A stretch of DNA of 64,000 bases, from assembly GCF_001278755.1 (NCBI RefSeq), contig NZ_CP012601.1, positions 1,364,001-1,428,000 on the forward strand, written 5' to 3'. Source of the DNA: Bacillus sp. FJAT-22090. Its GTDB lineage: Bacteria > Bacillota > Bacilli > Bacillales_A > Planococcaceae. The notes under the pieces are model-generated. The model did no database searches. It was not told the origin of the DNA and worked only from the letters and a program-made list of their open reading frames with translations. Both the position numbers and the translations under genes were made by a program. This document shows, one piece after another, positions 1 to 64,000 of the stretch; within the stretch, counting starts at the first letter, position 1, and the number at the start of each line of letters is the position of its first letter.

Positions 1-217
1 GTGCTTGTGTAAGTCGTTCTGCAAAATAAAGAGGTGTTTCACGTCCACTATATTCCTTTAAATAGTAATTCAATTCTTCTAAAAAAGAAGGATCCGCAAT
101 TGCCTCATCATACGCTTGTTCTAATTCATTTAATGCGGTCATCAATGTTTCAGGAACGTACTGTCCGCCAAAACGTCCATATCTACCAGCTTTTACTTCC
201 TCATTAGTTTTGACCAT
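1..217 (-). CDS. trpB: Tryptophan synthase beta subunit, N-terminal part
   Basis: This is the first 72 codons of a minus-strand gene that runs off the left edge of the window. TrpB joins indole to serine using pyridoxal phosphate. The visible part reads [17 protein letters not shown] and later [13 protein letters not shown], both hallmarks of the TrpB N-terminus. The PLP lysine lies outside the window. The ATG overlaps the end of trpF by 14 bp, so translation is probably coupled, and trpA is expected next. Gene order and sequence make the call secure. Confidence 0.95.
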
Positions 218-824
218 TTGCTTCTCTCTCCTCATCTTTAACAGCTTTAATAAATGCTCGAATCAGCTCGCTATTTTTTTTACCGTCTATTTCTACCCCA
301 CTAGAGACATCTACCATATAAGGATTTACACGTTTAATGGCCTCTTTCACATTTGTAGGATTTAATCCTCCAGCTAATATTATCTTTTCTTGCTTGACCT
401 CGTGCCCTTTCATTAATCGCCAATCAAACACAATACCACTACCGGCTTGGGGTGCATCAAACAATAAATAATCTGTGTCATACTGCTTGGAACGCTCAAC
501 ATCTTCCTCACTTCGTACAGAAAATGCTTTTATGGAAGGGTAATTATGCACTTGAATAAATTCTGGCGTTTCAATGCCATGGTACTGAACAATATCTAGT
601 GCTACTTCCCTTACAGTATCTTCTAATTCCTTAGCTGTCGGGTGAACAAATACCCCTACCTTTAATACGCCTACTGGAACCTCTTTAGCTAGTTCTTTTG
701 CCTGTTCAATCGTAAGTTTTCGTTTACTTGGTGCAAATACAAAACCAACTGCGTCAGCACCAGCATCAATCGCTGCTCTTACATCCTCTTTTTCCATCAA
801 TCCACAAATTTTTACTTTCGTCAT
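204..824 (-). CDS. trpF: Phosphoribosylanthranilate isomerase
   Basis: This enzyme performs the Amadori rearrangement of N-(5-phosphoribosyl)anthranilate in tryptophan synthesis. It is a 206-aa single-domain TIM barrel of normal length. The KICGL motif holds the general base Cys7, and FDAPQ near residue 122 holds the general acid Asp123. AGGLNPTNV and VDVSSGVE are the usual phosphate-binding loops near the C-terminus. It overlaps trpC by 4 bp and trpB by 14 bp, so it belongs to one transcript under the T-box at 2780-3040. Confidence 0.96.
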
Positions 825-1612
825 TTGGCTATTACACCACGCTTCACTTGTAAAGAACTTATTGCATTTTTGATATCTCCACTTCTCATAAGCGATTCTC
901 CTACAAGGACACCACTCGCTCCATATCCTGCAACTTTGGATGCGTCCTCAGAAGTCCAAATACCACTTTCACTTATTAATACACGTTCCTCATGGAAAGG
1001 AAAGATAGATGCAATTTCTTCGGTACGAGCTAAATCGACCTCAAATGTACGCAAATCTCGATTATTTACCCCAATAAGCTTCGCATCGAGCTGTAGGGCA
1101 CGTTTCATTTCCTCTACATCATGTACTTCCATTAATACTTCAAGCCCTTGATCTATTGCATACGAATAAAGTTTAGCTAACTCTTCTTCGCTGAGCGCAG
1201 CTACAATAAGTAAAACAACAGAGGCACCTGCATTTTTAGCGTAATCTATTTGAATAGGATGTATTACAAAATCTTTACACAATATTGGGATTGGCACAGT
1301 TCGAGCTACCTCTTCTAAATCAAAAAAAGTTCCTTTGAAGAAGGGTGTATCAGTTAATACGGATATACAAGCAGCTCCAGCTTGGTAATAGGCTGTAGCT
1401 TGTTCGCTAGGATTTACACCTTCTGCTATCAATCCCTTCGATGGGGAAGCACGTTTTATTTCCGAAATTACTTGTAACTGATTATTTTGATACATAACTT
1501 CAAAAAGTGAAGGTCTTGTGATTTGTATATTTTTCTTTTGCAAATTCTCTTTCAACATTTCCTCAATTTGGTCCTTCTTCTTTTCTAGAATCTTATCTAA
1601 AATAGTTGTCAT
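821..1612 (-). CDS. trpC: Indole-3-glycerol phosphate synthase
   Basis: The product closes the indole ring from CdRP with loss of CO2. It is 263 aa, as usual for the monofunctional enzyme. Visible active-site residues are Glu51 and Lys53 in SEIKRASPSKG, Lys113 in CKDFVIHP, Glu162 in VLMEVH and Asn183 in GVNNRDL. The C-terminal SESGIW and GVLVGESLM bind phosphate. The start ATG overlaps the trpD stop by 4 bp. TrpC and TrpF are separate proteins here, not the fused enterobacterial form. Confidence 0.96.
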   Translation of the reverse strand: MTTILDKILEKKKDQIEEMLKENLQKKNIQITRPSLFEVMYQNNQLQVISEIKRASPSKGLIAEGVNPSEQATAYYQAGAACISVLTDTPFFKGTFFDLEEVARTVPIPILCKDFVIHPIQIDYAKNAGASVVLLIVAALSEEELAKLYSYAIDQGLEVLMEVHDVEEMKRALQLDAKLIGVNNRDLRTFEVDLARTEEIASIFPFHEERVLISESGIWTSEDASKVAGYGASGVLVGESLMRSGDIKNAISSLQVKRGVIAK

Positions 1613-2640
1613 GACACAACCTCCTGCATAACCGCTTTTTCACTGAAAGCAATTACTGCCTCTAATTTTTCTAGCGCTTTTCCAGATAGAATAGTATCAG
1701 ACGCTATTTTAACTCCTTCTTGGATAGTGCTCGCGATGCCGCTCGCAAAGAGGCCGATACCACTATTGAATAGGACGGTATCTAAATAAGGACTACTTTC
1801 TCCCTGAAGAACTTTTCGCATAATTTTTGCATTTGCTTCTCCGTCTCCTCCACGTATTGCTGTAACAGGGGCAGATGATAATCCAACATCATCTGGTGTA
1901 ATGGTAAATGGGATAAGATCACCTTTGTCTACGAGAACCAATTTGTTTTTACCTGCTAAGGATGCTTCATCCATACCTCCAGCTCCACTTACGACAATAG
2001 CTCTTTCTCTTCCAAGTATTCGTAGTACTTCTGCATATTCCATCGTGAAATCTGTTCTATTTATTCCTGTATATTGTGTTTTAAGTGCCACAGGATTCGT
2101 TAAAGGTCCAACTAGATTGAATATAGTTGGTTTTCCTATTTGCTTTCGCGCATTACTAATACGTTTTAACTTTGGATGAACATTCGGTGCATATAAAAAA
2201 GTAAGACCTTCTTGTTTTAACAGTTCAATTGATGCTTCAGCCCCGATAGAAGGTTGAATTCCTATAGCTTCTAATACATCTGAGCTACCTGCTGCACTTG
2301 AGATTTTCCTATTTCCATGCTTGGCAATAGTCGCTCCGGAACTTGCAAGAACAAATGCTGATGTTGTACTAATGTTAAAGCTATTTAAACCATCTCCACC
2401 TGTACCACAGTTATCCATATACTCCCCTGGTGGTTCATTAAGCTGGATTGCAAAAGACTTCATTACTGTAGCAAGAGCAGCAACTTCCATAGCTGTTTCT
2501 CCTTTTTCCGAAAGAGCAATTAAAAAATCAACAATATCTTGTAAATTGGTGTTTTCTTGAAACATCAGATGAGATGCCTCCACCATTTCGTCATACAATA
2601 ATTGCTCTTGCTTCTCTACTTTTTCAATAAAATCTCTCAT
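1609..2640 (-). CDS. trpD: Anthranilate phosphoribosyltransferase
   Basis: The product transfers phosphoribose from PRPP to anthranilate. The PRPP loop CGTGGDG, then KHGNRK and GPLTNP, identify the family. I chose the ATG at 2640 (protein starts MRDFIEKV, 343 aa) because a GGAG sits 8 bases upstream. The longer open frame to 2697 adds 19 residues without a good ribosome site. It is the first gene of the operon after the T-box. The usual upstream trpE and trpG are absent, so anthranilate synthase must be encoded elsewhere. Confidence 0.95.
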   Translation of the reverse strand: MRDFIEKVEKQEQLLYDEMVEASHLMFQENTNLQDIVDFLIALSEKGETAMEVAALATVMKSFAIQLNEPPGEYMDNCGTGGDGLNSFNISTTSAFVLASSGATIAKHGNRKISSAAGSSDVLEAIGIQPSIGAEASIELLKQEGLTFLYAPNVHPKLKRISNARKQIGKPTIFNLVGPLTNPVALKTQYTGINRTDFTMEYAEVLRILGRERAIVVSGAGGMDEASLAGKNKLVLVDKGDLIPFTITPDDVGLSSAPVTAIRGGDGEANAKIMRKVLQGESSPYLDTVLFNSGIGLFASGIASTIQEGVKIASDTILSGKALEKLEAVIAFSEKAVMQEVVS

Positions 2641-2779
2641 CTCAATCTCTCCTCTTCTCATCTCAACTAAATTCTTATAATCAATATGCATTTGCATATC
2701 TGTGTCTCGATTTATTTAATGGGTTGTTTCTAATAAAAAATCTGAGACAACTGCAAGTGCTTTGATTTCTAAAAAACAA

Positions 2780-3040
2780 AAAAAGCCCTCTTCAAAGGAA
2801 TTCAGAAGAATCCCTTTGAAGAGGACGGTTTTGACCGCGTTGCCACCTCTAGTTGGAGCTTAATGCTCCCACTTCATTATCCTGTAACGTAGGAAATACG
2901 TCTATCTCTAAAACGAATAGTCGTTCTCAAGATAGCTCTCATAAGTCCATTCACACTAGATACAAATCAGTTCTCACCAGCCACTGACTCTCTTCATTGC
3001 AAACTAATGCTACTCTTCTTATTCAAACAATTTCTCAGCT
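2780..3040 (-). promoter_or_regulatory. T-box leader of the trp operon, UGG (Trp) specifier
   Basis: Read on the minus strand, the leader has an AGTA box near 3017, a Stem I with GGTGAGAAC, and a specifier loop GAATGGAC whose TGG (2949-2947) matches tRNA-Trp. The T-box core AGGTGGCAACGCGG lies at about 2835-2848. A terminator hairpin with arms CCTCTTCAAAGG and CCTTTGAAGAGG follows at about 2788-2825 with a T run. Uncharged tRNA-Trp should favour the antiterminator and switch on trpDCFB. The specifier is read from position and motif, not from a fold calculation. Confidence 0.9.
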
Positions 3041-3242
3041 ATGCTCATCTAGTCTCGGCTCGTCTGTTCAATGGGCGAAACCGCTATCGGTTTCTTCTAC
3101 CCGTAACCGAACATAAAAGTTACTACTATGATAGTAGGAATACTTCCAATTGTCAAATAATATTTTCCCAATATAGAAAAAATTCGGTTTTCCGAAGCTT
3201 ACCTCTCGCTTTGTGCGGCTCGCATTTGTCTGGGACACATTG

Positions 3243-3366
3243 ATTTCCTTTCCAGGCGGACGCTTTCCGCCGGCATGGCTTCAGCCGCTTCCTTCGCTAC
3301 GCTCAGTCCAGGGTCTTCAGCTCATGCTTTTCCGGCTGGAGTCGCCACCTTCCATTCCAATCAACT
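3243..3366 (+). repeat. GC-rich dispersed repeat R1, copy 1
   Basis: This GC-rich block in AT-rich DNA contains GGCGGACGC-TTTCCGCC and later GGCTGGAGTCGCC. It is about 90% identical by eye, in the same orientation, to 51555-51677. It lies between the trp T-box and ileS and encodes no credible protein. Blocks of this kind occur in many Bacillaceae genomes. Its function is unknown. The rest of 3041-3618 holds no gene that I can support. Confidence 0.8.
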
Positions 3367-3570
3367 AGTATATACTTACAATTAAGCCTTTCTTCTACCT
3401 AAAAAACCTCGTTTTCCTGTAAAATAAATTAAAGTAACTGAAGGTAGGCTCCAGATGATCTAACCTTAAGAAATCCACAATTAAAATCAGGAAAGATACA
3501 ATAGATAATCATGACAATAATCAAAATAATGGAACGAGACAAATTAATCAACTGCCTTTTTTCTTCAATC

Positions 3571-3600
3571 TGAGATACTAGTATTTATCCTAGTATCTCA
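3571..3600. terminator. Inverted repeat downstream of ileS
   Basis: Perfect 11-bp arms TGAGATACTAG and CTAGTATCTCA with an 8-base loop lie 19 bp past the ileS stop. The T tract expected after a minus-strand terminator is missing, so termination is possible but not certain. Confidence 0.4.
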
Positions 3601-3618
3601 TTTCTCTATCGCATAGTT

Positions 3619-6600
3619 TCAATTTGTCGGAACAAGTTGTATTAATATTGTATGATTTCCTATTACAATTTCTGTACCAACCATTTCATTTTGAGTAAAT
3701 GTTAAACTGTTCATCAACAAGTTTTGTTGCAGCATATTCTTAAACTTTTCAATTACTCTTTGTAGCTCTTCATCCGTTTTTACTATTATATCTACACGCA
3801 TATCGATTGGTAGCTTTAACTGTTTTCTATATGATTGTATTGCTCTTATTAATTCACGTGCCATTCCCTCTTGAATCAGTTCTTCGGTTAATGAAAGGTC
3901 TAATGTAACTGTATAATCGCCACTAGTAGCAGAAGCATAGCCTTGCTTCGCTACTTTTTCAATCTGCACATCTTCTACTAAAACTTGTGATTCTTCAGCG
4001 TTTTTCATATTTAAATAACCAATTTGTATAAATTTTTTCACTTGTTCTTCGTCTAAGTTTTGTAGAAAAGTATTAATTGCATTAGATTGATTTCCAAACT
4101 TCGCACCAGATTTTTTAAAATTCAGCTTTAATTTAGTAGAAACGAACTGATCATCATTATCTATCAGTCGGAATAGCTTTACATTCAACTCTTCTTTGAT
4201 GATATCTTCATATAAGTCCCAGTTTACATCTTGATGCAGACTCATTAGAGATAAACTACCTAATGGTTGTTTTATTTTCAATGAAGTTGCATTCCTTATA
4301 CTCCTTCCTAACTCCACTACTTGAAGAACCGCATCCATCTCTTTCTCAAGCTTCTGATTTATGAGGTGTTCTTCTGATTCTGGAAAATCTGTTAAATGAA
4401 CACTTTTACCTGTCAAGTCCATAAACACATCTTCTGCTATAAACGGCGTTAATGGTGCTAATAATTGAGTCGTTTTTGTTAAAACTTCATAGAGCGTTTT
4501 ATATGCAGCTGCTTTGTCCGAATTCATGCCATTTGACCAAAATCGTTCTCGAGATCGTCTAACATACCAATTGCTTAGTTCTTCTAATAGCTTTGCGATT
4601 TCCCTAGCAGCGTTTGTAAAATGATAAGCATCAAAGTTCATTCGAGCTATTTTAATAGTGCTATGCAATCGTGATAATATCCATTCATCCAATTTGTTAT
4701 TTTTTACTTCATATTGCGCATCTGGACTATAGTTATCCAAATTAGTATATAAAGAATAGAAACTATGCACATTATCTAACGTATCGACTAATTTGGATTT
4801 AGCCTCTTGTACAATCCGTTCTGAAAAACGTTTAGTATTCCATGGTGCACTGTCAACTAATAACGCCCATCTTAATGCATCTGCTCCGTATTTTTGAATT
4901 AACTCTACTGGATCTAGTGCATTCCCTTTACTTTTAGACATTTTTTGTCCATTTTCATCTAAAATATGACCTGTAGAAATTACACGTTTATAAGGTGCTT
5001 TTCCCGTAAATAAAGTGGATACGGCGAGTAAGCTGTAAAACCACCCTCGAGTTTGATCAATTCCTTCAATAACTACATCTGCAGGAAATTGTTTTTCAAA
5101 TAACTCTTTATTTTCAAAAGGATAGTGATATTGTGCAAATGGCATTGAACCACTATCAAACCAAACATCAATTACTTCAGGTGTTCTGATCATCGTGCCG
5201 TTACAACATACACAATTCAACTTAATGTTATCTACATATGGTTTGTGCAATTCAATGTCATCAAAAGGCTGAATTGAGTGGAGTTTTAATTCTTCAATAC
5301 TTTTGGGTGCAATTTCATGCTTACATTCCTCACATTCCCAAATATTCAGAGGTGTTCCCCAATAGCGTTTTCGACTGATGTTCCAGTCTACCATCTGCTC
5401 TAAAAAGTTTCCAAACCTGCCATGTTTAATATGCTCTGGGTGCCAAGTGACACCTTCATTATTACGTAAAAATTGATCTTTTAGAGCTGTTGTTTTGATA
5501 AACCAGCTTTCACTTGCATAATACAAAAGAGGTGAATCACAACGCCAGCAATGCGGATAACTGTGTTCGTATTTTTCTTTATTGAAAAGTAATTCTCTTT
5601 CCGCAAGATTACGAACAATATCCACATCGCAATCTTTTACAAACCTTCCTTCAAAGCCTTTTACATTAGAAGTATACCTTCCTTTTTCATCAACAACATT
5701 GATGAAGGATAATTCGTTTTCCTTCACTACTTTATAATCCTCTTCTCCATATGCTGGTGCAATATGGACTATGCCTGTTCCACTTTCTGCTGATACATAA
5801 TCAGCCAATACCACTATATGTCCATTTTCCACATCAACAAAATTAAAGAGAGGTATATAAGAAATATCTTTTAAATCTTCCCCTAAATGAATCGAAAGTA
5901 TCTCATAATCTTTTTTTAATACAGTGCTAGCTAAAGCTTCCGCAACTATATATATGTTTTGCCCTTGTTTTGCTCGAACGTATTTCATCGAAGGGTTAAC
6001 GGCCAATGCAACATTTGCTGGTAAAGTCCAAGGAGTCGTTGTCCATCCTAGAAAATATTCATTTTCTCGATCTGTTATTTTAAATTTTGCCGTAGCAGAT
6101 AAGTCTTTCACAATCTTATAACCTTGTGATACCTCATGTGAGCTAAGAGAAGTTTGACAACTAGGACAGTATGGAGAAACCCTATGACCTTTCTGAAGTA
6201 ATCCTTTTTCATGAATTGTACCGAGTATGTTCCATTCACTTTCAATATAAGTGTTACTTAATGTTAAATATGGATCATCCATATTTACCCAATAACCTAG
6301 CTGTTCGGTAAAATTTCGCCACTGCTTTTCATAAGTAAATACACTTTCTTTACACTTTTCAATAAAAGCCTCTACACCATACTTTTCAATCTCGCTCTTC
6401 CCAGAAATGCCTAATTGCTTTTCTACTCCAAGCTCGACTGGTAAACCATGTGTATCCCAACCCGCTTTACGTATTACTTGATGTCCAGTCATTGTTTTAT
6501 ACCTTGCAACGACATCTTTAATTGTCCGACCTAATGCATGACCTACATGAGGCAAGCCATTAGCAGTAGGTGGTCCTTCATAAAAGACAAAAGACGGGCT

Positions 6601-6708
6601 ATCTTCTCTATACTCAATGGTTTTTTTAAAGGTTTCACCTTTCAACCATTGCGCTCGAATTCGCGCTTCTCTTTGTAGAACAGATTCTTTTTCGTTCGCT
6701 TTAACCAT
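3619..6708 (-). CDS. ileS: Isoleucyl-tRNA synthetase, type 2-like (long, eukaryote-like class)
   Basis: This class I synthetase charges tRNA-Ile. At 1029 aa it is about 100 residues longer than the usual Bacillus IleS (type 1, near 920 aa). Its N-terminus ([16 protein letters not shown], then [10 protein letters not shown]) resembles the long type-2 enzymes typified by B. anthracis/B. cereus ileS2. The ATP signatures are HVGH near residue 55 and KMSKS near 590. The editing domain has [12 protein letters not shown]. Known type-2 enzymes tolerate mupirocin, so low sensitivity is likely but inferred. The gene is alone behind its own T-box, away from the lspA/divIVA context of housekeeping ileS, so a second ileS may exist elsewhere. 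Confidence 0.93.
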
Positions 6709-6744
6709 TCGATATCACTCCTATTTTTATTAATAAAACATACA

Positions 6745-7000
6745 AAAAACCCGTCCCTGTATAAAGGGACGGGTTTAACCGTGATACCACCCTAATTCTA
6801 TTGGAACTCTCGTTACACAATAGCACTTAGCCACGTACAATCATACGTGTTCCTTTTAACGGTAGACACCCGGTCTCACTTACTCATTTTCAGCTCGACT
6901 TCTTAGAGAGGATTTTCATCTATGAACTGAACACCGACTTTCAGCATTTGCCGGCTCTCTTTGGAACAGTTTCAACAACTACTTTTTCTCATCAACGAAT
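6745..7000 (-). promoter_or_regulatory. T-box leader of ileS, AUC (Ile) specifier
   Basis: On the minus strand the leader has an AGTA box near 6975, a Stem I, and a specifier loop GATGAAAATCCTC with ATC at 6913-6911. The core AGGGTGGTATCACGG lies at about 6777-6791. A strong terminator with arms AACCCGTCCCT and AGGGACGGGTT lies at about 6748-6773 and is followed by a T run. Isoleucine starvation should raise ileS expression. A metabolic T-box in front of ileS2-type genes is known in the B. cereus group. Confidence 0.93.
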
Positions 7001-7023
7001 TTGTATGGTTTTATTGTGGATAA

Positions 7024-7052
7024 ATTTAACATACATCAAATTGATTTGTCAA
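7024..7052 (-). promoter_or_regulatory. Sigma-A promoter of the ileS T-box transcript
   Basis: The minus strand carries a perfect -35 TTGACA (7052-7047), a 17-base spacer and a -10 TTAAAT (7029-7024), just upstream of the T-box Stem I. Confidence 0.7.
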
Positions 7053-7078
7053 TTTAGTATATGCATAATTTGATCCAG

Positions 7079-7662
7079 TTACTCAAATGATTTTCTAACT
7101 TTAACTACTCCAGTATTATTTTGAAAATAAATCAATAAATCTGTCCATTCATCATTTTCAAAAGAAAACTCTTCTCTCTTACATTCAAATTTGAATCCTG
7201 CACGTTCAGCTAATTTTTTGGATGGATCGTTATCTGTATTAATATGTAATTCAATTCGATGAAAATTTAATTTGGTGAAGAATAATTCTGTCGCCGCTTT
7301 TACACTTTCAATGCCATATCCATTCTTCCAGAACTGATTGTGTATCGAGTATCCCATCATCGCCCATTGATAATCCATTCTTAAAATGGTGATTAGTTCA
7401 ACCTTTCCAATATTTTTTCCATCTTCTTTTCGAAATAAGCCAAGTATATACATCTCATCTTTTTCGGCTGCCTGTTCAAAACTATTTATCCAATTGATAT
7501 ACCATCTTCCGTATAGGAAGACATCTCTTTATGACCATCATCATAGTTGTATTGAGAAGGGAGACGATTATCAAAACCTGCGTACCAATTAGTATAGTCA
7601 TTATCGTTAAATGGTCTAATGATAAGCCTTTCAGTTGTCGCATATAATTTTGTATTTTTCAT
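7079..7662 (-). pseudogene. GNAT acetyltransferase with one-base frameshift
   Basis: The gene starts at an ATG with AAAAAGGA upstream and reads MKNTKLYATTERLIIRPF, a RimJ/RimL-type start. It runs in frame to about 7503 and then hits a TAA. The family sequence resumes in another frame (WINSFEQAAEKDEMYILG) and continues to 7079. The total length, 584 nt, is one base short of 195 codons, which fits a single T lost in GAT-TGG near 7503-7506. The C-terminal half keeps the acetyl-CoA region (NQFWKNGYG, NDPSKKLAERAGF). It could be a real mutation or a sequencing error. Confidence 0.8.
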
Positions 7663-7810
7663 TAGATGATTTCCTTTTTATGTAATATAGTTAAAACTAA
7701 CACGACACTCATAAGTTTGTTGGAGCCAAGAGGAAGAATCTATTCAATGTCTCCTTCAAGCTAATGAGTGTCAGGTTTGAGTACTCAAAATCTCTTCACT
7801 TGTAAAATTT

Positions 7811-7942
7811 TCAAATATACGAATTTTCTATAGTTGTTGGTCTTGGAGTTTCTTCTTCTACCATCTGTTTTGAATTAGTTGTAAAGCTCAAAGCTAAGAT
7901 GACCATGCTAGAAAGGGCTAAAAATACAATTCTCTTTTTCAA
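7811..7942 (-). CDS. Small exported propeptide, putative RNPP signalling peptide
   Basis: This is a 43-codon gene with a TTG start 1 bp after the stop of the receptor gene. A GGGAGG ribosome site lies 9 bases upstream. The protein has a KKR start and a hydrophobic core (IVFLALSSMVILALSF), as in Sec-exported peptides, then a short polar tail (KQMVEEETPRPTTIENSYI). The size, export signal and position directly behind a TPR/HTH regulator match the NprR-NprX and PlcR-PapR arrangement, where a piece of the tail is the imported pheromone. I cannot tell which residues form the mature peptide. Confidence 0.72.
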   Translation of the reverse strand: MKKRIVFLALSSMVILALSFTTNSKQMVEEETPRPTTIENSYI

Positions 7943-7943
7943 T

Positions 7944-9248
7944 TTATAAATCCTCCCATTTATTAATAAATTTTTCTTTAAATAAAATCTGATTTGATTT
8001 TTGATAATATAAACCAGCTGCTTTAAATTTATTTTGTTTAAAATAGTAATTTGCTAATAAAATAGAATACTTTTGAACATGTCGATCATCTTGGATGTTT
8101 TCAAAATGATGGATAGCTTCCTTTAGTACCAGTTCAAGTTCTTCGGATAAACTATGGAAAGTTCTATATATTTCTATATGAAAATAATATGAAATATTTT
8201 CATTGCTAGAATTTTTTCCCACCTCTATCCTTTCTAAGCCTTTTTGACACCACTTTAGAACTTGTTCATGATCCGCTTGCTTTGAATACTCTTTAATAAT
8301 GGAAAAAATAGTTATTAGGTATCTTTCTGTATTACAAATTTTTTCCTTGGATCTCAAACTACGCTCATAGAACTCAATGGCTTTTTCATGACTCCCCTGG
8401 ATTGCGTGTAATGAACCTAGATTTTGATAAATCACCCCCTCATAGTGTATAAGTTTATAATCTATTGCTAGCTTTCCAGCAAAATTATAATTCTTTTCTG
8501 CTTCTTCATATTTCCTCATTCTTTTATGTGAAATTCCTATCACGATGAAATTATCAATTGCTCTTTCGAACAAGAGATTGTCCTTATAGTAGACCAAAGA
8601 TTTGGAAGCATAGTTAATTGCGTTAAAAAATTCATTGCATTTAAAGTACGTTAAGCTTAGTACATTATAGTAATCAGCGATCTCCCATTCTTCATTTGTT
8701 TCCTTATTTACGAATTTTAATGATTTCTCCAATTGATTTAATGCCTTTTGATAATTTCCATCCAAATAATAATACAGTCCAAGATTAAGATTAATAACAA
8801 ACTTTTGTTTATCGTCCATATCATCTTTTATTTTCACAAGGACATTGTAGGTCGTTTGAAGGTTATCTTCCTCTTCGTTTAAAATTAACTGGAGACGAAA
8901 CATAAATAGGTGATAACTATAGAAATTATTTAATTGTAAGAAGTAATGCTTTCTTTTCGTAAACTCTTTCAAGGATCTTCTTATTAAATTTTTATCCCTG
9001 CTCAAAATGCCAGTTTTATACAACTCATATAACAATGCAATTACCTTATTTTCTTCTTCACTTGAAACTTGATCTATTTCTATTTTTAGTCTTTTGAGTA
9101 AAAGCCTTATAACTTCGTCACTTGGAACTGTTGTATTATTTTCAATTTTGCTTAAATAGGATGTAGAGCAGATTCCCTTGGCCAATGTGTTTTGTTTCAT
9201 ACTTTGGTTTATTCTTTCTGATTTTATTATATGACCTATACTACTCAT
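7944..9248 (-). CDS. RNPP-type peptide-responsive transcription regulator (NprR-like)
   Basis: This 434-aa cytosolic regulator has an N-terminal XRE helix-turn-helix (about residues 3-58: IGHIIKSERINQS, KGICSTSYLSKIENNTTVPS). The rest is helical with tetratricopeptide repeats, for example YYNVLSLTYFKCNEFFNAI and AIEFYERSLRSKEK. The length is near that of NprR and well above PlcR. I chose the ATG at 9248 because an AAGGGG lies 8 bases upstream. The GTG at 9257 is closer to that site. The peptide gene just downstream and the palindrome just upstream support an autoregulated quorum-sensing cassette. The target genes are not known. Confidence 0.82.
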   Translation of the reverse strand: MSSIGHIIKSERINQSMKQNTLAKGICSTSYLSKIENNTTVPSDEVIRLLLKRLKIEIDQVSSEEENKVIALLYELYKTGILSRDKNLIRRSLKEFTKRKHYFLQLNNFYSYHLFMFRLQLILNEEEDNLQTTYNVLVKIKDDMDDKQKFVINLNLGLYYYLDGNYQKALNQLEKSLKFVNKETNEEWEIADYYNVLSLTYFKCNEFFNAINYASKSLVYYKDNLLFERAIDNFIVIGISHKRMRKYEEAEKNYNFAGKLAIDYKLIHYEGVIYQNLGSLHAIQGSHEKAIEFYERSLRSKEKICNTERYLITIFSIIKEYSKQADHEQVLKWCQKGLERIEVGKNSSNENISYYFHIEIYRTFHSLSEELELVLKEAIHHFENIQDDRHVQKYSILLANYYFKQNKFKAAGLYYQKSNQILFKEKFINKWEDL

Positions 9249-9264
9249 TTTCTTCACCCCTTAT

Positions 9265-9285
9265 GAATTAGTAATGTACTAATTC
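9265..9285. promoter_or_regulatory. Perfect interrupted palindrome, candidate operator
   Basis: Arms GAATTAGTA and TACTAATTC flank a 3-base centre, 16 bp upstream of the receptor start. An exact 9+9 palindrome here is a natural binding site for a dimeric XRE regulator acting on its own gene. The assignment rests on position and symmetry only. Confidence 0.5.
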
Positions 9286-9560
9286 TTGAAATAAAATAAA
9301 TATCCTTTCTTAATCGCTCGACTCAAAACGACTATTTCATTGTAGAAATTCATATTAATAGGTAGAAGATTGTTGAATATAGGCGATTTCAATATCCAAT
9401 TTTTATTACAAAATAGTAATATTTCATTATTACATGAAATTTGTTTGATTTTAGTAGTAATAATCCAGGAAAAAAAAGGTTATTTCCCAACTTATAATTA
9501 TTCTAAAAACACAAAAAAATTAGTATAATCTAATAAAGATTTATTATTTTATCAATGAAA

Positions 9561-9656
9561 GGTATTTGAGGTAGTTAGAAGTATTATTTTTTTCGGACAA
9601 GTCAGTTTGTCATGATGATAATGTATTTCTCAACAGGTATATCATGTAGTTAGAAG
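9561..9656 (+). repeat. Two 21-bp near-identical direct repeats before yvrJ
   Basis: Copies at 9561-9581 and 9636-9656 match at 18 of 21 positions and share GTAGTTAGAAG exactly. They are 75 bp apart and end 34 bp before the yvrJ-like gene. They may be regulator sites. A TATAAT lies upstream near 9523. Apart from these and the palindrome, 9286-9690 is AT-rich with no gene visible. Confidence 0.55.
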
Positions 9657-9690
9657 AATGGTGAAATAAAATAAAGAAAGGAGGATACTC

Positions 9691-9855
9691 ATGATTGGGG
9701 AGGGAAACATCGTACAATTAATTGGCAACTTCGGATTTCCCATTGTAGTCACTATTTATTTATTACACCGATTTGAGAATAAAATAGAGTCTCTTGAAAA
9801 TACCATTCACAATATAGCAAATGTTGTTAACAATAGTATTGAAAAAAGAAAGTGA
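9691..9855 (+). CDS. YvrJ family small membrane protein
   Basis: This 54-aa protein has an AAAGGAGG site 7 bases before its ATG. The first half (IVQLIGNFGFPIVVTIYLL) is a single membrane span with the NFGFPI signature of the YvrJ family. The second half (RFENKIESLENTIHNIANVV) is a short amphipathic coiled coil. The family's function is not established. It is divergent from the RNPP receptor and sits behind two direct repeats, which makes it a possible target of that system. That link is inference. Confidence 0.82.
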   Translation: MIGEGNIVQLIGNFGFPIVVTIYLLHRFENKIESLENTIHNIANVVNNSIEKRK

Positions 9856-9991
9856 TGGTGTAACATGGACGAAAACTGATATCCTGTTGATTAAATAAAT
9901 TTTTTTAAAATAAACTACTTTTTTCATACGGCAGTTTAGCTTATTTTCACTCTGGACCAACGATACTCTTTTATGAAGATCGACAGTAGTG

Positions 9992-10038
9992 AAAAGTAAT
10001 CCATCACGAGTGATAACTCAGACATGGATTACTTTTTT
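9992..10038 (+). terminator. Terminator after yvrJ-like gene
   Basis: Arms AAAAGTAATCCAT (9992-10004) and ATGGATTACTTTT (10024-10036) are followed by further Ts. The hairpin lies 137 bp past the yvrJ stop. Confidence 0.7.
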
Positions 10039-10039
10039 C

Positions 10040-10412
10040 ATGTCAATAATAGATCTATACCAACTGTAACACTCCTTCTTTCTAAAAAAAGATTATCCCT
10101 CCAAATTCCATTCACTTTTCCAATCCTCTCACGAATGCCTTATTCTAAATCCATTTTTCTTATGGAGCTAAATACTAGTATTATTTTCAGGGAAGATCGC
10201 AGCTTGCAAAGTCCAAAAATCGGCTACTTCCGACTTTTTGATTAATGCTTGCAGTAGTTAAATTACCGATTCCTTTCCCCATTGCATTTGCATGAATTAA
10301 ATACTGACCTCCCATACTCCTGAATACACACTAACGTACAATCCAAATGTGCTTTCATCTTCCATTGTTCTAATGAAAATAGAGCTTTCGTCTCAAATGA
10401 AGCAAACAGAGA
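10040..10412. other. Gene-poor stretch with possible decayed coding remnants
   Basis: No open frame here has both a ribosome site and recognisable content. A minus-strand fragment at about 10190-10310 reads MGGQYLIHANAMGKGIGN before losing frame. It may be the remnant of a gene I do not recognise. Confidence 0.3.
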
Positions 10413-10461
10413 AAAAACTAAAATGGAGCAAGAATCAACTTTTGGATGTTGATTCTTGCTC
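10413..10461 (-). terminator. Terminator after the racemase-like gene
   Basis: Arms GAGCAAGAATCAAC (10426-10439) and GTTGATTCTTGCTC (10448-10461) form a 14-bp perfect stem. The minus strand then reads TTTTAGTTTTTTC. It closes the operon that ends at 10465. Confidence 0.8.
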
Positions 10462-10464
10462 TTC

Positions 10465-11127
10465 TCATTTATGCTTAAGATTTAACTGAATAGCCAGTGA
10501 ATCTATTAAAGTATGAAGCGGATTAATAATAGTTATAGAGGTCTCCTTCTCCACTTGAATAGAAGCATTCACCATCGATAATTGGGCAACTGAAATAATT
10601 TTATTTTCCGCTTCCAATAATTTATGTATGCATTTAGATATTGCTTCATTGTATTTCTCACTTAGACCCTGCATAAGTAGTTCAAATGAATCTTCAATTA
10701 TGACAACATCCATCTCTATATTCTTGTGACGATCACTTAAATAATTATTTAATCTATTCAAGGTACCTTCAACAGTTGCAGGATTAGTGAACAGAATAAC
10801 TTGTGGTTCATCAATTGAAGCTATTACTTCGAAATAAGGTTCATCGATTTTGATAATTGGTATGGATACTAAATAATCATCCTCATTTAGTAATGCAACG
10901 TAGTTAGTACAAGTTATAAGAATTGCATCTACATTACTTTTTGCAATCCATTCTATTTGTTCCTTAACTTTTTGTTGAGCATCTGAATTGCTGAAACTTG
11001 TATCATGAGTAACCCTATTCACAAGACCAGGGTCTACAAAATGAACTAGTTCTATTTCATAAGACACTAAAGCAGATTCTATATATTCGATATTTGAATG
11101 ATGTGCGTGTAAACATGCTAATTTCAT
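10465..11127 (-). CDS. Asp/Glu/hydantoin racemase-superfamily protein
   Basis: This 220-aa protein resembles the two-domain aspartate/glutamate racemase fold. ILITCTNY near residue 96 matches the first catalytic cysteine loop (typically N-T/S-C or TCTN). The second cysteine expected around residue 185 is not obvious: the stretch reads VAQLSM. It may therefore not be a two-base racemase. It overlaps the HAD gene by 4 bp, so the two are translationally coupled. The substrate cannot be told from sequence. Confidence 0.65.
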   Translation of the reverse strand: MKLACLHAHHSNIEYIESALVSYEIELVHFVDPGLVNRVTHDTSFSNSDAQQKVKEQIEWIAKSNVDAILITCTNYVALLNEDDYLVSIPIIKIDEPYFEVIASIDEPQVILFTNPATVEGTLNRLNNYLSDRHKNIEMDVVIIEDSFELLMQGLSEKYNEAISKCIHKLLEAENKIISVAQLSMVNASIQVEKETSITIINPLHTLIDSLAIQLNLKHK

Positions 11128-11792
11128 TTTAGCTCTCCTGAATACATGCTGTAATTTAGATTCTTGATAGAATGTTTGAAATCCATAATTTTAGTGAATA
11201 TCTGATTTGGTTTTGTAATAAAATCATCTGCTTGATAATTTTCTAACCATTGTACTCCAATTGTAACAATTCCTGCTTGTACGCCAGCTAAAATATCAGC
11301 CTCGCTATCTCCGATAAATACCGCTTCTTCTTTTTGAACGTTTAGAATGGACAATGCCTTATTTACTCCCTCTGGATGAGGCTTTGGGAATTGTACATCA
11401 TCTCCTGTTATTATTACATCGAATAGTTCCTCCATTTGGAGCGCTTTTAATGAAATATCTAAACTTCTCTTTGCTTTACCTGTAACGATTCCAAGCTTTA
11501 TACCCAATCCTTTTATATAAGTTAGTAAATCTTCTATTTCTATGTTTCTTTCTACTAAATGGTGATGTTTTTCTAAATAGCTTTCATAATACTTCTCAAT
11601 TGCCTTCTCTTTGTTATTATTTAAAAGGTTTTCTCTAATGATTCCAGTTTCAGAAGGACCAAACATAGCTTTTATTTCTTCTGAAGATAATTCTTTATTA
11701 TCAAACTCTTGAAAAACACTCTGAAAAGAGTAGTAACAAATTGGCAATGTATTCGCTAGCGTTCCGTCAAAATCAAAAATAATGGCTTTCAT
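11124..11792 (-). CDS. HAD-superfamily hydrolase, phosphoglycolate phosphatase/PpaX-like
   Basis: This 222-aa phosphatase has the nucleophile motif FDFDGT at residues 6-11 (Asp7 and Asp9). Motif II is GIVTGKA, and motif III/IV is KPHPEGV followed by IGDSEADILAG. A helical cap lies between residues 15 and 85. That makes it a class I HAD enzyme of the PGP/PpaX subgroup. An AAGGGG site precedes the ATG. It is coupled to the racemase-like gene downstream. Confidence 0.85.
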   Translation of the reverse strand: MKAIIFDFDGTLANTLPICYYSFQSVFQEFDNKELSSEEIKAMFGPSETGIIRENLLNNNKEKAIEKYYESYLEKHHHLVERNIEIEDLLTYIKGLGIKLGIVTGKAKRSLDISLKALQMEELFDVIITGDDVQFPKPHPEGVNKALSILNVQKEEAVFIGDSEADILAGVQAGIVTIGVQWLENYQADDFITKPNQIFTKIMDFKHSIKNLNYSMYSGELK

Positions 11793-11820
11793 TTTAAAAT
11801 CCCCTTATGGTTTATATTAT

Positions 11821-12243
11821 TTAATCATTAAATTCCATATGCTTTTTTTCAAGTCGATAGTACTCCATTCTGTCTTGTAATGTACCGGTATGAAATTCGA
11901 ATTTATGACCGTCTAGATCAGTGAAGTAAATAGACTTCTTGTCTCTTTTATCTCTTTCTCGTCCTACAAGTATATTTACTCCCAACTCCATTAATCTTAC
12001 GTGTGTATTTTCAAAGTCGGCTTCCTCTATTGTAAAAGCAATATGTGTATAGGACTTATTAATTTCATTTCGTGGTACATTCTTTTCTTCATTTAATGCA
12101 AGCCACATTCCACTTAAATCAAAATAAGCGGTACTTTTTCCTTTCACCAATAGCCTTGCATCAAATACATCTTGATAAAATTTGATCGATTGCTCTAAAT
12201 TGGATACAGAAAACAAAAAATGATTTAAGCCTTTAATCTTCAT
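11821..12243 (-). CDS. fosB: FosB-type metallothiol transferase (fosfomycin resistance)
   Basis: This VOC-fold enzyme of 140 aa opens the fosfomycin epoxide with a thiol, bacillithiol in Bacillus. The metal ligands are His8 (LNHFLFS), His67 (YTHIAFT) and Glu116 (KFEFHTGT). The stretches [15 protein letters not shown] and [11 protein letters not shown] closely match B. subtilis FosB. It overlaps the upstream histidine phosphatase by 4 bp. Intrinsic low-level fosfomycin resistance is expected from the family. Confidence 0.9.
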
Positions 12244-12866
12244 TTCTTCCCCTCGTTTTTAATTTCTATAGGTTTATAAATTGTGTATCCGGTATTTAAC
12301 GAGTTCTTTTTATTCTCATCTATTCTTCTAACTTCTATTAAGTGATTCTCATAAAAAGATAGCCTATATATGTCTGGCATAGCGAGCATCTCCCAAAAAT
12401 GAAAATCATATTGCTGATCAAAGAAGTTCATGATCAAAACCATGATGTTACCATGTGTGCCGATTACAACATTTTTTCCTTTGTATTCATCTAGAACTTG
12501 CATGGTTGCTGTAATCCCTCTTTGTTGTGCTTTTTTATTCGACTCACCACCATCAAAAAAGAAATCAGGGTTTGACCATACTTTTGTTATAGCCTTATTA
12601 AAATCTTCTACAGGAAGTAAAGACAAAGTGCGTTCTCTAAAATCTTTATTAATCTCAATGTTACAGCCAAGGTACTCGGAAATACCTTCAACTGTTTGAA
12701 TCGCCCGTTTATATGGGCTAGAAATGACAAAGTCAATGTTTTCTAGCTTTAATCGATCGGTTACTAACTTTGAGTCTTCTTTACCTCTGACTGATAGTGG
12801 TCTTTCAAGTTCATTAGTCGTATATGTAGAGTGCGCATGTCTAACAAAATATAAATTTGTAATCAT
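12240..12866 (-). CDS. Histidine phosphatase family protein (phosphoglycerate mutase-like)
   Basis: The RHAHS motif near residue 9 carries the phospho-accepting histidine, and GTHGNIM near residue 150 carries the second. [12 protein letters not shown] and [10 protein letters not shown] are typical of the branch. I chose the ATG at 12866 (208 aa) because a GAGG lies 8 bases upstream. The GTG at 12875 overlaps that site. The substrate is unknown. It lies in a run of closely spaced small-enzyme genes, 12 bp from the GrpB-family gene. Confidence 0.85.
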
Positions 12867-12878
12867 AATTTTCACCTC

Positions 12879-13409
12879 TTAATTTGTACGTAAAGAAAAT
12901 ATACCTTTCACAAAAGGTTCTTTTAAATTTGTATACGTTGTTATATTTATACTTTTTCTTTCAGCTAAAGCTACTTTTAACTTTTTATATTCATCTCTTG
13001 CCTCATCTATTGTATTTAAGTAGTCTCTAAAAAAAATTAGGTTTTTCCAAAGCTCTTTGTCGTAATCGACTAAATGGATATAATGTGTTTTTACTTTGTA
13101 TGTATCATCTAAAAATTTTGCTAATACAATTTCTCCCGGCCTTTCCACTCGCAATGGAAGAAAACCAATACTCTGGAGAGCTTTCATCATGTTGTTATCT
13201 ATATGTTTTGTATCTTCAATGCCGATTAAAATATCGATGATTGGTTTTGCTACCATATCTTTAATTGCCGTACTACCAATATGTTCGATCCGTTTTGTTT
13301 CCAATTTAGTTACCAACATGATCTCTTCTTTAACTCTATTAAATTCTATATTCCATTCACTCGTATAATTATTTAATTTTACTTCATCTTTAGATAATCC
13401 TAGCCTCAT
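12879..13409 (-). CDS. GrpB family protein (UPF0157, nucleotidyltransferase-like)
   Basis: This 176-aa protein carries RIEHIGSTAIKDMVAKPIIDILIG, cited here only as the family signature near residues 40-63: HIGSTA plus the KPIIDI acidic strand. The fold is related to nucleotidyltransferases. The biochemical role is not settled. A clear AGGAGAG site precedes the ATG. It is probably first or second in the small operon running to 12240. Confidence 0.85.
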   Translation of the reverse strand: MRLGLSKDEVKLNNYTSEWNIEFNRVKEEIMLVTKLETKRIEHIGSTAIKDMVAKPIIDILIGIEDTKHIDNNMMKALQSIGFLPLRVERPGEIVLAKFLDDTYKVKTHYIHLVDYDKELWKNLIFFRDYLNTIDEARDEYKKLKVALAERKSINITTYTNLKEPFVKGIFSLRTN

Positions 13410-13429
13410 GAAAAACTCTCCTGTTTCAT

Positions 13430-13463
13430 AAAATTACCCCTCTTACATATTCTTCAAGAGGGG
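13430..13463 (-). terminator. Probable terminator after the esterase gene
   Basis: Arms CCCCTCTT (13437-13444) and AAGAGGGG (13456-13463) are followed on the minus strand by TAATTTTATG. The T tract is weak. Confidence 0.5.
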
Positions 13464-13474
13464 AGGATAATCCT

Positions 13475-14119
13475 TTATTTCAGTAATAGTTCGTCTAAAA
13501 AGGTAACTAAATCTCTTTGATTTTCTGGTGCAACACCATGTGAAACAGGATAGTTCTTAAAGGTAACACTTGCTCCCTTTTCTAAGAAATAGTCTCTACT
13601 AGCAGTTCCCCATTCAAATGGAAGCATATTATCAAATTCGCCATGAGATATAAATGCATTTAATTTATTTACTGGTTGATGTGCATACTCATCTTTCACA
13701 AACGACGGAATATAGCCACTTAGTGCAACAATTCCTTTTATTTTATCACCCATTACTAATGCTAATGATTGAGTCAATATAGCACCTTGGCTAAAACCAA
13801 GAAGGAAGAGTTTATTTGAATCAATCGAATGATTATTAGTTATTTCTTTGATAAATGACTGAAGATCTTGTACTACCTGATCAAATACTGCACGATGAGG
13901 TTTTCCGAGACCCTCTATCGTGAAAAAGGCATATCCAGGTGGTTGAGAAATTGGCCCACGTATACTAAATATATGGCATTTCTCCTTTAAGTTAGAAACG
14001 AGTCCAACCAAATCGTTTTCATTACTTCCCATTCCATGCAATAAAAATAATGCTGGATATTTTTTATTCTCATCTGAAATTTGTGGAGAACTATGAATAT
14101 AAGTAAAATTTGAATTCAT
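13475..14119 (-). CDS. Alpha/beta hydrolase, carboxylesterase/lysophospholipase type
   Basis: This 214-aa cytosolic serine hydrolase has an oxyanion region LFLLHGMGSNENDL near residue 24, the nucleophile elbow GFSQGA near residue 110, an Asp in GEFDNMLP and a His in PVSHGV, which completes the triad. It belongs to the YodD/phospholipase-carboxylesterase family. Its start overlaps the stop of the DUF1572 gene by one base. The natural substrate is unknown. Confidence 0.85.
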   Translation of the reverse strand: MNSNFTYIHSSPQISDENKKYPALFLLHGMGSNENDLVGLVSNLKEKCHIFSIRGPISQPPGYAFFTIEGLGKPHRAVFDQVVQDLQSFIKEITNNHSIDSNKLFLLGFSQGAILTQSLALVMGDKIKGIVALSGYIPSFVKDEYAHQPVNKLNAFISHGEFDNMLPFEWGTASRDYFLEKGASVTFKNYPVSHGVAPENQRDLVTFLDELLLK

Positions 14120-14637
14120 TACTTCTTATCCTTTCTTTTAGGTATCGACAAAGTTGTCCACTTGTCTTCTGGTGTAACTTGTTTGGCTATATATATTACC
14201 TGTCCCACATGAATTGAAATATGTGTAATACTCCGAATGATTGCTTCCAAAACAGTATGTGGTTTATTGCGAATATAAATAGTTTGAAGTAAGTGTTTTT
14301 CTTCTATACTGTCTATCGCTTTGAAAAATGCATCACACCCATTTTCCCACACTTTAAGCAACTCTTCCCGTGATTCTATCGTACTTTCGAATTCACTATC
14401 ACGATCTCTGTCTTTTTTTTCTCCATCAGTTGTTAAAAAGTCTGTCCAACGAGAAATTAAGTTTCCACTCATATGCTTCACCAGTACATCTACACTATTT
14501 GATTGTTCGTTTGGTGACCAACAAATGGATTCTTCCTCCATTTGCATGATCGCTTTCTTTGTATCACTTTTCAATTCCTCCAATTTTGACCGTATATTTC
14601 GAATAAAATCAGCATGAAAATTAGTTGAATTTGACAA
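14119..14637 (-). CDS. DUF1572 (DinB-like) family protein
   Basis: This 172-aa helical protein matches the DUF1572 branch of the DinB four-helix superfamily. SVDVLVKHMSGN and THISIHVGQVIYIAKQ carry the histidines that bind metal in such folds. I chose the TTG at 14637: AAAGGAG lies 9 bases upstream, while the upstream ATG abuts that site. Function is unknown, though relatives in Bacillus act as thiol transferases or stress proteins. It is coupled to the downstream esterase. Confidence 0.75.
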   Translation of the reverse strand: MSNSTNFHADFIRNIRSKLEELKSDTKKAIMQMEEESICWSPNEQSNSVDVLVKHMSGNLISRWTDFLTTDGEKKDRDRDSEFESTIESREELLKVWENGCDAFFKAIDSIEEKHLLQTIYIRNKPHTVLEAIIRSITHISIHVGQVIYIAKQVTPEDKWTTLSIPKRKDKK

Positions 14638-14783
14638 TCTAATCATCTCCTTTAAAACATAGTTCAATAAATATTATGAATCTCCTTCCCCATTTCTTTT
14701 GATAAACCAAAATTCTTTGAGTAAAAGGACATTATTGGTAATATTATACTAGAATATATTGAATAGGAGTTGTTTTTACTACT

Positions 14784-15716
14784 ATGAGTAAAAAAATAGA
14801 ATTTGGTAAAACCGGATTATTTGTAAATCCCGTTGGCCTTGGAACAAATGCAGTTGGTGGCCATAATTTATTTCCGAATTTAAATGATGAAACCGGAAAA
14901 GACATTGTGCATACAGCACTTAATCATGGAATTAGTTTTCTAGATACTGCCTTTATTTACGGCATCGGAAGATCAGAAGAGTTAATTGGGGAAGTATTAA
15001 AAGAAACGAAGAAACGTAGTGAAATAATTCTTGCTACTAAGGGCGCTCATAAAATGACCGGTGAAAAAGTAGTCATTGACAACTCACCTGCATTTTTAAG
15101 AGAAACTGTGGAAAACAGTTTAAAACGACTTCAAACGGACTATATTGATTTATTCTATATTCATTTTCCCGATGAAAACACACCAAAAGCTGAGGCAGTC
15201 GGTACTCTTCAACGTTTAAAGGAAGAAGGAAAAATCCGTGCAATTGGAGTATCCAACTTTACTTTTGAACAGTTAAAAGAAGGTAACCAAGATGGTTATA
15301 TTGAAGTTCTTCAATCTGGATATAACTTATTAAAACGCGATGCAGAAAAGGATTTGCTTCCATATACAAATGAGCGTAATATTTCCTTTATTCCTTATTT
15401 TCCGCTTGCTTCGGGCTTATTAACAGGTAAGTATGATAAAGGCAGTACTTTTAGAGAAGGTCTCACAAAAAATCCGTTATTCCAAGGAGAAACATATATT
15501 AACAACTTAGAAAAGGTAGAGCAGCTTCGCCAAATTGCTAATGATAAAAATGTAGGTGTTTCTAATATTGTGCTTGCATGGTATTTAACGAAAGAAAATA
15601 TTGATGTTATAATTCCAGGGGCTAAAAAACCTGAACAAGTTATAGATAATTTGAAAACTGTAGATGTTCAATTAACAAAACAAGAAATAGATAGAATTGA
15701 CCAAATATTTCATTAA
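14784..15716 (+). CDS. iolS: Aldo/keto reductase, IolS-like
   Basis: This NADPH-dependent reductase of 310 aa has a TIM barrel. FLDTAFIYG holds the catalytic Asp and Tyr, ATKGAH the Lys, and FYIHFPDE the His. The opening [13 protein letters not shown] and the stretch [15 protein letters not shown] follow B. subtilis IolS closely, and the length is the same. No iol genes are nearby, so a role in inositol metabolism cannot be inferred from context. It stands alone on the plus strand. Confidence 0.85.
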
Positions 15717-15719
15717 ATA

Positions 15720-15765
15720 AATAGAACAAGAGGCTGAACGAAAGAATAATCTTTCTCAGCCTCTT
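15720..15765. terminator. Convergent terminator between iolS-like and metA
   Basis: Arms AAGAGGCTGA (15728-15737) and TCAGCCTCTT (15756-15765) lie between two genes that face each other. The minus-strand exit is T-rich (TTGTTCTATTT). Confidence 0.65.
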
Positions 15766-15770
15766 CTGAA

Positions 15771-16679
15771 TTATTCCCATTCGTATGGCGTTTCTTGATA
15801 GACATAATAATTTAACCAATTAGAAAACAATAAATGAGTATGTGAACGCCAAGAATTTAATGGTTGTGTCGAAGGATCATTATTAGGAAAATAATTTTCA
15901 GGTACATCGATTTCAATACCTTTATTCACATCCCGAGCATATTCTTCCGCTAAAGTTGTTGCATCATATTCTAAATGACCAGTAATCATGATATGCTTTT
16001 CGTCATTTGATATTACAAGGAATACCCCTGCATCTTCAGAATTAGAAAGCAGATTAAGTCTGGAATCAGTTATTATTTCATCATATGAAACAGAAGTATA
16101 ACGAGAAACGGGCGCATAAAACTCGTCATTGAAACCACGGACTAAATTCACAGTTGGATCGGATAAACGGTGAGAAAATACACCAAAGCATTTCTTAGAC
16201 AATTCAAATTTACCAATTCCATAATGATGATAAAGTGCAGCTTGTGCACCCCAACATATATGTAAGACAGAAGTGACGTTTGTTTTCGACCAATCCATTA
16301 TTTCTGTCATCTCACTCCAATAATTTACATCTTCAAAATTCAAATGTTCAATTGGTGCTCCAGTAATAATCATCCCATCATATTTGCGAAGTTTAATCTC
16401 TTCAAAAGTAGTATAGAAAGTGTCTAGATGCGTTTTACTTACATTTTTGGATTCATGTGTTGCTGTATTCATAAATGTAACATTCACTTGTAATGGTGTA
16501 TTACCTAATAGTCTTAGTAGTTGTAATTCCGTTTTTTCTTTTTCTGGCATTAGATTTAATATAATTATGTTTAGAGGACGGATATCCTGAGCAATTGCGC
16601 GCTCCTCGTCCATGATAAAAATCTTTTCTTTCTTCAGCAATTCAGCTGCTGGCAATTGTTTGGGAATCTTAATTGGCAT
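15771..16679 (-). CDS. metA: Homoserine O-acetyltransferase, MetA type
   Basis: This enzyme acylates L-homoserine in the first committed step of methionine synthesis. It is 302 aa from the ATG at 16679, which has an AGGAG site. Catalytic residues fall at the standard positions: Cys142 in HICWGA, then His235 and Glu237 in GHLEYD. Residue 111 is Glu (GAPIEH). In the family this marks acetyl-CoA use, whereas E. coli MetA has Gly and uses succinyl-CoA. Expression should be repressed by SAM through the riboswitch just upstream. Confidence 0.95.
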
Positions 16680-16703
16680 ACATTTCTCCTCTTTTCCGTA
16701 AAA

Positions 16704-16742
16704 ATAAAAAACCCTCTCTTCTAATAAATAAGAAAAGAGGGT
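16704..16742 (-). terminator. Riboswitch expression-platform terminator of metA
   Basis: On the minus strand TACCCTCTTTTCTT pairs with AGAAGAGAGGGT and is followed by TTTTTTA. It is positioned to form when the aptamer binds SAM. Confidence 0.85.
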
Positions 16743-16756
16743 AAGCAAATGCTCTC

Positions 16757-16866
16757 AGTTCTTATCTTTCAAGATTGATATCTTGTAGGAGTTAGCACCT
16801 TTCTGACATGTGTCAGAGGTTGCTGAAGCTTCACAGGGCCATTTCCCTCTGCTTCTCTTGATAAGA
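16757..16866 (-). promoter_or_regulatory. SAM-I (S-box) riboswitch upstream of metA
   Basis: The minus strand shows the S-box signature blocks in order: CTTATCAAGAGAAGCAGAGG, then GGCCCTGTGAAGCTTCAGCA, then AAGGTGCTAACTCCTACAAG, closing with AGATAAGA. The last block pairs with the first to make P1. High SAM should stop transcription at 16704-16742. Confidence 0.96.
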
Positions 16867-16936
16867 GTATATTATTTGTTATTCTACTACATTATTTTTT
16901 ATACTATCATTTTCTGAACATTTAAGCAATGGATTA

Positions 16937-18943
16937 TTATACTTTAAAACGATTCACTGCTTCTGCTAATTTATCGCTAAGTTCTGTTAATGTTTCAGAA
17001 GCATCTGCAACGGATTGAATTGCCCGAAGCTGTTCGTCTGAAGATGCACTAACTTCCTCGCATGCAGCAGCAGTTTGTTGAGAAGTCGCTGCCATCATTT
17101 GAATCGTTTCAACTACTTGTTCTTTGTATTTAGAAACTTGGTTAATCTCGTCGGAAACCTCATCAATAGAGGATTGCATATTCTCCATTAAATTTGAGAT
17201 TTCACTAAATGTTATTTCCGTATCTGTAACTACTGTCCCTTGTATACGGAAAGTTTCCCTAGTTTCAGTCATTTGTTGGCTTACTAAAACGGATTCTTTC
17301 TGTAATTCAGTAATAGTCTTTTTAACATCTTCAGTCGCTCTGGCAGATTGCTCAGCAAGCTTTCTTACTTCCTCTGCTACTACCGCAAAACCTTTTCCAT
17401 GTTCACCAGCCCTTGCTGCTTCTATACTTGCATTTAATGCAAGTAGATTTGTTTGAGCAGAAATCTCCATGATGGTTTCCATAACCCCTCCAATAGCTTT
17501 TACTTTGTTTTCTAAAGTATCGACTACATCAGACATAGACTTTAAATTGGACTCCCAATTGTTAAAGGATGATTTAAGTTCACCCATTTGTTTTTGGCCA
17601 TTTGCATTCATTTTATTTGCTTTCGTAGCAATATCAGTCATTACAAGCGATTTTTCATTAATTAAATTAATTTGATTACTTAAATGTGAAGAGCTATCTG
17701 TTACTTCTTCCGCATCTTCAGCAGATTTTGAAGCACCTTCAGCTATTTCACCCACAGCTACGGATACTTGTTCTGATGATGCAGTTGTTTCCTCTGCAAC
17801 TGCACTAAGACTTTCAGAACTTACTTGAACATTACTTGCAGATTCTTTTACTACTTGAATAATTTCATGCATGCTCTCAGTCATTTTATTGAAATTTTTA
17901 GCTAATTGTCCAATTTCATCGGATGACTTTACGTTCGCGTGAACAGTTAAATCTCCTTCTGCAACCGAATCCATTAGTTTTTTTAATTGATCTATCGGTT
18001 TTAAAATATGATGAGTAGTGTAATATAGCACAATAAACATCAGCACTAATATAACAGCAGTAATAACTAAAATGAGATTTCGAATACTATCAGCTGTTTG
18101 ATTAACTTTTTCTTGCTCGTATACTGCACCAAGCTTCCAGTTCAAATCAGGTATTGTCGTAAATACTGTAACCGTTGAAAGTCCTTCGGAAGTATCTTTG
18201 ACTACTCCTTCATTTAAAGAACTAGAAAATATTTTATTAATATAAGCATATTCTGACAAATTCTCACCAAACATGGTAGGATGAACAATTGCTGTGCCGT
18301 CGTTCTCCACGATAATCGGAAAACCTTCAAATCCTAACTCATTGGATGAAATTGTTTCTGTTAACTTCGAAAGTAATATATCAATGCCGACAACTCCAAC
18401 AACTTGACCATTCTTAAGTACTGCTTTTGCACCAGAAATTGCATATTCTCCCGTTGCAGCATCTAAATAAGGTTTGGACCAACTAAAATCATCTTTATTG
18501 GCTACTGCATTTTTATACCAATCTCTAGTTGTTGCGTCGAAATCTTTCCCTAAATCAGCTTCAGGTATTATTTCAATATGTTTGTTCGGTAATGCATAGT
18601 AAACGGAAGCAACCGCGTCGTACAACGTTGTAAACTCAGTAAATTTAGAATCTAATTGTTTCTCTAGCTGTGAAGCAATGACTGCATCTGAAGTACTAGA
18701 TTCCGCTTGAAAATCCACCACTTCCTTTGTAGTGGATATTTGCATAACCCCCTTTTCATAGACACTGAGATAATTTTGAATGGAAGAGGACATTTCGTTC
18801 ACTAATACATGACTTTGATCAGTTAAACTTTCTTCCGTTTTGTCTTTAATCGTAAAAGTACTTATAAAACTTAATGCAGTCATACTAATTACAATTAAAA
18901 TCATTACAGTAATAATTATTTTCCATTTGATAGAAATTTTCAT
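16937..18943 (-). CDS. Methyl-accepting chemotaxis protein with dCache sensor domain
   Basis: This 668-aa membrane receptor has a TM segment at about 9-30, an extracellular double-Cache domain at about 35-280, and a second TM at about 287-307 ([17 protein letters not shown]). A HAMP domain follows at about 310-360, then a cytoplasmic coiled-coil signalling domain. The hairpin tip [22 protein letters not shown] contacts CheA and CheW. The architecture matches B. subtilis McpA/McpB/TlpA amino-acid receptors. The ligand is unknown. It is monocistronic. Confidence 0.93.
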
Positions 18944-19138
18944 ATTTCATCTACTTTCTGTTTTTTTAAGATATAATTGCCTTAATAAGGATAAATTTAC
19001 TATTTCTAAAACTAGGACATAGTATATCTTTCTGATTATATCGGCTAAAAACGAGAAAGTTAATATTTAAATTATTAATTTTATAGGAACTATCACACAT
19101 TTTTTTGAGTTAAACGGACTTAATAATCATGAATATCT

Positions 19139-21007
19139 TCATTCTTGTCTCTCCAACCAGATCTCTATTAATTTTTCAAGTTTTTCTTCCTTCTCGTCAA
19201 TCGACCATAATAATTTTTCATAATCATTCCATTCCTTCTGAATATCCTTTTCTTTCTTCAGTTTACTTAGTTCGATTTCCAATTCAAAAATTTGTTCTTC
19301 TGTTGATTTTTCTTTTTTATCTCTACTTTTATAAGTTCTTACCTTATCTATGTTTTCTACTGTATTGATTGACTCCTGTTTTACTAGTAGCTCGTTCCAT
19401 TTCCCTCGAGCCCAATTATAAGGTCCTTCAAAAGTTGTCAAATGACCGGAATCTAACCAAACTGTACGATGAAATAACTTATTTAAAAAGTATCGATCAT
19501 GAGAAACGCATAGAATAGTTCCTTGAAAATCCTCTAGAGCATCTTCCAATACTTCTCTCGATTCAATATCTAAATGGTTTGTTGGTTCATCTAATATCAA
19601 CAAATTTATATCTTGGTGCATTAGTTGAGCAAGACGAAGACGCATACGTTCTCCTCCACTTAAATCCCCAACTCGTTTAAAGACATCAGGACCATAAAAC
19701 ATAAACTTAGCTAAAATATGCCGTGCTTCCGCTTCAACAACACTCACTTCACTTCTAAATACATCTATTAAACGTTCTTTTGGATTTAATATTTCAAAGT
19801 GTTGTGAAAGAAATCCGATTCTAACATTACTGCCTAATCTAGCATTTCCTTCATCAGCCAAAATTTCTCCTAGCAATAATCGTAAAATTGTTGATTTTCC
19901 AGTTCCATTTCTACCAACGATCGCAACTCTTTCTTTCCAATACACATTTAAATTTGATTTATGAAGCAGAACCTTATTGCCAAATGATTTAGAAACGTTA
20001 TCCATTATGACAACTTCTTTTCCACTTCTAGATGCAGCTTCGAATGATAAACTCATCTTTTTAGGGTCGATAATTGGTTTTCTCAGTTTCTCCATTCTTT
20101 CCAATGCACGTTCCATGTTCCTAGCTTGCCGATGAAGACCAGGATTTGGAGGAACAGCTTCATTTGCCCACTGTCTTAACCGTTTAATGGCTTCCTTCAT
20201 TTTCTTTATCTTTTTTTGTTGTTCCTCATATTCTTGAAATTCCCGCATGAGTCGTTCTTCCTTGTTAACAATATAAGAAGAATAATTACCATGGTAGAGA
20301 GTTAGTTCTCCATCCTCTAAATCAGCTACTTTTGTAATTACTTGATCTAGAAAATATCTATCGTGCGAAATAATTACAACTGTACCTGTGTAGTTAACTA
20401 AATATTGCTCCAACCATTCAACTGCGAATAAATCTAAATGGTTTGTAGGTTCATCTAGTAACAGTAAATCGGGCTGTGATAACAATAATTTACCAAGCAT
20501 TATCTTTGTTTGCTCTCCTCCACTTAGGTTTGAAAAAGATTGATGAACAAATGAAGATAATTGTAAACCCTGGATGACTTTATCTATTTCTGAATCCAAA
20601 GAATAACCGCCCTGGTTAGTAAAGTCCTCTTGCACTTCTCCATATTCCTGGAGTAATTTTTCCATATTAGGTTGATCGGTACACGATAACTTTTCTTCTA
20701 ATTGTTGCATTTTTGTTTGTAGTGCTTTTAGCTTTTCAAATGCACTATTTAAAACATCCATTCCTGTTACTTCATCTGAAAATGTAGGTATCTGTGCTAA
20801 ATATCCAATTTTAGTTCCTTTTTTAAAGCTGATAACACCTTTATCAGGTGCCTCCGTACCGATTATTAATTTAAAAAGTGTCGTTTTACCTGAGCCGTTT
20901 CTTCCAACAACACCTAATTTTTCTCCAGTTTTAATCGACAATGATAAGCTTTCAAAAATGGTATTTCCTCCGAGCATTTTGCTTACATCTTTAATTGTAC
21001 AAATCAT
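19139..21007 (-). CDS. ABC-F family ATPase, probable ribosome-protection factor
   Basis: This 622-aa soluble protein has two ATPase domains and no membrane segment, typical of ABC-F factors that act on the ribosomal E site. NBD1 has GRNGSGKTT, LSGGEQ and DEPTNHLD. The interdomain linker at about 245-310 (LRQWANEAVPPNPG) probes the ribosome. NBD2 has GRNGTGKST, LSGGER and DEPTNHLD. A charged C-terminal coiled coil spans about 560-622. The upstream leader ORF plus terminator is the arrangement of antibiotic-inducible resistance ABC-F genes such as vmlR and msr. The drug, if any, cannot be read from sequence. Confidence 0.88.
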   Translation of the reverse strand: MICTIKDVSKMLGGNTIFESLSLSIKTGEKLGVVGRNGSGKTTLFKLIIGTEAPDKGVISFKKGTKIGYLAQIPTFSDEVTGMDVLNSAFEKLKALQTKMQQLEEKLSCTDQPNMEKLLQEYGEVQEDFTNQGGYSLDSEIDKVIQGLQLSSFVHQSFSNLSGGEQTKIMLGKLLLSQPDLLLLDEPTNHLDLFAVEWLEQYLVNYTGTVVIISHDRYFLDQVITKVADLEDGELTLYHGNYSSYIVNKEERLMREFQEYEEQQKKIKKMKEAIKRLRQWANEAVPPNPGLHRQARNMERALERMEKLRKPIIDPKKMSLSFEAASRSGKEVVIMDNVSKSFGNKVLLHKSNLNVYWKERVAIVGRNGTGKSTILRLLLGEILADEGNARLGSNVRIGFLSQHFEILNPKERLIDVFRSEVSVVEAEARHILAKFMFYGPDVFKRVGDLSGGERMRLRLAQLMHQDINLLILDEPTNHLDIESREVLEDALEDFQGTILCVSHDRYFLNKLFHRTVWLDSGHLTTFEGPYNWARGKWNELLVKQESINTVENIDKVRTYKSRDKKEKSTEEQIFELEIELSKLKKEKDIQKEWNDYEKLLWSIDEKEEKLEKLIEIWLERQE

Positions 21008-21055
21008 TATTTCCGCTTCCTTTCAAGTTCAATATAGCTGGAAGCATTTTTCTGC

Positions 21056-21089
21056 ATAAAAAAAGACTGCTTAAAAAGCAGTCTTTCCC
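21056..21089 (-). terminator. Attenuator terminator between leader ORF and ABC-F gene
   Basis: On the minus strand AAAGACTGCTT and AAGCAGTCTTT form a hairpin followed by a T run, about 50 bp before the ABC-F start. Its 5' arm and preceding GGG can instead pair with AGTCTGCCC inside the leader ORF (21160-21152). That gives a plausible antiterminator. Confidence 0.75.
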
Positions 21090-21118
21090 ACATATTATGG
21101 TTCAGAAAGAATGACTTA

Positions 21119-21250
21119 TCAGCTGTGAATTACATGTAATTTGCAAAAAATGGGCAGACTTATCCCGTTGTTAGAAATTTCATGAGTAATCGCACAAGAA
21201 GTGGATAAAAATTCCAATATAAATCCATGTGCATTCACAGTGTTTTTCAT
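21119..21250 (-). CDS. 43-codon leader peptide of the ABC-F gene
   Basis: The minus strand has GGAGGTGAAGAAAG then ATG, opening a 43-codon frame that ends just before the attenuator. The sequence starts MKNTVNAHGFILEFLSTSC and ends FCKLHVIHS. It has no recognised domain. Ribosome stalling in its first two thirds would leave the AGTCTGCCC segment free to block the terminator. Coding status rests on the strong ribosome site and its location. Confidence 0.65.
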   Translation of the reverse strand: MKNTVNAHGFILEFLSTSCAITHEISNNGISLPIFCKLHVIHS

Positions 21251-21315
21251 TCTTTCTTCACCTCCGTTCAGTTAGTTACGAATATTCTAACACATAATTT
21301 TTTCCAACACAATAA

Positions 21316-21531
21316 TCATTTATCAATTAGATGATCATTGTCATTGTTTTTATCAATAACACCTTCTTCATTTTCTATATTTACATCTTCATTACCGGTA
21401 ACAGGACTATTACCTGTTTTACTATCAAGCTGCGTTTCCGGTTTTGGCGGACCATTTGTATCACGATTTGAACCGCAAGCAGATAGACTGAGCAATAGAA
21501 AAACTAGAGTAACGCTTATAAATTTTCGCAT
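21316..21531 (-). CDS. Small putative lipoprotein
   Basis: This 71-aa protein has a type II signal: a basic start, a hydrophobic core, and the lipobox LSAC with the acylated Cys at about residue 19. The mature part is short, acidic and low-complexity (NEDVNIENEEGVIDKNNDND). A GAGGAG site precedes the ATG. No function is recognised. It is expected to be anchored on the outer face of the membrane. Confidence 0.75.
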   Translation of the reverse strand: MRKFISVTLVFLLLSLSACGSNRDTNGPPKPETQLDSKTGNSPVTGNEDVNIENEEGVIDKNNDNDHLIDK

Positions 21532-21583
21532 AAAATGTCTCCTCGTTTTTGATTAGATTGCTCAAATCCACAACATTTATCCA

Positions 21584-21615
21584 TAAAAAAACTCCAATAC
21601 AAAATGTATTGGAGT
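21584..21615 (-). terminator. Terminator downstream of the 21632 gene
   Basis: On the minus strand ACTCCAATAC and GTATTGGAGT form a 10-bp stem followed by TTTTTTTATGG. Confidence 0.85.
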
Positions 21616-21631
21616 GAATGAAACCCTTTGG

Positions 21632-22027
21632 TTATTCTTCAATATCAAAGTGAATTTCATCTTCGTCATTATATTCAGAACCATTTTCGAATAATACGGT
21701 AGTTCTAAGTATAAGATTGCTTACGTCGTCATCGCCATCTGGAAGCCATCTTTCATCTGGCATTATTTCAAAGGGAATCATTTGAACATCTTTAGAAGCC
21801 ACAGCTCCGACAAGTTCAATCGAATGCTTGGAGATAACTTTTGTAACTTCCCCATTTACTAATTTGAAAACCTCTAGTTTGATATTTTCAATTGATTCAT
21901 CATCATGTACTCCGTTAATATATATTGTCCCTGATAAGTTAATACCATGTTCAATATATGGATGATCAACTACTGTTTCTATTTTTATTGATTGTACCTC
22001 AATGCAAGATTCAAATTTCCTCGCCAT
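21632..22027 (-). CDS. Conserved hypothetical, Spo0M-like beta protein
   Basis: This 131-aa acidic protein has no signal or membrane segment. Its alternating beta-strand pattern (VQSIKIETVVDHPYIEHGINLSGTIYINGV) with a later PFEIMPDERWLPDGDD resembles the arrestin-like sporulation-control protein Spo0M. That is a pattern impression, not a firm match. I chose the ATG at 22027, which has GGTGG 10 bases upstream. A TTG at 22036 is also possible. It follows the permease gene with only 5 bp between them. Confidence 0.5.
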   Translation of the reverse strand: MARKFESCIEVQSIKIETVVDHPYIEHGINLSGTIYINGVHDDESIENIKLEVFKLVNGEVTKVISKHSIELVGAVASKDVQMIPFEIMPDERWLPDGDDDVSNLILRTTVLFENGSEYNDEDEIHFDIEE

Positions 22028-22032
22028 TACTC

Positions 22033-23226
22033 TCAATCCACCTTGTTATTTGTATACTCATAATGATTTTCTATAAGTGGTTCATATTTATTATAACGTC
22101 TTTTAAATAAAGTATAAAAATGTGAAATTATAACCTTTAATATTGCATACCCTGGAATCCCTAGTATTACACCTGGTACACCAAATAAAGATCCAGAGGT
22201 AATTAAAACAAATATTATAGTTATAGGATGTACATGTAGAGATTTACCCATTATTTGTGGAGAGATAAATTTCCCTTCTACTAATTGTACTATTGTCCAT
22301 ACTACTGCAAGCTTTACTAACATTAAAGGAGAAGTAACAAGAGCAATTATTGCAGCAGGTGTAATTGCTATCACTGGCCCTAAATATGGTACGACACTTG
22401 TTACAGATGCTATAACTCCAAGTAGTAATGCATAATCCATTCCAATAATGGAGAAACCGATAAATATCATAAATCCTATACATATCGAAACTAAAATCTG
22501 TCCTTGAATGTATGAACTAATTTGTTTATCGATATTATGGAAAACAGATTGTAAATCATCTCGCATACGTGGTGGAAAAAGCTTCATAACATATTTTGGT
22601 AGATTTTCACCATCTTTTAATAAATAGAATACGATAAATGGTACAGTTACAATTGCCAAAATGAAGCTAGTCAACATACCAACTAATGAAGATAAACCAG
22701 TAGCTATCCCTGTTACAGTGCTTTGAATAAACTCACCTATTTCAGCTGGAAGATCTTTTAAAATGGTATTTACCTGAGTTTCGATTTGTGAATAATAATC
22801 GGAAACTATAGATGTTCGTAAAAAAGTATCAAGTGAATTAAACAATTGTATAAAATACCCAGGGAACTCTGCAACCAGCTTCGTAGACTGTGCCTTTAAA
22901 AAAGGAAAGACTAAAAAGACAAGTAGTGTGATAAGACCAATTAATGCTAAGAAGATAATTAGTATACCCCATACTCTCGGAATTTTAATACGCTCGAGCA
23001 TGCGTAGTAATGGTCTTAGCAAATAATATACAATGACTGCTAGTATGATAGGTAAAATTACATTACCTAAAAAAACAGTTAACGGAACAAATATAAATGA
23101 TATCTTGTCGTATATCATAATGACAAGTCCGATTAACAAAAGCATAATTAGTGTAAAGAAAGTATTACGTCCACCTAGAAATTTTATGTATCTCGTAGAA
23201 AAAAAAGAAGGTTTTTCAGGCTCCAC
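22033..23226 (-). CDS. AI-2E family transporter
   Basis: This 397-aa integral membrane protein has about eight predicted spans, for example FFTLIMLLLIGLVIMIY and WGILIIFLALIGLITLL. The family core reads FYLLKDGENLPKY and later VPYLGPVIAITPAAIIAL. The family contains putative autoinducer-2 exporters and Na+/H+ antiporters, so the substrate stays open. I chose the GTG at 23226, 9 bases after GGGAG. The frame continues upstream to 23286 without a better site. It is co-oriented and nearly contiguous with the Spo0M-like gene. Confidence 0.85.
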   Translation of the reverse strand: MEPEKPSFFSTRYIKFLGGRNTFFTLIMLLLIGLVIMIYDKISFIFVPLTVFLGNVILPIILAVIVYYLLRPLLRMLERIKIPRVWGILIIFLALIGLITLLVFLVFPFLKAQSTKLVAEFPGYFIQLFNSLDTFLRTSIVSDYYSQIETQVNTILKDLPAEIGEFIQSTVTGIATGLSSLVGMLTSFILAIVTVPFIVFYLLKDGENLPKYVMKLFPPRMRDDLQSVFHNIDKQISSYIQGQILVSICIGFMIFIGFSIIGMDYALLLGVIASVTSVVPYLGPVIAITPAAIIALVTSPLMLVKLAVVWTIVQLVEGKFISPQIMGKSLHVHPITIIFVLITSGSLFGVPGVILGIPGYAILKVIISHFYTLFKRRYNKYEPLIENHYEYTNNKVD

Positions 23227-23296
23227 TTTTATCAAACTCCCTTTTCTATATATTCTTATTTTACGGAGGAAAAAAAAGTTTAGCAACGTATGCGAT

Positions 23297-24241
23297 TTAC
23301 TTTTCTAAAAATTTCGTAATGGCTGTTTTATTTTCTTCTGTATCAATCTCAATAACAGAACCAGCATGAGAATAGCTATTAAAGGAATACGACCCTTCCA
23401 CTGGAATCGTTAATTTATCAATTTCAAGCTTTCCACTTGTAATAGCATCAATCACTCGTTTTCCCTTATCGGTTTTAGAATAGTCTGTTTCTATATAACC
23501 CTCCATAGCACCTACAAATTTGGGTACATTCGGTAAGCTTTGAAAAGAAAGCATTTCATCCTTTAATGCCTCAATAACGATTTGCTGACGAGAAACTCTT
23601 CCAAAATCTCCTTCTTCATCAGAGCGGAATCTTGCATAACCGAGCAATTCTTTACCATTTAGGTTCTGTTGGCCTTTCGTTAAAGAAACACCAATTTTTT
23701 CTGACATATCTTTTTCAACATTTATCGGCACCCCTTCAGGAGCAATTATATCTACCAATGATTCAAAACTGCTAAAGTCAATAAGCGCATAATGATGAAT
23801 TGGTATATCAAACATTCCTTTGAGTGTTTCTGTCAATAATTGAACTTCTCCTAAATAATAGGCAGTATTTAGTTTATATGATTTATGCCCTGGTATATCT
23901 GCATATATATCTCGCATAAAAGAAATAATTTTCACATCATTTTCCTTTTTATCCCAAGAAATAATCATCATAGTATCTGTACGAGCTTTATCTTGTCCAC
24001 GAGAATCCACACCGAGAACTAAAATATTTTCCCTTTCCCCAGAAGCAAGTACATCACCCTTAAATTCTGAAGGATTATTATTACTATTATTGCTACTTAA
24101 TTTGTATCCAATATTATATTGAACAATAGAATATACTCCCCCAATTAATATGACTACTACTAATAAAGAAATAAAAACTCTACCTAATCTAAGTTTTCTT
24201 TTGCGCTTTCGCCTTGTTTGTTTTTCTTGAATTTCATCCAT
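23297..24241 (-). CDS. LytR-CpsA-Psr (LCP) family cell-wall polymer ligase
   Basis: LCP proteins attach teichoic acids and other undecaprenyl-linked polymers to peptidoglycan. This one is 314 aa. It has a basic N-terminus, one TM at about 22-42 and an extracellular catalytic domain. Active-site features are LVLGVDSRGQ, ARTDTMMI, SFMRDIYADIPG and LGYARFRSDEEGDFGRVSRQQ, with the expected Arg and Asp residues. It belongs to the TagU/TagV/TagT group. Which polymer it ligates is not visible. Confidence 0.92.
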   Translation of the reverse strand: MDEIQEKQTRRKRKRKLRLGRVFISLLVVVILIGGVYSIVQYNIGYKLSSNNSNNNPSEFKGDVLASGERENILVLGVDSRGQDKARTDTMMIISWDKKENDVKIISFMRDIYADIPGHKSYKLNTAYYLGEVQLLTETLKGMFDIPIHHYALIDFSSFESLVDIIAPEGVPINVEKDMSEKIGVSLTKGQQNLNGKELLGYARFRSDEEGDFGRVSRQQIVIEALKDEMLSFQSLPNVPKFVGAMEGYIETDYSKTDKGKRVIDAITSGKLEIDKLTIPVEGSYSFNSYSHAGSVIEIDTEENKTAITKFLEK

Positions 24242-24359
24242 CCTAAAATCTCTCCTTCATATTATAATAATAACGTATTTTGAAACATTTAGTTTCAGTT
24301 TTTTGTGCATCGTTACTTGAAATGATAGAATAAGTTTTAGAAGATTAGGAGGGGTAAAT

Positions 24360-24878
24360 TTGATAGAAAAAGCAACTTTTGCAGGCGGCTGTTTTTGGTG
24401 TATGGTAAAACCGTTTGATTCATGGGATGGTATACATAAAGTGACATCTGGTTATATGGGAGGGCATTTAGAAAATCCAACATATGAAGATGTTAAAAAA
24501 GGTGAATCGGGTCATCTAGAAGTTGTAGAAATTCAATTCAACCCTGAAGTTTTTTCTTATGAACAATTATTAGAAATTTATTGGCAACAAATAGACCCAA
24601 CAGATGCTGGAGGTCAATTTCAAGACCGCGGTGAAAGTTACACTACAGCAATTTTCGTACATTCAGAGGAGCAAAGAAAGCAAGCTGAAAAATCGAAGGA
24701 ATTACTTGCAGCAAGCGGTAAATTTTCAAAGCCAATTGTAACGAGCATTCGAGAAGCAAAGACTTTTTACGAAGCAGAAGAGTACCATCAGGATTTTTAT
24801 AAAAAGAGTCCGAATCATTACAAAGAAGACAGAGCCCAATCTGGCAGAGACGAATTTATAGAGAAAAACTGGAAATAA
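24360..24878 (+). CDS. msrA: Peptide methionine sulfoxide reductase MsrA
   Basis: The enzyme repairs the S-form of methionine sulfoxide in proteins. It is 172 aa, with the catalytic Cys11 and a second Cys14 in GGCFWC. Later blocks [22 protein letters not shown] and [10 protein letters not shown] are standard. The start is TTG at 24360, after AGGAGGGG. There is no fused MsrB domain and no msrB gene nearby. It stands alone, divergent from the LCP gene. Confidence 0.95.
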
Positions 24879-24907
24879 GAGCTAGCTTTGCTAGCTCTCT
24901 TTTTTAT
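24877..24907. terminator. Convergent terminator after msrA
   Basis: Arms AGAGCTAGC and GCTAGCTCT are followed by CTTTTTTAT. The T-rich tail runs just past the stop codon of the facing resolvase-like gene. Confidence 0.8.
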
Positions 24908-25455
24908 ACTTCCGTATTTTCTAAGTATCTATACAATGTTGATTTACTAATGCCTGTTTGATTTTTAATATCTAACAATGTGTAATGATTGCTATGGTAC
25001 ATTTCAATAGCTTTTTTAATATTTTCATCTGATTTTTTGGGACGTCCTAAACTTTTCCCTTGGCTCTTTGCGGTCTCTAGTCCAAGCTTCGTTGATTGTT
25101 TAATAATATCAGAATGAAACCGTATGAAGTGCGACAAAATAGTTGACAAACTTTCCTCCAAAACTCGATCACTTGATAACTCTTCATCAATAAATCGAAT
25201 AGATACTCCATCTTTTTTTACTATTTTTAATAAATCCATTAAGTGATGCAAAGTATCTGCAAGAACGATGAATTTTTCAACTACGATTACATCCCCTTTT
25301 TGCATTGTCATCAATAATTCTTCTAAGGCCTCCCTTTTTTTAGGTGAGCCGTGTTTCTCTTTTAAAACATAACTTACTTGAAAATCATTTAATTTTTTTG
25401 TTTGTTCTATACAATCTTCGTCGTTATACAAAGGTCTTTTGTATCCATAAATCAT
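24904..25455 (-). CDS. Serine-recombinase-like protein lacking the catalytic serine
   Basis: This 183-aa protein has the small serine recombinase layout: a resolvase domain at about 1-125, GRPKKSDENIKKAI at about 136, and a C-terminal helix-turn-helix (SKSTLYRYL). Active family members begin GYxRVS with the nucleophilic Ser. Here the start reads IYGYKRPLYNDED, so the Ser is replaced. The usual downstream Arg pattern is also weak. It may be a domesticated DNA-binding protein, similar in layout to the Bacillus resolvase homologue YneB. No inverted repeats or transposon genes flank it. Confidence 0.75.
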   Translation of the reverse strand: MIYGYKRPLYNDEDCIEQTKKLNDFQVSYVLKEKHGSPKKREALEELLMTMQKGDVIVVEKFIVLADTLHHLMDLLKIVKKDGVSIRFIDEELSSDRVLEESLSTILSHFIRFHSDIIKQSTKLGLETAKSQGKSLGRPKKSDENIKKAIEMYHSNHYTLLDIKNQTGISKSTLYRYLENTEV

Positions 25456-25547
25456 ATTTATCGCCTCAAATCAGTCTCATAAAGGTTCCTTTTTAGGAAT
25501 ATGCGTGCTATGATATTTTAGTCAATTTTAATCGAAGGAGTTTTAAC

Positions 25548-26975
25548 ATGCAAACGATCAAAGAACAATGGTTTGGAAATATTCGTGGTGATATACTCTC
25601 GGGCATCGTTGTAGCTCTTGCGCTAATTCCAGAGGCTATTGCTTTTTCAATTATCGCTGGTGTTAATCCCATGGTAGGTTTATATGCGTCTTTTTGTATA
25701 GCAGTCATTATAGCATTTGTTGGTGGGAGACCTGGGATGATATCAGCAGCAACAGGAGCAATGGCTCTTCTTATGGTGCCACTAGTTAAAGAACACGGTC
25801 TGGACTATTTACTTGCAGCGACCATTTTAACTGGAGTTATTCAAATATTATTTGGTGTTTTTAAAATAGCAAAATTAATGAAATTTATTCCCAATGCCGT
25901 AATGATTGGTTTTGTAAATTCACTTGCAATTCTAATATTTATGGCTCAAGTTCCTCATTTTATAGGTATTAATACATTAACATATATTTATGTAGCAATA
26001 ACTCTTGTAATTGTTTATGTAGTACCTCGCTTTTTTAAAGCAATTCCGGCCCCGCTTATTGCGATTGTTTTATTATCATTTGTTGCAATATCTAGTGGAG
26101 CAGAACTTAAGACAATAGGTGACTTAGGAAATCTAACACAATCTTTACCTAACTTTTTAATACCGAATGTCCCTTTCAATCTTGAAACGTTGGCTATCAT
26201 CTTCCCTTATTCCATTGCTCTTTCTATTGTAGGTTTACTTGAATCATTGTTAACAGCATCTATTGTGGATGATATGACGAATACAGAAAGTGATAAAAAT
26301 AAGGAAGCACGTGGTCAAGGAATTGCAAACTTCATTAATGGTTTTTTTGGTGGAATGGCTGGTTGTGCAATGATTGGACAATCCGTCATTAATGTCAAAT
26401 CTGGCGGTAGAGGACGCCTTTCTACACTTATTGCAGGACTTTTTTTAATGTTTTTAATAATTGTGTTAGGGAATCTCGTTGTAAAAATTCCAATGCCTGT
26501 TCTTGTAGGTATTATGATTATGGTTAGCATCGGTACTTTTGATTGGGGCTCCTTTAAATATATTATCAAAGCACCGAAAACAGATGCTTTTGTGATGCTC
26601 TCAACAGTAATAATTGTTGTTGCAACTCATGACCTTTCTAAGGGTGTCATAGCTGGTGTTTTATTAAGTGCTATTTTCTTTGTTGCAAATATTTCTAAAA
26701 TAAGTGTAATTGAACGTAATGGAAGATTTATTGTAGAAGGTCAATTGTTTTTCGCCTCAACCGAAAGTTTTATCAAAGCTTTTGAAAATGTTGAAGACAA
26801 AAAGATTCAAATCGACTTTACAAACAGCAATCTTTGGGATGAATCTGCGGTTGGTAGTGTATTAAAAGTTGCCAGAAAATTAGAAGATAAAGGGGCGACC
26901 GTTGAAATCGTAGGTCTAAATGCATCTAGTCAAAAACTATATAATATATTGTTAGGATTATCACCTAACCACTAA
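25548..26975 (+). CDS. SulP family anion transporter with STAS domain
   Basis: This 475-aa SLC26/SulP permease has a membrane domain at about 1-380 and a cytoplasmic STAS domain at about 390-475 ([22 protein letters not shown]). [23 protein letters not shown] is the TM1-TM3 anion-site signature. Substrates in the family include sulfate, bicarbonate and dicarboxylates. The UspA gene follows 12 bp later and is probably co-transcribed. That pairing suggests stress-related or bicarbonate transport, which is inference. Confidence 0.9.
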
Positions 26976-26987
26976 AGGGGGATATTA

Positions 26988-27407
26988 ATGTATAAGCATA
27001 TTTTACTTGCAGCTGACGGCTCTGAAAATGCTCTACGTGCTGCAAAGGAAGCGGTTAAAATTGCAAGATGCACAGAAGAGTCGTTTGTTGAAGTCGTCTA
27101 TGTTGCAGACTTCGAAAAAGTAAAAACAGAAATGTTACATGGTGGTTCACCTGAAGCTTTGGAAGTTACTCGTCGACAAAAATTATTTCATATCGAACAA
27201 TTGCTAAAGAATAATAATATTGCGTACAAAGTGTCCATTCTCCACGGTACTCCTGGACCAGAAATTATTAAACAAGCAAATGAACTAAATGTTGATCTTG
27301 TTATTATAGGAAGTAGAGGGCTTAATAATCTACAAGAAATGGTGCTAGGTAGTGTAAGTCATAAGGTGATGAAACGTGTTCACTGTCCTGCGCTTATCGT
27401 AAAATAG
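26988..27407 (+). CDS. Universal stress protein (UspA family)
   Basis: This 139-aa single-domain UspA protein carries the ATP-binding signature GSRGLNNLQEMVLGSVSHKV, which fits G-2x-G-9x-G-S. It begins KHILLAADGSENA, with the Asp that contacts the adenine. An AAAGGGGG site precedes the ATG. It shares a transcript with the SulP transporter upstream. Confidence 0.92.
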   Translation: MYKHILLAADGSENALRAAKEAVKIARCTEESFVEVVYVADFEKVKTEMLHGGSPEALEVTRRQKLFHIEQLLKNNNIAYKVSILHGTPGPEIIKQANELNVDLVIIGSRGLNNLQEMVLGSVSHKVMKRVHCPALIVK

Positions 27408-27530
27408 ATACTTTTGAAAAAGATTAACGAATACAGGTTAATGTGGCCAGTTTAGGACTAATAAAAACAAAAAAACGGCGAATGTACAGCAATATGTACG
27501 GGTGATTAGGTCAAAGAGCACCTCTTCATG

Positions 27531-27583
27531 AATTACACTCCAATTGTTAGACACGATCTAACAATTGGAGGTGTAATTTTTTT
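27531..27583 (+). terminator. Long hairpin with T run
   Basis: Arms ATTACACTCCAATTGTTAGA and TCTAACAATTGG-AGGTGTAAT are nearly perfect and are followed by TTTTTTT. It could terminate the sulP-uspA transcript. It may also be part of an IS end (see 27531-27680). Confidence 0.7.
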
Positions 27584-27680
27584 ATGCTAAATATACAACT
27601 AAAGATAAGATAGCTGCCGCTAAACGATTCAAAAAATCGACCAACTCACTGGAGTGAGGATCGATTTTTTTGAAGAGAAG
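27531..27680 (+). mobile_element. Possible IS3-type relic (5' end of orfA)
   Basis: After the hairpin, a frame offset from the ATG reads KYTTKDKIAAAKRF, like the first residues of IS3/IS150-family OrfA. It then stops at 27656. A second hairpin with arms AAAAAATCGA and TCGATTTTTTT lies at about 27632-27672. I see no 3' end and no orfB. This is a weak identification. The rest of 27408-27833 shows nothing else. Confidence 0.3.
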
Positions 27681-27833
27681 ATACAAAATGGGATTGTATC
27701 GATATTATTTTATACTAATTAAAATGAAACATCAGTCTAAAAACGATAATACAGACAAATTGCCCACTACTATTAAGAGCAATGCTTGTTAGAGTGAAAC
27801 TCTCTTGAACAATTCAAATAATCCATCAAATTT

Positions 27834-27956
27834 TTAGTACTTAATAAAAGATGCTCCTACAATAATTAGTAAGATAAACAGCACAACAATCAACACGAAG
27901 CCCGATCCACTATTACCGTATCCGCCGTATCCACCACTTCCACCGTATCCAGACAT
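27834..27956 (-). CDS. YjcZ-family sporulation peptide
   Basis: This 40-aa protein has a GGAGGGGG site before its ATG. The N-terminal half is Gly/Tyr-rich (SGYGGSGGYGGYGNSG). The C-terminal half is one membrane span (FVLIVVLFILLIIVGASF). This is the YjcZ/SscA layout found in many spore formers, usually expressed during sporulation. It borders the spore-surface block. Confidence 0.9.
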   Translation of the reverse strand: MSGYGGSGGYGGYGNSGSGFVLIVVLFILLIIVGASFIKY

Positions 27957-28239
27957 CTTATACCCCCTCCTTTCATATTACTATTTATAGATTATGAAAA
28001 GATTATGTTATTGATAAGGTTATTTACCTAATATCGGAGTATTTAATTAGAACGCTTTAATGGTGCACTCTTCTACTTGTTTGGTTGTTACTTTCATAAA
28101 ACATTTTTCAACTTCATAACAAATTAATAAATCCACTCTTCCTTTTGTTAATAGAGTGTATGCAGATTTAGGTTTACCAACCATTTATTACATCTGAAAA
28201 CTCATATGCTACTACATTATGAGGAAAGGAGGATTATAA

Positions 28240-28740
28240 ATGGAAAAACATTATTCTTTGAATTGTAACTGCCAAAAATCACGTCATAACAAAAAAAACT
28301 ACCTGGAACACAAAAACTGTTCATGCAAGCGGTGTTGCCACAATGAATGTTGCAGTACTTGTCACTGTAACCTTTGCCGTGAAGATTTATGCGGCACTGA
28401 TTTTAAAATCCGATTGGCTGGTTTACAAGGTGGGCTTAACTTCCGACTAAGTCAGCAATTGTGGCGCGAAGCTGAGTTCGAGTTAGATAACGGGACTATA
28501 ATTAAGGGGATGATTGTCTTTGTTGGATCTAATTTTATTGAAGTGCAAGTAGATGAAATAGTGGAGGCTTCATTGCAAGATTTGGACAAAGAGTTAACAC
28601 AGAAAACGCCAGCAGAAGAAAATAAACTAAAGGAGTCTGAAACAAGACATCATAGGAAAGGTAATACATGGATTTTTTCCATCGATAAAATTGCAAATGT
28701 TAAATTATCAAGTTCTAATCATCAAATCTCAAGTCATTAG
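28240..28740 (+). CDS. Cys-rich protein with one small-barrel domain, putative spore-surface protein
   Basis: The first 52 of 166 residues hold 13 cysteines plus several His (NCNCQ, NCSCKRCCHNECC, CHCNLCREDLCG), like CotY/CotZ crust proteins or a metal-binding region. Residues 55-160 form a barrel-like pattern (AEFELDNGTIIKGMIVFVGSNFIEVQV, then TWIFSIDKIANVKL). This resembles the repeat unit seen in the MnxD-like protein at 28820-29533. It faces the end of the mnx locus. I do not recognise a named family. The spore-surface role is inferred from neighbours. Confidence 0.65.
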   Translation: MEKHYSLNCNCQKSRHNKKNYLEHKNCSCKRCCHNECCSTCHCNLCREDLCGTDFKIRLAGLQGGLNFRLSQQLWREAEFELDNGTIIKGMIVFVGSNFIEVQVDEIVEASLQDLDKELTQKTPAEENKLKESETRHHRKGNTWIFSIDKIANVKLSSSNHQISSH

Positions 28741-28769
28741 TTTTGATAATTGTACTTCCTTTTTTTCAA

Positions 28770-28819
28770 AAAAATAAGTCAGCAAGTGAACTGAAACTTC
28801 ACTTGCTGAATTTTTTTAT
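28770..28819. terminator. Bidirectional terminator
   Basis: Arms TCAGCAAGTGAA (28779-28790) and TTCACTTGCTGA (28798-28809) have a T run on each strand. They separate the Cys-rich gene from the MnxD-like gene. Confidence 0.9.
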
Positions 28820-29533
28820 TTAAGAATTTATTGTAATAAGTGAAATCTTTCCTATTGGGACAATGTTTATTTCTTCTTCCATTTTTAAAACAATCGTTTC
28901 TTTATTTACATCTACAAGAAATCCCTCAACTAGTGATTCTTCTATTTTCACTTGAATTCGTTTAGCTTCCATATTAAGTAAATAGATATTTAAACGGACT
29001 CTAAAAAATAAATGAATCAATTCTGGGGAAGAAGAAACCACTTCACCAAAGTGAAATGTTAAATCCCGTCTGAAGCATGGATCTATCCCACTTAGTTCTG
29101 GGTCATGGTAAAGCTCTGCAAACCGACCATAGGGCTTGATTGTTTCAATTTGACTATAAGGAAAAATGATAATCATTTCTTCTTCTCGAAGGACGACAAA
29201 ATTATATCCAGCTAAGTTTACGGTTCCCTCGATTTTTTCACCTAGCAAATTTGTAATTTCAACTCGTAAACCAATTAAACCATCAAAAGCTTTTTGAAAT
29301 GTTTCCTCTGGAGGGCGTTCATCAGCTAAAGCAAGATCCAAAAGAAGTTCATTTGCATCTCTAATCTCTTCCTGAAGTTTTTTAAGATCTCCTTGTTGTA
29401 GACAGTCCGTTGGGGATGGAAGTTTTGGTGAAGGGAATCGTTCGGGGCAACAATCTTTTGGAAAACATAAATCTTTAGTTTGTTCTTGTTCAAGTATTAA
29501 ACAATCCATATCCATATCCTTTTCTATTTCCAT
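28820..29533 (-). CDS. MnxD-paralogous double-barrel protein
   Basis: This 237-aa protein aligns by eye with MnxD at 33896-34633. EGTVNLAGYNFVVL matches EGKVATIGRDFIML. FPYSQIETIKPYGRF matches IPYTAIETANIPFGF. LTFHFGEVV matches LVLQFGETV, and the C-terminal barrel ends with a matching VPIGKISLITI. The N-terminal 60 residues are Cys/Pro-rich (LCFPKDCCPERFPSPKLPSP), unlike MnxD. It follows mnxG after a terminator, so it may be read separately. It is a candidate accessory subunit or scaffold of the oxidase. That role is inferred. Confidence 0.65.
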   Translation of the reverse strand: MEIEKDMDMDCLILEQEQTKDLCFPKDCCPERFPSPKLPSPTDCLQQGDLKKLQEEIRDANELLLDLALADERPPEETFQKAFDGLIGLRVEITNLLGEKIEGTVNLAGYNFVVLREEEMIIIFPYSQIETIKPYGRFAELYHDPELSGIDPCFRRDLTFHFGEVVSSSPELIHLFFRVRLNIYLLNMEAKRIQVKIEESLVEGFLVDVNKETIVLKMEEEINIVPIGKISLITINS

Positions 29534-29564
29534 TTTCTCACCACCTTTCTCCTAGTGTTTATGT

Positions 29565-29594
29565 AGAAAAAAGAGAAGAAAAATCTCTTCTCTC
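29565..29594 (-). terminator. Terminator after mnxG
   Basis: On the minus strand AGAGAAG and CTTCTCT form a hairpin followed by TTTTTTC, 9 bp past the mnxG stop. Confidence 0.75.
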
Positions 29595-29602
29595 ATAATT
29601 AC

Positions 29603-32600
29603 CTATTGATCTAGCGGGGGTAAGTGTTCTTTTTCCTCATCGTGGACTCTCATAATCCCCCACATGCCTTGCTCTATATCCCATTGAATATTTCCTGAAC
29701 GATACATATAGTCTCCTGGGAAATTTCCATATGCTCCTGCTCCGCCTAACAATTCTAAGTTCCGTTTAGCACCTGCGACGTTGAATCCAACGAATGATTC
29801 TGTTCGAGAATCAATATCCATAACGTCAAAGCGAAAGCGGTGGCCGTGAAGATGAAAAGTATGCGATCTTCTTCTTTCTGCAGGCGTAACTAACCGAATT
29901 GTCACCGGTTCCCCTGCATAGCATTCAAACAACGGGGTTGCCGGATCCCCGAACAATTGTGAACTAAATACTTCTTGAAGTCCAGGATGTTTTTTATAGC
30001 GGTTGATTAATCGTTCGCTTCGATAGTTAAAGCCCCTCGATCCTTGATCATAAGTGTCAACTACTTCTTCTTCAGCATCTGTCGGCGGCAAGAGTATTCC
30101 ATCAATTGGGTCGAGAATAACCTGATCGTTTTTATCAAGCAGTCTCACTCCATCATGCATAATCAGGACAAACTCTCTAATATCCGGTAAGAAAGGATTG
30201 CGCAATACAACATTAGCTCCTGATTTAACCGGCTTTAGTGTATAAGGGTCCAGATATTTCGTTCCCCGTGGTTCTGCAATAAAGGCTCCAAAAGCCCCCT
30301 GAGATTTATGATTGCGAATATCCGCCATATCCCACATCCCACAAGCTCCTACTTGAGAATCGACCCACCATCGGTACACCCTTTTTTCTCCTGGTCCAAC
30401 TGTTTGGTCTCCATTGAAACCTACTGTTTCTCCTGCAGAAGTTTTCACATCATACTGAATCAATTGAGGGTGAAGCGAGATCCGCAAGGATGGAGGATAA
30501 AATGCCTGCTCTTTCACTTCAGGATAAGGGTATATTCCATCTTTGAAGGGGAATAGATCTAATTTCAACATGCTCGTTAAAGTAACTTCTACTGTATCAC
30601 CAACATTTGCACGTATGATTAAAGGTTCCGGCTTTTTTGTGCCTTTTAATATATCATCCATATCTTCCTTTAATGAAAAAATAATTCCATGGGGATCGTG
30701 ATCTCCGAAATCGTTGTAAGTAATAGGTAGTTGGAAAGCGACAATGTCAAAATAGCGAATTGGTCCGTTTACATCCATATGAAGAACAGGATTTTCAGCT
30801 TGCGGTGGCTTTTTTCCTTCACATTCAGGTAGTGGCTTCGATCGTTTTAATGGCTCTGGACGATCTGATAAAGGTATTAAATCTGGTACTTTTTCGTCAT
30901 ATGCTCGAATCAGTCCCCAAAGTCCATTCCATAAGTCTTCTTCAGTCTCGAATGCCCATAAGTAATCTCCAGCTCGAGGGATAAACGTTTCCATCGTAAA
31001 TGATTCTGAAATACCGATATGTTGTTGATCTTCCAACTTAGAATTCAAACTGCCTCTCTCTTTTAGCCAGGTAAGTCCATGAACATTAAAACTGTGTGAT
31101 TCTTCCTGAGCTCCTTGAAGTACCCGTATACGAATCGAATCACCTTCGTATGCTTTAAAAATTGGTGTAATCGGATCACCATTCACGTAGGAACTGAAGG
31201 AATAAGCTGGCTCACAGTCAGGTCCTAAACGAAATTGCAGAGGCTCGTTTTTATAGTTTACACCAAATAGTCCGGGGTCGTCATCGGAACCTGGAAATTT
31301 TGGTGGTTGGAGTGGTTTTCCATTTTTATCAAACAACATAGTGAAGTCTTGGACAAATAATGCAAAGTCACGATAATCAGGAATTAATGGATTGACAGTA
31401 GTAATCTGTGTTCCATGATCGACATTCTCTCCTGAATTTGAATCGAGGAATTTCGAGAAGCGCGGATGAACTACACCTGATCCAAATACTCCATGTTGCT
31501 GATGAGCATTTGGAAATAAATGATCATGGAAAAACCATGCTTTTAACTCAACATCTGCGTAATAGGAATACTGTATTGTTTCTCCGGGTAATACAGAGGA
31601 ATCATAGTTCCATCCGACATTTCCTCCATCATTTACAAGAACATCAAATTTTACAAAATGGATATGAAATCCAGTTTCATAAGTTCTTGTGACGAGCTGA
31701 AATGCATCACCGTCGAGAATGTGGGGTAATTTGTTCGTAAAATTAATGTGAAAGCAAGTATGTGCTGAAGCGTGAATCACTAGTGGTTCTGGTTCTTTTT
31801 TTCCTGAACAAACATCTTCTAGATCTTCGTCGAGAACAAAAATTCTTCCTTTTGGATCATGCCAACCTTGTTTATTGTATATAATCGGCAGCTCGATTAC
31901 TGAGATGTTAAATTCCTTCTCCGGTGTCCCTTCAGGGCAAGGATCTGTAAATACTGCTCCGGGTCTAGGATTGTTAATAGCAGCATGACGTTCTAACTCT
32001 GTTAGTCCACGCCCACCTTTAATACTAAGCGGTGGTCGAGGTGCCTTAAACCCAACTTTACCAGGTATAAAGTTTGGGAATCCAGGTTTTATTTTTGTAG
32101 GCTTTGGAGGCGCTTTTCGGTCAGGCAAAGGCTTTAAAGATTTTATGGGAACTCCATTTGGATAGCACTGACTTCCATCCTGAAGTGTATTAAATACACG
32201 ATTCAATCCCCACATTCCAGCAGCAAAATGTGGATAAAGATGACAGTGAACAATAGCATCTCCAAAAGATCCTTGTAAGCATCCTAAACCATATAAAGGC
32301 TCAATAGTATAATGTGATTGAGGACTAATAGATTGTGAATCAATAATTTCCGAGTTGAGGTCTTGCGGATCGCTCAACCATTGATGAACGTGATAATGAA
32401 AGACGTGCGTTTCTTGTGTCCCACCATGCATGACTCGGATTTTTGCAGGGTCTCCAACATAACCTCGCAAAATAGGCGTGGATGGATCTCCAAACACCCA
32501 TGAATCATGATGGACTTCTTCCCCTTCCGTATTCGGACCAACAACACCTTCTGCAATTAGCTGTTGACGTCTGTTTATCGGCTCATATCTATAATTAGCC

Positions 32601-33247
32601 CCATGAAATGATTCCTCTTCTTGGTTAGTTAAATGATTGATTGGTCTATTCCCCGTTAAATCGTCTACTTCCATTTCATCATGAAATATCCATGCGTATT
32701 CCCTGAATGAGGGTAGAAGCGGATGATGAACATCAGCATACACTCCACTATTCATCGGCTTCCCGGTCTCAGGATCTGTCCACCAGGAAAAGCGTTTCTC
32801 CACAAACAATGCTCCGAACAGGCCATTTGAGTTAGAACCATTTTGACCGCTTGAAGGATTACCTAAATCAGAAAAATAATACGTTCCTTCTTTTACAGCA
32901 TTTATTCGATATAAAATGGAATCTAGAGGAGCTACCGTACTATCTTTGTTTAACCCAACGTTCGCTCCGTCAGCTCGGTCCACTTCATACTCCGCTTGCT
33001 GAAAATGCATCCCTATGTTAAATGGCAGTTTATTTTCGAGTAAAATTTCCACTGTTTCTCCTTCATTCGCCCTGATTACAAGAGGCTGAACGAGATCAAC
33101 TGTTGAGAAAGGATTTTTTTTGACTAACTCTTTTACTTTCTGTTCATTCTCTTTTAATACATACATCATTCCATTTGGATTGTGGTCACCAAATGAGTTC
33201 AAAACTATTCGAATTGGAATAGCTATTACGTGGTACCTTCTATTCAT
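29603..33247 (-). CDS. mnxG: Giant multicopper oxidase, manganese oxidase MnxG
   Basis: This 1214-aa protein is built of about six cupredoxin domains, far longer than laccases (about 500 aa) and the size of MnxG from marine Bacillus SG-1. It oxidises Mn(II) to Mn(IV) oxide on spores. Copper ligand motifs are HVFHYHVHQW (281-290), HCHLYPHFAAGM (334-345), HIHFVKFD (528-535), FFHDH (572-576) and HTFHLHGHR (from 1129). The HCHxxxH type-1/trinuclear motif sits in the N-terminal third, as in MnxG and unlike CotA. There is no Sec signal, in line with mother-cell deposition. Its start overlaps mnxF by 4 bp. Confidence 0.94.
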   Translation of the reverse strand: MNRRYHVIAIPIRIVLNSFGDHNPNGMMYVLKENEQKVKELVKKNPFSTVDLVQPLVIRANEGETVEILLENKLPFNIGMHFQQAEYEVDRADGANVGLNKDSTVAPLDSILYRINAVKEGTYYFSDLGNPSSGQNGSNSNGLFGALFVEKRFSWWTDPETGKPMNSGVYADVHHPLLPSFREYAWIFHDEMEVDDLTGNRPINHLTNQEEESFHGANYRYEPINRRQQLIAEGVVGPNTEGEEVHHDSWVFGDPSTPILRGYVGDPAKIRVMHGGTQETHVFHYHVHQWLSDPQDLNSEIIDSQSISPQSHYTIEPLYGLGCLQGSFGDAIVHCHLYPHFAAGMWGLNRVFNTLQDGSQCYPNGVPIKSLKPLPDRKAPPKPTKIKPGFPNFIPGKVGFKAPRPPLSIKGGRGLTELERHAAINNPRPGAVFTDPCPEGTPEKEFNISVIELPIIYNKQGWHDPKGRIFVLDEDLEDVCSGKKEPEPLVIHASAHTCFHINFTNKLPHILDGDAFQLVTRTYETGFHIHFVKFDVLVNDGGNVGWNYDSSVLPGETIQYSYYADVELKAWFFHDHLFPNAHQQHGVFGSGVVHPRFSKFLDSNSGENVDHGTQITTVNPLIPDYRDFALFVQDFTMLFDKNGKPLQPPKFPGSDDDPGLFGVNYKNEPLQFRLGPDCEPAYSFSSYVNGDPITPIFKAYEGDSIRIRVLQGAQEESHSFNVHGLTWLKERGSLNSKLEDQQHIGISESFTMETFIPRAGDYLWAFETEEDLWNGLWGLIRAYDEKVPDLIPLSDRPEPLKRSKPLPECEGKKPPQAENPVLHMDVNGPIRYFDIVAFQLPITYNDFGDHDPHGIIFSLKEDMDDILKGTKKPEPLIIRANVGDTVEVTLTSMLKLDLFPFKDGIYPYPEVKEQAFYPPSLRISLHPQLIQYDVKTSAGETVGFNGDQTVGPGEKRVYRWWVDSQVGACGMWDMADIRNHKSQGAFGAFIAEPRGTKYLDPYTLKPVKSGANVVLRNPFLPDIREFVLIMHDGVRLLDKNDQVILDPIDGILLPPTDAEEEVVDTYDQGSRGFNYRSERLINRYKKHPGLQEVFSSQLFGDPATPLFECYAGEPVTIRLVTPAERRRSHTFHLHGHRFRFDVMDIDSRTESFVGFNVAGAKRNLELLGGAGAYGNFPGDYMYRSGNIQWDIEQGMWGIMRVHDEEKEHLPPLDQ

Positions 33248-33552
33248 ATTTCTTCCCCATCCGAATTATCTTTTAAATGTGGAATTTTTGCTCCAATTCC
33301 CGTTTCAATATAGAACACATCAATTGAGTCGATATGCACGTACCATTCTTTCCCCTCTAAAGCAGGTACCGATGTCGTTTGCACATCCAATACGACTATA
33401 TCTCCAAGTACATCTTTAATTTTTCCGATAAACATAAATGGAAATGATTCTGTCAGTATAAACACTCTTCGCCCAATATTTTTACTAAAATGATTGACTA
33501 GAGCTACTTCTCGATAGTCATTAACTATACTAGCTTTGTTCTGGTTAGTCAT
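33244..33552 (-). CDS. mnxF: Manganese oxidase complex subunit MnxF-like
   Basis: This 102-aa single-domain protein has the core IGRRVFILTESFPFMFIGKIKDVLGDIVVLDV, then EWYVHIDSIDVFYIETG. The strand pattern resembles an Sm/Hfq-like small barrel. In SG-1-type strains MnxE and MnxF assemble with MnxG into the active oxidase. The identification rests on size and on position between mnxE and mnxG. Coupled translation with mnxG (ATGA overlap) supports a fixed stoichiometry. Confidence 0.85.
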   Translation of the reverse strand: MTNQNKASIVNDYREVALVNHFSKNIGRRVFILTESFPFMFIGKIKDVLGDIVVLDVQTTSVPALEGKEWYVHIDSIDVFYIETGIGAKIPHLKDNSDGEEI

Positions 33553-33570
33553 TCACGCATCCCTCCTCAA

Positions 33571-33861
33571 TTATGCTAATGGGAACACCAAGTCACTAGG
33601 TACTTCAGTTGAATAAGATACAATCTGCTCAAGTGGAATACTAAGTGGAAATGGAAATCTATAAAAAGGCGCATTCACCATTTTGATAATGACAGGTGAC
33701 AGCGTTATATGCCCTTGATGGACGTCAGAAATTGTTCCTGAAAAAACGGGACGAAATACTTGCCCCAATAAGTTAAGTTGTACTGCCTCTGTAATTACAA
33801 GTACTTCTTCTCCCATCCATTTTTTTAATTCCAAATATAATTTATCTTCCGTTTGGTCCAA
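33571..33861 (-). CDS. mnxE: Manganese oxidase complex subunit MnxE-like
   Basis: This 96-aa protein starts at a TTG with a TAGGAGG site. It is another small barrel: WMGEEVLVITEAVQLNLLG, FSGTISDVHQGHITLSPVII, then FPLSIPLEQIVSYS. It is paralogous in pattern to MnxF and MnxD. In the characterised oxidase, MnxE and MnxF form a multimer that binds copper and MnxG. The gene lies 18 bp before mnxF. Confidence 0.85.
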   Translation of the reverse strand: MDQTEDKLYLELKKWMGEEVLVITEAVQLNLLGQVFRPVFSGTISDVHQGHITLSPVIIKMVNAPFYRFPFPLSIPLEQIVSYSTEVPSDLVFPLA

Positions 33862-33895
33862 TAAAAAGCCTCCTATAATTAGATTTCATAACCCT

Positions 33896-34633
33896 TCATT
33901 TTATTTCAAGTTTATTTAAATATGACTTCAATATATTACTCCATAAAGGAAAAAGACCAATCGTTGACACGTATCGAATCTCGTTAAGTGAGATTCTCTT
34001 TTCTGTTTTGAACATATGAAGAAATAGCTCTTTTTTGGTTGTTTTCATTATTTTTCCCAGAAATATTTTCTCACCTGTCTTAACTTCAACCCACAGTCCA
34101 CCCCATGAATTAAGATTTGTTCGTAGAGATTCTTCAAAGAACTGTCTAATTAGCGCATCCTTTTTAGCCACTGTTTCTCCAAATTGAAGAACGAGCTTTT
34201 GCTGCAATTGGTTATCATATATAAAGTGTTGATGTGGATTGGAATAGGAAGGAAAACCGAAAGGGATGTTTGCAGTTTCTATTGCAGTATAAGGAATCCA
34301 AATCCTTTTTTTAAGGTTAGTTAGCATTATGAAATCTCTTCCAATCGTTGCAACTTTTCCTTCTGTTCTTACATTTACATCTTTTTCGATAATGGAAGAA
34401 ACAACTACTTCTTGATTTCGTTTCATTTTAAAAAATTGTTTCAGTATAAGAGGCTTCCTGCGTGTTTCATCTTGAGTGACCACGTTAAATAAATTTTTCT
34501 GGTTATTAAATTCTGTAAGAATTCTTGTTTCTTCTATAGAAACTGCACTTGTAGGTGACGAAAATGATGGAGGGCTCTTCGATAGTTCCTCTGTTTGTGT
34601 CATCTTTTCTAATTTCACAAACTTTTCATCCAT
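33896..34633 (-). CDS. mnxD: MnxD-like protein of the manganese oxidase operon
   Basis: This 245-aa soluble protein has a Ser/Thr/Glu-rich N-terminus (about 1-75) and two barrel units (about 80-150 and 175-240). It has no known catalytic motif. Its position between the Sco-like gene and mnxE matches mnxD. The role is unknown in the literature I can recall. The clear sequence parallel to 28820-29533 suggests a structural, multimer-forming function. That is inference. Confidence 0.78.
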   Translation of the reverse strand: MDEKFVKLEKMTQTEELSKSPPSFSSPTSAVSIEETRILTEFNNQKNLFNVVTQDETRRKPLILKQFFKMKRNQEVVVSSIIEKDVNVRTEGKVATIGRDFIMLTNLKKRIWIPYTAIETANIPFGFPSYSNPHQHFIYDNQLQQKLVLQFGETVAKKDALIRQFFEESLRTNLNSWGGLWVEVKTGEKIFLGKIMKTTKKELFLHMFKTEKRISLNEIRYVSTIGLFPLWSNILKSYLNKLEIK

Positions 34634-34649
34634 AAATGATTCCCCCCAA

Positions 34650-35240
34650 TCACTTTATTAGCTGTTGTAAATGATTTGCGATTTCTTCTATATTCACTCG
34701 TTTACTCCCTATCGCCATGTCATGATGAGCTCTAATCTGATCATTTGAATCCACTATATACATAGAGGTGGAGTGAGTAAGAAATCCATTCTCATCTTTT
34801 TTATAGTAAAAATTGAAGTTATTAGTTAATTCTTTTGTATCTTCTTCTGAGCCTCTTAAAAACAACCAATTAGGGCTTGATATTTCAAATAAATTTTTAT
34901 ACTCCAGGATCCGCTTATTTGTATCATATTCTGGATCCAGCGTGACAGATAGGATAATATACTGATCTTCTGATATCCCCTTTTCCTTCATTAATTGTTG
35001 CAATTTTTTTAGGTCCATCATGGTGGTAGGGCAAATATCCGGGCAATTAGTATAGTAGAAAGAAATAAGCTTTGGTTTTTTCTCTATGGACATATCATTT
35101 CCACTCACTTCAGACAGTTTCCACTCTTTAACTTTGCCAATATTTGGTAAATCAATTGATTTTGGCCATAAGAAAAAGAATGCCATAAAACCTATAGCTA
35201 ATATCAATATACTGACAAATACTTTCATTAGTCCCTCCAA
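34650..35240 (-). CDS. mnxC: SCO1/SenC-type copper chaperone, MnxC-like
   Basis: This 196-aa protein has one N-terminal membrane anchor (VSILILAIGFMAFFFLW, about 6-22) and a thioredoxin-fold domain. The copper-binding CPDIC motif follows FYYTN near residue 70, and the distal His is in FLTHSTSMYIVD. Sco proteins deliver copper to oxidases. Here the likely client is the multicopper oxidase MnxG, since no cytochrome oxidase genes are near. Confidence 0.92.
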   Translation of the reverse strand: MEGLMKVFVSILILAIGFMAFFFLWPKSIDLPNIGKVKEWKLSEVSGNDMSIEKKPKLISFYYTNCPDICPTTMMDLKKLQQLMKEKGISEDQYIILSVTLDPEYDTNKRILEYKNLFEISSPNWLFLRGSEEDTKELTNNFNFYYKKDENGFLTHSTSMYIVDSNDQIRAHHDMAIGSKRVNIEEIANHLQQLIK

Positions 35241-35263
35241 ATAACTTTTTGTGAAAAGAGTTT

Positions 35264-35725
35264 TTACACTTTAAACGAATAACGGATGAAATAACTTATG
35301 AGCGCATGAAGACAAGCAGTAAAAATAGTAATACTATACATATTTGTTGCAATCATCGTTTCTGACTCTATCGGAATATTGCATAGTGCAGGATTTTTTA
35401 GAACAGCACCTAGCATTGTCCCCATAACTCCGCCCATTGCGCCATTATAAATGCCATTTAGTGTAGCAGGAGCCTTCATGATTGCACTAAATTTCCACCC
35501 AATAAATAATCCAATTAAAACTGGAAGAAGAGAAAAAACTCTTTCTATGGAAAAAAGCAATAGTTCAAGATAAAGTGCTAAGACAAATGAAGAACTCATG
35601 GTTATGGCCATACACATTGTCTTAATAAATCGATCATCGAAAATCCAATGTTTCTTTTTGAAAATTCTATAAACAAAGCCTAATTCAATTAAATTCCACG
35701 TTAATAACATCATGATGAGGAGCAA
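35264..35725 (-). CDS. mnxB: Membrane protein MnxB-like
   Basis: This 153-aa protein has four predicted spans (LLIMMLLTWNLIELGFVY; MAITMSSSFVLALYLELLL; VFSLLPVLIGLFIGWKF; a last pair around YNGAMGGVMGTMLGAVL and TIFTACLHALISYF). The GGVMGTMLG motif is shared in pattern with the next gene (GLTNGMLVGLMSPMIGTVL), so the two are probably paralogues. Position identifies it as mnxB. Function is unknown. Confidence 0.78.
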   Translation of the reverse strand: MLLIMMLLTWNLIELGFVYRIFKKKHWIFDDRFIKTMCMAITMSSSFVLALYLELLLFSIERVFSLLPVLIGLFIGWKFSAIMKAPATLNGIYNGAMGGVMGTMLGAVLKNPALCNIPIESETMIATNMYSITIFTACLHALISYFIRYSFKV

Positions 35726-35732
35726 GGGTTCA

Positions 35733-36152
35733 TCACGACCTTTTTATTGAAATAAAAATTGTCATTAAACTTAAAACAAAAATAATATGCATGAACCAAA
35801 CAAACACTGTTGGCATTTCTAATACTGTTCCAATCATCGGCGACATCAACCCTACGAGCATTCCATTTGTTAAGCCTGTCACAAATGTTTGATAATCGAA
35901 TAACTTTCCAAATGATCCCCCCGTTATCATTCCTAACGACGTGGCAATAATGGTAATTAATGTGAAATGAAAAGGAAATTGGATTATTAGAAGTACACCG
36001 AATAATAAAGAAATCATGCCTCCCATAACAACACTAATATTCATCCCTAATTGAAAACCAATTAGTTTCTTGATTTTTCGTAAGTACATATAAAAACCAA
36101 TAATTAAACAGACATCTAAATATAGGAAAAGCAAGATTTTAGTATGTTCCAT
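35733..36152 (-). CDS. mnxA: Membrane protein MnxA-like, first gene of the mnx operon
   Basis: This 139-aa protein has four hydrophobic segments (ILLFLYLDVCLIIGFYMYL; LGMNISVVMGGMISLLFGVLLI; FTLITIIATSLGMITGG; VFVWFMHIIFVLSLMTIFI). An AGAGGTGGGG site precedes the ATG. It is 7 bp from mnxB and probably forms a membrane pair with it. It heads the seven-gene operon. In SG-1, transcription of this cluster is tied to the mother-cell stage of sporulation. Confidence 0.78.
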   Translation of the reverse strand: MEHTKILLFLYLDVCLIIGFYMYLRKIKKLIGFQLGMNISVVMGGMISLLFGVLLIIQFPFHFTLITIIATSLGMITGGSFGKLFDYQTFVTGLTNGMLVGLMSPMIGTVLEMPTVFVWFMHIIFVLSLMTIFISIKRS

Positions 36153-36164
36153 AGCCCCACCTCT

Positions 36165-36179
36165 ACATACGTTATGTAA
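36165..36179. promoter_or_regulatory. 15-bp palindrome before mnxA
   Basis: TACATA and TATGTA flank a CGT centre, directly upstream of the mnxA ribosome site. The same bases read CATAACGTA on the minus strand, which matches a sigma-K -10 (CATAnnnTA), though very close to the start codon. It is either an operator or the -10. I cannot decide which. Confidence 0.35.
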
Positions 36180-36267
36180 TATTGGAAGAAAACGAAACGT
36201 GTCCTATATAAAACTCTTTGAGATATAAGCTAGTAGGCAGTCTGACAGATCAGCAGTCACCTCTTTA

Positions 36268-36295
36268 ACTCTTTTTATCCATTGTTCATACACTA
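36268..36295 (+). promoter_or_regulatory. Candidate sigma-K promoter for the PKD-domain gene
   Basis: AC (36268-36269), 17 bases, then CATACACTA (36287-36295) fits the sigma-K pattern AC-N16/17-CATAnnnTA. It would give a 5'UTR of about 160 bases. The rest of 36180-36460 is AT-rich without a gene. Confidence 0.3.
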
Positions 36296-36460
36296 TGTAC
36301 AGTTTCACGTTATATGTGAGGACTAAAAGCATAATAAATATACTTAGAATTGGAAACACTCGAAAACACTTTATTCTACTAATATAAAGATAGAAAAGTT
36401 CTTTCTTTGCTTTAAATACTAAATCTATTATGCTATTTACTATTATTCGGGAGGTATTTT

Positions 36461-38500
36461 ATGGAAGTTGGACCGATTAACGCTTTTGATGGATTTCCTA
36501 TATGGTATAAAGATGAAAATGGTTTACGGCTTCAACTAAACGTTGACCCTACTGATCCATTCTCTGGTATCACTCCTGCTGATTTACCAGATCCATCACA
36601 ACCAGTCTCTTTCCCAAATAATTATCCAGGAGAGGCTTTTTATATGCAGGCCGAAGCTGAAATGACAACGGGTACGGGTGAAAGAGCTAGGCTCGTTTTG
36701 GCATTAGAAGCTGCATTCGTAAATGAAGTTCCTAGAGACGATGAACAGGTTGTGTTTGGTAGAGTACGTATTCGTGTTGCAGGATTACAGCCAAATGTAG
36801 AATATACGGTTACACATCCTTATGGAGTTGACACATTCATCGCTGAACCAGATGGAGAAGGCTTCGGAGAAATTAATTTTACTGAAGATATTGGAGGATT
36901 AAACGGCGGCGAGTTTCATCTTGCACTGAATAGTCGTGTGCACCCTTTCTTACAATGGGATCCGTCGGTAGCACCAAGTGCCCCAGAAGGATATATTGGC
37001 AACCCTGCTGTTTTACATCCAATTGTCGGAAGTTTATTTACTGATCGATTCGGTCAGCCTCAAAACTATTTTCGTATTGAAGGTCCCAGAATCGGGATCG
37101 GCTCACCAGATCGTTCAACTACCCCAGGAATTGACGGAGATAACTGTATTGAAACGAACAACTTTACGTTATTAGGTAAAATCTCAACAATTTCAGGTGT
37201 TGATGTAACAAGAGCTACTTACACACAAAACGAAAGTTTAGGCGGATTGTTAGATGTATTCGCTACCTCTGACGTTACTGCTCAAACTATTAATGTTACT
37301 GGAGCTGGTTTTAACTCTACATTATTACAAGGTAGCGGCGGCCAATATTTTACTCGTCTTCGTTATACGGGGGCACGTCCTCCCAGTACTATTACAGTTA
37401 CAAATTTAAGTGATAATTCTAACAGTATAAAAGAATTTGTCCCAGTTGACTTTATTACGGCATCAGCAAACTATGACACGGATACTCAAGACCTTATTAT
37501 CAGCGCTACATCTAGCGATTCAATTGGTGCACCTATTTTATCAATAGCAGACTTTGGCCTTGGTGAAATAATCATTCCATCAGATGGGAATAGTACGACA
37601 AATCTTACTTTTGCACCATCCATTGTGAGGATTAACTCAACTGCAGGAGGAAAAAGTTCTATTCCGGTAACTGTGACAGGGTCACCAGATGGTCCGATTC
37701 CTGTAGCAGCCAATGCCGGTGAAGATGAAACAGTCATTTTCGGTTCTACGGTTACCCTTAACGGATCTAACTCGACTGGAGTTATTACATCTTTCAGTTG
37801 GACTCAGCTTTCAGGTACACCAATTACATTAACAGGAAGTAATACTCCAACACCAACCTTTATAGCACCTAATTCAACTACAACTCTTGTATTTGAATTA
37901 ACTGTTGAAGGTGAAGGTGGTCCATCCACAGCCACAGTGAATGTTTCAGTAATAGAGTTTGCACCAATACCTATTGCAATTGCAGGACCTGATCAAACCG
38001 TTCCAATAGGATCAGTCGTAACGTTGGCGGGGAATGCAACAGGCAGTGTTACAAGCTATCAATGGGAACAAATCTCTGGGTTTCCGGTTCAGTTAACCAA
38101 TGCGAACACATCAACAGCTACCTTTACCTTTCCTGCACAATCAACAACCCTATCTTTCCGATTAACCGTTAGTGGTCCTGGAGGCACTTCGTCTGACGAC
38201 ATCCAAATAACAAGCTTCCCCGAAAACCTTACTGTGACTCGAGCAGAATTTCGAACTGGGGATACTGAATGGCGAATTACTGGAACATCGAATGTGACTG
38301 GTCCTGAAGTCATCATTTCCATCTATATCGGTAATGTGTCGGGAGGTCGTCTACTCTCACAAGTGCCAGTAGATACGCTTGGAGAATGGGAGTATCGAGT
38401 AGCAGGATCTACCGTACAACCTGATGAAACAAGAGCAATTTCGATTCAATCTAGCTCGGGTGGAACACTCAATAATGTCCCACTCAATATTCGTAATTAG
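36461..38500 (+). CDS. PKD/Ig-like repeat protein, putative spore-surface protein
   Basis: This 679-aa acidic protein has no signal peptide or anchor. Residues 1-230 form a domain I do not recognise (begins PINAFDGFPIWYKDENG). Two related PKD-like repeats follow at about 415-500 and 505-585 (AGEDETVIFGSTVTLNG and AGPDQTVPIGSVVTLAG, each followed by an SFSW or YQWEQ strand), then a C-terminal beta domain. It lacks an export signal and is divergent from mnxA beside a collagen-like gene. Mother-cell expression and deposition on the spore are therefore likely. An unusually good GGGAGG site precedes the ATG. Confidence 0.65.
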   Translation: MEVGPINAFDGFPIWYKDENGLRLQLNVDPTDPFSGITPADLPDPSQPVSFPNNYPGEAFYMQAEAEMTTGTGERARLVLALEAAFVNEVPRDDEQVVFGRVRIRVAGLQPNVEYTVTHPYGVDTFIAEPDGEGFGEINFTEDIGGLNGGEFHLALNSRVHPFLQWDPSVAPSAPEGYIGNPAVLHPIVGSLFTDRFGQPQNYFRIEGPRIGIGSPDRSTTPGIDGDNCIETNNFTLLGKISTISGVDVTRATYTQNESLGGLLDVFATSDVTAQTINVTGAGFNSTLLQGSGGQYFTRLRYTGARPPSTITVTNLSDNSNSIKEFVPVDFITASANYDTDTQDLIISATSSDSIGAPILSIADFGLGEIIIPSDGNSTTNLTFAPSIVRINSTAGGKSSIPVTVTGSPDGPIPVAANAGEDETVIFGSTVTLNGSNSTGVITSFSWTQLSGTPITLTGSNTPTPTFIAPNSTTTLVFELTVEGEGGPSTATVNVSVIEFAPIPIAIAGPDQTVPIGSVVTLAGNATGSVTSYQWEQISGFPVQLTNANTSTATFTFPAQSTTLSFRLTVSGPGGTSSDDIQITSFPENLTVTRAEFRTGDTEWRITGTSNVTGPEVIISIYIGNVSGGRLLSQVPVDTLGEWEYRVAGSTVQPDETRAISIQSSSGGTLNNVPLNIRN

Positions 38501-38558
38501 TATAAATAGAGAAATTCGGCTATTCTAAACTAGTTTAATAAAGAAAGGAGAAGATCGC

Positions 38559-39272
38559 ATGGATCAATGTCCAAAATGCAACGAGCAGTATTGTAAATGC
38601 GAACTTGGATCAAGAGGACCAAGAGGATATCAAGGCCCTCCAGGACCAAAGGGTGAACAAGGTCCCCCAGGGCCAAAAGGGGAACAAGGCCCTCCAGGAC
38701 CAAGAGGACCAAAAGGAGATACAGGACGTGGTAAACAAGGACCAGAAGGACTAAGAGGACCAAGAGGCTATGATGGCCCTCCAGGACCTAGTGGTGGGCC
38801 CCCAGGACCAAGGGGTGAACAAGGTCCTCCAGGATTAAAAGGGGAACAAGGCCCTCCAGGACCAAGAGGAGAACGAGGACCGGCCGGTACCTTAGATTCA
38901 GCTTATGGATTTGCCTATTCCGAATCTGAAAGTTTTGTATCTGGTGATGTGAAATTTATCATTGCTGGTCCATTACAAGATGTTGAATTAAAACGTGATG
39001 GCCTTGCGGTGGCAAAAGCTGGGGTATATCAAATTAGCTATAAAGTAATATTGGAAACAAATGATGAAACGAACATTCCTTCAAAGTTTCAAATCAAAAT
39101 CAATGATGCTGTTAAGGTAGCCTCATCAACGACACAATCTACTACTTCTACTACTCTAACTTCCACTGAATTATTTTCTTTATTGGAAGGAGACATTGTT
39201 AAGCTAGTTGCAGAATTACAGGAAGGTTTTAGTTATAGATTGGCAACATTATTAATTATACAAGTTGGATAA
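38559..39272 (+). CDS. Collagen-like exosporium protein (BclA-type architecture)
   Basis: This 237-aa protein has a Cys-containing N-terminus ([15 protein letters not shown]). About 30 Gly-X-Y triplets rich in GPPGPKGEQ and GPRG follow, at residues 18-111, with two short interruptions. A beta-rich C-terminal domain of about 125 aa resembles the trimeric C1q/TNF-like end of BclA. Such proteins make the hair-like nap of the exosporium. It starts 58 bp after the PKD gene with an AAAGGAG site and may be co-transcribed. Confidence 0.85.
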
Positions 39273-39282
39273 ACTAAAATTT

Positions 39283-39328
39283 AAAAGCTACACTTACAGC
39301 TAATAGGCGATATTTGTAGCTTTTTATC
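39283..39328 (+). terminator. Terminator after the collagen-like gene
   Basis: AAAAGCTAC (39283-39291) and GTAGCTTTT (39316-39324) are followed by TATC, 11 bp past the stop. Confidence 0.65.
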
Positions 39329-39338
39329 TATACATTCA

Positions 39339-39497
39339 TTAGAAGCTTAAAACGACTCTTGGGTAACCGCTAATACTACGGAAACTGCCCTCTTCGACAT
39401 AGATTTTCTCTTTAACCTCATCTATAGGCAAATAAATTAGAAGTCCAAATGATCTATAGAATGTATTATCAGTTGAAGTCATCCAACTATTATTCAT
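39339..39497 (-). CDS. Short ORF of unknown function, possible gene remnant
   Basis: This 52-codon open frame has protein-like composition (SFGLLIYLPIDEVKEKIYVEEG, ending SGYPRVVLSF) but no convincing ribosome site. It may be the C-terminal end of a decayed gene. Confidence 0.25.
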   Translation of the reverse strand: MNNSWMTSTDNTFYRSFGLLIYLPIDEVKEKIYVEEGSFRSISGYPRVVLSF

Positions 39498-39825
39498 TTA
39501 TACCATCTAGCTAAACCAAGGTCATTCGCATCTTGGTTTTAATCATGGTTTTTTCGTATTGTAAAACCAATAAAGTAATACCTGATTAATTAACTACCCT
39601 ACCACTTTAACTGTGCAGGATTACGTCTTGATTGCTGAATTTGGTATCTTTTATCATATGTCCCTCTCCTTTCATCTCCGGATCAATCGTACCCCAAGCC
39701 CCTACTCTCTCTTTCGCGCCAGTAAGTCGTTCAGAATCCTGATGACTTAGTCACTCGGCTAATTAGTATGATGGAATACTAGAAACTCTATAATTGTAGG
39801 GATTATTTATTTTGTTTTTATTTCA
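39498..39825. other. Intergenic stretch without a supported gene
   Basis: It holds a hairpin with arms AAACCAAG and CTTGGTTT at about 39513-39541, and a minus-strand ATG with GGAGAGGG upstream near 39661 that opens only 16 codons (MIKDTKFSNQDVILHS). The latter looks like a decayed gene start. Confidence 0.3.
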
Positions 39826-39834
39826 TGCTATAAT
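39824..39834 (+). promoter_or_regulatory. Extended -10 promoter of ykpA
   Basis: CATGCTATAAT contains the consensus TATAAT with the TGN extension, 30 bp before the ykpA start. No good -35 is seen. Confidence 0.5.
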
Positions 39835-39864
39835 AAGAGCATTGTGAATTTAGGAGGTACGAGT

Positions 39865-41460
39865 ATGATTGCAGTAAGTAATGTTAGTCTTCGTTTTGGT
39901 GACCGTAAGTTATTTGAAGACGTAAATATAAAATTCACTCCAGGTAACTGTTATGGATTAATCGGTGCTAATGGAGCAGGAAAATCAACATTTATAAAAA
40001 TTCTCTCTGGGGAAATAGAGCCTCAAGAGGGTAACGTAATTATGAACCCTGATGAACGTCTAGCGATTTTAAAACAAAATCACTTTGAGTACGAGGAATA
40101 TACTGTTTTAGAAACAGTAATAATGGGTCATAAACGTTTATATGAAGTAATGAATGAAAAAAATGCTATATACATGAAAGAAGACTTTTCCGATGAAGAT
40201 GGCATGCGAGCAGCTGAATTGGAAGGCGAATTTGCTGATTTGAATGGCTGGGAAGCAGAATCCGAAGCAGCTATCCTTTTACAAGGTTTAGGAATTCCAG
40301 ATAGCATGCATCAAAAGAAAATGTCTGAGTTAACTGGTTCTGAAAAAGTAAAAGTGTTATTATCTCAAGCATTATTTGGTAAGCCAGATGTTCTTTTACT
40401 GGATGAGCCAACTAACCATTTAGACATTAAAGCTATAAAGTGGTTAGAGGACTTTCTTATTAATTTTGAGAACACAGTTATTGTTGTGTCCCATGACCGA
40501 CATTTCTTAAACAAAGTATGTACACATATTGCTGATTTAGACTTTAGTAAAATTCAAGTTTATGTTGGTAACTATGATTTCTGGTATGAGTCAAGTCAAC
40601 TTGCCCTTAAAATGTCGCAAGATCAGAATAGTAAAAAAGAAGAGAAAATTAAAGAACTACAGGCATTTATTGCTCGATTTAGTGCAAATGCTTCCAAATC
40701 AAAACAAGCAACTTCTCGTAAAAAAATGTTAGATAAAATTGAACTAGATGATATCAAGCCTTCTTCACGTAAGTATCCATATGTAAACTTTGCGATGAAA
40801 CGAGAAATCGGTAATGATGTTCTTCAAGTTCAGGACTTGGGGTACACATTTGAAGGAGAAAAATTATTTTCTCAAATAAATTTCACAATGAATAAAGATG
40901 ACAAAATTATTCTTATTGGTGATGAATTAGCTAAATCTGCTTTACTTCGAATTCTTGCTGAGGAGGAGGAACCACAAGAAGGCTCCATTCGTTGGGGTGT
41001 AACTACTTCACGTGCATACTTCCCTCTAGACAATGCTAAATATTTTGAAGGTAGCGAAGCTACACTTGTAGATTGGTTACGCCAGTACTCTCCAGAGGAC
41101 GAAAGTGAAACATTCCTTCGAGGATTTTTAGGACGTATGTTATTCTCTGGTGAAGAAGTGAAGAAAAAACCATCTGTCCTCTCAGGAGGAGAAAAAGTTC
41201 GCTGTATGTTATCCAAAATGATGCTATCCGAATCAAATGTTCTACTTCTTGACGAGCCAACAAACCATTTAGATCTCGAATCAATTCAAGCATTAAATAA
41301 TGGACTAATAGCATTTAAAGGCGCAATGATATTTACATCTCATGACCATCAATTCATTCAAACGATTGCAAATCGTGTTATTGAAATTAAAGAAGACGGT
41401 TCAATCTTAGATAAGCAGTTATCATATGATGAATATTTGGAATGGAAAGAACAACAATAA
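39865..41460 (+). CDS. ykpA: ABC-F ATPase YkpA (YbiT-type)
   Basis: This 531-aa soluble twin-ATPase protein acts on ribosomes. NBD1 is intact (GANGAGKST; DEPTNHLD). NBD2 keeps LSGGEKVR and DEPTNHLD, but its Walker A is degenerate (GDELAKSALL). The B. subtilis protein is degenerate there too, so this is a family trait. The stretch CYGLIGANGAGKSTFIK and the linker FSANASKSKQATSRKK match YkpA closely. I chose the ATG at 39865 after TAGGAGG, because the GTG at 39844 lies upstream of that site. Confidence 0.93.
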   Translation: MIAVSNVSLRFGDRKLFEDVNIKFTPGNCYGLIGANGAGKSTFIKILSGEIEPQEGNVIMNPDERLAILKQNHFEYEEYTVLETVIMGHKRLYEVMNEKNAIYMKEDFSDEDGMRAAELEGEFADLNGWEAESEAAILLQGLGIPDSMHQKKMSELTGSEKVKVLLSQALFGKPDVLLLDEPTNHLDIKAIKWLEDFLINFENTVIVVSHDRHFLNKVCTHIADLDFSKIQVYVGNYDFWYESSQLALKMSQDQNSKKEEKIKELQAFIARFSANASKSKQATSRKKMLDKIELDDIKPSSRKYPYVNFAMKREIGNDVLQVQDLGYTFEGEKLFSQINFTMNKDDKIILIGDELAKSALLRILAEEEEPQEGSIRWGVTTSRAYFPLDNAKYFEGSEATLVDWLRQYSPEDESETFLRGFLGRMLFSGEEVKKKPSVLSGGEKVRCMLSKMMLSESNVLLLDEPTNHLDLESIQALNNGLIAFKGAMIFTSHDHQFIQTIANRVIEIKEDGSILDKQLSYDEYLEWKEQQ

Positions 41461-41468
41461 AAATAATA

Positions 41469-41515
41469 GGGTATTCTTATTCGATACTTATCGAATGAGA
41501 ATACCCTTTTTTTAT
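41469..41515. terminator. Convergent terminator after ykpA
   Basis: GGGTATTCTTATTCGATA and TATCGAATGAGAATACCC form a long stem followed by TTTTTTTA. Confidence 0.88.
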
Positions 41516-41517
41516 TA

Positions 41518-42783
41518 CTATGGTCTATTTAGTCTTTGATGTAAAAGTCCATCTGATTGATTATTTTCACCTATTACAAAATCAGTCATATAATAGGAAA
41601 GATATTTGCCATAATGATTACTCGTTTTCAACAATAGCTCATCAACATAATACGAACCTTTGGGTATTTGGTCTAAAAGCAATACTGCTAATGATGCATA
41701 AACTCCGCAAGCTACTTGAAAGTAGGTTGCATTCGTTTTGAATTTTTTTAAAATCTCATTATTATTTCCTATATTGTATATAAAACATTCTTTATCCTCA
41801 TAAACAAGAAGCACGCCAATTAAATCTTCTCCAATTAAAGGCGATTCGAGAGGATCCATTACTTTCTTTTCCAAACCCCAAAGCTTATCCAATTCATCTA
41901 TATTCGAACGGATTAACTCGGTTGTATGGTCATTTACCTTATATAAAAACCCACACTCAAAATCAAATTGCTTACCTAATGTGAGTACTTCCTCATGCGG
42001 CATTAAGCATCCATAAAACTGTTTGTCCCCTAACGTCACCTTATATTCAATATTATAAACCTTTTCATATAAGAAATGGGGAGTGTGTTGCTTCATAAAC
42101 ATAGGATAGTTTAATATAGCCTCATCTAAAAAGCTTTCAGGGGACCATGTAGTATAAATGACATTCTCTTTAGCTATTTTATCGTTTTTATAAAATGTAT
42201 TGTCATGTTCAACAATATAACAACCAAGAGCTTTACCTTCTGATGCATGCATATTTAGTAACTCAATAGCCATCCATTGCACTACTCCCGGATTCATTCC
42301 AGAACCAATTATAGAAGTGGAATTATTTAATAAATCTTTCTTCTTTTCTAGAATTTTTAATCGCTCAATTAACCCAAATCTTTCGTCTTGCTCTTCATCT
42401 CCATCAATTATTGTATTCTCTAGTGCTGTGTTTACATATTTAATACCTAATTGATCACAAATTTTAAGCATTTTAACAGTATCTGCACGAGAAACATCTA
42501 TAACTACAGTTGTCATCGATTGTTTGAGATGATTCCTAAAATAATTTATATCATTTAAATCAAATTGATGGATTTCGAATTGGTTCATTAAATTAGGAAA
42601 CAAATTAGTAAAATAGGATTCCTCTCTTTGCTTTTGATCAATTAAATGAATCTTACTATGCTTTATATGAAAATGAATTGGATCCTCTGTATCACTCACC
42701 GACTGATTTAAAACAGAGAGTATGGACTTTGCAACCCCTCCACTACTCCCCAGTATTGATATCACTGTATGATTAACATTCAC
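41518..42783 (-). CDS. Saccharopine dehydrogenase/homospermidine synthase-like protein
   Basis: This 421-aa protein has an N-terminal Rossmann fold (VISILGSSGGVAKSIL) and a mid-protein GSGMNPGVVQWMAIELL that matches the GxNPGxV motif of homospermidine synthases. Those enzymes make homospermidine from putrescine and spermidine with NAD+. No other polyamine genes are adjacent. A saccharopine-dehydrogenase-like activity on another amine remains possible. It stands alone. Confidence 0.6.
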   Translation of the reverse strand: MNVNHTVISILGSSGGVAKSILSVLNQSVSDTEDPIHFHIKHSKIHLIDQKQREESYFTNLFPNLMNQFEIHQFDLNDINYFRNHLKQSMTTVVIDVSRADTVKMLKICDQLGIKYVNTALENTIIDGDEEQDERFGLIERLKILEKKKDLLNNSTSIIGSGMNPGVVQWMAIELLNMHASEGKALGCYIVEHDNTFYKNDKIAKENVIYTTWSPESFLDEAILNYPMFMKQHTPHFLYEKVYNIEYKVTLGDKQFYGCLMPHEEVLTLGKQFDFECGFLYKVNDHTTELIRSNIDELDKLWGLEKKVMDPLESPLIGEDLIGVLLVYEDKECFIYNIGNNNEILKKFKTNATYFQVACGVYASLAVLLLDQIPKGSYYVDELLLKTSNHYGKYLSYYMTDFVIGENNQSDGLLHQRLNRP

Positions 42784-42860
42784 TCTACCACCTCGTATAT
42801 TTTTTATTAATATATGAGATAAAATTAATAGAGTTTAGACAAACGACTTATAGATTCCTA

Positions 42861-42900
42861 AATAAAAAACGACTTTAAATTCACGAGAAAATTTAAAGTC
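42861..42900 (-). terminator. Terminator after the YkvA-like gene
   Basis: GACTTTAAAT and ATTTAAAGTC (42871-42900) form a stem, with GTTTTTTATTT following on the minus strand. Confidence 0.8.
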
Positions 42901-42913
42901 ATTTCTATTATGA

Positions 42914-43396
42914 TTATTTTGCAGTCTTCAACAATCTGCTAAGCAAAGATCTTGCAGGAAGCTTACCGAGCAACGAATTACTTGACTCAGATATTTTCTT
43001 TAAAGCATCTAACAACTTATGATCCCCTGCCCAATGCTCTTCAATAATGTCAGGGGAAAATTTATTTAATAACATATTAATTACAAACGTGGCAACAATA
43101 ATATCATCAATAAAGCCACCTGGACCAACTAAACCTTCTGGCAACACATCGATTGGAGTAATAAAATATAATATTCCACTACCAATCAAAGTCTTGCTTT
43201 TAGTATCAATACGATTATCAACCATTGCTTTAACTAATAAATGAAAAAGATCAGGAGCAAATAATAAATAGGGAGCGAATTTACTCGCTTTTCCTGTTTT
43301 ACTTTCTAAGAAATCCGTCATTTTTACACGTAACTTTTCATAAAAATCTTTCTGTTCCTCATAAGCTGGTATATCTTTTTTTAGTTCAAAGCTCAT
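42914..43396 (-). CDS. YkvA family protein (DUF1232)
   Basis: This 160-aa protein carries the DUF1232 core ILYFITPIDVLPEGLVGPGGFIDD near residues 75-98, with one or two hydrophobic segments around it. The family is common in bacteria and its function is unknown. Some members sit in membranes. It is monocistronic with its own terminator. Confidence 0.82.
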   Translation of the reverse strand: MSFELKKDIPAYEEQKDFYEKLRVKMTDFLESKTGKASKFAPYLLFAPDLFHLLVKAMVDNRIDTKSKTLIGSGILYFITPIDVLPEGLVGPGGFIDDIIVATFVINMLLNKFSPDIIEEHWAGDHKLLDALKKISESSNSLLGKLPARSLLSRLLKTAK

Positions 43397-43496
43397 TAGA
43401 ATCTCCCCTCTCTCATTTTACTATACCAAAAAACATTTATTTTGAAACATTACAGCTCTTGTAAGCGACTATTTTAACAAATATAGGAGGGTTAAA

Positions 43497-44135
43497 ATGA
43501 AAAGATTTCTTTTTCTAATAATACCATTTCTTTTTCTTATTGCTTGCCAAGCGAATGAGGAAGAAATCATTGAACCTAATAACGACACACCCACTAGTGC
43601 AGAAAATGAAACTACAATTCAAGATAAAACCTTAGCTGAATTTTTCCAAGAAGATCAAACTATTGCAAATTTTAAAGGTGAAGGAAATGAATATGCCTCT
43701 TACACTTTGCAAACACAACATCCATATGAAAACTACGTCGTAACGTATGAAGATAATGGAGGTACCATTGTTCAAAGAATTTACCGGATTACAAAAGACA
43801 ATATCGGTCTGCTCTCAGAAATGGGAGAAGCGTATGATCCTGTTATACCTTCTTTTAAAGAATTGGAATCTATGCAGGTAATTGATATATATTTAGCTGC
43901 TCCACTTGAGGTGGGTACACGATTCAATGATTGGGAAATTATTTCTACTCTAGAAACTGTAGAAACAGAATTCCATACCTTTGAAAATGTTATTGTAATA
44001 GAAAAAAAGGAAGAACAGGGAAATATTACTCGAAAGTACTTAGTAAAAGACTATGGAGAAATTAAAAGAGAATTTATTATGGTTTCAGATGAAGCAGAAG
44101 TAATCGTCACTTCTACATTTGAAAAGTTATTATAA
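43497..44135 (+). CDS. Putative lipoprotein of unknown function
   Basis: This 212-aa protein has the signal MKRFLFLIIPFLFLIAC, with LIAC as lipobox and the lipid-bearing Cys at 17. An acidic Ser/Thr-rich spacer follows, then a beta-rich domain. The mature part has no motif I recognise. A TAGGAGG site precedes the ATG. It should be anchored outside the membrane. Confidence 0.75.
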   Translation: MKRFLFLIIPFLFLIACQANEEEIIEPNNDTPTSAENETTIQDKTLAEFFQEDQTIANFKGEGNEYASYTLQTQHPYENYVVTYEDNGGTIVQRIYRITKDNIGLLSEMGEAYDPVIPSFKELESMQVIDIYLAAPLEVGTRFNDWEIISTLETVETEFHTFENVIVIEKKEEQGNITRKYLVKDYGEIKREFIMVSDEAEVIVTSTFEKLL

Positions 44136-44138
44136 TTT

Positions 44139-44172
44139 AAAGAAGCTAATCATAATTAGATTAGCTTCTTCT
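44139..44172. terminator. Convergent terminator
   Basis: AAGAAGCTAATC and GATTAGCTTCTT form a 12-bp stem between the lipoprotein gene and the facing STAS gene. T content after the stem is modest. Confidence 0.7.
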
Positions 44173-44182
44173 ATGTGATCAA

Positions 44183-45058
44183 TTATTTTATTAAGAATTC
44201 ATTTAAAGCTTGTTGTAAAGTACCAAAAGTCTTTGTTTCTTTATCAAAATTAATCCCTAGTTTAATCATTTGTCTAACAACATCTGGACGCAAGCCAGTA
44301 ATAATTGTGCGACATCCCATCATGGAAGTACCGTATATAGTTTTCATTAGGTTTTCAATAACTTTGTTTTCCATTTCAGCTATGCCTGATAAGTCAATAA
44401 TTAATATTTGTATATGAAGTTTATTAATCTCTGTTAAAACCTTTTCCTCTAGAATAGTCGTTCTAAATGAGTCCATTGTTCCAATTAAAGGTAGTATACA
44501 TATAGTTGGTGTTATTGGAATAATTGGAACAGATAAGTTTTCAACTACTTCCCTTTGAGACAAAAGCAATGCATCCTTAAATGTTGAATAGTTAATAAAG
44601 AATGAATTTAAAAAGTCATCAATTTGATTATTGAGTTGTTTTTCCAATAAGAATATTGAATCTAAATTGAACTTTTGCTTTTCCTTGTTAAGTTCCTGCA
44701 TGAAGCTCCAAAGGGTCCTGCGAATTGCCTGTACCCATTCCAGTTTAAAAGATAAAGTTAAGGAATGTGTTGCCCACGCGATTCCTTCTTGTTTTGCAAA
44801 TAGCTTAAGTTCTGTTTGTTTATCGCCATCAAGGATAAAATCAATAAGTTTGTGTGCATTATTAATGAGGTCAATTTCACCAACCCTTAAGATGTCGGTT
44901 ATTTTATCTTTTACATTTACAGCTTGACTCAATAATTGGTTTTCAAAATCTTGTTTATGTTTATTAAAATACCCTTTTACATCCTCATCTATAAGTACCT
45001 TTTCCAAATCATTTCCCCCCAGAGTTATTAATACTTTCAAGAATTCTCTTTTCCCCAT
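44183..45058 (-). CDS. RsbR-like STAS-domain protein
   Basis: This 291-aa cytosolic protein has a helical, globin-like N-terminal sensor half (about 1-155) and a C-terminal STAS domain at about 170-285 (ILPLIGTMDSFRTTILEEKV; ILIIDLSGIAEMENKV; GCRTIITGLRPDVVRQM). This is the layout of RsbR-family stressosome co-antagonists of the sigma-B pathway. The phospho-acceptor Thr/Ser of the DLTGV loop is Ser here (DLSGI). No rsbS, rsbT or sigB genes are nearby, so its partners are elsewhere. Confidence 0.82.
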   Translation of the reverse strand: MGKREFLKVLITLGGNDLEKVLIDEDVKGYFNKHKQDFENQLLSQAVNVKDKITDILRVGEIDLINNAHKLIDFILDGDKQTELKLFAKQEGIAWATHSLTLSFKLEWVQAIRRTLWSFMQELNKEKQKFNLDSIFLLEKQLNNQIDDFLNSFFINYSTFKDALLLSQREVVENLSVPIIPITPTICILPLIGTMDSFRTTILEEKVLTEINKLHIQILIIDLSGIAEMENKVIENLMKTIYGTSMMGCRTIITGLRPDVVRQMIKLGINFDKETKTFGTLQQALNEFLIK

Positions 45059-45097
45059 TTAAGCAATCTTTAAACATAAATTATAAATAAAATTAAC

Positions 45098-45132
45098 AAA
45101 AAAAAAGAAGCCCATCGAAATGATGAGCTTCT
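45098..45132 (-). terminator. Terminator after the cold-shock gene
   Basis: On the minus strand AGAAGCTCATC and GATGGGCTTCT form a stem followed by a long T run. Confidence 0.88.
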
Positions 45133-45141
45133 CTTCTATTA

Positions 45142-45342
45142 TTATAGTTTTGTTACGTTTGCAGCTTGAGGTCCGCGGTTTCCTTCAACTACTTCAAATT
45201 CTACTTTTTGACCTTCTTCAAGTGATTTGAAGCCTTCTCCAAGAATAGCTGAAAAGTGTACGAATACATCATTTTCGCCTTCTACTTCGATAAATCCAAA
45301 TCCTTTTTCAGCGTTGAACCATTTTACAGTACCTTGTTTCAT
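45142..45342 (-). CDS. Cold-shock protein, CspB/CspD type
   Basis: This 66-aa OB-fold RNA chaperone carries both nucleic-acid motifs: KGFGFIEV (RNP1) and VFVHFSAI (RNP2). I chose the ATG giving [10 protein letters not shown], which has GGAGG 8 bases upstream. The frame extends nine codons further without a site. The 5'UTR holds competing hairpins (45348-45446) that could sense temperature. Confidence 0.95.
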
Positions 45343-45347
45343 TCTAT

Positions 45348-45446
45348 TACCTCCAAAAGTATTAATCAATATGTGAAAAACAAAAATTCACATATTCCAT
45401 GAAGTACCGACATCACATCGATCACTACATAGGATATGTGAATTTC
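45348..45446 (-). promoter_or_regulatory. Competing hairpins in the cold-shock 5'UTR
   Basis: TTCACATATT at 45387-45396 can pair with AATATGTGAA at 45368-45377. The overlapping AAATTCACATATTCC can instead pair with GGATATGTGAATTT at 45432-45445. The two helices exclude each other and the nearer one lies about 15 bases before the ribosome site. This recalls the temperature-sensitive leaders of csp genes. The switch itself is inferred. Confidence 0.5.
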
Positions 45447-45533
45447 AAAACCGGCTTCTCACTATGAATTGTTATTTAAATTATATCAGTTGGATAAATT
45501 TAGTCAACAAATAATTTTATAATTCAAAATCGT

Positions 45534-45812
45534 TTATCGAAGATCATTCCAAATGATACCATGGTAAATTTGGAGATCCTCGTCACATGAATCACAAAAA
45601 CATTGTTCTTTTACTGACCAAAATGCCCAATATTTATCTCTTTTTACTTTTTCAAAAGGGAAGTTTCGTCTAAATTCCTCCAGTTTCTTATTTAAATATT
45701 CAAGCGCCTCATTTTCTTCCTTAAATGAAACCAGTTCTACTATATGCTCTTCCCAACCTTCAAATTCATACCAAGGTTCGTAATCTGCTTTCATATAAAT
45801 AATTTCAATCAT
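45534..45812 (-). CDS. DUF1033 family protein
   Basis: This 92-aa acidic, aromatic-rich protein reads MKADYEPWYEFEGWEEHI, the DUF1033 signature. Near the C-terminus it has CFCDSCDED, a possible metal site. The family is restricted to Firmicutes. Its function is unknown. It is monocistronic. Confidence 0.82.
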   Translation of the reverse strand: MIEIIYMKADYEPWYEFEGWEEHIVELVSFKEENEALEYLNKKLEEFRRNFPFEKVKRDKYWAFWSVKEQCFCDSCDEDLQIYHGIIWNDLR

Positions 45813-45973
45813 TTAATCGCCTTCTAACATATATTGTTATTTCATATTTTACTGCTATCTCTAAGAAAGTCTACTCAAATGACTTATTCAGAACATTAAT
45901 AAATTGAAAATCCTTTAATTTTCAGTTAAGTTAAATGTACAAGTTATTATACATCTCAAAGGGGAAGATTTTT

Positions 45974-46255
45974 TTGAATAAACGAGCACATATTATTATG
46001 CGTAGTGATGTAGATGGTGTGGGTTTTCGTTTTTTAGTTAAACAAAAAGCTCAATCTCTTGGACTAAAAGGGCAGTGCAAGCAAAATAACGAGAAAGACA
46101 TAATGATAGACATTGAAGGGAATACTAAGAGTATGGAAGAATTCATTCAATTTTTTCAAAAAGGGGTATCTCCTTTTATGAAAAACAACTCATTTGAAAT
46201 TGAGTTCTTTGAAGATTTAATTGGATATACTACAATGGAAACAGATATTGTATAA
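45974..46255 (+). CDS. acyP: Acylphosphatase-like protein
   Basis: This 93-aa protein starts at the TTG at 45974, 9 bases after AAAGGGG. The phosphate loop GVGFRF keeps the catalytic Arg (GVxFR). The second motif, normally GWVRN with the catalytic Asn, is changed to GLKGQCKQNN, so the Asn position is uncertain and activity may be weak. The length fits the family, which hydrolyses acyl phosphates in the cytosol. Confidence 0.75.
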   Translation: MNKRAHIIMRSDVDGVGFRFLVKQKAQSLGLKGQCKQNNEKDIMIDIEGNTKSMEEFIQFFQKGVSPFMKNNSFEIEFFEDLIGYTTMETDIV

Positions 46256-46334
46256 TTCCCTTTTCACTCTTTATATGAAACCTTCTTGTCTCCCATTCGT
46301 ATAATGTATTGTATATATAAGGAGGTTACAAATT

Positions 46335-47012
46335 ATGACTGAAGTTGCCCAAACTTTCATTCGACATTTTTTAAATATACCTATAATGATCACTTCTTGG
46401 TTCATTTTCTTTTTTGCATTTGATACAAGTTTTCTTATTAGTTCAGCTCTAGCTATTGGAATTTATTTTATATCAAATTTTAGTATAAAAAAGTTACAAC
46501 AAATAAGAATTATGAAAAAACACCAGCTGACTGTTTCGGAATATTTTCATATTCAAAAGCAGTTAAAAGAGGCGAATGTTAAAATTCGTACATTAAATAG
46601 CCTATACTTAAAGGTTAGATCTATAAGTTCATTTAAACAACTTTTCGAAATGACTCGCCTTGCAAAACGAATTATTTCATTGGTTAAAGCAAATCCAAAG
46701 AAATTTTATCATGCTGAGAACTTTTTCTATGCACATTTAGACTCAGCAGTTGAGCTTACTTCGAAATACACGTTATTAGTAAGTCAGCCTATTAAAAACA
46801 ATGACATGAAAATCGCTCTACAAGATACGAGAGATACTTTACAAGCTATCAATTCTAAAATGGAGGAAGATTTAAAGGATGTCCTCGCCACAGATATTGA
46901 ACATTTAAAAATGGAATTGGATTTCGCTAAATTGTCTGTTGGCAAAAAAGAACAACCTTTATATTTAAAAGGAGAATCAGAAAATGACCGAAAAACTATC
47001 GAATACAAATAA
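46335..47012 (+). CDS. xpaC: XpaC family protein
   Basis: This 225-aa protein has two close N-terminal membrane segments (about 14-50: IPIMITSWFIFFFAF, FLISSALAIGIYFI) and a long helical cytoplasmic part. It matches the Bacillus XpaC/YceE-type family linked with 5-bromo-4-chloroindolyl phosphate hydrolysis. Its true role is unclear. AAGGAGG precedes the ATG. It overlaps the TelA gene by 29 bp, as in the xpaC-yaaN pair of B. subtilis. Confidence 0.85.
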   Translation: MTEVAQTFIRHFLNIPIMITSWFIFFFAFDTSFLISSALAIGIYFISNFSIKKLQQIRIMKKHQLTVSEYFHIQKQLKEANVKIRTLNSLYLKVRSISSFKQLFEMTRLAKRIISLVKANPKKFYHAENFFYAHLDSAVELTSKYTLLVSQPIKNNDMKIALQDTRDTLQAINSKMEEDLKDVLATDIEHLKMELDFAKLSVGKKEQPLYLKGESENDRKTIEYK

Positions 47013-48168
47013 TGATTTCTTAATGGATGAATTATTAGAAAGTCCATTTGAAATGGCAAAGCCTCTAGAACAGCCAGTAACAACTACTTCTGGAGAACAA
47101 GCTCCAACAAAACTAATTGATCGTTTATCTGAAGTTGAAAAGCAAAAAGCGAAGCAATTGGCAGATCAAATTCCTGCTGGAAATTATGAGGCAATATTAA
47201 CATATGGGGCTAATGCACAAACTGAACTTTCTCGTTTTTCCCATCAAATGCTTGATCATGTTCAAAAGAAAGATATTGGTCCTGTAGGAGATATTTTAGG
47301 GGATTTAATGAATAAGCTTTCTGAAATAAATCCAGAAGAATTAATTACACAAAAGAAATCAGGACTCAAAAAATTATTTAATCGAGTTAATCGCTCTGTT
47401 CAGGAAATGATGACAAAATATCAAAAGTTAAGTACTCAAATTGATAGAATTGGTATACAGTTAGAACATTCCAAACGAGGACTTGTAGAAGATGTTCATA
47501 TGCTGGACAAACTTTATGAGCAAAATAAAACCTACTTCCAAGCATTAAATGTATATATTGCTGCAGCGGAATTAAAAAAAGAAGAGATTATTAATAATAC
47601 AATTCCAGAACTCCGTAGAAAAGCAGAGGCTTCCAATGATCAAATGGCTTATCAGGAAGTTAACGATATGGCCCAGTTTTTAGATCGATTAGAAAAAAGA
47701 GTATATGACTTACAATTATCAAGACAAATTACCATTCAGAGTGCTCCACAGATTCGTATGATACAACAAACCAATCAAACGTTAGCTGAAAAAATACAAT
47801 CGTCAATTATGACGTCTATTCCTCTTTGGAAAAACCAAATTGCGATTTCGTTAACACTTAATCGTCAAGCAAAAGCCGTAGAAGCTCAAAAACAAGTGAC
47901 AAAAACTACAAATGATTTACTTTTAAAGAATTCAGAGATGCTAAAAGTGAATAGTATTGAAACAGCAAAAGAGAATGAACGTGGTATAGTTGAAATTGAT
48001 ACATTGAAGAAAACCCAAGAAAACCTTTTACAAACAATTGAAGAAACAATTCGTATTCAAGCAGACGGTAGAGTCAAACGAAAAGCTGCAGAAATTGAAA
48101 TCGGTCGTATGGAGGAAGAATTAAAACAACGTCTCCTATTAATTGCAGAACAATCTCAAAAGAATTAA
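46984..48168 (+). CDS. telA: Toxic anion resistance protein TelA/YaaN
   Basis: This 394-aa cytosolic coiled-coil protein of the TelA family is tied to tellurite and toxic-anion tolerance and, in other bacteria, to envelope stress. Conserved stretches include FNRVNRSVQEMMTKYQKLSTQID and SRQITIQSAPQIRMIQQTNQTL. GGAGAAT precedes the ATG. It is co-transcribed with the XpaC gene. Confidence 0.9.
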   Translation: MTEKLSNTNNDFLMDELLESPFEMAKPLEQPVTTTSGEQAPTKLIDRLSEVEKQKAKQLADQIPAGNYEAILTYGANAQTELSRFSHQMLDHVQKKDIGPVGDILGDLMNKLSEINPEELITQKKSGLKKLFNRVNRSVQEMMTKYQKLSTQIDRIGIQLEHSKRGLVEDVHMLDKLYEQNKTYFQALNVYIAAAELKKEEIINNTIPELRRKAEASNDQMAYQEVNDMAQFLDRLEKRVYDLQLSRQITIQSAPQIRMIQQTNQTLAEKIQSSIMTSIPLWKNQIAISLTLNRQAKAVEAQKQVTKTTNDLLLKNSEMLKVNSIETAKENERGIVEIDTLKKTQENLLQTIEETIRIQADGRVKRKAAEIEIGRMEEELKQRLLLIAEQSQKN

Positions 48169-48191
48169 CAACTAACGAGTTTTACTCAAAA

Positions 48192-48222
48192 CAAAACCGC
48201 CTTCAAAAAAGGCGGTTTTTTA
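48192..48222. terminator. Convergent terminator after telA
   Basis: AAAACCGCCTT and AAGGCGGTTTTTT form a GC-rich stem with T runs on both strands, between telA and the VWA gene. Confidence 0.92.
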
Positions 48223-50103
48223 TGAACTCTTTACTACATGATGTAGTATTTTTTTCAATATTCTTAAAGTTTCTTCCGAGAATTTTTCTAAAGAGGAAGC
48301 GGTTGCAGTTTTTTTCCCAAAGATTAAACGGAACAGCTCTAATTGTTCTTCGCTTGCATCTGCATCATTTAAAAATAAATGTAATACTGTTATATTCTTT
48401 CTTTCAAGGTCTACTACTGCTTCTGCTGTATCCATTATTCCGTTTTGGGCATATCCAAATGCGGAAGGTTCTCCATCAGAAAACATAAGCAAAAATTTAT
48501 GATGCTCCGGTCTATGTTCTAGTCTTTTACCCATCCACCTTAAAGCGAATCCGTCGCGATTATCCTCATGTGCATTAATGGAAAGAATATCTAATCCATT
48601 ATCTTGTTGTCCGTCTTCCAATTTATGAATCCATTCAAATGTGTTCGGCTGTTTTGACTCAGATGCTTCATATGCATCTTCGTAATGTAGTACAATTTCA
48701 TGTGCAATTTGTAGTTTCCTTAATACATCATGAAATAGTAGTACTGCCTTTTTCGTATCTTCAAGCTTATCTTGCATAGATGCGGAACCATCTACTAGCA
48801 AGCCGAATACTGCGTTTAATTGTGTGCTTGGTGCAGTTTTTTTATAAAATGGTTTTGGTCGTTCTTCTGTCCAAAAAACGGACAGTTTTGATGAAAGCCT
48901 ACCTTTTGATAAATTCTCACGCTTAGCTATTTGTTTTTGTTCCATCCGCTTTTTCATCTCATCAACAAATGCTTTTACATAAGGTGCTTGTTCTTGTCGG
49001 TAATTTTCCAATAATCTATTATCTTGAGCGATAGAATTTGTAATTATTCGTTTTTCATCATACACTACATGAACATTCTCTTTACCAAAAGCAGTACCCG
49101 CTTTTTTTAGAGAATCTGAACCCTTTAAAGAATGATTGTCACTAATAAGCTCAGCTGTGCTACCAGTAGATTGCCCTTTCCCAATTTCTGTAATATCATG
49201 TCCTTCTTGCCCTTCTTCTGTGGCTATACGTTGATCAGCTTTCCCATCTCTTCCATGTTCCAATTCAAATTGTAAATGAAGTCCTTTTTCATCTTCATTT
49301 TCTCGGTGCCAACTTCTAAATACCTCTTCAATCGTTTCTTTCGATTCCTCTTCCCCTGTTTCAGAATTCTTCACACCTTTATGGTAATGAAAATCAGATT
49401 CTCGTAAATTGGAACTTGAAATAATCGAATAATATTCATGAATTGTATCTTCTTTTAAATCATCCATAAATAGATAAAAAAATTCATATACCATACTAAT
49501 GGAAGATTGTGTATGGCTATTTTCATATGCTTTCTGAATAATACTATTTGCTTTATGAAATAATTCAGGCCCTGTTACACGCATAGTACCTTCGTAAAGA
49601 CAAACATATAAGTAACTAATAAAAGCATCAGCTAAAAAGCCTTTTTGACTATTTACAACTAGTTGTTGTTTATGAAATGACAAGTACATTTGAATTCTTT
49701 TCTCAAATACTTTAATCGTTCCAACTCTTTTTTTCTGGATTTTTTCGATTAAGCGAAATTCTTCTAAACAAAACACTAATTGATCCATCCATTTTGAAAA
49801 TGTTACTGGCTGATTTTCTTTGTAATCTCTCCATATATCGAGGTTGAAATCTTTCCAAAATCCCTCAGCAAGTAAATAGATATCAGACATCCTACCAGCA
49901 TTCATTAGGCTTTCTTCACGATGTCTCCAAAACACACTTATTGACAAAGACTGCTCTTCTGGTTGAAATTCCATTAACTTACGTTCTTTAACCATTAACA
50001 TTGAATTTGAAGTTAAAGCCTTGGCGACATTTTCATAATGCATTAACTGCCTTGCATCAATAGTTTCATTATTAAATTGTATAAAACGATCTATAGAAGG
50101 CAT
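48220..50103 (-). CDS. VWA-domain protein, CobT/NorD-like partner of the MoxR ATPase
   Basis: This 627-aa soluble protein has a variable helical N-terminal half, a charged middle at about 260-340 (HGRDGKADQRIATEEGQEG) and a C-terminal von Willebrand A domain at about 420-620. The metal-dependent adhesion site is intact (VDGSASMQ, then MFSDGEP). Paired with the MoxR ATPase 9 bp upstream, it resembles the NorQ/NorD and CbbQ/CbbO pairs that remodel or load metal into target enzymes. No target operon is adjacent. Confidence 0.82.
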   Translation of the reverse strand: MPSIDRFIQFNNETIDARQLMHYENVAKALTSNSMLMVKERKLMEFQPEEQSLSISVFWRHREESLMNAGRMSDIYLLAEGFWKDFNLDIWRDYKENQPVTFSKWMDQLVFCLEEFRLIEKIQKKRVGTIKVFEKRIQMYLSFHKQQLVVNSQKGFLADAFISYLYVCLYEGTMRVTGPELFHKANSIIQKAYENSHTQSSISMVYEFFYLFMDDLKEDTIHEYYSIISSSNLRESDFHYHKGVKNSETGEEESKETIEEVFRSWHRENEDEKGLHLQFELEHGRDGKADQRIATEEGQEGHDITEIGKGQSTGSTAELISDNHSLKGSDSLKKAGTAFGKENVHVVYDEKRIITNSIAQDNRLLENYRQEQAPYVKAFVDEMKKRMEQKQIAKRENLSKGRLSSKLSVFWTEERPKPFYKKTAPSTQLNAVFGLLVDGSASMQDKLEDTKKAVLLFHDVLRKLQIAHEIVLHYEDAYEASESKQPNTFEWIHKLEDGQQDNGLDILSINAHEDNRDGFALRWMGKRLEHRPEHHKFLLMFSDGEPSAFGYAQNGIMDTAEAVVDLERKNITVLHLFLNDADASEEQLELFRLIFGKKTATASSLEKFSEETLRILKKILHHVVKSS

Positions 50104-50112
50104 CTAAATCCC

Positions 50113-50976
50113 TCACTTCATCCAAGAAGAAGCTAGTTCTATTACAAGCTTTTTCTCTTGATCGTCCTCTAATTTTTCTGCAATTGCATAGGTGATTGCC
50201 CTCATTGGATCAATATATTCAGCTAGTTCCATAGCATATTGCATACTTCTAATCGAAGCCGCCTCTTCTGATAATAACCCTTGTTTCACTTGATTCATCA
50301 GATCTTCTGCTAAATTTAACATTAAAACATGCAATTCTTTAGATGAATTTGGAAAAAGATCCATCCATAGTTTTTCAAGAAGTTCTCCTGAGATATAGGG
50401 AATAGAATAGGATACAAATCGATTCTTTAATGCCTCATTCATTGGTGTAGTACCTATATACCCTTCATTGATTGCAGCAATAACCGAAAAATCAGGGTGT
50501 GCTTTTATGACTTCTCCAGTAAACGGATTGGTTAACATTCGTCTGTAATCTAATACACTATGTAGTATAGGTAAAGTTTCGGATTTTGCCATGTTGATTT
50601 CATCAATATATAATATATGTCCTTTTTTCATTGCTTCGAGAACTGGCCCTTCCACAAATTCAATCGAGTTAAGTCCTTCTTTTAAAACAATCGTTTTAAA
50701 TCCAAGTAATGCTTCCGCATCTAAATCAACTGAACAATTAATGCTTTGCACTGGCTGTTGAAAAAATGCAGATATTGTTTCAGCCAATTTGGTCTTTCCT
50801 GCACCAGTAGGACCTTTTAGTAATACCGGCTTTTTTAATGTCACAGCTAGTAATACATCTTCTAGCAAATGTTCATTTGGTGACATATAGCCACCTTCAC
50901 CGATTAATTGCTTGTCTCCATTATTATGGGTTCTCTGCAATCTATTCTGTCTTTCTTGTTCGATGACATTAATCAT
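50113..50976 (-). CDS. MoxR-type AAA+ ATPase
   Basis: This 287-aa AAA+ chaperone has Walker A GPTGAGKTKLAE, Walker B HILYIDEIN, sensor 1 VIAAINEG and an Arg finger region ALKNRFVSY. It belongs to the CbbQ/NorQ branch of MoxR ATPases. The short spacing to the VWA gene shows one transcript. Ring assembly with the VWA partner is known for the family. The client protein here is unknown. Confidence 0.88.
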   Translation of the reverse strand: MINVIEQERQNRLQRTHNNGDKQLIGEGGYMSPNEHLLEDVLLAVTLKKPVLLKGPTGAGKTKLAETISAFFQQPVQSINCSVDLDAEALLGFKTIVLKEGLNSIEFVEGPVLEAMKKGHILYIDEINMAKSETLPILHSVLDYRRMLTNPFTGEVIKAHPDFSVIAAINEGYIGTTPMNEALKNRFVSYSIPYISGELLEKLWMDLFPNSSKELHVLMLNLAEDLMNQVKQGLLSEEAASIRSMQYAMELAEYIDPMRAITYAIAEKLEDDQEKKLVIELASSWMK

Positions 50977-50993
50977 TTCTAATTCTCCTTATG

Positions 50994-51020
50994 TAAAAAA
51001 AGCCGATGTTTCCACCGGCT
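50994..51020 (-). terminator. Terminator after the DUF6501 gene
   Basis: On the minus strand AGCCGGTG-GAAA-CATCGGCT forms a tight stem with a GAAA tetraloop, followed by TTTTTT. Confidence 0.88.
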
Positions 51021-51063
51021 TTTTTGTCAGACTCCTACATACATTTAACATAATTATTTTCAC

Positions 51064-51261
51064 TTATTGAAAATATTCTTTATAATAGCCGCCAACTTTT
51101 CCTGTATTGTCAATGACAAATAGAAATTCTTCTGTTTCATTTTTGACTTCATATGTGTTTCCAACAGTAAGAACGTTACTCACTAAGAATTTTTTTGCAT
51201 CTGTATGAACACATTTTACCGTCTTAAGTGTTGGCTTTGTTGCCCAATTAGTATGTATCAT
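51064..51261 (-). CDS. DUF6501 family protein
   Basis: This 65-aa protein carries the family stretch TLKTVKCVHTDAKKFLVSN and ends FVIDNTGKVGGYYKEYF. It has no membrane segment or signal and its function is unknown. GGAAGTG precedes the ATG. It has its own terminator. Confidence 0.82.
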   Translation of the reverse strand: MIHTNWATKPTLKTVKCVHTDAKKFLVSNVLTVGNTYEVKNETEEFLFVIDNTGKVGGYYKEYFQ

Positions 51262-51554
51262 ATAACCACTTCCTTTATATTATAGTATACGATGGTGCAC
51301 AGAAGATTTCAAACGAAAGTAATACATAAAAAAGTAACCTAGTCTGTACTTGTTCTTGATCGATACGCTATTCAAAGACAAATTCTACAACAACATTACT
51401 TTACGCGTATAACACAGATATGTTATAGCCACTCGCTACACATAAGCCTTCGCAGGATGAGTCGGAGAGCACTGAAAAAGTCCTCTATGAGATTTCATAA
51501 CAGTATGTGAACGATAAGTTGTTTACATACTGGATTTTTATTTTGGACGCGTTA

Positions 51555-51677
51555 ATTTCCGTTCCAGGCGGACGCGTTCCGCCGGCATGGCTTCAGCCGC
51601 TTCCCTCGCTCACTCAGTCCAAGGTCTTCAGCTCATGCGATTCCGGCTGGAGTCGCCGCCTTCCACTCCACTCAACT
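51555..51677 (+). repeat. GC-rich dispersed repeat R1, copy 2
   Basis: About 90% identical by eye to 3243-3366 in the same orientation. Shared blocks include GGCATGGCTTCAGCCGCTTC and TTCCGGCTGGAGTCGCC. Here it lies inside the MITE-like element. Confidence 0.85.
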
Positions 51678-51762
51678 ATTATCCGCTTTTCAATTAGAAA
51701 ACCATCATGCCATTAATAGAGCAAGTTTTTATTCCTTATATTTTTACAATTAGTGTTTATAG

Positions 51763-51972
51763 AAAATCGTTGATAAAGGCGACACTCCTGCGGGAATAGC
51801 GTTAGCCGCAGACCCCGCAGTTGAGGGGAATGCAATCTAAGTTCGCCGCATCCTGCTCCTGCGCAAAGCTCGTCGCAAAAGAACTTTTGCGGCAACGATT
51901 GCATGACCAACATCGTGTTGGCCTAGGAGGCTAAGGCAACGCCCGCGGAAAGGGAGCCGTTTCAACGATTTT
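51763..51972. repeat. GC-rich large inverted repeat R2
   Basis: The ends AAAATCGTTGA (51763-51773) and TCAACGATTTT (51962-51972) are perfect inverted copies. Further in, GCGGG-N7-TTAGCC mirrors GGCTAA-N7-CCCGC, so the 210 bp can fold into one long imperfect hairpin. Blocks such as GACACTCCTGCGGGAATAGC are common between genes in Bacillaceae. Confidence 0.75.
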
Positions 51973-52090
51973 CTTATATATAAGACGATGATTTAGTAAA
52001 GTCAAATTCTATAGACTTTTTCAGTGCCCTCATGAGTCTTTCCCTCTACCTATAAAATAGAATTTTCACTGACCCCTACACTCGAATATT

Positions 52091-52133
52091 CGCGCAAAAA
52101 AATGCAGACCCTCTAAAATGAGAGTCTGCATTT
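52091..52133 (-). terminator. Terminator of the odhAB operon
   Basis: On the minus strand ATGCAGACTCTC and GAGGGTCTGCAT form a stem followed by TTTTTTTG, 10 bp past the odhB stop. Confidence 0.92.
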
Positions 52134-52142
52134 GATTACTAA

Positions 52143-53387
52143 TTAAGAATTTAACATTAAGTCTTCTGGGTTTTCTAGAAGCTCTTTTACTGTTTTTAAG
52201 AATCCAACGGAATCTTTTCCATCGATTACTCGGTGGTCATACGACAGTGCCACATACATCATTGGGCGAATTTGAATTTCATCACCAACAGCGATTGGTC
52301 GTTTTTGAATTGTATGCATTCCTAGGATACCTACTTGTGTACCATTAAGAATAGGAGTTGATAATAATGAACCAAATACTCCACCGTTTGTAATTGTAAA
52401 TGAACCACCTGACATATCAGAAAGTGCTAATTTGTTATCACGAGCTTTTTTAGCAAGTTCTCCAATATTACCCTCAATCTCAGCAAAGTTTTTACGATCT
52501 GCATCACGTACGATTGGAACAACTAAACCGCCTTCCGTAGAAACTGCGATACCAATGTCATAGAAATTGTTTTTTACAATATAATCCCCATCAATTTGAG
52601 AATTCACATAAGGATATTTTTTAAGTGCTGCTACTACAGCTTTTGTAAAGAATGACATAAATCCAAGACGAACATCGTTTTCTTCAAAGAATTTATCTTT
52701 TTTGCGAGAACGTAAAGCCATCACGTTAGTCATATCAATTTCATTGAAAGTAGTTAACATCGCAGTGCTTTGTCTAACTTCCAATAAACGAGAAGCGATT
52801 GTTTGACGACGGCGAGACATTTTCTCGCGTGTAAAACGACCATCATCTTCTTGTCCAGCTACTTTTGCCGGCGTTGGAGCAGGTGTTGCTGCTTTTGCAG
52901 GAGCAGAACCATGTGCTGCAACATCTTGAACACGTACGCGTCCCATAGGGTCTACCGGAGAAATTTCACTTAAGTTAATACCTTTTTCACGAGCAAGTTT
53001 ACGTGCAGCCGGACTAGCAATAGTACGGTCTTGTTCATTATTGTTTTCAACAACTTCTGCTGTTTTTGGCGCTTCAGATGGTGTAGAAGCAGGAGCTTCT
53101 GACGCTTTGGTTTCAGCACTTGGTGTTGGTGCTGCTGGAGCTTCAGAGCCTGAACCAGCTCCTACAATAGCAATTACTTGCCCAACTTGTACTGTATCGC
53201 CTTCTGCAAACAATAATTCACTAACAACGCCAGCTTCTTCTGAAATTACTTCAACGTTAACTTTATCAGTTTCAAGCTCAACGATAAACTCACCTTTTTC
53301 AATTGTATCACCAGGTTGTTTTAACCACTGTGCAATAGTACCTTCTGTAATCGATTCTGCTAATTCTGGAACAATAATTTCTGCCAC
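52143..53387 (-). CDS. odhB: 2-oxoglutarate dehydrogenase E2, dihydrolipoamide succinyltransferase
   Basis: This 414-aa E2 core of the 2-oxoglutarate dehydrogenase complex has an N-terminal lipoyl domain with Lys42 in ETDKVNV. An Ala/Pro linker at about 80-120 is followed by an E3-binding segment ([16 protein letters not shown]) and a catalytic domain ending [10 protein letters not shown], with His and Asp for acyl transfer. It follows odhA by 30 bp and forms a two-gene operon. The E3 subunit is encoded elsewhere. Confidence 0.96.
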
Positions 53388-53417
53388 TTTAATTTCCTCC
53401 TCTTATCTAACCTTACC

Positions 53418-56222
53418 TTAATTGCTTTTTAATGATTCTTCAATAATGCGTGATTGTTCTAACTTATAAGTATCAATATCACCTTCTGCTGGGCTTGAGC
53501 GATGAACCCGCCCAACGTACGAAATATCTTTTCCTTTAGCTAGATCTAGTAAATATGGCAGAGCAAAATTCCAAGAACCCATATTTTCTGTTTCTTCTTG
53601 TGCCCATACTAGTTGTTTTACGTTAGGATAGCGCTCGATAATGGCTTGAATTTTTTCAGCTGGGAATGGATATATTTGTTCAATACGAACAATATGCAAA
53701 TAATCATATCCTTTTCCATCTTTTACTTTATCAGCCAAATCAATTGCCAATTTTCCACTAGCGAAAACGATTTTTTCAACTTTTTTCGTATTTTGCCCAA
53801 GACCTGGTTGTTCGATAACTGTTTCAAATTGACCAGTAGTTAACTCTGCTACATCTGCCCCTACTAAAGGATGGCGTAAAAGAGATTTCGGAGAAACAAT
53901 GATTAATGGACGAATTGCTTCTTCTTTTAACATTTTAGCTTGTCTGCGTAAAATATGGAAATAGTTTGCCGCACTTGATAGATTAGCTACTGTCCAGTTG
54001 TTTTCTGCAGCAAGCTGCAAGTAACGTTCTAATCGAGCACTAGAATGTTCAGCACCTTGGCCCTCAGACCCATGAGGAAGTAACATAACTAGCCCTGATT
54101 TTAATCCCCATTTAGAACGCGCTGAACTGATGAAGTTATCAAACATAACTTGTGCCATATTTGCAAAATCACCATATTGCGCTTCCCAAATGGATAAGGA
54201 ATTACTATCTTCCAGGTTATATCCAAACTCATAACCGAGTATTGCAGCCTCAGTTAATGGACTATTGTGAACAACGAATGATGCTTTTGAATCACTAATA
54301 CTGTGAATTGGTGTTAGCTCTTCACCTGTTTTTTCATCATGAAGAACTAAATGTCTATGAGAGAAAGTCCCACGTTGTGCATCTTGTCCAGTTAATCGAA
54401 TAGAATTTCCTTCTTGTAAAATAGTAGCGAATGCCAATGTTTCTGCATGTCCCCAGTCTACTTTACCTTTTCCTTTAAATGGTTCCTCACGACGTTTTAA
54501 TATTTTCTCTAGTTTTTTAAATGCAGTAAATTCTTTTGGCCAAGTTAATAACTCTTCATTAATTTTTGCTAATTGACTTTCTGGTACCCCAGTTTGAATT
54601 TCAGGCATGCCATTTAATACAGCTTCCGGAATAATAATATCATGTGCTGTTGATTGTGGAAGTTCTTTCACACGATCATATGCCTTTTGCATACCGCTGA
54701 AAACATCTTGATCTAATGATTTAACATCTGTATCCTGTATTAAATTTTCCTCTACTAATTGTTTCCCATAAATTTCACGAACTGTTGGATGCTTGTGAAT
54801 AATATGGTACATTGCTGGATTAGTTACAAGTGGTTCATCCATTTCGTTATGACCATAACGACGGTATCCAAGCAAATCAATTACAATATCTTTTCCAAAC
54901 TGTTTACGGTAATCATAAGCAAATTTTGCTACAGCTATAACCGCTTCTGGATCATCAGCATTTACATGAATAACAGGCACTTCGTAACCTTTAGCTGGAT
55001 CTGAAGAATAGTTAGTGGAACGAGAATCGTAATGTTCCGTAGTAAACCCTATCATGTTATTAGCAATAATGTGAATAGATCCACCCGTTTGGAAGCCACG
55101 AACTCGACTATAATTTAATACTTCAGTCACAATTCCTTGACCAGGAAAAGCCGCATCCCCATGAATTAATATAGCGAATGCTGCATTTTTATCTTGCACT
55201 GGATATCCTGAAGAATTTGTAGTCTCTTGAGCAGCACGAGTTTGCCCAGTGACAATTGGGCTTACCACTTCTAAATGGGATGGATTATACGCTAACTTAA
55301 CAGTTAGACCAGATTTAGAATGATAAGAGGCACCATTATGGTATTTAACATCACCATACCACCCTTTAGAAATTTCTAAAGAACCATCCTTTGGTAGGAA
55401 TGAGTCACTTGGTACATGTGCAAATTCAGCGAACATCATTTCATACGGCTTATTTAAAACGTGAGTTAACACATTTAATCGTCCACGGTGAGCCATTCCG
55501 ATATTTACTTGTTTCGTATTTGTAGCGTCTGATTGACGTATTAATTCTTCAATAAGAACAACCAATGTGTCTAGACCTTCTACTGAAAATCGTTTTGCCC
55601 CAACAAAAGTACGGTGAATAAATTTTTCAAAACCTTCTATTTGAGTTAAACGTTTCAATAATTCTTTTTTATCATCTGCTGAAAGGTTCCCTTTTATAGC
55701 ACCCTTTTCAATTCGTTCTTGTAACCATAAACGTTCGTCAGAATTTACAATATGAGCAAATTCAAAAGCAATATTATTTGTGTATACTGATTTTAAGTGC
55801 TCAATAGCTTGTAAACCATTTTTAACGTTTTCTGGTGGATTAGTAATAAGTAATTCTACTGGGATTTCAATCAAATCTTGTTCCGATAGATTGTATGTTT
55901 TTATATCAATTTTGGATTCGTTTTTAGGACCATCATTTAGTGGGTATACATTAGCAGCTAAGTGTCCATGTGAACGAATTGCATCTGCAAGTTGAATAGC
56001 ACGAATAATTTTATCAAAATTATTCGGAGATACTGCAAGATTTGAAGCCTGAATATTTGATTCTGAGGATGAAGCTAAAGAAGGAGCTCCGTATTGTTTA
56101 AATAGATTCACTAATTCATTATCTACTTCTTCTGGAGATTGTAGATATAAATCGTACTGCTCCATTACATAACCAAGGTTAGGACCAGAAAAAGCTGACC
56201 AAGGTGTTTTATTGTTCGACAT
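53418..56222 (-). CDS. odhA: 2-oxoglutarate dehydrogenase E1
   Basis: This 934-aa thiamine-diphosphate enzyme decarboxylates 2-oxoglutarate in the TCA cycle. Visible motifs are MAHRGRLNVL, the ThDP/metal region GDAAFPGQG-N24-ANNMIGFTT, and RRYGHNEMDEP. The transketolase-like C-terminal half contains LLPHGSEGQGAEHSSARLERYLQ. The length agrees with B. subtilis OdhA. It is first in the operon, downstream of an AT-rich 270-bp gap that probably holds the promoter. Confidence 0.96.
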   Translation of the reverse strand: MSNNKTPWSAFSGPNLGYVMEQYDLYLQSPEEVDNELVNLFKQYGAPSLASSSESNIQASNLAVSPNNFDKIIRAIQLADAIRSHGHLAANVYPLNDGPKNESKIDIKTYNLSEQDLIEIPVELLITNPPENVKNGLQAIEHLKSVYTNNIAFEFAHIVNSDERLWLQERIEKGAIKGNLSADDKKELLKRLTQIEGFEKFIHRTFVGAKRFSVEGLDTLVVLIEELIRQSDATNTKQVNIGMAHRGRLNVLTHVLNKPYEMMFAEFAHVPSDSFLPKDGSLEISKGWYGDVKYHNGASYHSKSGLTVKLAYNPSHLEVVSPIVTGQTRAAQETTNSSGYPVQDKNAAFAILIHGDAAFPGQGIVTEVLNYSRVRGFQTGGSIHIIANNMIGFTTEHYDSRSTNYSSDPAKGYEVPVIHVNADDPEAVIAVAKFAYDYRKQFGKDIVIDLLGYRRYGHNEMDEPLVTNPAMYHIIHKHPTVREIYGKQLVEENLIQDTDVKSLDQDVFSGMQKAYDRVKELPQSTAHDIIIPEAVLNGMPEIQTGVPESQLAKINEELLTWPKEFTAFKKLEKILKRREEPFKGKGKVDWGHAETLAFATILQEGNSIRLTGQDAQRGTFSHRHLVLHDEKTGEELTPIHSISDSKASFVVHNSPLTEAAILGYEFGYNLEDSNSLSIWEAQYGDFANMAQVMFDNFISSARSKWGLKSGLVMLLPHGSEGQGAEHSSARLERYLQLAAENNWTVANLSSAANYFHILRRQAKMLKEEAIRPLIIVSPKSLLRHPLVGADVAELTTGQFETVIEQPGLGQNTKKVEKIVFASGKLAIDLADKVKDGKGYDYLHIVRIEQIYPFPAEKIQAIIERYPNVKQLVWAQEETENMGSWNFALPYLLDLAKGKDISYVGRVHRSSPAEGDIDTYKLEQSRIIEESLKSN

Positions 56223-56494
56223 TTAGAAAAACCTCCAACATTTTGTGCCTATTATGGCTGATGATAAAAATGATTATAAATATATAATTACACACTAAAA
56301 ATTAATATAAACTTATAAATACATACACAATTTGTGCACATTTACAGTTTACCATTCTTTCGCAATGACATAAAGAACCTTTTGAAAGAACGATTTTTCC
56401 ATTACCATCTTACTACTATCTGAAAAAAATACAATCCTTTTTCACAAATTAATTTGAATTTAAAATTATTTTTTATCGCTCATTTTATTTTCAC

Positions 56495-57865
56495 TTATTT
56501 AATTGAAATATTAGGAAAAAACAGACGAAAAATTGTTCCTTTTCCAGTCGTACTTTCTACTTCAATCTTCCCTCCATATTCAAGCATTAACATTTTTACA
56601 ATACTTAAACCAAGACCAGAACCACCCTTTGATTTTGTCCTTGCTTCATCCACAATGTAAAATCGATCAAAGATTTTTGAAACTTGTTCTTCTGGAATTC
56701 CTATTCCATTATCTTGGACTGTAAGGATTGTATACAACCCATCTTTATAACCTTTGATTTTTATAATTGGATCATGCTCATTGTACTTAATTGAATTATC
56801 CATTAAGTTCCTTAAAATTTGCAGTAAAGCAGTTTGTTCAATTGTAGCTACATAGGTTGAATCAATTTCTACTTGTATACGGACATTTGGATGTACAAGC
56901 TTATATTCATTTTGTAATTGGCAAATAACTTCCAATATATTTGTTAAAGACATTTCTTTTGAATTCTCTCTTCTTGCAAGCTTCAACATTTCTTCCATGA
57001 GCTTTTTCATTTTTTGAATTTCAACAAGAGAAATTGATAACGATTCTTCTAATACTTCTTGTTCTTCCTTTCCCCAACGATTTAAAAGGGACAAGTGTCC
57101 TTCCACAACTTGTATTGGAGTTCTAAGTTCATGAGAAACATTATAAATAAACTCATCTTGCCTTTTAATCGTTTCTGAAACTTCATTCATTAGTTGTTTG
57201 TAAATAAGTAGAAGTTCACCAATTTCATCATTTGTTGAATAATTAAAACTTACTTCTTTTAAAAATTTGTGCTGTTTTGCTCTTTGCATTTCATTTCTTA
57301 ACTCTTTAATAGGTTTTAATAAAATAGAAGAAATTGAATAACCAATTAGTGCAGATAATAAAAGTGAAATAACAGCAAAAATTAGCATCGCAATTAAAAT
57401 ATAGTTCATAAGCTGAGAAAAATTCTCAAGGTCATGAGAAATTTCTACATAACCCGAAAATGTTCCGAAGTTCAGTGTCTCTATTTTATGGAAAACAATT
57501 TGATCATTTACTACTTCGCGTTGAAAATCTTCCATATTGTACGTGAATTCCGGAAAATCACTTGCATCATTAATACGTAACAATTCTATACCATCTTTGT
57601 TCATTATACGAACAGATTGTTTTTGGTTCACAATTTGATTTAACAGTGTTCGATTTCTACTAATATCCTGAATCGTTAGAAAAGGCCCTTTTGATTCTAT
57701 GAAGAGAACAACCTCATTTAAGGTGTTTTGTGCTATTTTCTTTTCTGAAATAAGCATCCAATTATAAAGAGAAAAATATAAAATGACACACATCGTAAGA
57801 AAGCTCAAGAAGATAGAAATAGCTGAACTAAAAGTCCATTTTTTTTGAAGGGTCCAATTTTTCAT
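56495..57865 (-). CDS. arlS: Sensor histidine kinase, ArlS-like
   Basis: This 456-aa membrane kinase has TM1 at about 14-36 and an extracellular sensor loop of about 110 aa. TM2 lies at about 155-178, then HAMP. HisKA carries the phospho-His in [12 protein letters not shown], and the HATPase has [20 protein letters not shown] and [11 protein letters not shown]. It overlaps the regulator gene by 4 bp. ArlRS next to odhAB is the same order as in Staphylococcus, which supports the name. The signal is unknown. Confidence 0.85.
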
Positions 57866-58533
57866 TTTCTCATCACATACCCTACCCCTCTGACTGTTTC
57901 AATCATATGAGAAACAGCAGGCAGCTTCTTTCTTAAATGCCTTATGTATACATCAACCACGTTAGTTTCAACCTCTGTGTCATACCCCCATACTGTTTGT
58001 AATATTGCATCTCTCGTTAAAACCTTATTTTCATTTTCCAATAGATAAACCAACATATCATATTCTGTCTTAGTGAGTTCTACCTCTATTTCTTCATAGA
58101 AAACTTGATGCGCATTCTTATCAACAACCAACTTATCCATTTCTAGCTTTGAAGAGGGTTCCGTGTAATTAGCAACCCTTCTCAATACCGCACGAATTCT
58201 TGCGAGTAACTCCTCTATCGCAAAGGGTTTAACAACGTAATCGTCAGCACCAGCCTCCAACCCAGAAACACGATCAATTATTGCATCTCGTGCAGTAATA
58301 AGAATTATTGGTGTATTTTTTTGTTTTCTAACTCTTCTACATATTTCAAGACCATTTAAACTTGGTAGCATCAAATCAACTAACAGCAAATCATATTGGT
58401 TTGAAATTGCAAGCTCCATACCCTCTCTACCATCATGACAAACGGTAACTTTAAAGCCCTCATGCTTTAATTCCAATTCAACAAATTTAGCTATATTCAC
58501 TTCGTCTTCTATTATTAATAGATGAAATTCCAT
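57862..58533 (-). CDS. arlR: OmpR-family response regulator, ArlR-like
   Basis: This 223-aa regulator has a receiver domain with the acidic pair EDE, phospho-Asp in LLVDLMLP at about residue 53, and Lys in VVKPF. Its winged-helix DNA-binding domain contains [17 protein letters not shown] and ends [31 protein letters not shown] matches S. aureus ArlR almost word for word. The arlR-arlS pair overlaps by 4 bp. Target genes are not visible here. Confidence 0.9.
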
Positions 58534-58555
58534 ATTTTAACCCTACCTTTTAAAA

Positions 58556-58583
58556 TAGCCGTTCAAATTAATTTTGAACGGCA
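58556..58583 (-). terminator. Hairpin at the end of the GGDEF gene
   Basis: GCCGTTCAAA and TTTGAACGGC form a 10-bp stem that includes the stop codon. The minus strand then reads TATTTTAAAAGG, a weak T tract, before arlR. Confidence 0.55.
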
Positions 58584-60223
58584 TTCGTATAAAGAAAGTT
58601 ATTTTTACCAAGTTTTTTAGCAGCGTATAATGCTTGATCTGCTTTATCTAATAACTCGTCAACGCTTTTCCCATCGTGTGGATAAATGGATATTCCAATA
58701 GATGATGTTGGGGTAAATAGATGATCTCCTATCATCCAACCAATTTCTAACGTACCTTGGATAGCGTATATCAATTTTAAAATTTTTTCACTACTGCCAT
58801 CTTTATAATCGTCTACTTTATCTACTATTATAACGAATTCGTCTCCGCCAAGCCTATAGCAATTGAACTGGCCATTAACGCAATGTTGAAGCTTTTCAGC
58901 AAAACGTATTAAAAATTGGTCTCCAACATCATGCCCAAATTGATCATTTACAGATTTAAAGTCATCCCCATCAATATATATCAATGCTATATTATTGTCG
59001 CCGTTTAGAGAGTCGATAGCTATTGGTAAATCTCGGTGAAACGATCGGCGATTTGGAAGCTCAGTTAAACTATCATGATAGGCCATAAACTTTAACTTAT
59101 CTTCTAATTCTCTTTTTTCCGTAATTTCTCTTGAAACTACAACAAACCATTTCTCGTCTTCTTCATCTCTGTTCCTTTTTACTTCAGTAATTGAAGTATC
59201 TGCCCAGATAGTATTCCCATTCTTCTTCTTCATTAAAAGTTCTGTTCGATAAATACTATTTTCATCAATAGAGGGCAATAGATGTCCTGCCTCTACTCTG
59301 TCTTCTGATATTAAACTAAGATAATAAGTCCCAAGGAGCTCCTCTTTATCATATTGAAGAATAGTTTCATGACTAGGAGAAGAATATAGTAAATAACCTT
59401 CTTCATCTGTAATAGCTATGAGGTCATTTGAATATTCTGTTATTAGAGTAAATGTTCGCTCTATGTTTCGAAGCTCATCTATAATTCTTTTCTTTTCAGT
59501 AATATCAAATTGAATTGTTAAATACTTTTCAATTTCACCATGTTCGTTCATGATGGGTATTACATTTGCATCTACCCAATAAAAAGAACCTGACTTGGTC
59601 CGATTACGAATCTCACCCCGCCAAATACTACCATCTTTAACTGTGCTCCACATTTGTCTAAAGAAATTTTCATCATGGAAGTTTGAGTTTATCAATCGGA
59701 ATGTTTTTCCAACAATTTCATTTTGTTTAAACTGGCAAGTATTTTCAAAAACTTGATTGACCATTTCAATTATGCCATTTTCATTGGTCATTGCTACTAA
59801 GGCAGCTTCATTGATTCCTTTTTTATAGCTTTCCAAAATATAGGTAGAAGCTTGCATTTCCTTAGATCGTGCTACTTTTTTTGTAATGGCGAGAATATAT
59901 TGGTTTTCTCCATCAAAAATAGGGATAGCTGTAGTTTCATTAACATGCGTTAAATTGGAAATCGAAAAATGATCTTGATAAAAAATAGACTTCTTTTCCA
60001 AGAAAGCTCGTTTATAATTGTTGACTATTGTCATATAATGATATTCTTCTAAACAATCTTCTAATTTTTTTCCAATAGGATTTTCAAAAAAAACTTCTTC
60101 TGCTTTTTTATTAATACATTCATATATAAAAGTATCGTCTAATTTCCGCATAAGAAAGACATAATCATCTGACAAATCATATAGTAAACTAAATTGTTTT
60201 GGAGTTATAACTGCTTCAGTCAT
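58568..60223 (-). CDS. Diguanylate cyclase with multiple PAS domains
   Basis: This protein of about 551 aa has no membrane segment. Three PAS domains lie at about 5-115, 130-245 (with a PAC segment ending LTIQFDITEKKR) and 255-370. A GGDEF domain follows at about 385-550. The active site reads RLGGDEF, and the substrate region YIDGDDFKSVND is intact, so cyclic-di-GMP synthesis is expected. No EAL domain is present. I chose the ATG at 60223. An upstream ATG at 60259 in the same frame remains possible. The signal sensed is unknown. Confidence 0.9.
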   Translation of the reverse strand: MTEAVITPKQFSLLYDLSDDYVFLMRKLDDTFIYECINKKAEEVFFENPIGKKLEDCLEEYHYMTIVNNYKRAFLEKKSIFYQDHFSISNLTHVNETTAIPIFDGENQYILAITKKVARSKEMQASTYILESYKKGINEAALVAMTNENGIIEMVNQVFENTCQFKQNEIVGKTFRLINSNFHDENFFRQMWSTVKDGSIWRGEIRNRTKSGSFYWVDANVIPIMNEHGEIEKYLTIQFDITEKKRIIDELRNIERTFTLITEYSNDLIAITDEEGYLLYSSPSHETILQYDKEELLGTYYLSLISEDRVEAGHLLPSIDENSIYRTELLMKKKNGNTIWADTSITEVKRNRDEEDEKWFVVVSREITEKRELEDKLKFMAYHDSLTELPNRRSFHRDLPIAIDSLNGDNNIALIYIDGDDFKSVNDQFGHDVGDQFLIRFAEKLQHCVNGQFNCYRLGGDEFVIIVDKVDDYKDGSSEKILKLIYAIQGTLEIGWMIGDHLFTPTSSIGISIYPHDGKSVDELLDKADQALYAAKKLGKNNFLYTNAVQN

Positions 60224-60413
60224 TATTTCAAAAAATCTCCTATCGGCATTGATTCTCATATCCTTTAATCATATTTATTTAACGATAAAGTTACAAGTAT
60301 TTTAACAATTTTTATGGATATATCCTTCACAAAAAATTAACATATTATTAGAGACATTTCTCTATGCAAAAGGAAAAAAAATTAGTATATTATAAAAGCA
60401 AATAATTTTATAA

Positions 60414-60540
60414 GACAAAGTTCGCTTTGTCGAGGGAAGGCAAATGGTGCGCCACCAGTTTTGAGCTGGTCCTAGTAGGTTCGATTCCTACCCCGAAATT
60501 TTTTATGCATTTTAAAATGAAAAATTTCAGGGAACCTAGG
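60414..60540 (+). ncRNA. tRNA-like structured leader RNA upstream of a GNAT gene
   Basis: First comes a perfect hairpin, GACAAAG-TTCG-CTTTGTC (60414-60431). Cloverleaf-like arms follow: GGC/GCC with a GG-containing 9-base loop (60439-60453), ACCAG/CTGGT with a 7-base loop TTTTGAG (60454-60470, anticodon position TTG), a 4-base variable loop, and GTAGG-TTCGATT-CCTAC (60475-60491), a textbook T arm. The acceptor helix is weak (GGG 60434-60436 with CCC 60492-60494) and there is no CCA. Downstream bases can pair with the T arm and with the acceptor 3' strand, which suggests a cis switch. A tRNA-derived relic is the alternative. Confidence 0.55.
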
Positions 60541-60580
60541 ATGATTATGCTCATTTTGGTTCTTTAAGGGGGCACTTATT

Positions 60581-61126
60581 TTGATTAGAAAACGTGATTT
60601 ACATGAATGCACTGCGCTTTACGAACTAATGTCTGACCCTAGCGTTCTTGCTTATGTTCGTCAAAAAGCTAGTTCAGCAGACGAATATTGGTTCATGACA
60701 AAGCAGTTAATGGAAGAAGAAGAGAAAGGTTTATCGATTTCTAGAACCATTATCAGTGATTATGGTCAACCGATAGGAACTATAAACTTATTTGATATAG
60801 AAGACGGAGCTGGATTCCTCGGTACCTGGATCGGAAAACCATTCCAAGGACTAGGTTACAATAAAAAAGCAAAAGAACAGTTTTTAAATGAAATGTTTTT
60901 CGAAACAGATATTCATACAATCTTTCTTCGTATTCGAAGAAGCAATGTCAAAAGTATTCGAGCTACCGAGAAACTTCCTTACGTTCTTAAAGCAAATACA
61001 ACCCATTCTAAAATTTATGAGGCAATTAATAGCCAGTCAGATATTTATGATCTTTACTATATTCCAAAAGACTTGTTCCATCTAGTAATGTTACAACAAA
61101 GTACAGAGGAAGAACAAGCAATGTAA
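60581..61126 (+). CDS. GNAT family N-acetyltransferase
   Basis: This 181-aa protein starts at a TTG 9 bases after AAGGGGG. The acyl-CoA loop region is TWIGKPFQGLGYNKKAKEQFL, in a form close to RimJ/RimL-like enzymes, and RIRRSNVKSIRATEKL follows. The substrate is unknown. Its 5' leader contains the tRNA-like RNA (60414-60540), about 40 bases upstream of the start codon. Confidence 0.82.
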   Translation: MIRKRDLHECTALYELMSDPSVLAYVRQKASSADEYWFMTKQLMEEEEKGLSISRTIISDYGQPIGTINLFDIEDGAGFLGTWIGKPFQGLGYNKKAKEQFLNEMFFETDIHTIFLRIRRSNVKSIRATEKLPYVLKANTTHSKIYEAINSQSDIYDLYYIPKDLFHLVMLQQSTEEEQAM

Positions 61127-61162
61127 TAATAGAAAACAGAAGTATGTACGGTTAATTCATAT

Positions 61163-61202
61163 AAAGAACTCCCGTCAAATAGCTATTTGACGGGAGTTCT
61201 TT
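61163..61202. terminator. Bidirectional terminator
   Basis: AAAGAACTCCCGTCAAATAG and CTATTTGACGGGAGTTCTTT are perfect inverted copies between two convergent genes, followed by ATTTTTATTTTTT on the plus strand. Confidence 0.93.
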
Positions 61203-61206
61203 ATTT

Positions 61207-62283
61207 TTATTTTTTATGCGATAAAAGAATTTCAACAAATTGGCTTGGAGTTTTAGGAGAATTTGCAGCTTTTTGTTTATTTATAATTGTTTCCTTAGCG
61301 TTAACTAGCTTTGTAATCGATTCTAGAAATGATTGTTGTGTTAAGTTTTCCTCTTCTAATACAATTCCGAATCCTTGATTCTCAAAATAGTTCGCATTTA
61401 GTAATTGATCTCCCCTACTTGCATGAATCGATAAAGGAATTAAAAGCATTGGTTTTTTTAAAGCTAAAAATTCAAATATAGAATTTGATCCTGCTCGCGT
61501 AATAACATAATCTGAAATCTTTAATAAATGAGGGAGCTCAGTTGTGACATATTCGAATGCAATATAATTTGGTTTTCCTGTTAGTGATGCATTTAAGTTA
61601 CCTTTACCACAAAGATGTATGATTTGATATTTTTTCGTTAACTCATCTAAGTTGTCGTAAATGGCTTCGTTTATTTTAGCTGCTCCCTGGCTACCACCCA
61701 TTATAATAATAGTCTCTTTGTTTGCTTTAAACCCAGTCAGCTGCTCTGCTATTAATTCATCGCCATTAAACAAATCTGGACGAATAATCGCTCCGATAGA
61801 CGATGACTTTTCTGCAGGAAGGTATTTCAATGTTTCTTCAAAAGTAGTAAATATGTGTTTTGCGAAGGAGCTAGCAATTTTATTTGCAAGTCCAGGTGTT
61901 ATATCCGATTCATGAATAACTACTGGTATATTAGCGAATTTTGCAGCAATTACGACAGGAACAGAAACAAATCCCCCTTTAGAAAAGATGAGTGATGGTT
62001 TGACTTTTCTAATGATTCTTGTCGCTTGAAGTGTTCCATAAAGGACCTTAAATGGATCGGAAAAATTTTTAATGGAAAAGTATCTTCTTAGTTTGCCATT
62101 TGAAATTGCTTGATACGGTAACGATGGGAAACTTTTTGTGATAATCGATTTCTCTATTCCATCTGAAGAACCTATATAATGAAGTTCATAGCCTTTATCT
62201 ATTAATTCGGGAATAATTGCTTCATTTAATGAAACATGCCCTGCAGTACCTCCACCTGTTAATACAATTGTGTTATTATTCAT
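61207..62283 (-). CDS. MurG-type N-acetylglucosaminyltransferase (MurG2-like)
   Basis: This 358-aa GT-B glycosyltransferase adds GlcNAc to lipid I to make lipid II. The N-terminal loop reads TGGGTAGHV, where canonical MurG has GGTGGH. KGGFVSVPVVIAA, IHESDITPGLANK, GGSQGA and ITRAGSNSIFEFLALKKPML are the usual acceptor and UDP-sugar motifs. It stands alone, not in the mra/dcw cluster, and resembles the second MurG of the B. cereus group. It may be a paralogue used in a special condition such as sporulation. That is inference. Confidence 0.85.
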   Translation of the reverse strand: MNNNTIVLTGGGTAGHVSLNEAIIPELIDKGYELHYIGSSDGIEKSIITKSFPSLPYQAISNGKLRRYFSIKNFSDPFKVLYGTLQATRIIRKVKPSLIFSKGGFVSVPVVIAAKFANIPVVIHESDITPGLANKIASSFAKHIFTTFEETLKYLPAEKSSSIGAIIRPDLFNGDELIAEQLTGFKANKETIIIMGGSQGAAKINEAIYDNLDELTKKYQIIHLCGKGNLNASLTGKPNYIAFEYVTTELPHLLKISDYVITRAGSNSIFEFLALKKPMLLIPLSIHASRGDQLLNANYFENQGFGIVLEEENLTQQSFLESITKLVNAKETIINKQKAANSPKTPSQFVEILLSHKK

Positions 62284-62328
62284 TAATAATCTCCTAACTA
62301 TTTTATAACTTTAAAGGATGTATGCAAA

Positions 62329-63684
62329 ATGCAAGAAACGAAAACATTATCTGATAAAATGATTCAAATGATTAAAATAGTCTTACCTATTTTAATCACA
62401 CAATTAGCACTATATTTATTGACATTTTTTGATGTATTAATGACCGGAAAATTTAGTATTGATCATTTAGCAGGTGTTTCGATAGGTTCATCTCTTTGGG
62501 TGCCTGTATATACTGGTCTTACCGGTATATTATTAGGCATTACGCCAATTGTAGCACAATTAATAGGAGCAAAAAAGAAGGAAGAAGTCCGTATTTTTGT
62601 TCAGCAAGGATTTTATATAGCTCTCTTGTTAGCAATCATCATTTTTGTTGCTGTCCTATTATTAATTGATCCTGTTCTTCAGCGTATATCCCTCGAGGAT
62701 AGTGTACGCGAAGTAGCAAAGAAATATTTATATATGATGAGTATTGGTCTTGTTCCCCTATTCCTTTATAGTGTAATTCGCTCTTTTATTGATGCTTTAG
62801 GAAAAACACGTGTATCAATGGTTATTACTCTTTTGTCTGCTCCCATCAACATTGCATTAAATTATGTATTTATTTACGGGAAGTTAGGCATGCCTGCTTT
62901 AGGAGGCGTAGGAGCTGGATTAGCATCGGCACTTACTTATTGGTTAATATTCCTTATTTCAATAGTGATCGTGTATCGTAATAAACCATTTGCTGAATTA
63001 CATATTTTCAATGGTTGGAGAGCGCCTTCCTTACAAAAAATAGGATCGATTACTAAGATTGGTTTTCCAATTGGGATTTCCATTTTTGCAGAAACAACCA
63101 TTTTTTCTGCTGTCACATTATTTATGAGTGCTTATTCAACAGAAGTGATATCAGCTCATCAGATTGCTATGAACTTTACTTCCCTACTTTATATGATTCC
63201 ATTAAGTATTGCGATGGGAGCTACAATACTTGTTGGGCATGAAGTAGGTGCAAATAGATTTAAAGATGCAAAAACTTATAGCTGGCTTAGCGTAGTTACA
63301 GCCGTCCTATTCAGCTTTATATCCGCATCAATACTTCTCTTGTTTAAAGAGCAAATAGCATCTATTTATACAAATGATCAAGCTGTAATCACATTAACTA
63401 TTCAATTTTTCTTTTTTGCTGCGTTATTTCAATTATCAGATGCAATCCAAGCACCTGTTCAAGGAGCACTTAGAGGATACAAGGATGTAACAATCACATT
63501 CATTATGTCAATTGTTTCTTATTGGATAATAGGATTGCCTACTGGATACATACTAGCAAACTATACTTCTTTTGAACGCTTTGGATATTGGATAGGCTTA
63601 ATCGTAGGGTTAACATTAGGGGCTATCACGCTCTGTTCAAGACTTATCTATTTACAAAAAAGAATAACAAAAAACGACGCTTAA
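62329..63684 (+). CDS. MATE family efflux transporter
   Basis: This 451-aa protein has twelve predicted spans in two related halves. It starts with a short polar stretch and QMIKIVLPILITQLALYLLTFFDVLMTGK, a typical MATE helix 1. GITPIVAQLIGAKKKEEV follows, with a repeat in the second half (MGATILVGHEVGANRFKDA). MATE proteins export drugs or cations using Na+ or H+. It belongs to the NorM/YeeO-like branch, and the substrate is unknown. Confidence 0.92.
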   Translation: MQETKTLSDKMIQMIKIVLPILITQLALYLLTFFDVLMTGKFSIDHLAGVSIGSSLWVPVYTGLTGILLGITPIVAQLIGAKKKEEVRIFVQQGFYIALLLAIIIFVAVLLLIDPVLQRISLEDSVREVAKKYLYMMSIGLVPLFLYSVIRSFIDALGKTRVSMVITLLSAPINIALNYVFIYGKLGMPALGGVGAGLASALTYWLIFLISIVIVYRNKPFAELHIFNGWRAPSLQKIGSITKIGFPIGISIFAETTIFSAVTLFMSAYSTEVISAHQIAMNFTSLLYMIPLSIAMGATILVGHEVGANRFKDAKTYSWLSVVTAVLFSFISASILLLFKEQIASIYTNDQAVITLTIQFFFFAALFQLSDAIQAPVQGALRGYKDVTITFIMSIVSYWIIGLPTGYILANYTSFERFGYWIGLIVGLTLGAITLCSRLIYLQKRITKNDA

Positions 63685-63697
63685 AAGCGTCGTTTTT
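63671..63697. terminator. Convergent terminator after the MATE gene
   Basis: AAAACGACGCTT and AAGCGTCGTTTTTATTTT form a stem that overlaps the MATE stop and lies just past the CAP gene's end. Confidence 0.9.
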
Positions 63698-64000
63698 ATT
63701 TTCCTATAAATTGTTGTGTCCAATAGAAACCACTATCTGATAATCCAACGCCTATATGTGTAAAGGATGGATTCATTATATTTTCTCTATGGCCTGGAGA
63801 TTTCATCCATGCATCCACTACCTCTTCAGCACTTGGTTGACCCATAGCAATGTTTTCACCTGCAGAATTATAAGTGATTCCTAAAGCTTTCATTTGATCG
63901 AATGGTGAACCGTACGTTGGACTAGTATGAGAAAAATAGTTTTTATTTTTCATATCCTGTGATTTTTCCTGTGCTGATTGGGTAAGCTTTACATCAATTT
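63696..64000 (-). CDS. CAP/SCP-domain protein, 5' end cut by the window
   Basis: The frame is open from the right edge (IDVKLTQSAQEKSQDMKNKNYFSH) to the stop, so the ATG at 63953 is internal. The family signatures are SHTSPTYGSPFDQM, SAGENIAMGQ, VDAWMKSPGHRENIMNPSFTHIGVG and the C-terminal YWTQQF. This is the C-terminal CAP domain of YkwD-like secreted proteins found in spore formers. The signal peptide and N-terminal region lie outside the window. Confidence 0.9.
   Translation of the reverse strand, partial: IDVKLTQSAQEKSQDMKNKNYFSHTSPTYGSPFDQMKALGITYNSAGENIAMGQPSAEEVVDAWMKSPGHRENIMNPSFTHIGVGLSDSGFYWTQQFIGK

Follow-up and report, generated by a model that had tools for sequence, protein, structure and literature searches.

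Bacillus sp. FJAT-22090 carries an RRNPPA-type receptor gene with a very small gene immediately downstream, which together very probably form a chromosomal quorum-sensing receptor-pheromone pair of NprR-like build. This judgement concerns the pair itself; its targets are weighed separately below. The pair lies in the 64,000-nt stretch of DNA analysed here (the window), part of a 4.21-Mb one-contig genome, and the nearest named relatives of the receptor belong to Psychrobacillus species. What the analysis shows directly is the structure of the genes, their conservation and synteny, the fold class of the receptor, and the anatomy of the promoter and dyad; the features are collected in Table 1.

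Table 1. Features of the receptor-propeptide locus, with positions in the window
Feature	Position	Strand	Remarks
RRNPPA-type pheromone receptor, 434 aa	7944..9248	-	ATG at 9248; N-terminal HTH_3 and long TPR superhelix
Propeptide gene, TTG start, 43 codons	7811..7942	-	signal-peptide-like N-terminus and tail EEETPRPTTIENSYI
GGGAGG ribosome-binding site of propeptide gene	7952..7957	-	9 nt 5' of TTG (sequence)
Predicted pheromone core, around TPRPTTI	7829..7849	-	E-x-P-R-x-T invariant in 19/19
9+9 palindrome GAATTAGTA-N3-TACTAATTC, candidate operator	9265..9285	.	16 bp before receptor ATG
Sigma-H-like promoter (presumed)	9282..9308	-	AAAGGATAT (9308-9300), 14 nt, GAAT (9285-9282)
Second conserved intergenic block	9482..9525	.	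TACTAA...TTAGAATA dyad, then GTTGGGAAAT (minus-strand reading); 13 regions aligned
YvrJ-family gene, 54 aa	9691..9855	+	PF12841, E 3.3e-18; divergent from receptor

A single base separates the TAA of the receptor (7944-7946) from the TTG of the propeptide gene. The initial annotation had placed a 43-codon TTG frame with a GGGAGG site at exactly this point, and its positions are right; in most relatives GGAGG occupies the same ribosome-binding position. The GTG at 9257, which was the choice of the ORF list for the receptor start, falls by eye within the ribosome-binding site, and the ATG was used. We call "signal-peptide-like" an N-terminus that is basic and hydrophobic, judged by a hydrophobicity criterion only. 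By this definition, the 45 window ORFs of at least 150 aa include two with a signal-peptide-like small ORF within 60 nt past the stop, and the propeptide locus alone has one within 6 nt. No clear signal-peptidase site was seen by eye in the window's propeptide copy. A long imperfect inverted repeat with 30-nt arms (77% complementary) is found 3' of the propeptide gene at 7699-7777; it is possibly a terminator or a structured 3' end, and a terminator scan found none.

The small gene was followed through an alignment, A1, of 19 receptors (that of the window together with 17 orthologs, plus a second copy carried by genome G018). At all 19 loci a small ORF sits by the receptor stop; its N-terminus is basic and hydrophobic, and it contains an E-x-P-R-x-T core. 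Conservation of the tail in relatives had been proposed as a check in the initial annotation. The start codon varies between TTG, GTG and ATG while the position at the receptor stop is constant, and length differences are in frame. The propeptide pN/pS was 0.31 for the 7 closest sequences and 0.51 for all 19, compared to 0.22 and 0.28 for the receptor. As judged from these alignments, the small ORF is under purifying selection in the A1 loci.

Beyond the genus, 54 match rows were obtained in the family, of which 52 were read (G224 and contig 26 of G176 were left out). Two of these loci (L116 and L117) had no receptor frame under the HTH motif, leaving 50 readable loci, and in 38 of them a small ORF lies within 6 nt of the receptor stop. 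Together with the A1 loci, this conservation strongly supports the earlier claim that receptor and propeptide make a quorum-sensing cassette. The small ORF could instead encode a secreted or membrane peptide of another role, such as a small toxin or a sporulation peptide, the receptor sensing something else. This alternative would allow for the 12 of the 50 readable loci in other genera where no ORF of this kind starts within 6 nt of the end of the receptor gene. Nevertheless, the position at the receptor stop, the signal-like part and core common across genera, and a pN that is lowest at the core among the 19 sequences (0.142, versus 0.321 in the signal part and 0.378 after the core) all speak against it, and we regard it as highly improbable.

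Among the 7 closest sequences alone, the signal part was the most conserved (pN/pS 0.20, the core having 0.57 and the part behind it 0.62). The pattern of conservation makes it likely that the pheromone is an internal core around TPRPTTI rather than the whole tail. NprX is reported to work via SKPDIVG, an internal segment of its tail (PMC4147580); the mature peptide here probably also comes from within the tail, so that the variable ENSYI end is unlikely to be the signal. TPRPTTI lines up with LPRITSI and IPKITSI of Paenisporosarcina and with the cores of a second system of the genus (KPEITSI, KPKITSI, KPDITSI and similar). In a register that we infer from these short sequences, the cores share a P, followed by a residue that is mostly charged, then by I or P, then by T or V. 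The window's core thereby fits the NprX-like pattern when the register is set by eye (KPDIV versus PRPTT). The 57 pairs with a core were reduced to 55 non-redundant pairs, genus included, by removing 2 receptors at least 95% identical to another. The anchoring P is followed by R or K in 51/55, the next residue is P, I, L, V or M, and then T is commonest (32/55).

An RRNPPA system has a cytoplasmic TPR receptor, often with an N-terminal HTH, and an adjoining small gene with a basic, hydrophobic N-terminus and a short C-terminal signal. Both parts are found here, the second by the hydrophobicity criterion. The HTH_3 domain at the N-terminus sets the window's receptor apart from the Rap proteins of the Bacillus Rap-Phr systems, which are described as having no DNA-binding domain. 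It does not have the build described for PlcR either, that of an HTH with five TPRs (the PlcR chain in 2qfc has 293 residues). The closest folds to an AF2 model of the receptor were NprR and Rap, with apo NprR among the top structural matches. The model contains 18 helices from residue 63 on, which fits nine pairs, the TPRs not being counted singly. The architecture of the NprR subfamily, an N-terminal HTH and a nine-TPR core, is thus present.

At the sequence level, NprR (4gpk) was matched by the receptor profile with an E of 1.8e-8; it was not listed at E 0.01 in a search with the single receptor sequence, and identity to the 4GPK chain is 20% over 342 aligned residues. The rule given in the RRNPP_detector paper calls for an identity of 30% or more, over 80%, with a reference receptor. 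Two figures can be placed beside it: these 20% over 342 residues, and 30% to a plasmid receptor of Priestia koreensis FS-1 (NZ_CP061869.1). The Priestia identity extends over 426 aligned columns, and a 42-residue hypothetical protein is encoded just downstream, with the tail EEEFPEPTVAQVLI (compared to EEETPRPTTIENSYI in the window); this pair has EEEFPEPT. The Priestia pair differs in being plasmid-borne, with an MFS transporter and a serine hydrolase as neighbours. Two NprR-NprX systems are reported on plasmids of this strain (PMC10075063), and the pair compared here may be one of them. These likenesses bear on the suggestion that the tail may define a new specificity group, which holds only in part. 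The tail itself is not known as a pheromone, but its core is NprX-like and it resembles the Priestia tail; the novelty of the signal was overstated.

Could the receptor be a bifunctional NprR, which as apo protein inhibits Spo0F and as peptide-bound tetramer activates genes? The NprR-NprX pairs of the Bacillus cereus group (4GPK, 5DBK) likewise have an HTH with a long TPR superhelix, a propeptide gene downstream and a core of comparable make-up (P and a charged residue, then I or P, then T or V). An orthologous pair would be in agreement with this similar architecture, with the apo NprR match, with a core that can register with SKPDIVG, and with a 30%-identical relative in a strain reported to hold two plasmid NprR-NprX systems. 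However, none of the four Spo0F-contact residues of NprR tested is kept in the window (D107 to Q, Y118 to M, E188 to I, Y223 to L), nor is the NprR residue found at any of these positions in the 19 A1 receptors, in a mapping taken from an alignment with only about 20% identity. The window's receptor has also lost the peptide-contact residues R126, Y165, W167, H201 and R343, and identity in the TPR part is about 20%. By comparison, E188, Y223, H201 and R126 are all retained in L003, a different receptor of this genome, which matches 4gpk with an E of 2.9e-22. The promoter arrangement also differs: here a presumed sigma-H-like promoter precedes the receptor, while extra sigma-H and sigma-E promoters have been reported for nprX itself (PMC4147580). 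We consider orthology to NprR-NprX improbable. The receptor is NprR-like but, because none of the four Spo0F-contact residues is kept, probably not a bifunctional NprR.

Two further receptors of the genome were noted. L003 (1358-1492 and 2851-4119) is a third receptor and the closest to true NprR; it has its own 44-aa propeptide-like ORF, and the gene adjoining it carries putative subtilisin-like motifs. The second, L002, is 31% identical to the window's receptor. Its 101-aa propeptide (1208-1513, minus strand of the locus) contains about five 14-residue repeats (IQDKPDITSINKFA and variants), which TRF scored as 42 nt in 4.8 copies with 93% matches. Counterparts in the genus are 42-48 aa with one copy in 9 of the 10 relatives read, L024 having none. 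Repeated NprR-type propeptides are reported (PMC9765709).

Covariation between receptor and core gave suggestive leads for receptor-peptide contact. In an exploratory comparison, 150 columns are invariant in the 16 receptors with a canonical core, and 3 of them change in L008 or L009, whose cores read PRVTS and PRITS. Only column 166, which aligns with the NprR peptide-contact residue W167, changes in both. It ranked 2/428 in the 55 pairs when columns were scored against core position +2 by corrected mutual information, but on the tree joint changes with +2 were not in excess (p 0.36), and column 166 was dropped as a specificity residue. Core position +3 paired best with column 108, first of 402 columns on the tree with 5/5 joint changes (hypergeometric 1.2e-5, and 8.9e-4 with branch lengths, both uncorrected for 402 columns). 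N or H at column 108 accompanies T at +3 in 30/32, and L accompanies F in 11/11. Contradicting this pairing, L137 and L141 change from F to T at +3 without a change at column 108.

Upstream of the receptor, AAAGGATAT and a GAAT 14 nt further on make up a putative sigma-H-like promoter; the fit to the sigma-H consensus is poorer outside the window's clade. Of its elements, AAAGG was found in 17/18 orthologs, AGGA in 10/18, GAA[TC]TA in 18/18 and GAAT in 13/18. GTCGA, which resembles part of a Spo0A box, is located upstream of the receptor in 16/18. The 9+9 palindrome announced 16 bp before the receptor is present, and its left arm contains the -10 GAAT. As an "exact palindromic operator" it held in part: the dyad is real and overlaps the -10, but its exact form is limited to a single clade, made up of 7 of the 18 orthologs with support 1.0, in which the flanks are as conserved as the palindrome. 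The other 11 orthologs keep GAA[TC]TA and TACTA at this position and have no exact 7+7 dyad there.

When the 442-bp intergenic region was shuffled 1000 times by a Markov model, 83 of the shuffles produced a dyad with arms of at least 9 and a spacer of at most 8 somewhere, so that the dyad alone is not very rare; only 4 produced one of this size within 45 bp of the receptor start. The palindrome core ATTAGTANNNTACTAAT occurs once in the genome, at the receptor promoter. A search allowing up to 3 mismatches returned 6 sites in the genome, the exact one included, versus 7 for the reversed control, and a wider palindrome regulon is unsupported. Over the genus, the exact core was found in 9/19 genomes, with extra sites away from the receptor in G014 (one), G010 and G011 (two each).

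The palindrome might serve a different regulator, or have arisen by chance in a conserved promoter, and not be the operator of this receptor. The shuffles, the restriction of the exact form to one clade of 7 and its equally conserved flanks would all fit, and nprR-nprX has been reported as not autoregulated (PMC4147580). Its overlap with the -10, the rarity of such dyads near the start, the arm parts kept in the other 11 orthologs and the confinement of the core to this promoter in its own genome point the other way. This alternative is a quite plausible one, if not the reading that we favour; autoregulation through the candidate dyad is the simplest reading of the promoter sequence.

A second conserved block lies further upstream in the intergenic region. 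In the 13 aligned regions, which are related and not independent, TACTAA/TTAGTA occurs 25 times outside the promoter-proximal 60 bp, compared to a mean of 6.8 and a maximum of 19 in 300 shuffles. GTTGGGAAA was found in 10/13 regions in this block.

The divergent yvrJ gene is found beside the receptor in 18/18 orthologous loci (L011-L021 among them), and in 11/18 genomes it belongs to a sigO-yvrJ-rsoA-like operon, as in P. soli (L040) and P. lasiicapitis (L044). These genes suggest a locus wider than the "self-contained" cassette of the initial annotation, and the operon of the relatives, which that annotation had missed, is the most interesting lead. It recalls B. subtilis, where SigO-RsoA (YvrI-YvrHa), found with YvrJ, is reported as a sigma factor split over two proteins (PMC8103513). 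In the two representatives scanned (L040 and L047), Sigma70_r4 was above the Pfam cut-off and the YvrJ family was confirmed, while the RsoA match was under the curated cut-off (33.6 and 36.8 bits versus 100). A further difference is that in the window's clade yvrJ alone is retained next to the receptor, and sigO and rsoA are missing there. The same 7 genomes lack sigO at this place and have the exact palindrome, an overlap that may be a single coincidence because they form one clade. No sigO match was found at E 1e-10 in the window's own genome, and 3 of the 7 exact-palindrome genomes have a more distant copy elsewhere (44-46% identity). G004, the sole genome of the genus without the receptor (E 1e-20), had no sigO or yvrJ match either. 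Loci from other genera, with flanks of mostly 0.5 to 2.5 kb, yielded no match to sigO, yvrJ or rsoA.

From these data we infer export, processing, binding and targets as follows. Receptor and propeptide are probably co-transcribed from the sigma-H-like promoter, so production would rise on entering stationary phase. The 43-residue propeptide would be exported and, as its conservation suggests, trimmed to a short internal peptide around TPRPTTI, which would be re-imported and bind in the TPR groove of the receptor, altering its DNA binding. Autoregulation would be the most likely direct output in the window's clade, because the dyad overlies the -10. A second target would most likely be the divergent yvrJ and, in relatives, the sigO-yvrJ-rsoA-like operon. 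A more ambitious reading joins all of these elements: the peptide-bound receptor, tetrameric like NprR, would bridge two dyads with TACTAA/TTAGTA half-sites about 235 bp apart and control the sigO-yvrJ-rsoA-like operon, a divergent two-subunit sigma factor, as well as its own sigma-H-type promoter. The window's clade would then have lost sigO and rsoA here, its proximal dyad becoming a perfect palindrome and the switch being rewired to itself and yvrJ. Taken as a whole, this is an unlikely proposal.

Two other neighbours were observed in the window on the far side of the propeptide gene. An acetyltransferase (GNAT) gene at 7079-7662 is split over two frames (7079-7453, which matches Acetyltransf_3, and 7486-7662). 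A T-box leader (6762-7004, minus strand) is located upstream of a 1029-aa ORF (3619-6708) that looks, by eye, like an isoleucyl-tRNA synthetase.

The receptor is present in 18/19 genomes of the genus (E 1e-20). Over the family, 58/261 genomes match a Paenisporosarcina receptor (E 1e-70), 18 of them in the genus. Among distant relatives, a downstream ORF with a P-charged core was seen in one of two Oceanobacillus loci, in both Metabacillus loci, in Peribacillus, in Weizmannia and in 2/3 Sporosarcina loci; the core is repeated in the Metabacillus, Peribacillus and Weizmannia loci. The downstream propeptide was not clear for receptors of Viridibacillus and Kurthia (L056, L058, L059, L063-L066, L111, L113 and L114, where L111, L113 and L114 are by position the same places as L058, L059 and L056). 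The Paenisporosarcina group includes 7 genomes (L119, L124, L125, L129, L130, L143 and L146) in which the receptor with a propeptide has, about 0.7 kb upstream of it, another receptor that lacks an adjacent propeptide and is possibly an eavesdropper. No match to the window's receptor was found in 50,697 phage records, and 14 plasmid records match it, each below 60% identity.

The word Psychrobacillus is absent from the main texts of PMC10075063, PMC9765709, PMC11343458 and PMC12700828, and in a literature search naming Psychrobacillus none of the matches listed contains the word; the system may already stand in some supplementary table. In the RRNPPA survey, 78% of hits are reported to be from Bacillus and 19% from Streptococcus (PMC9765709). 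The present pair adds to that class a conserved receptor-pheromone family of Psychrobacillus and relatives, whose dozens of natural receptor-peptide pairs provide material for specificity testing. If the link to the sigO-like operon is true, peptide quorum sensing would be tied to a split sigma factor.
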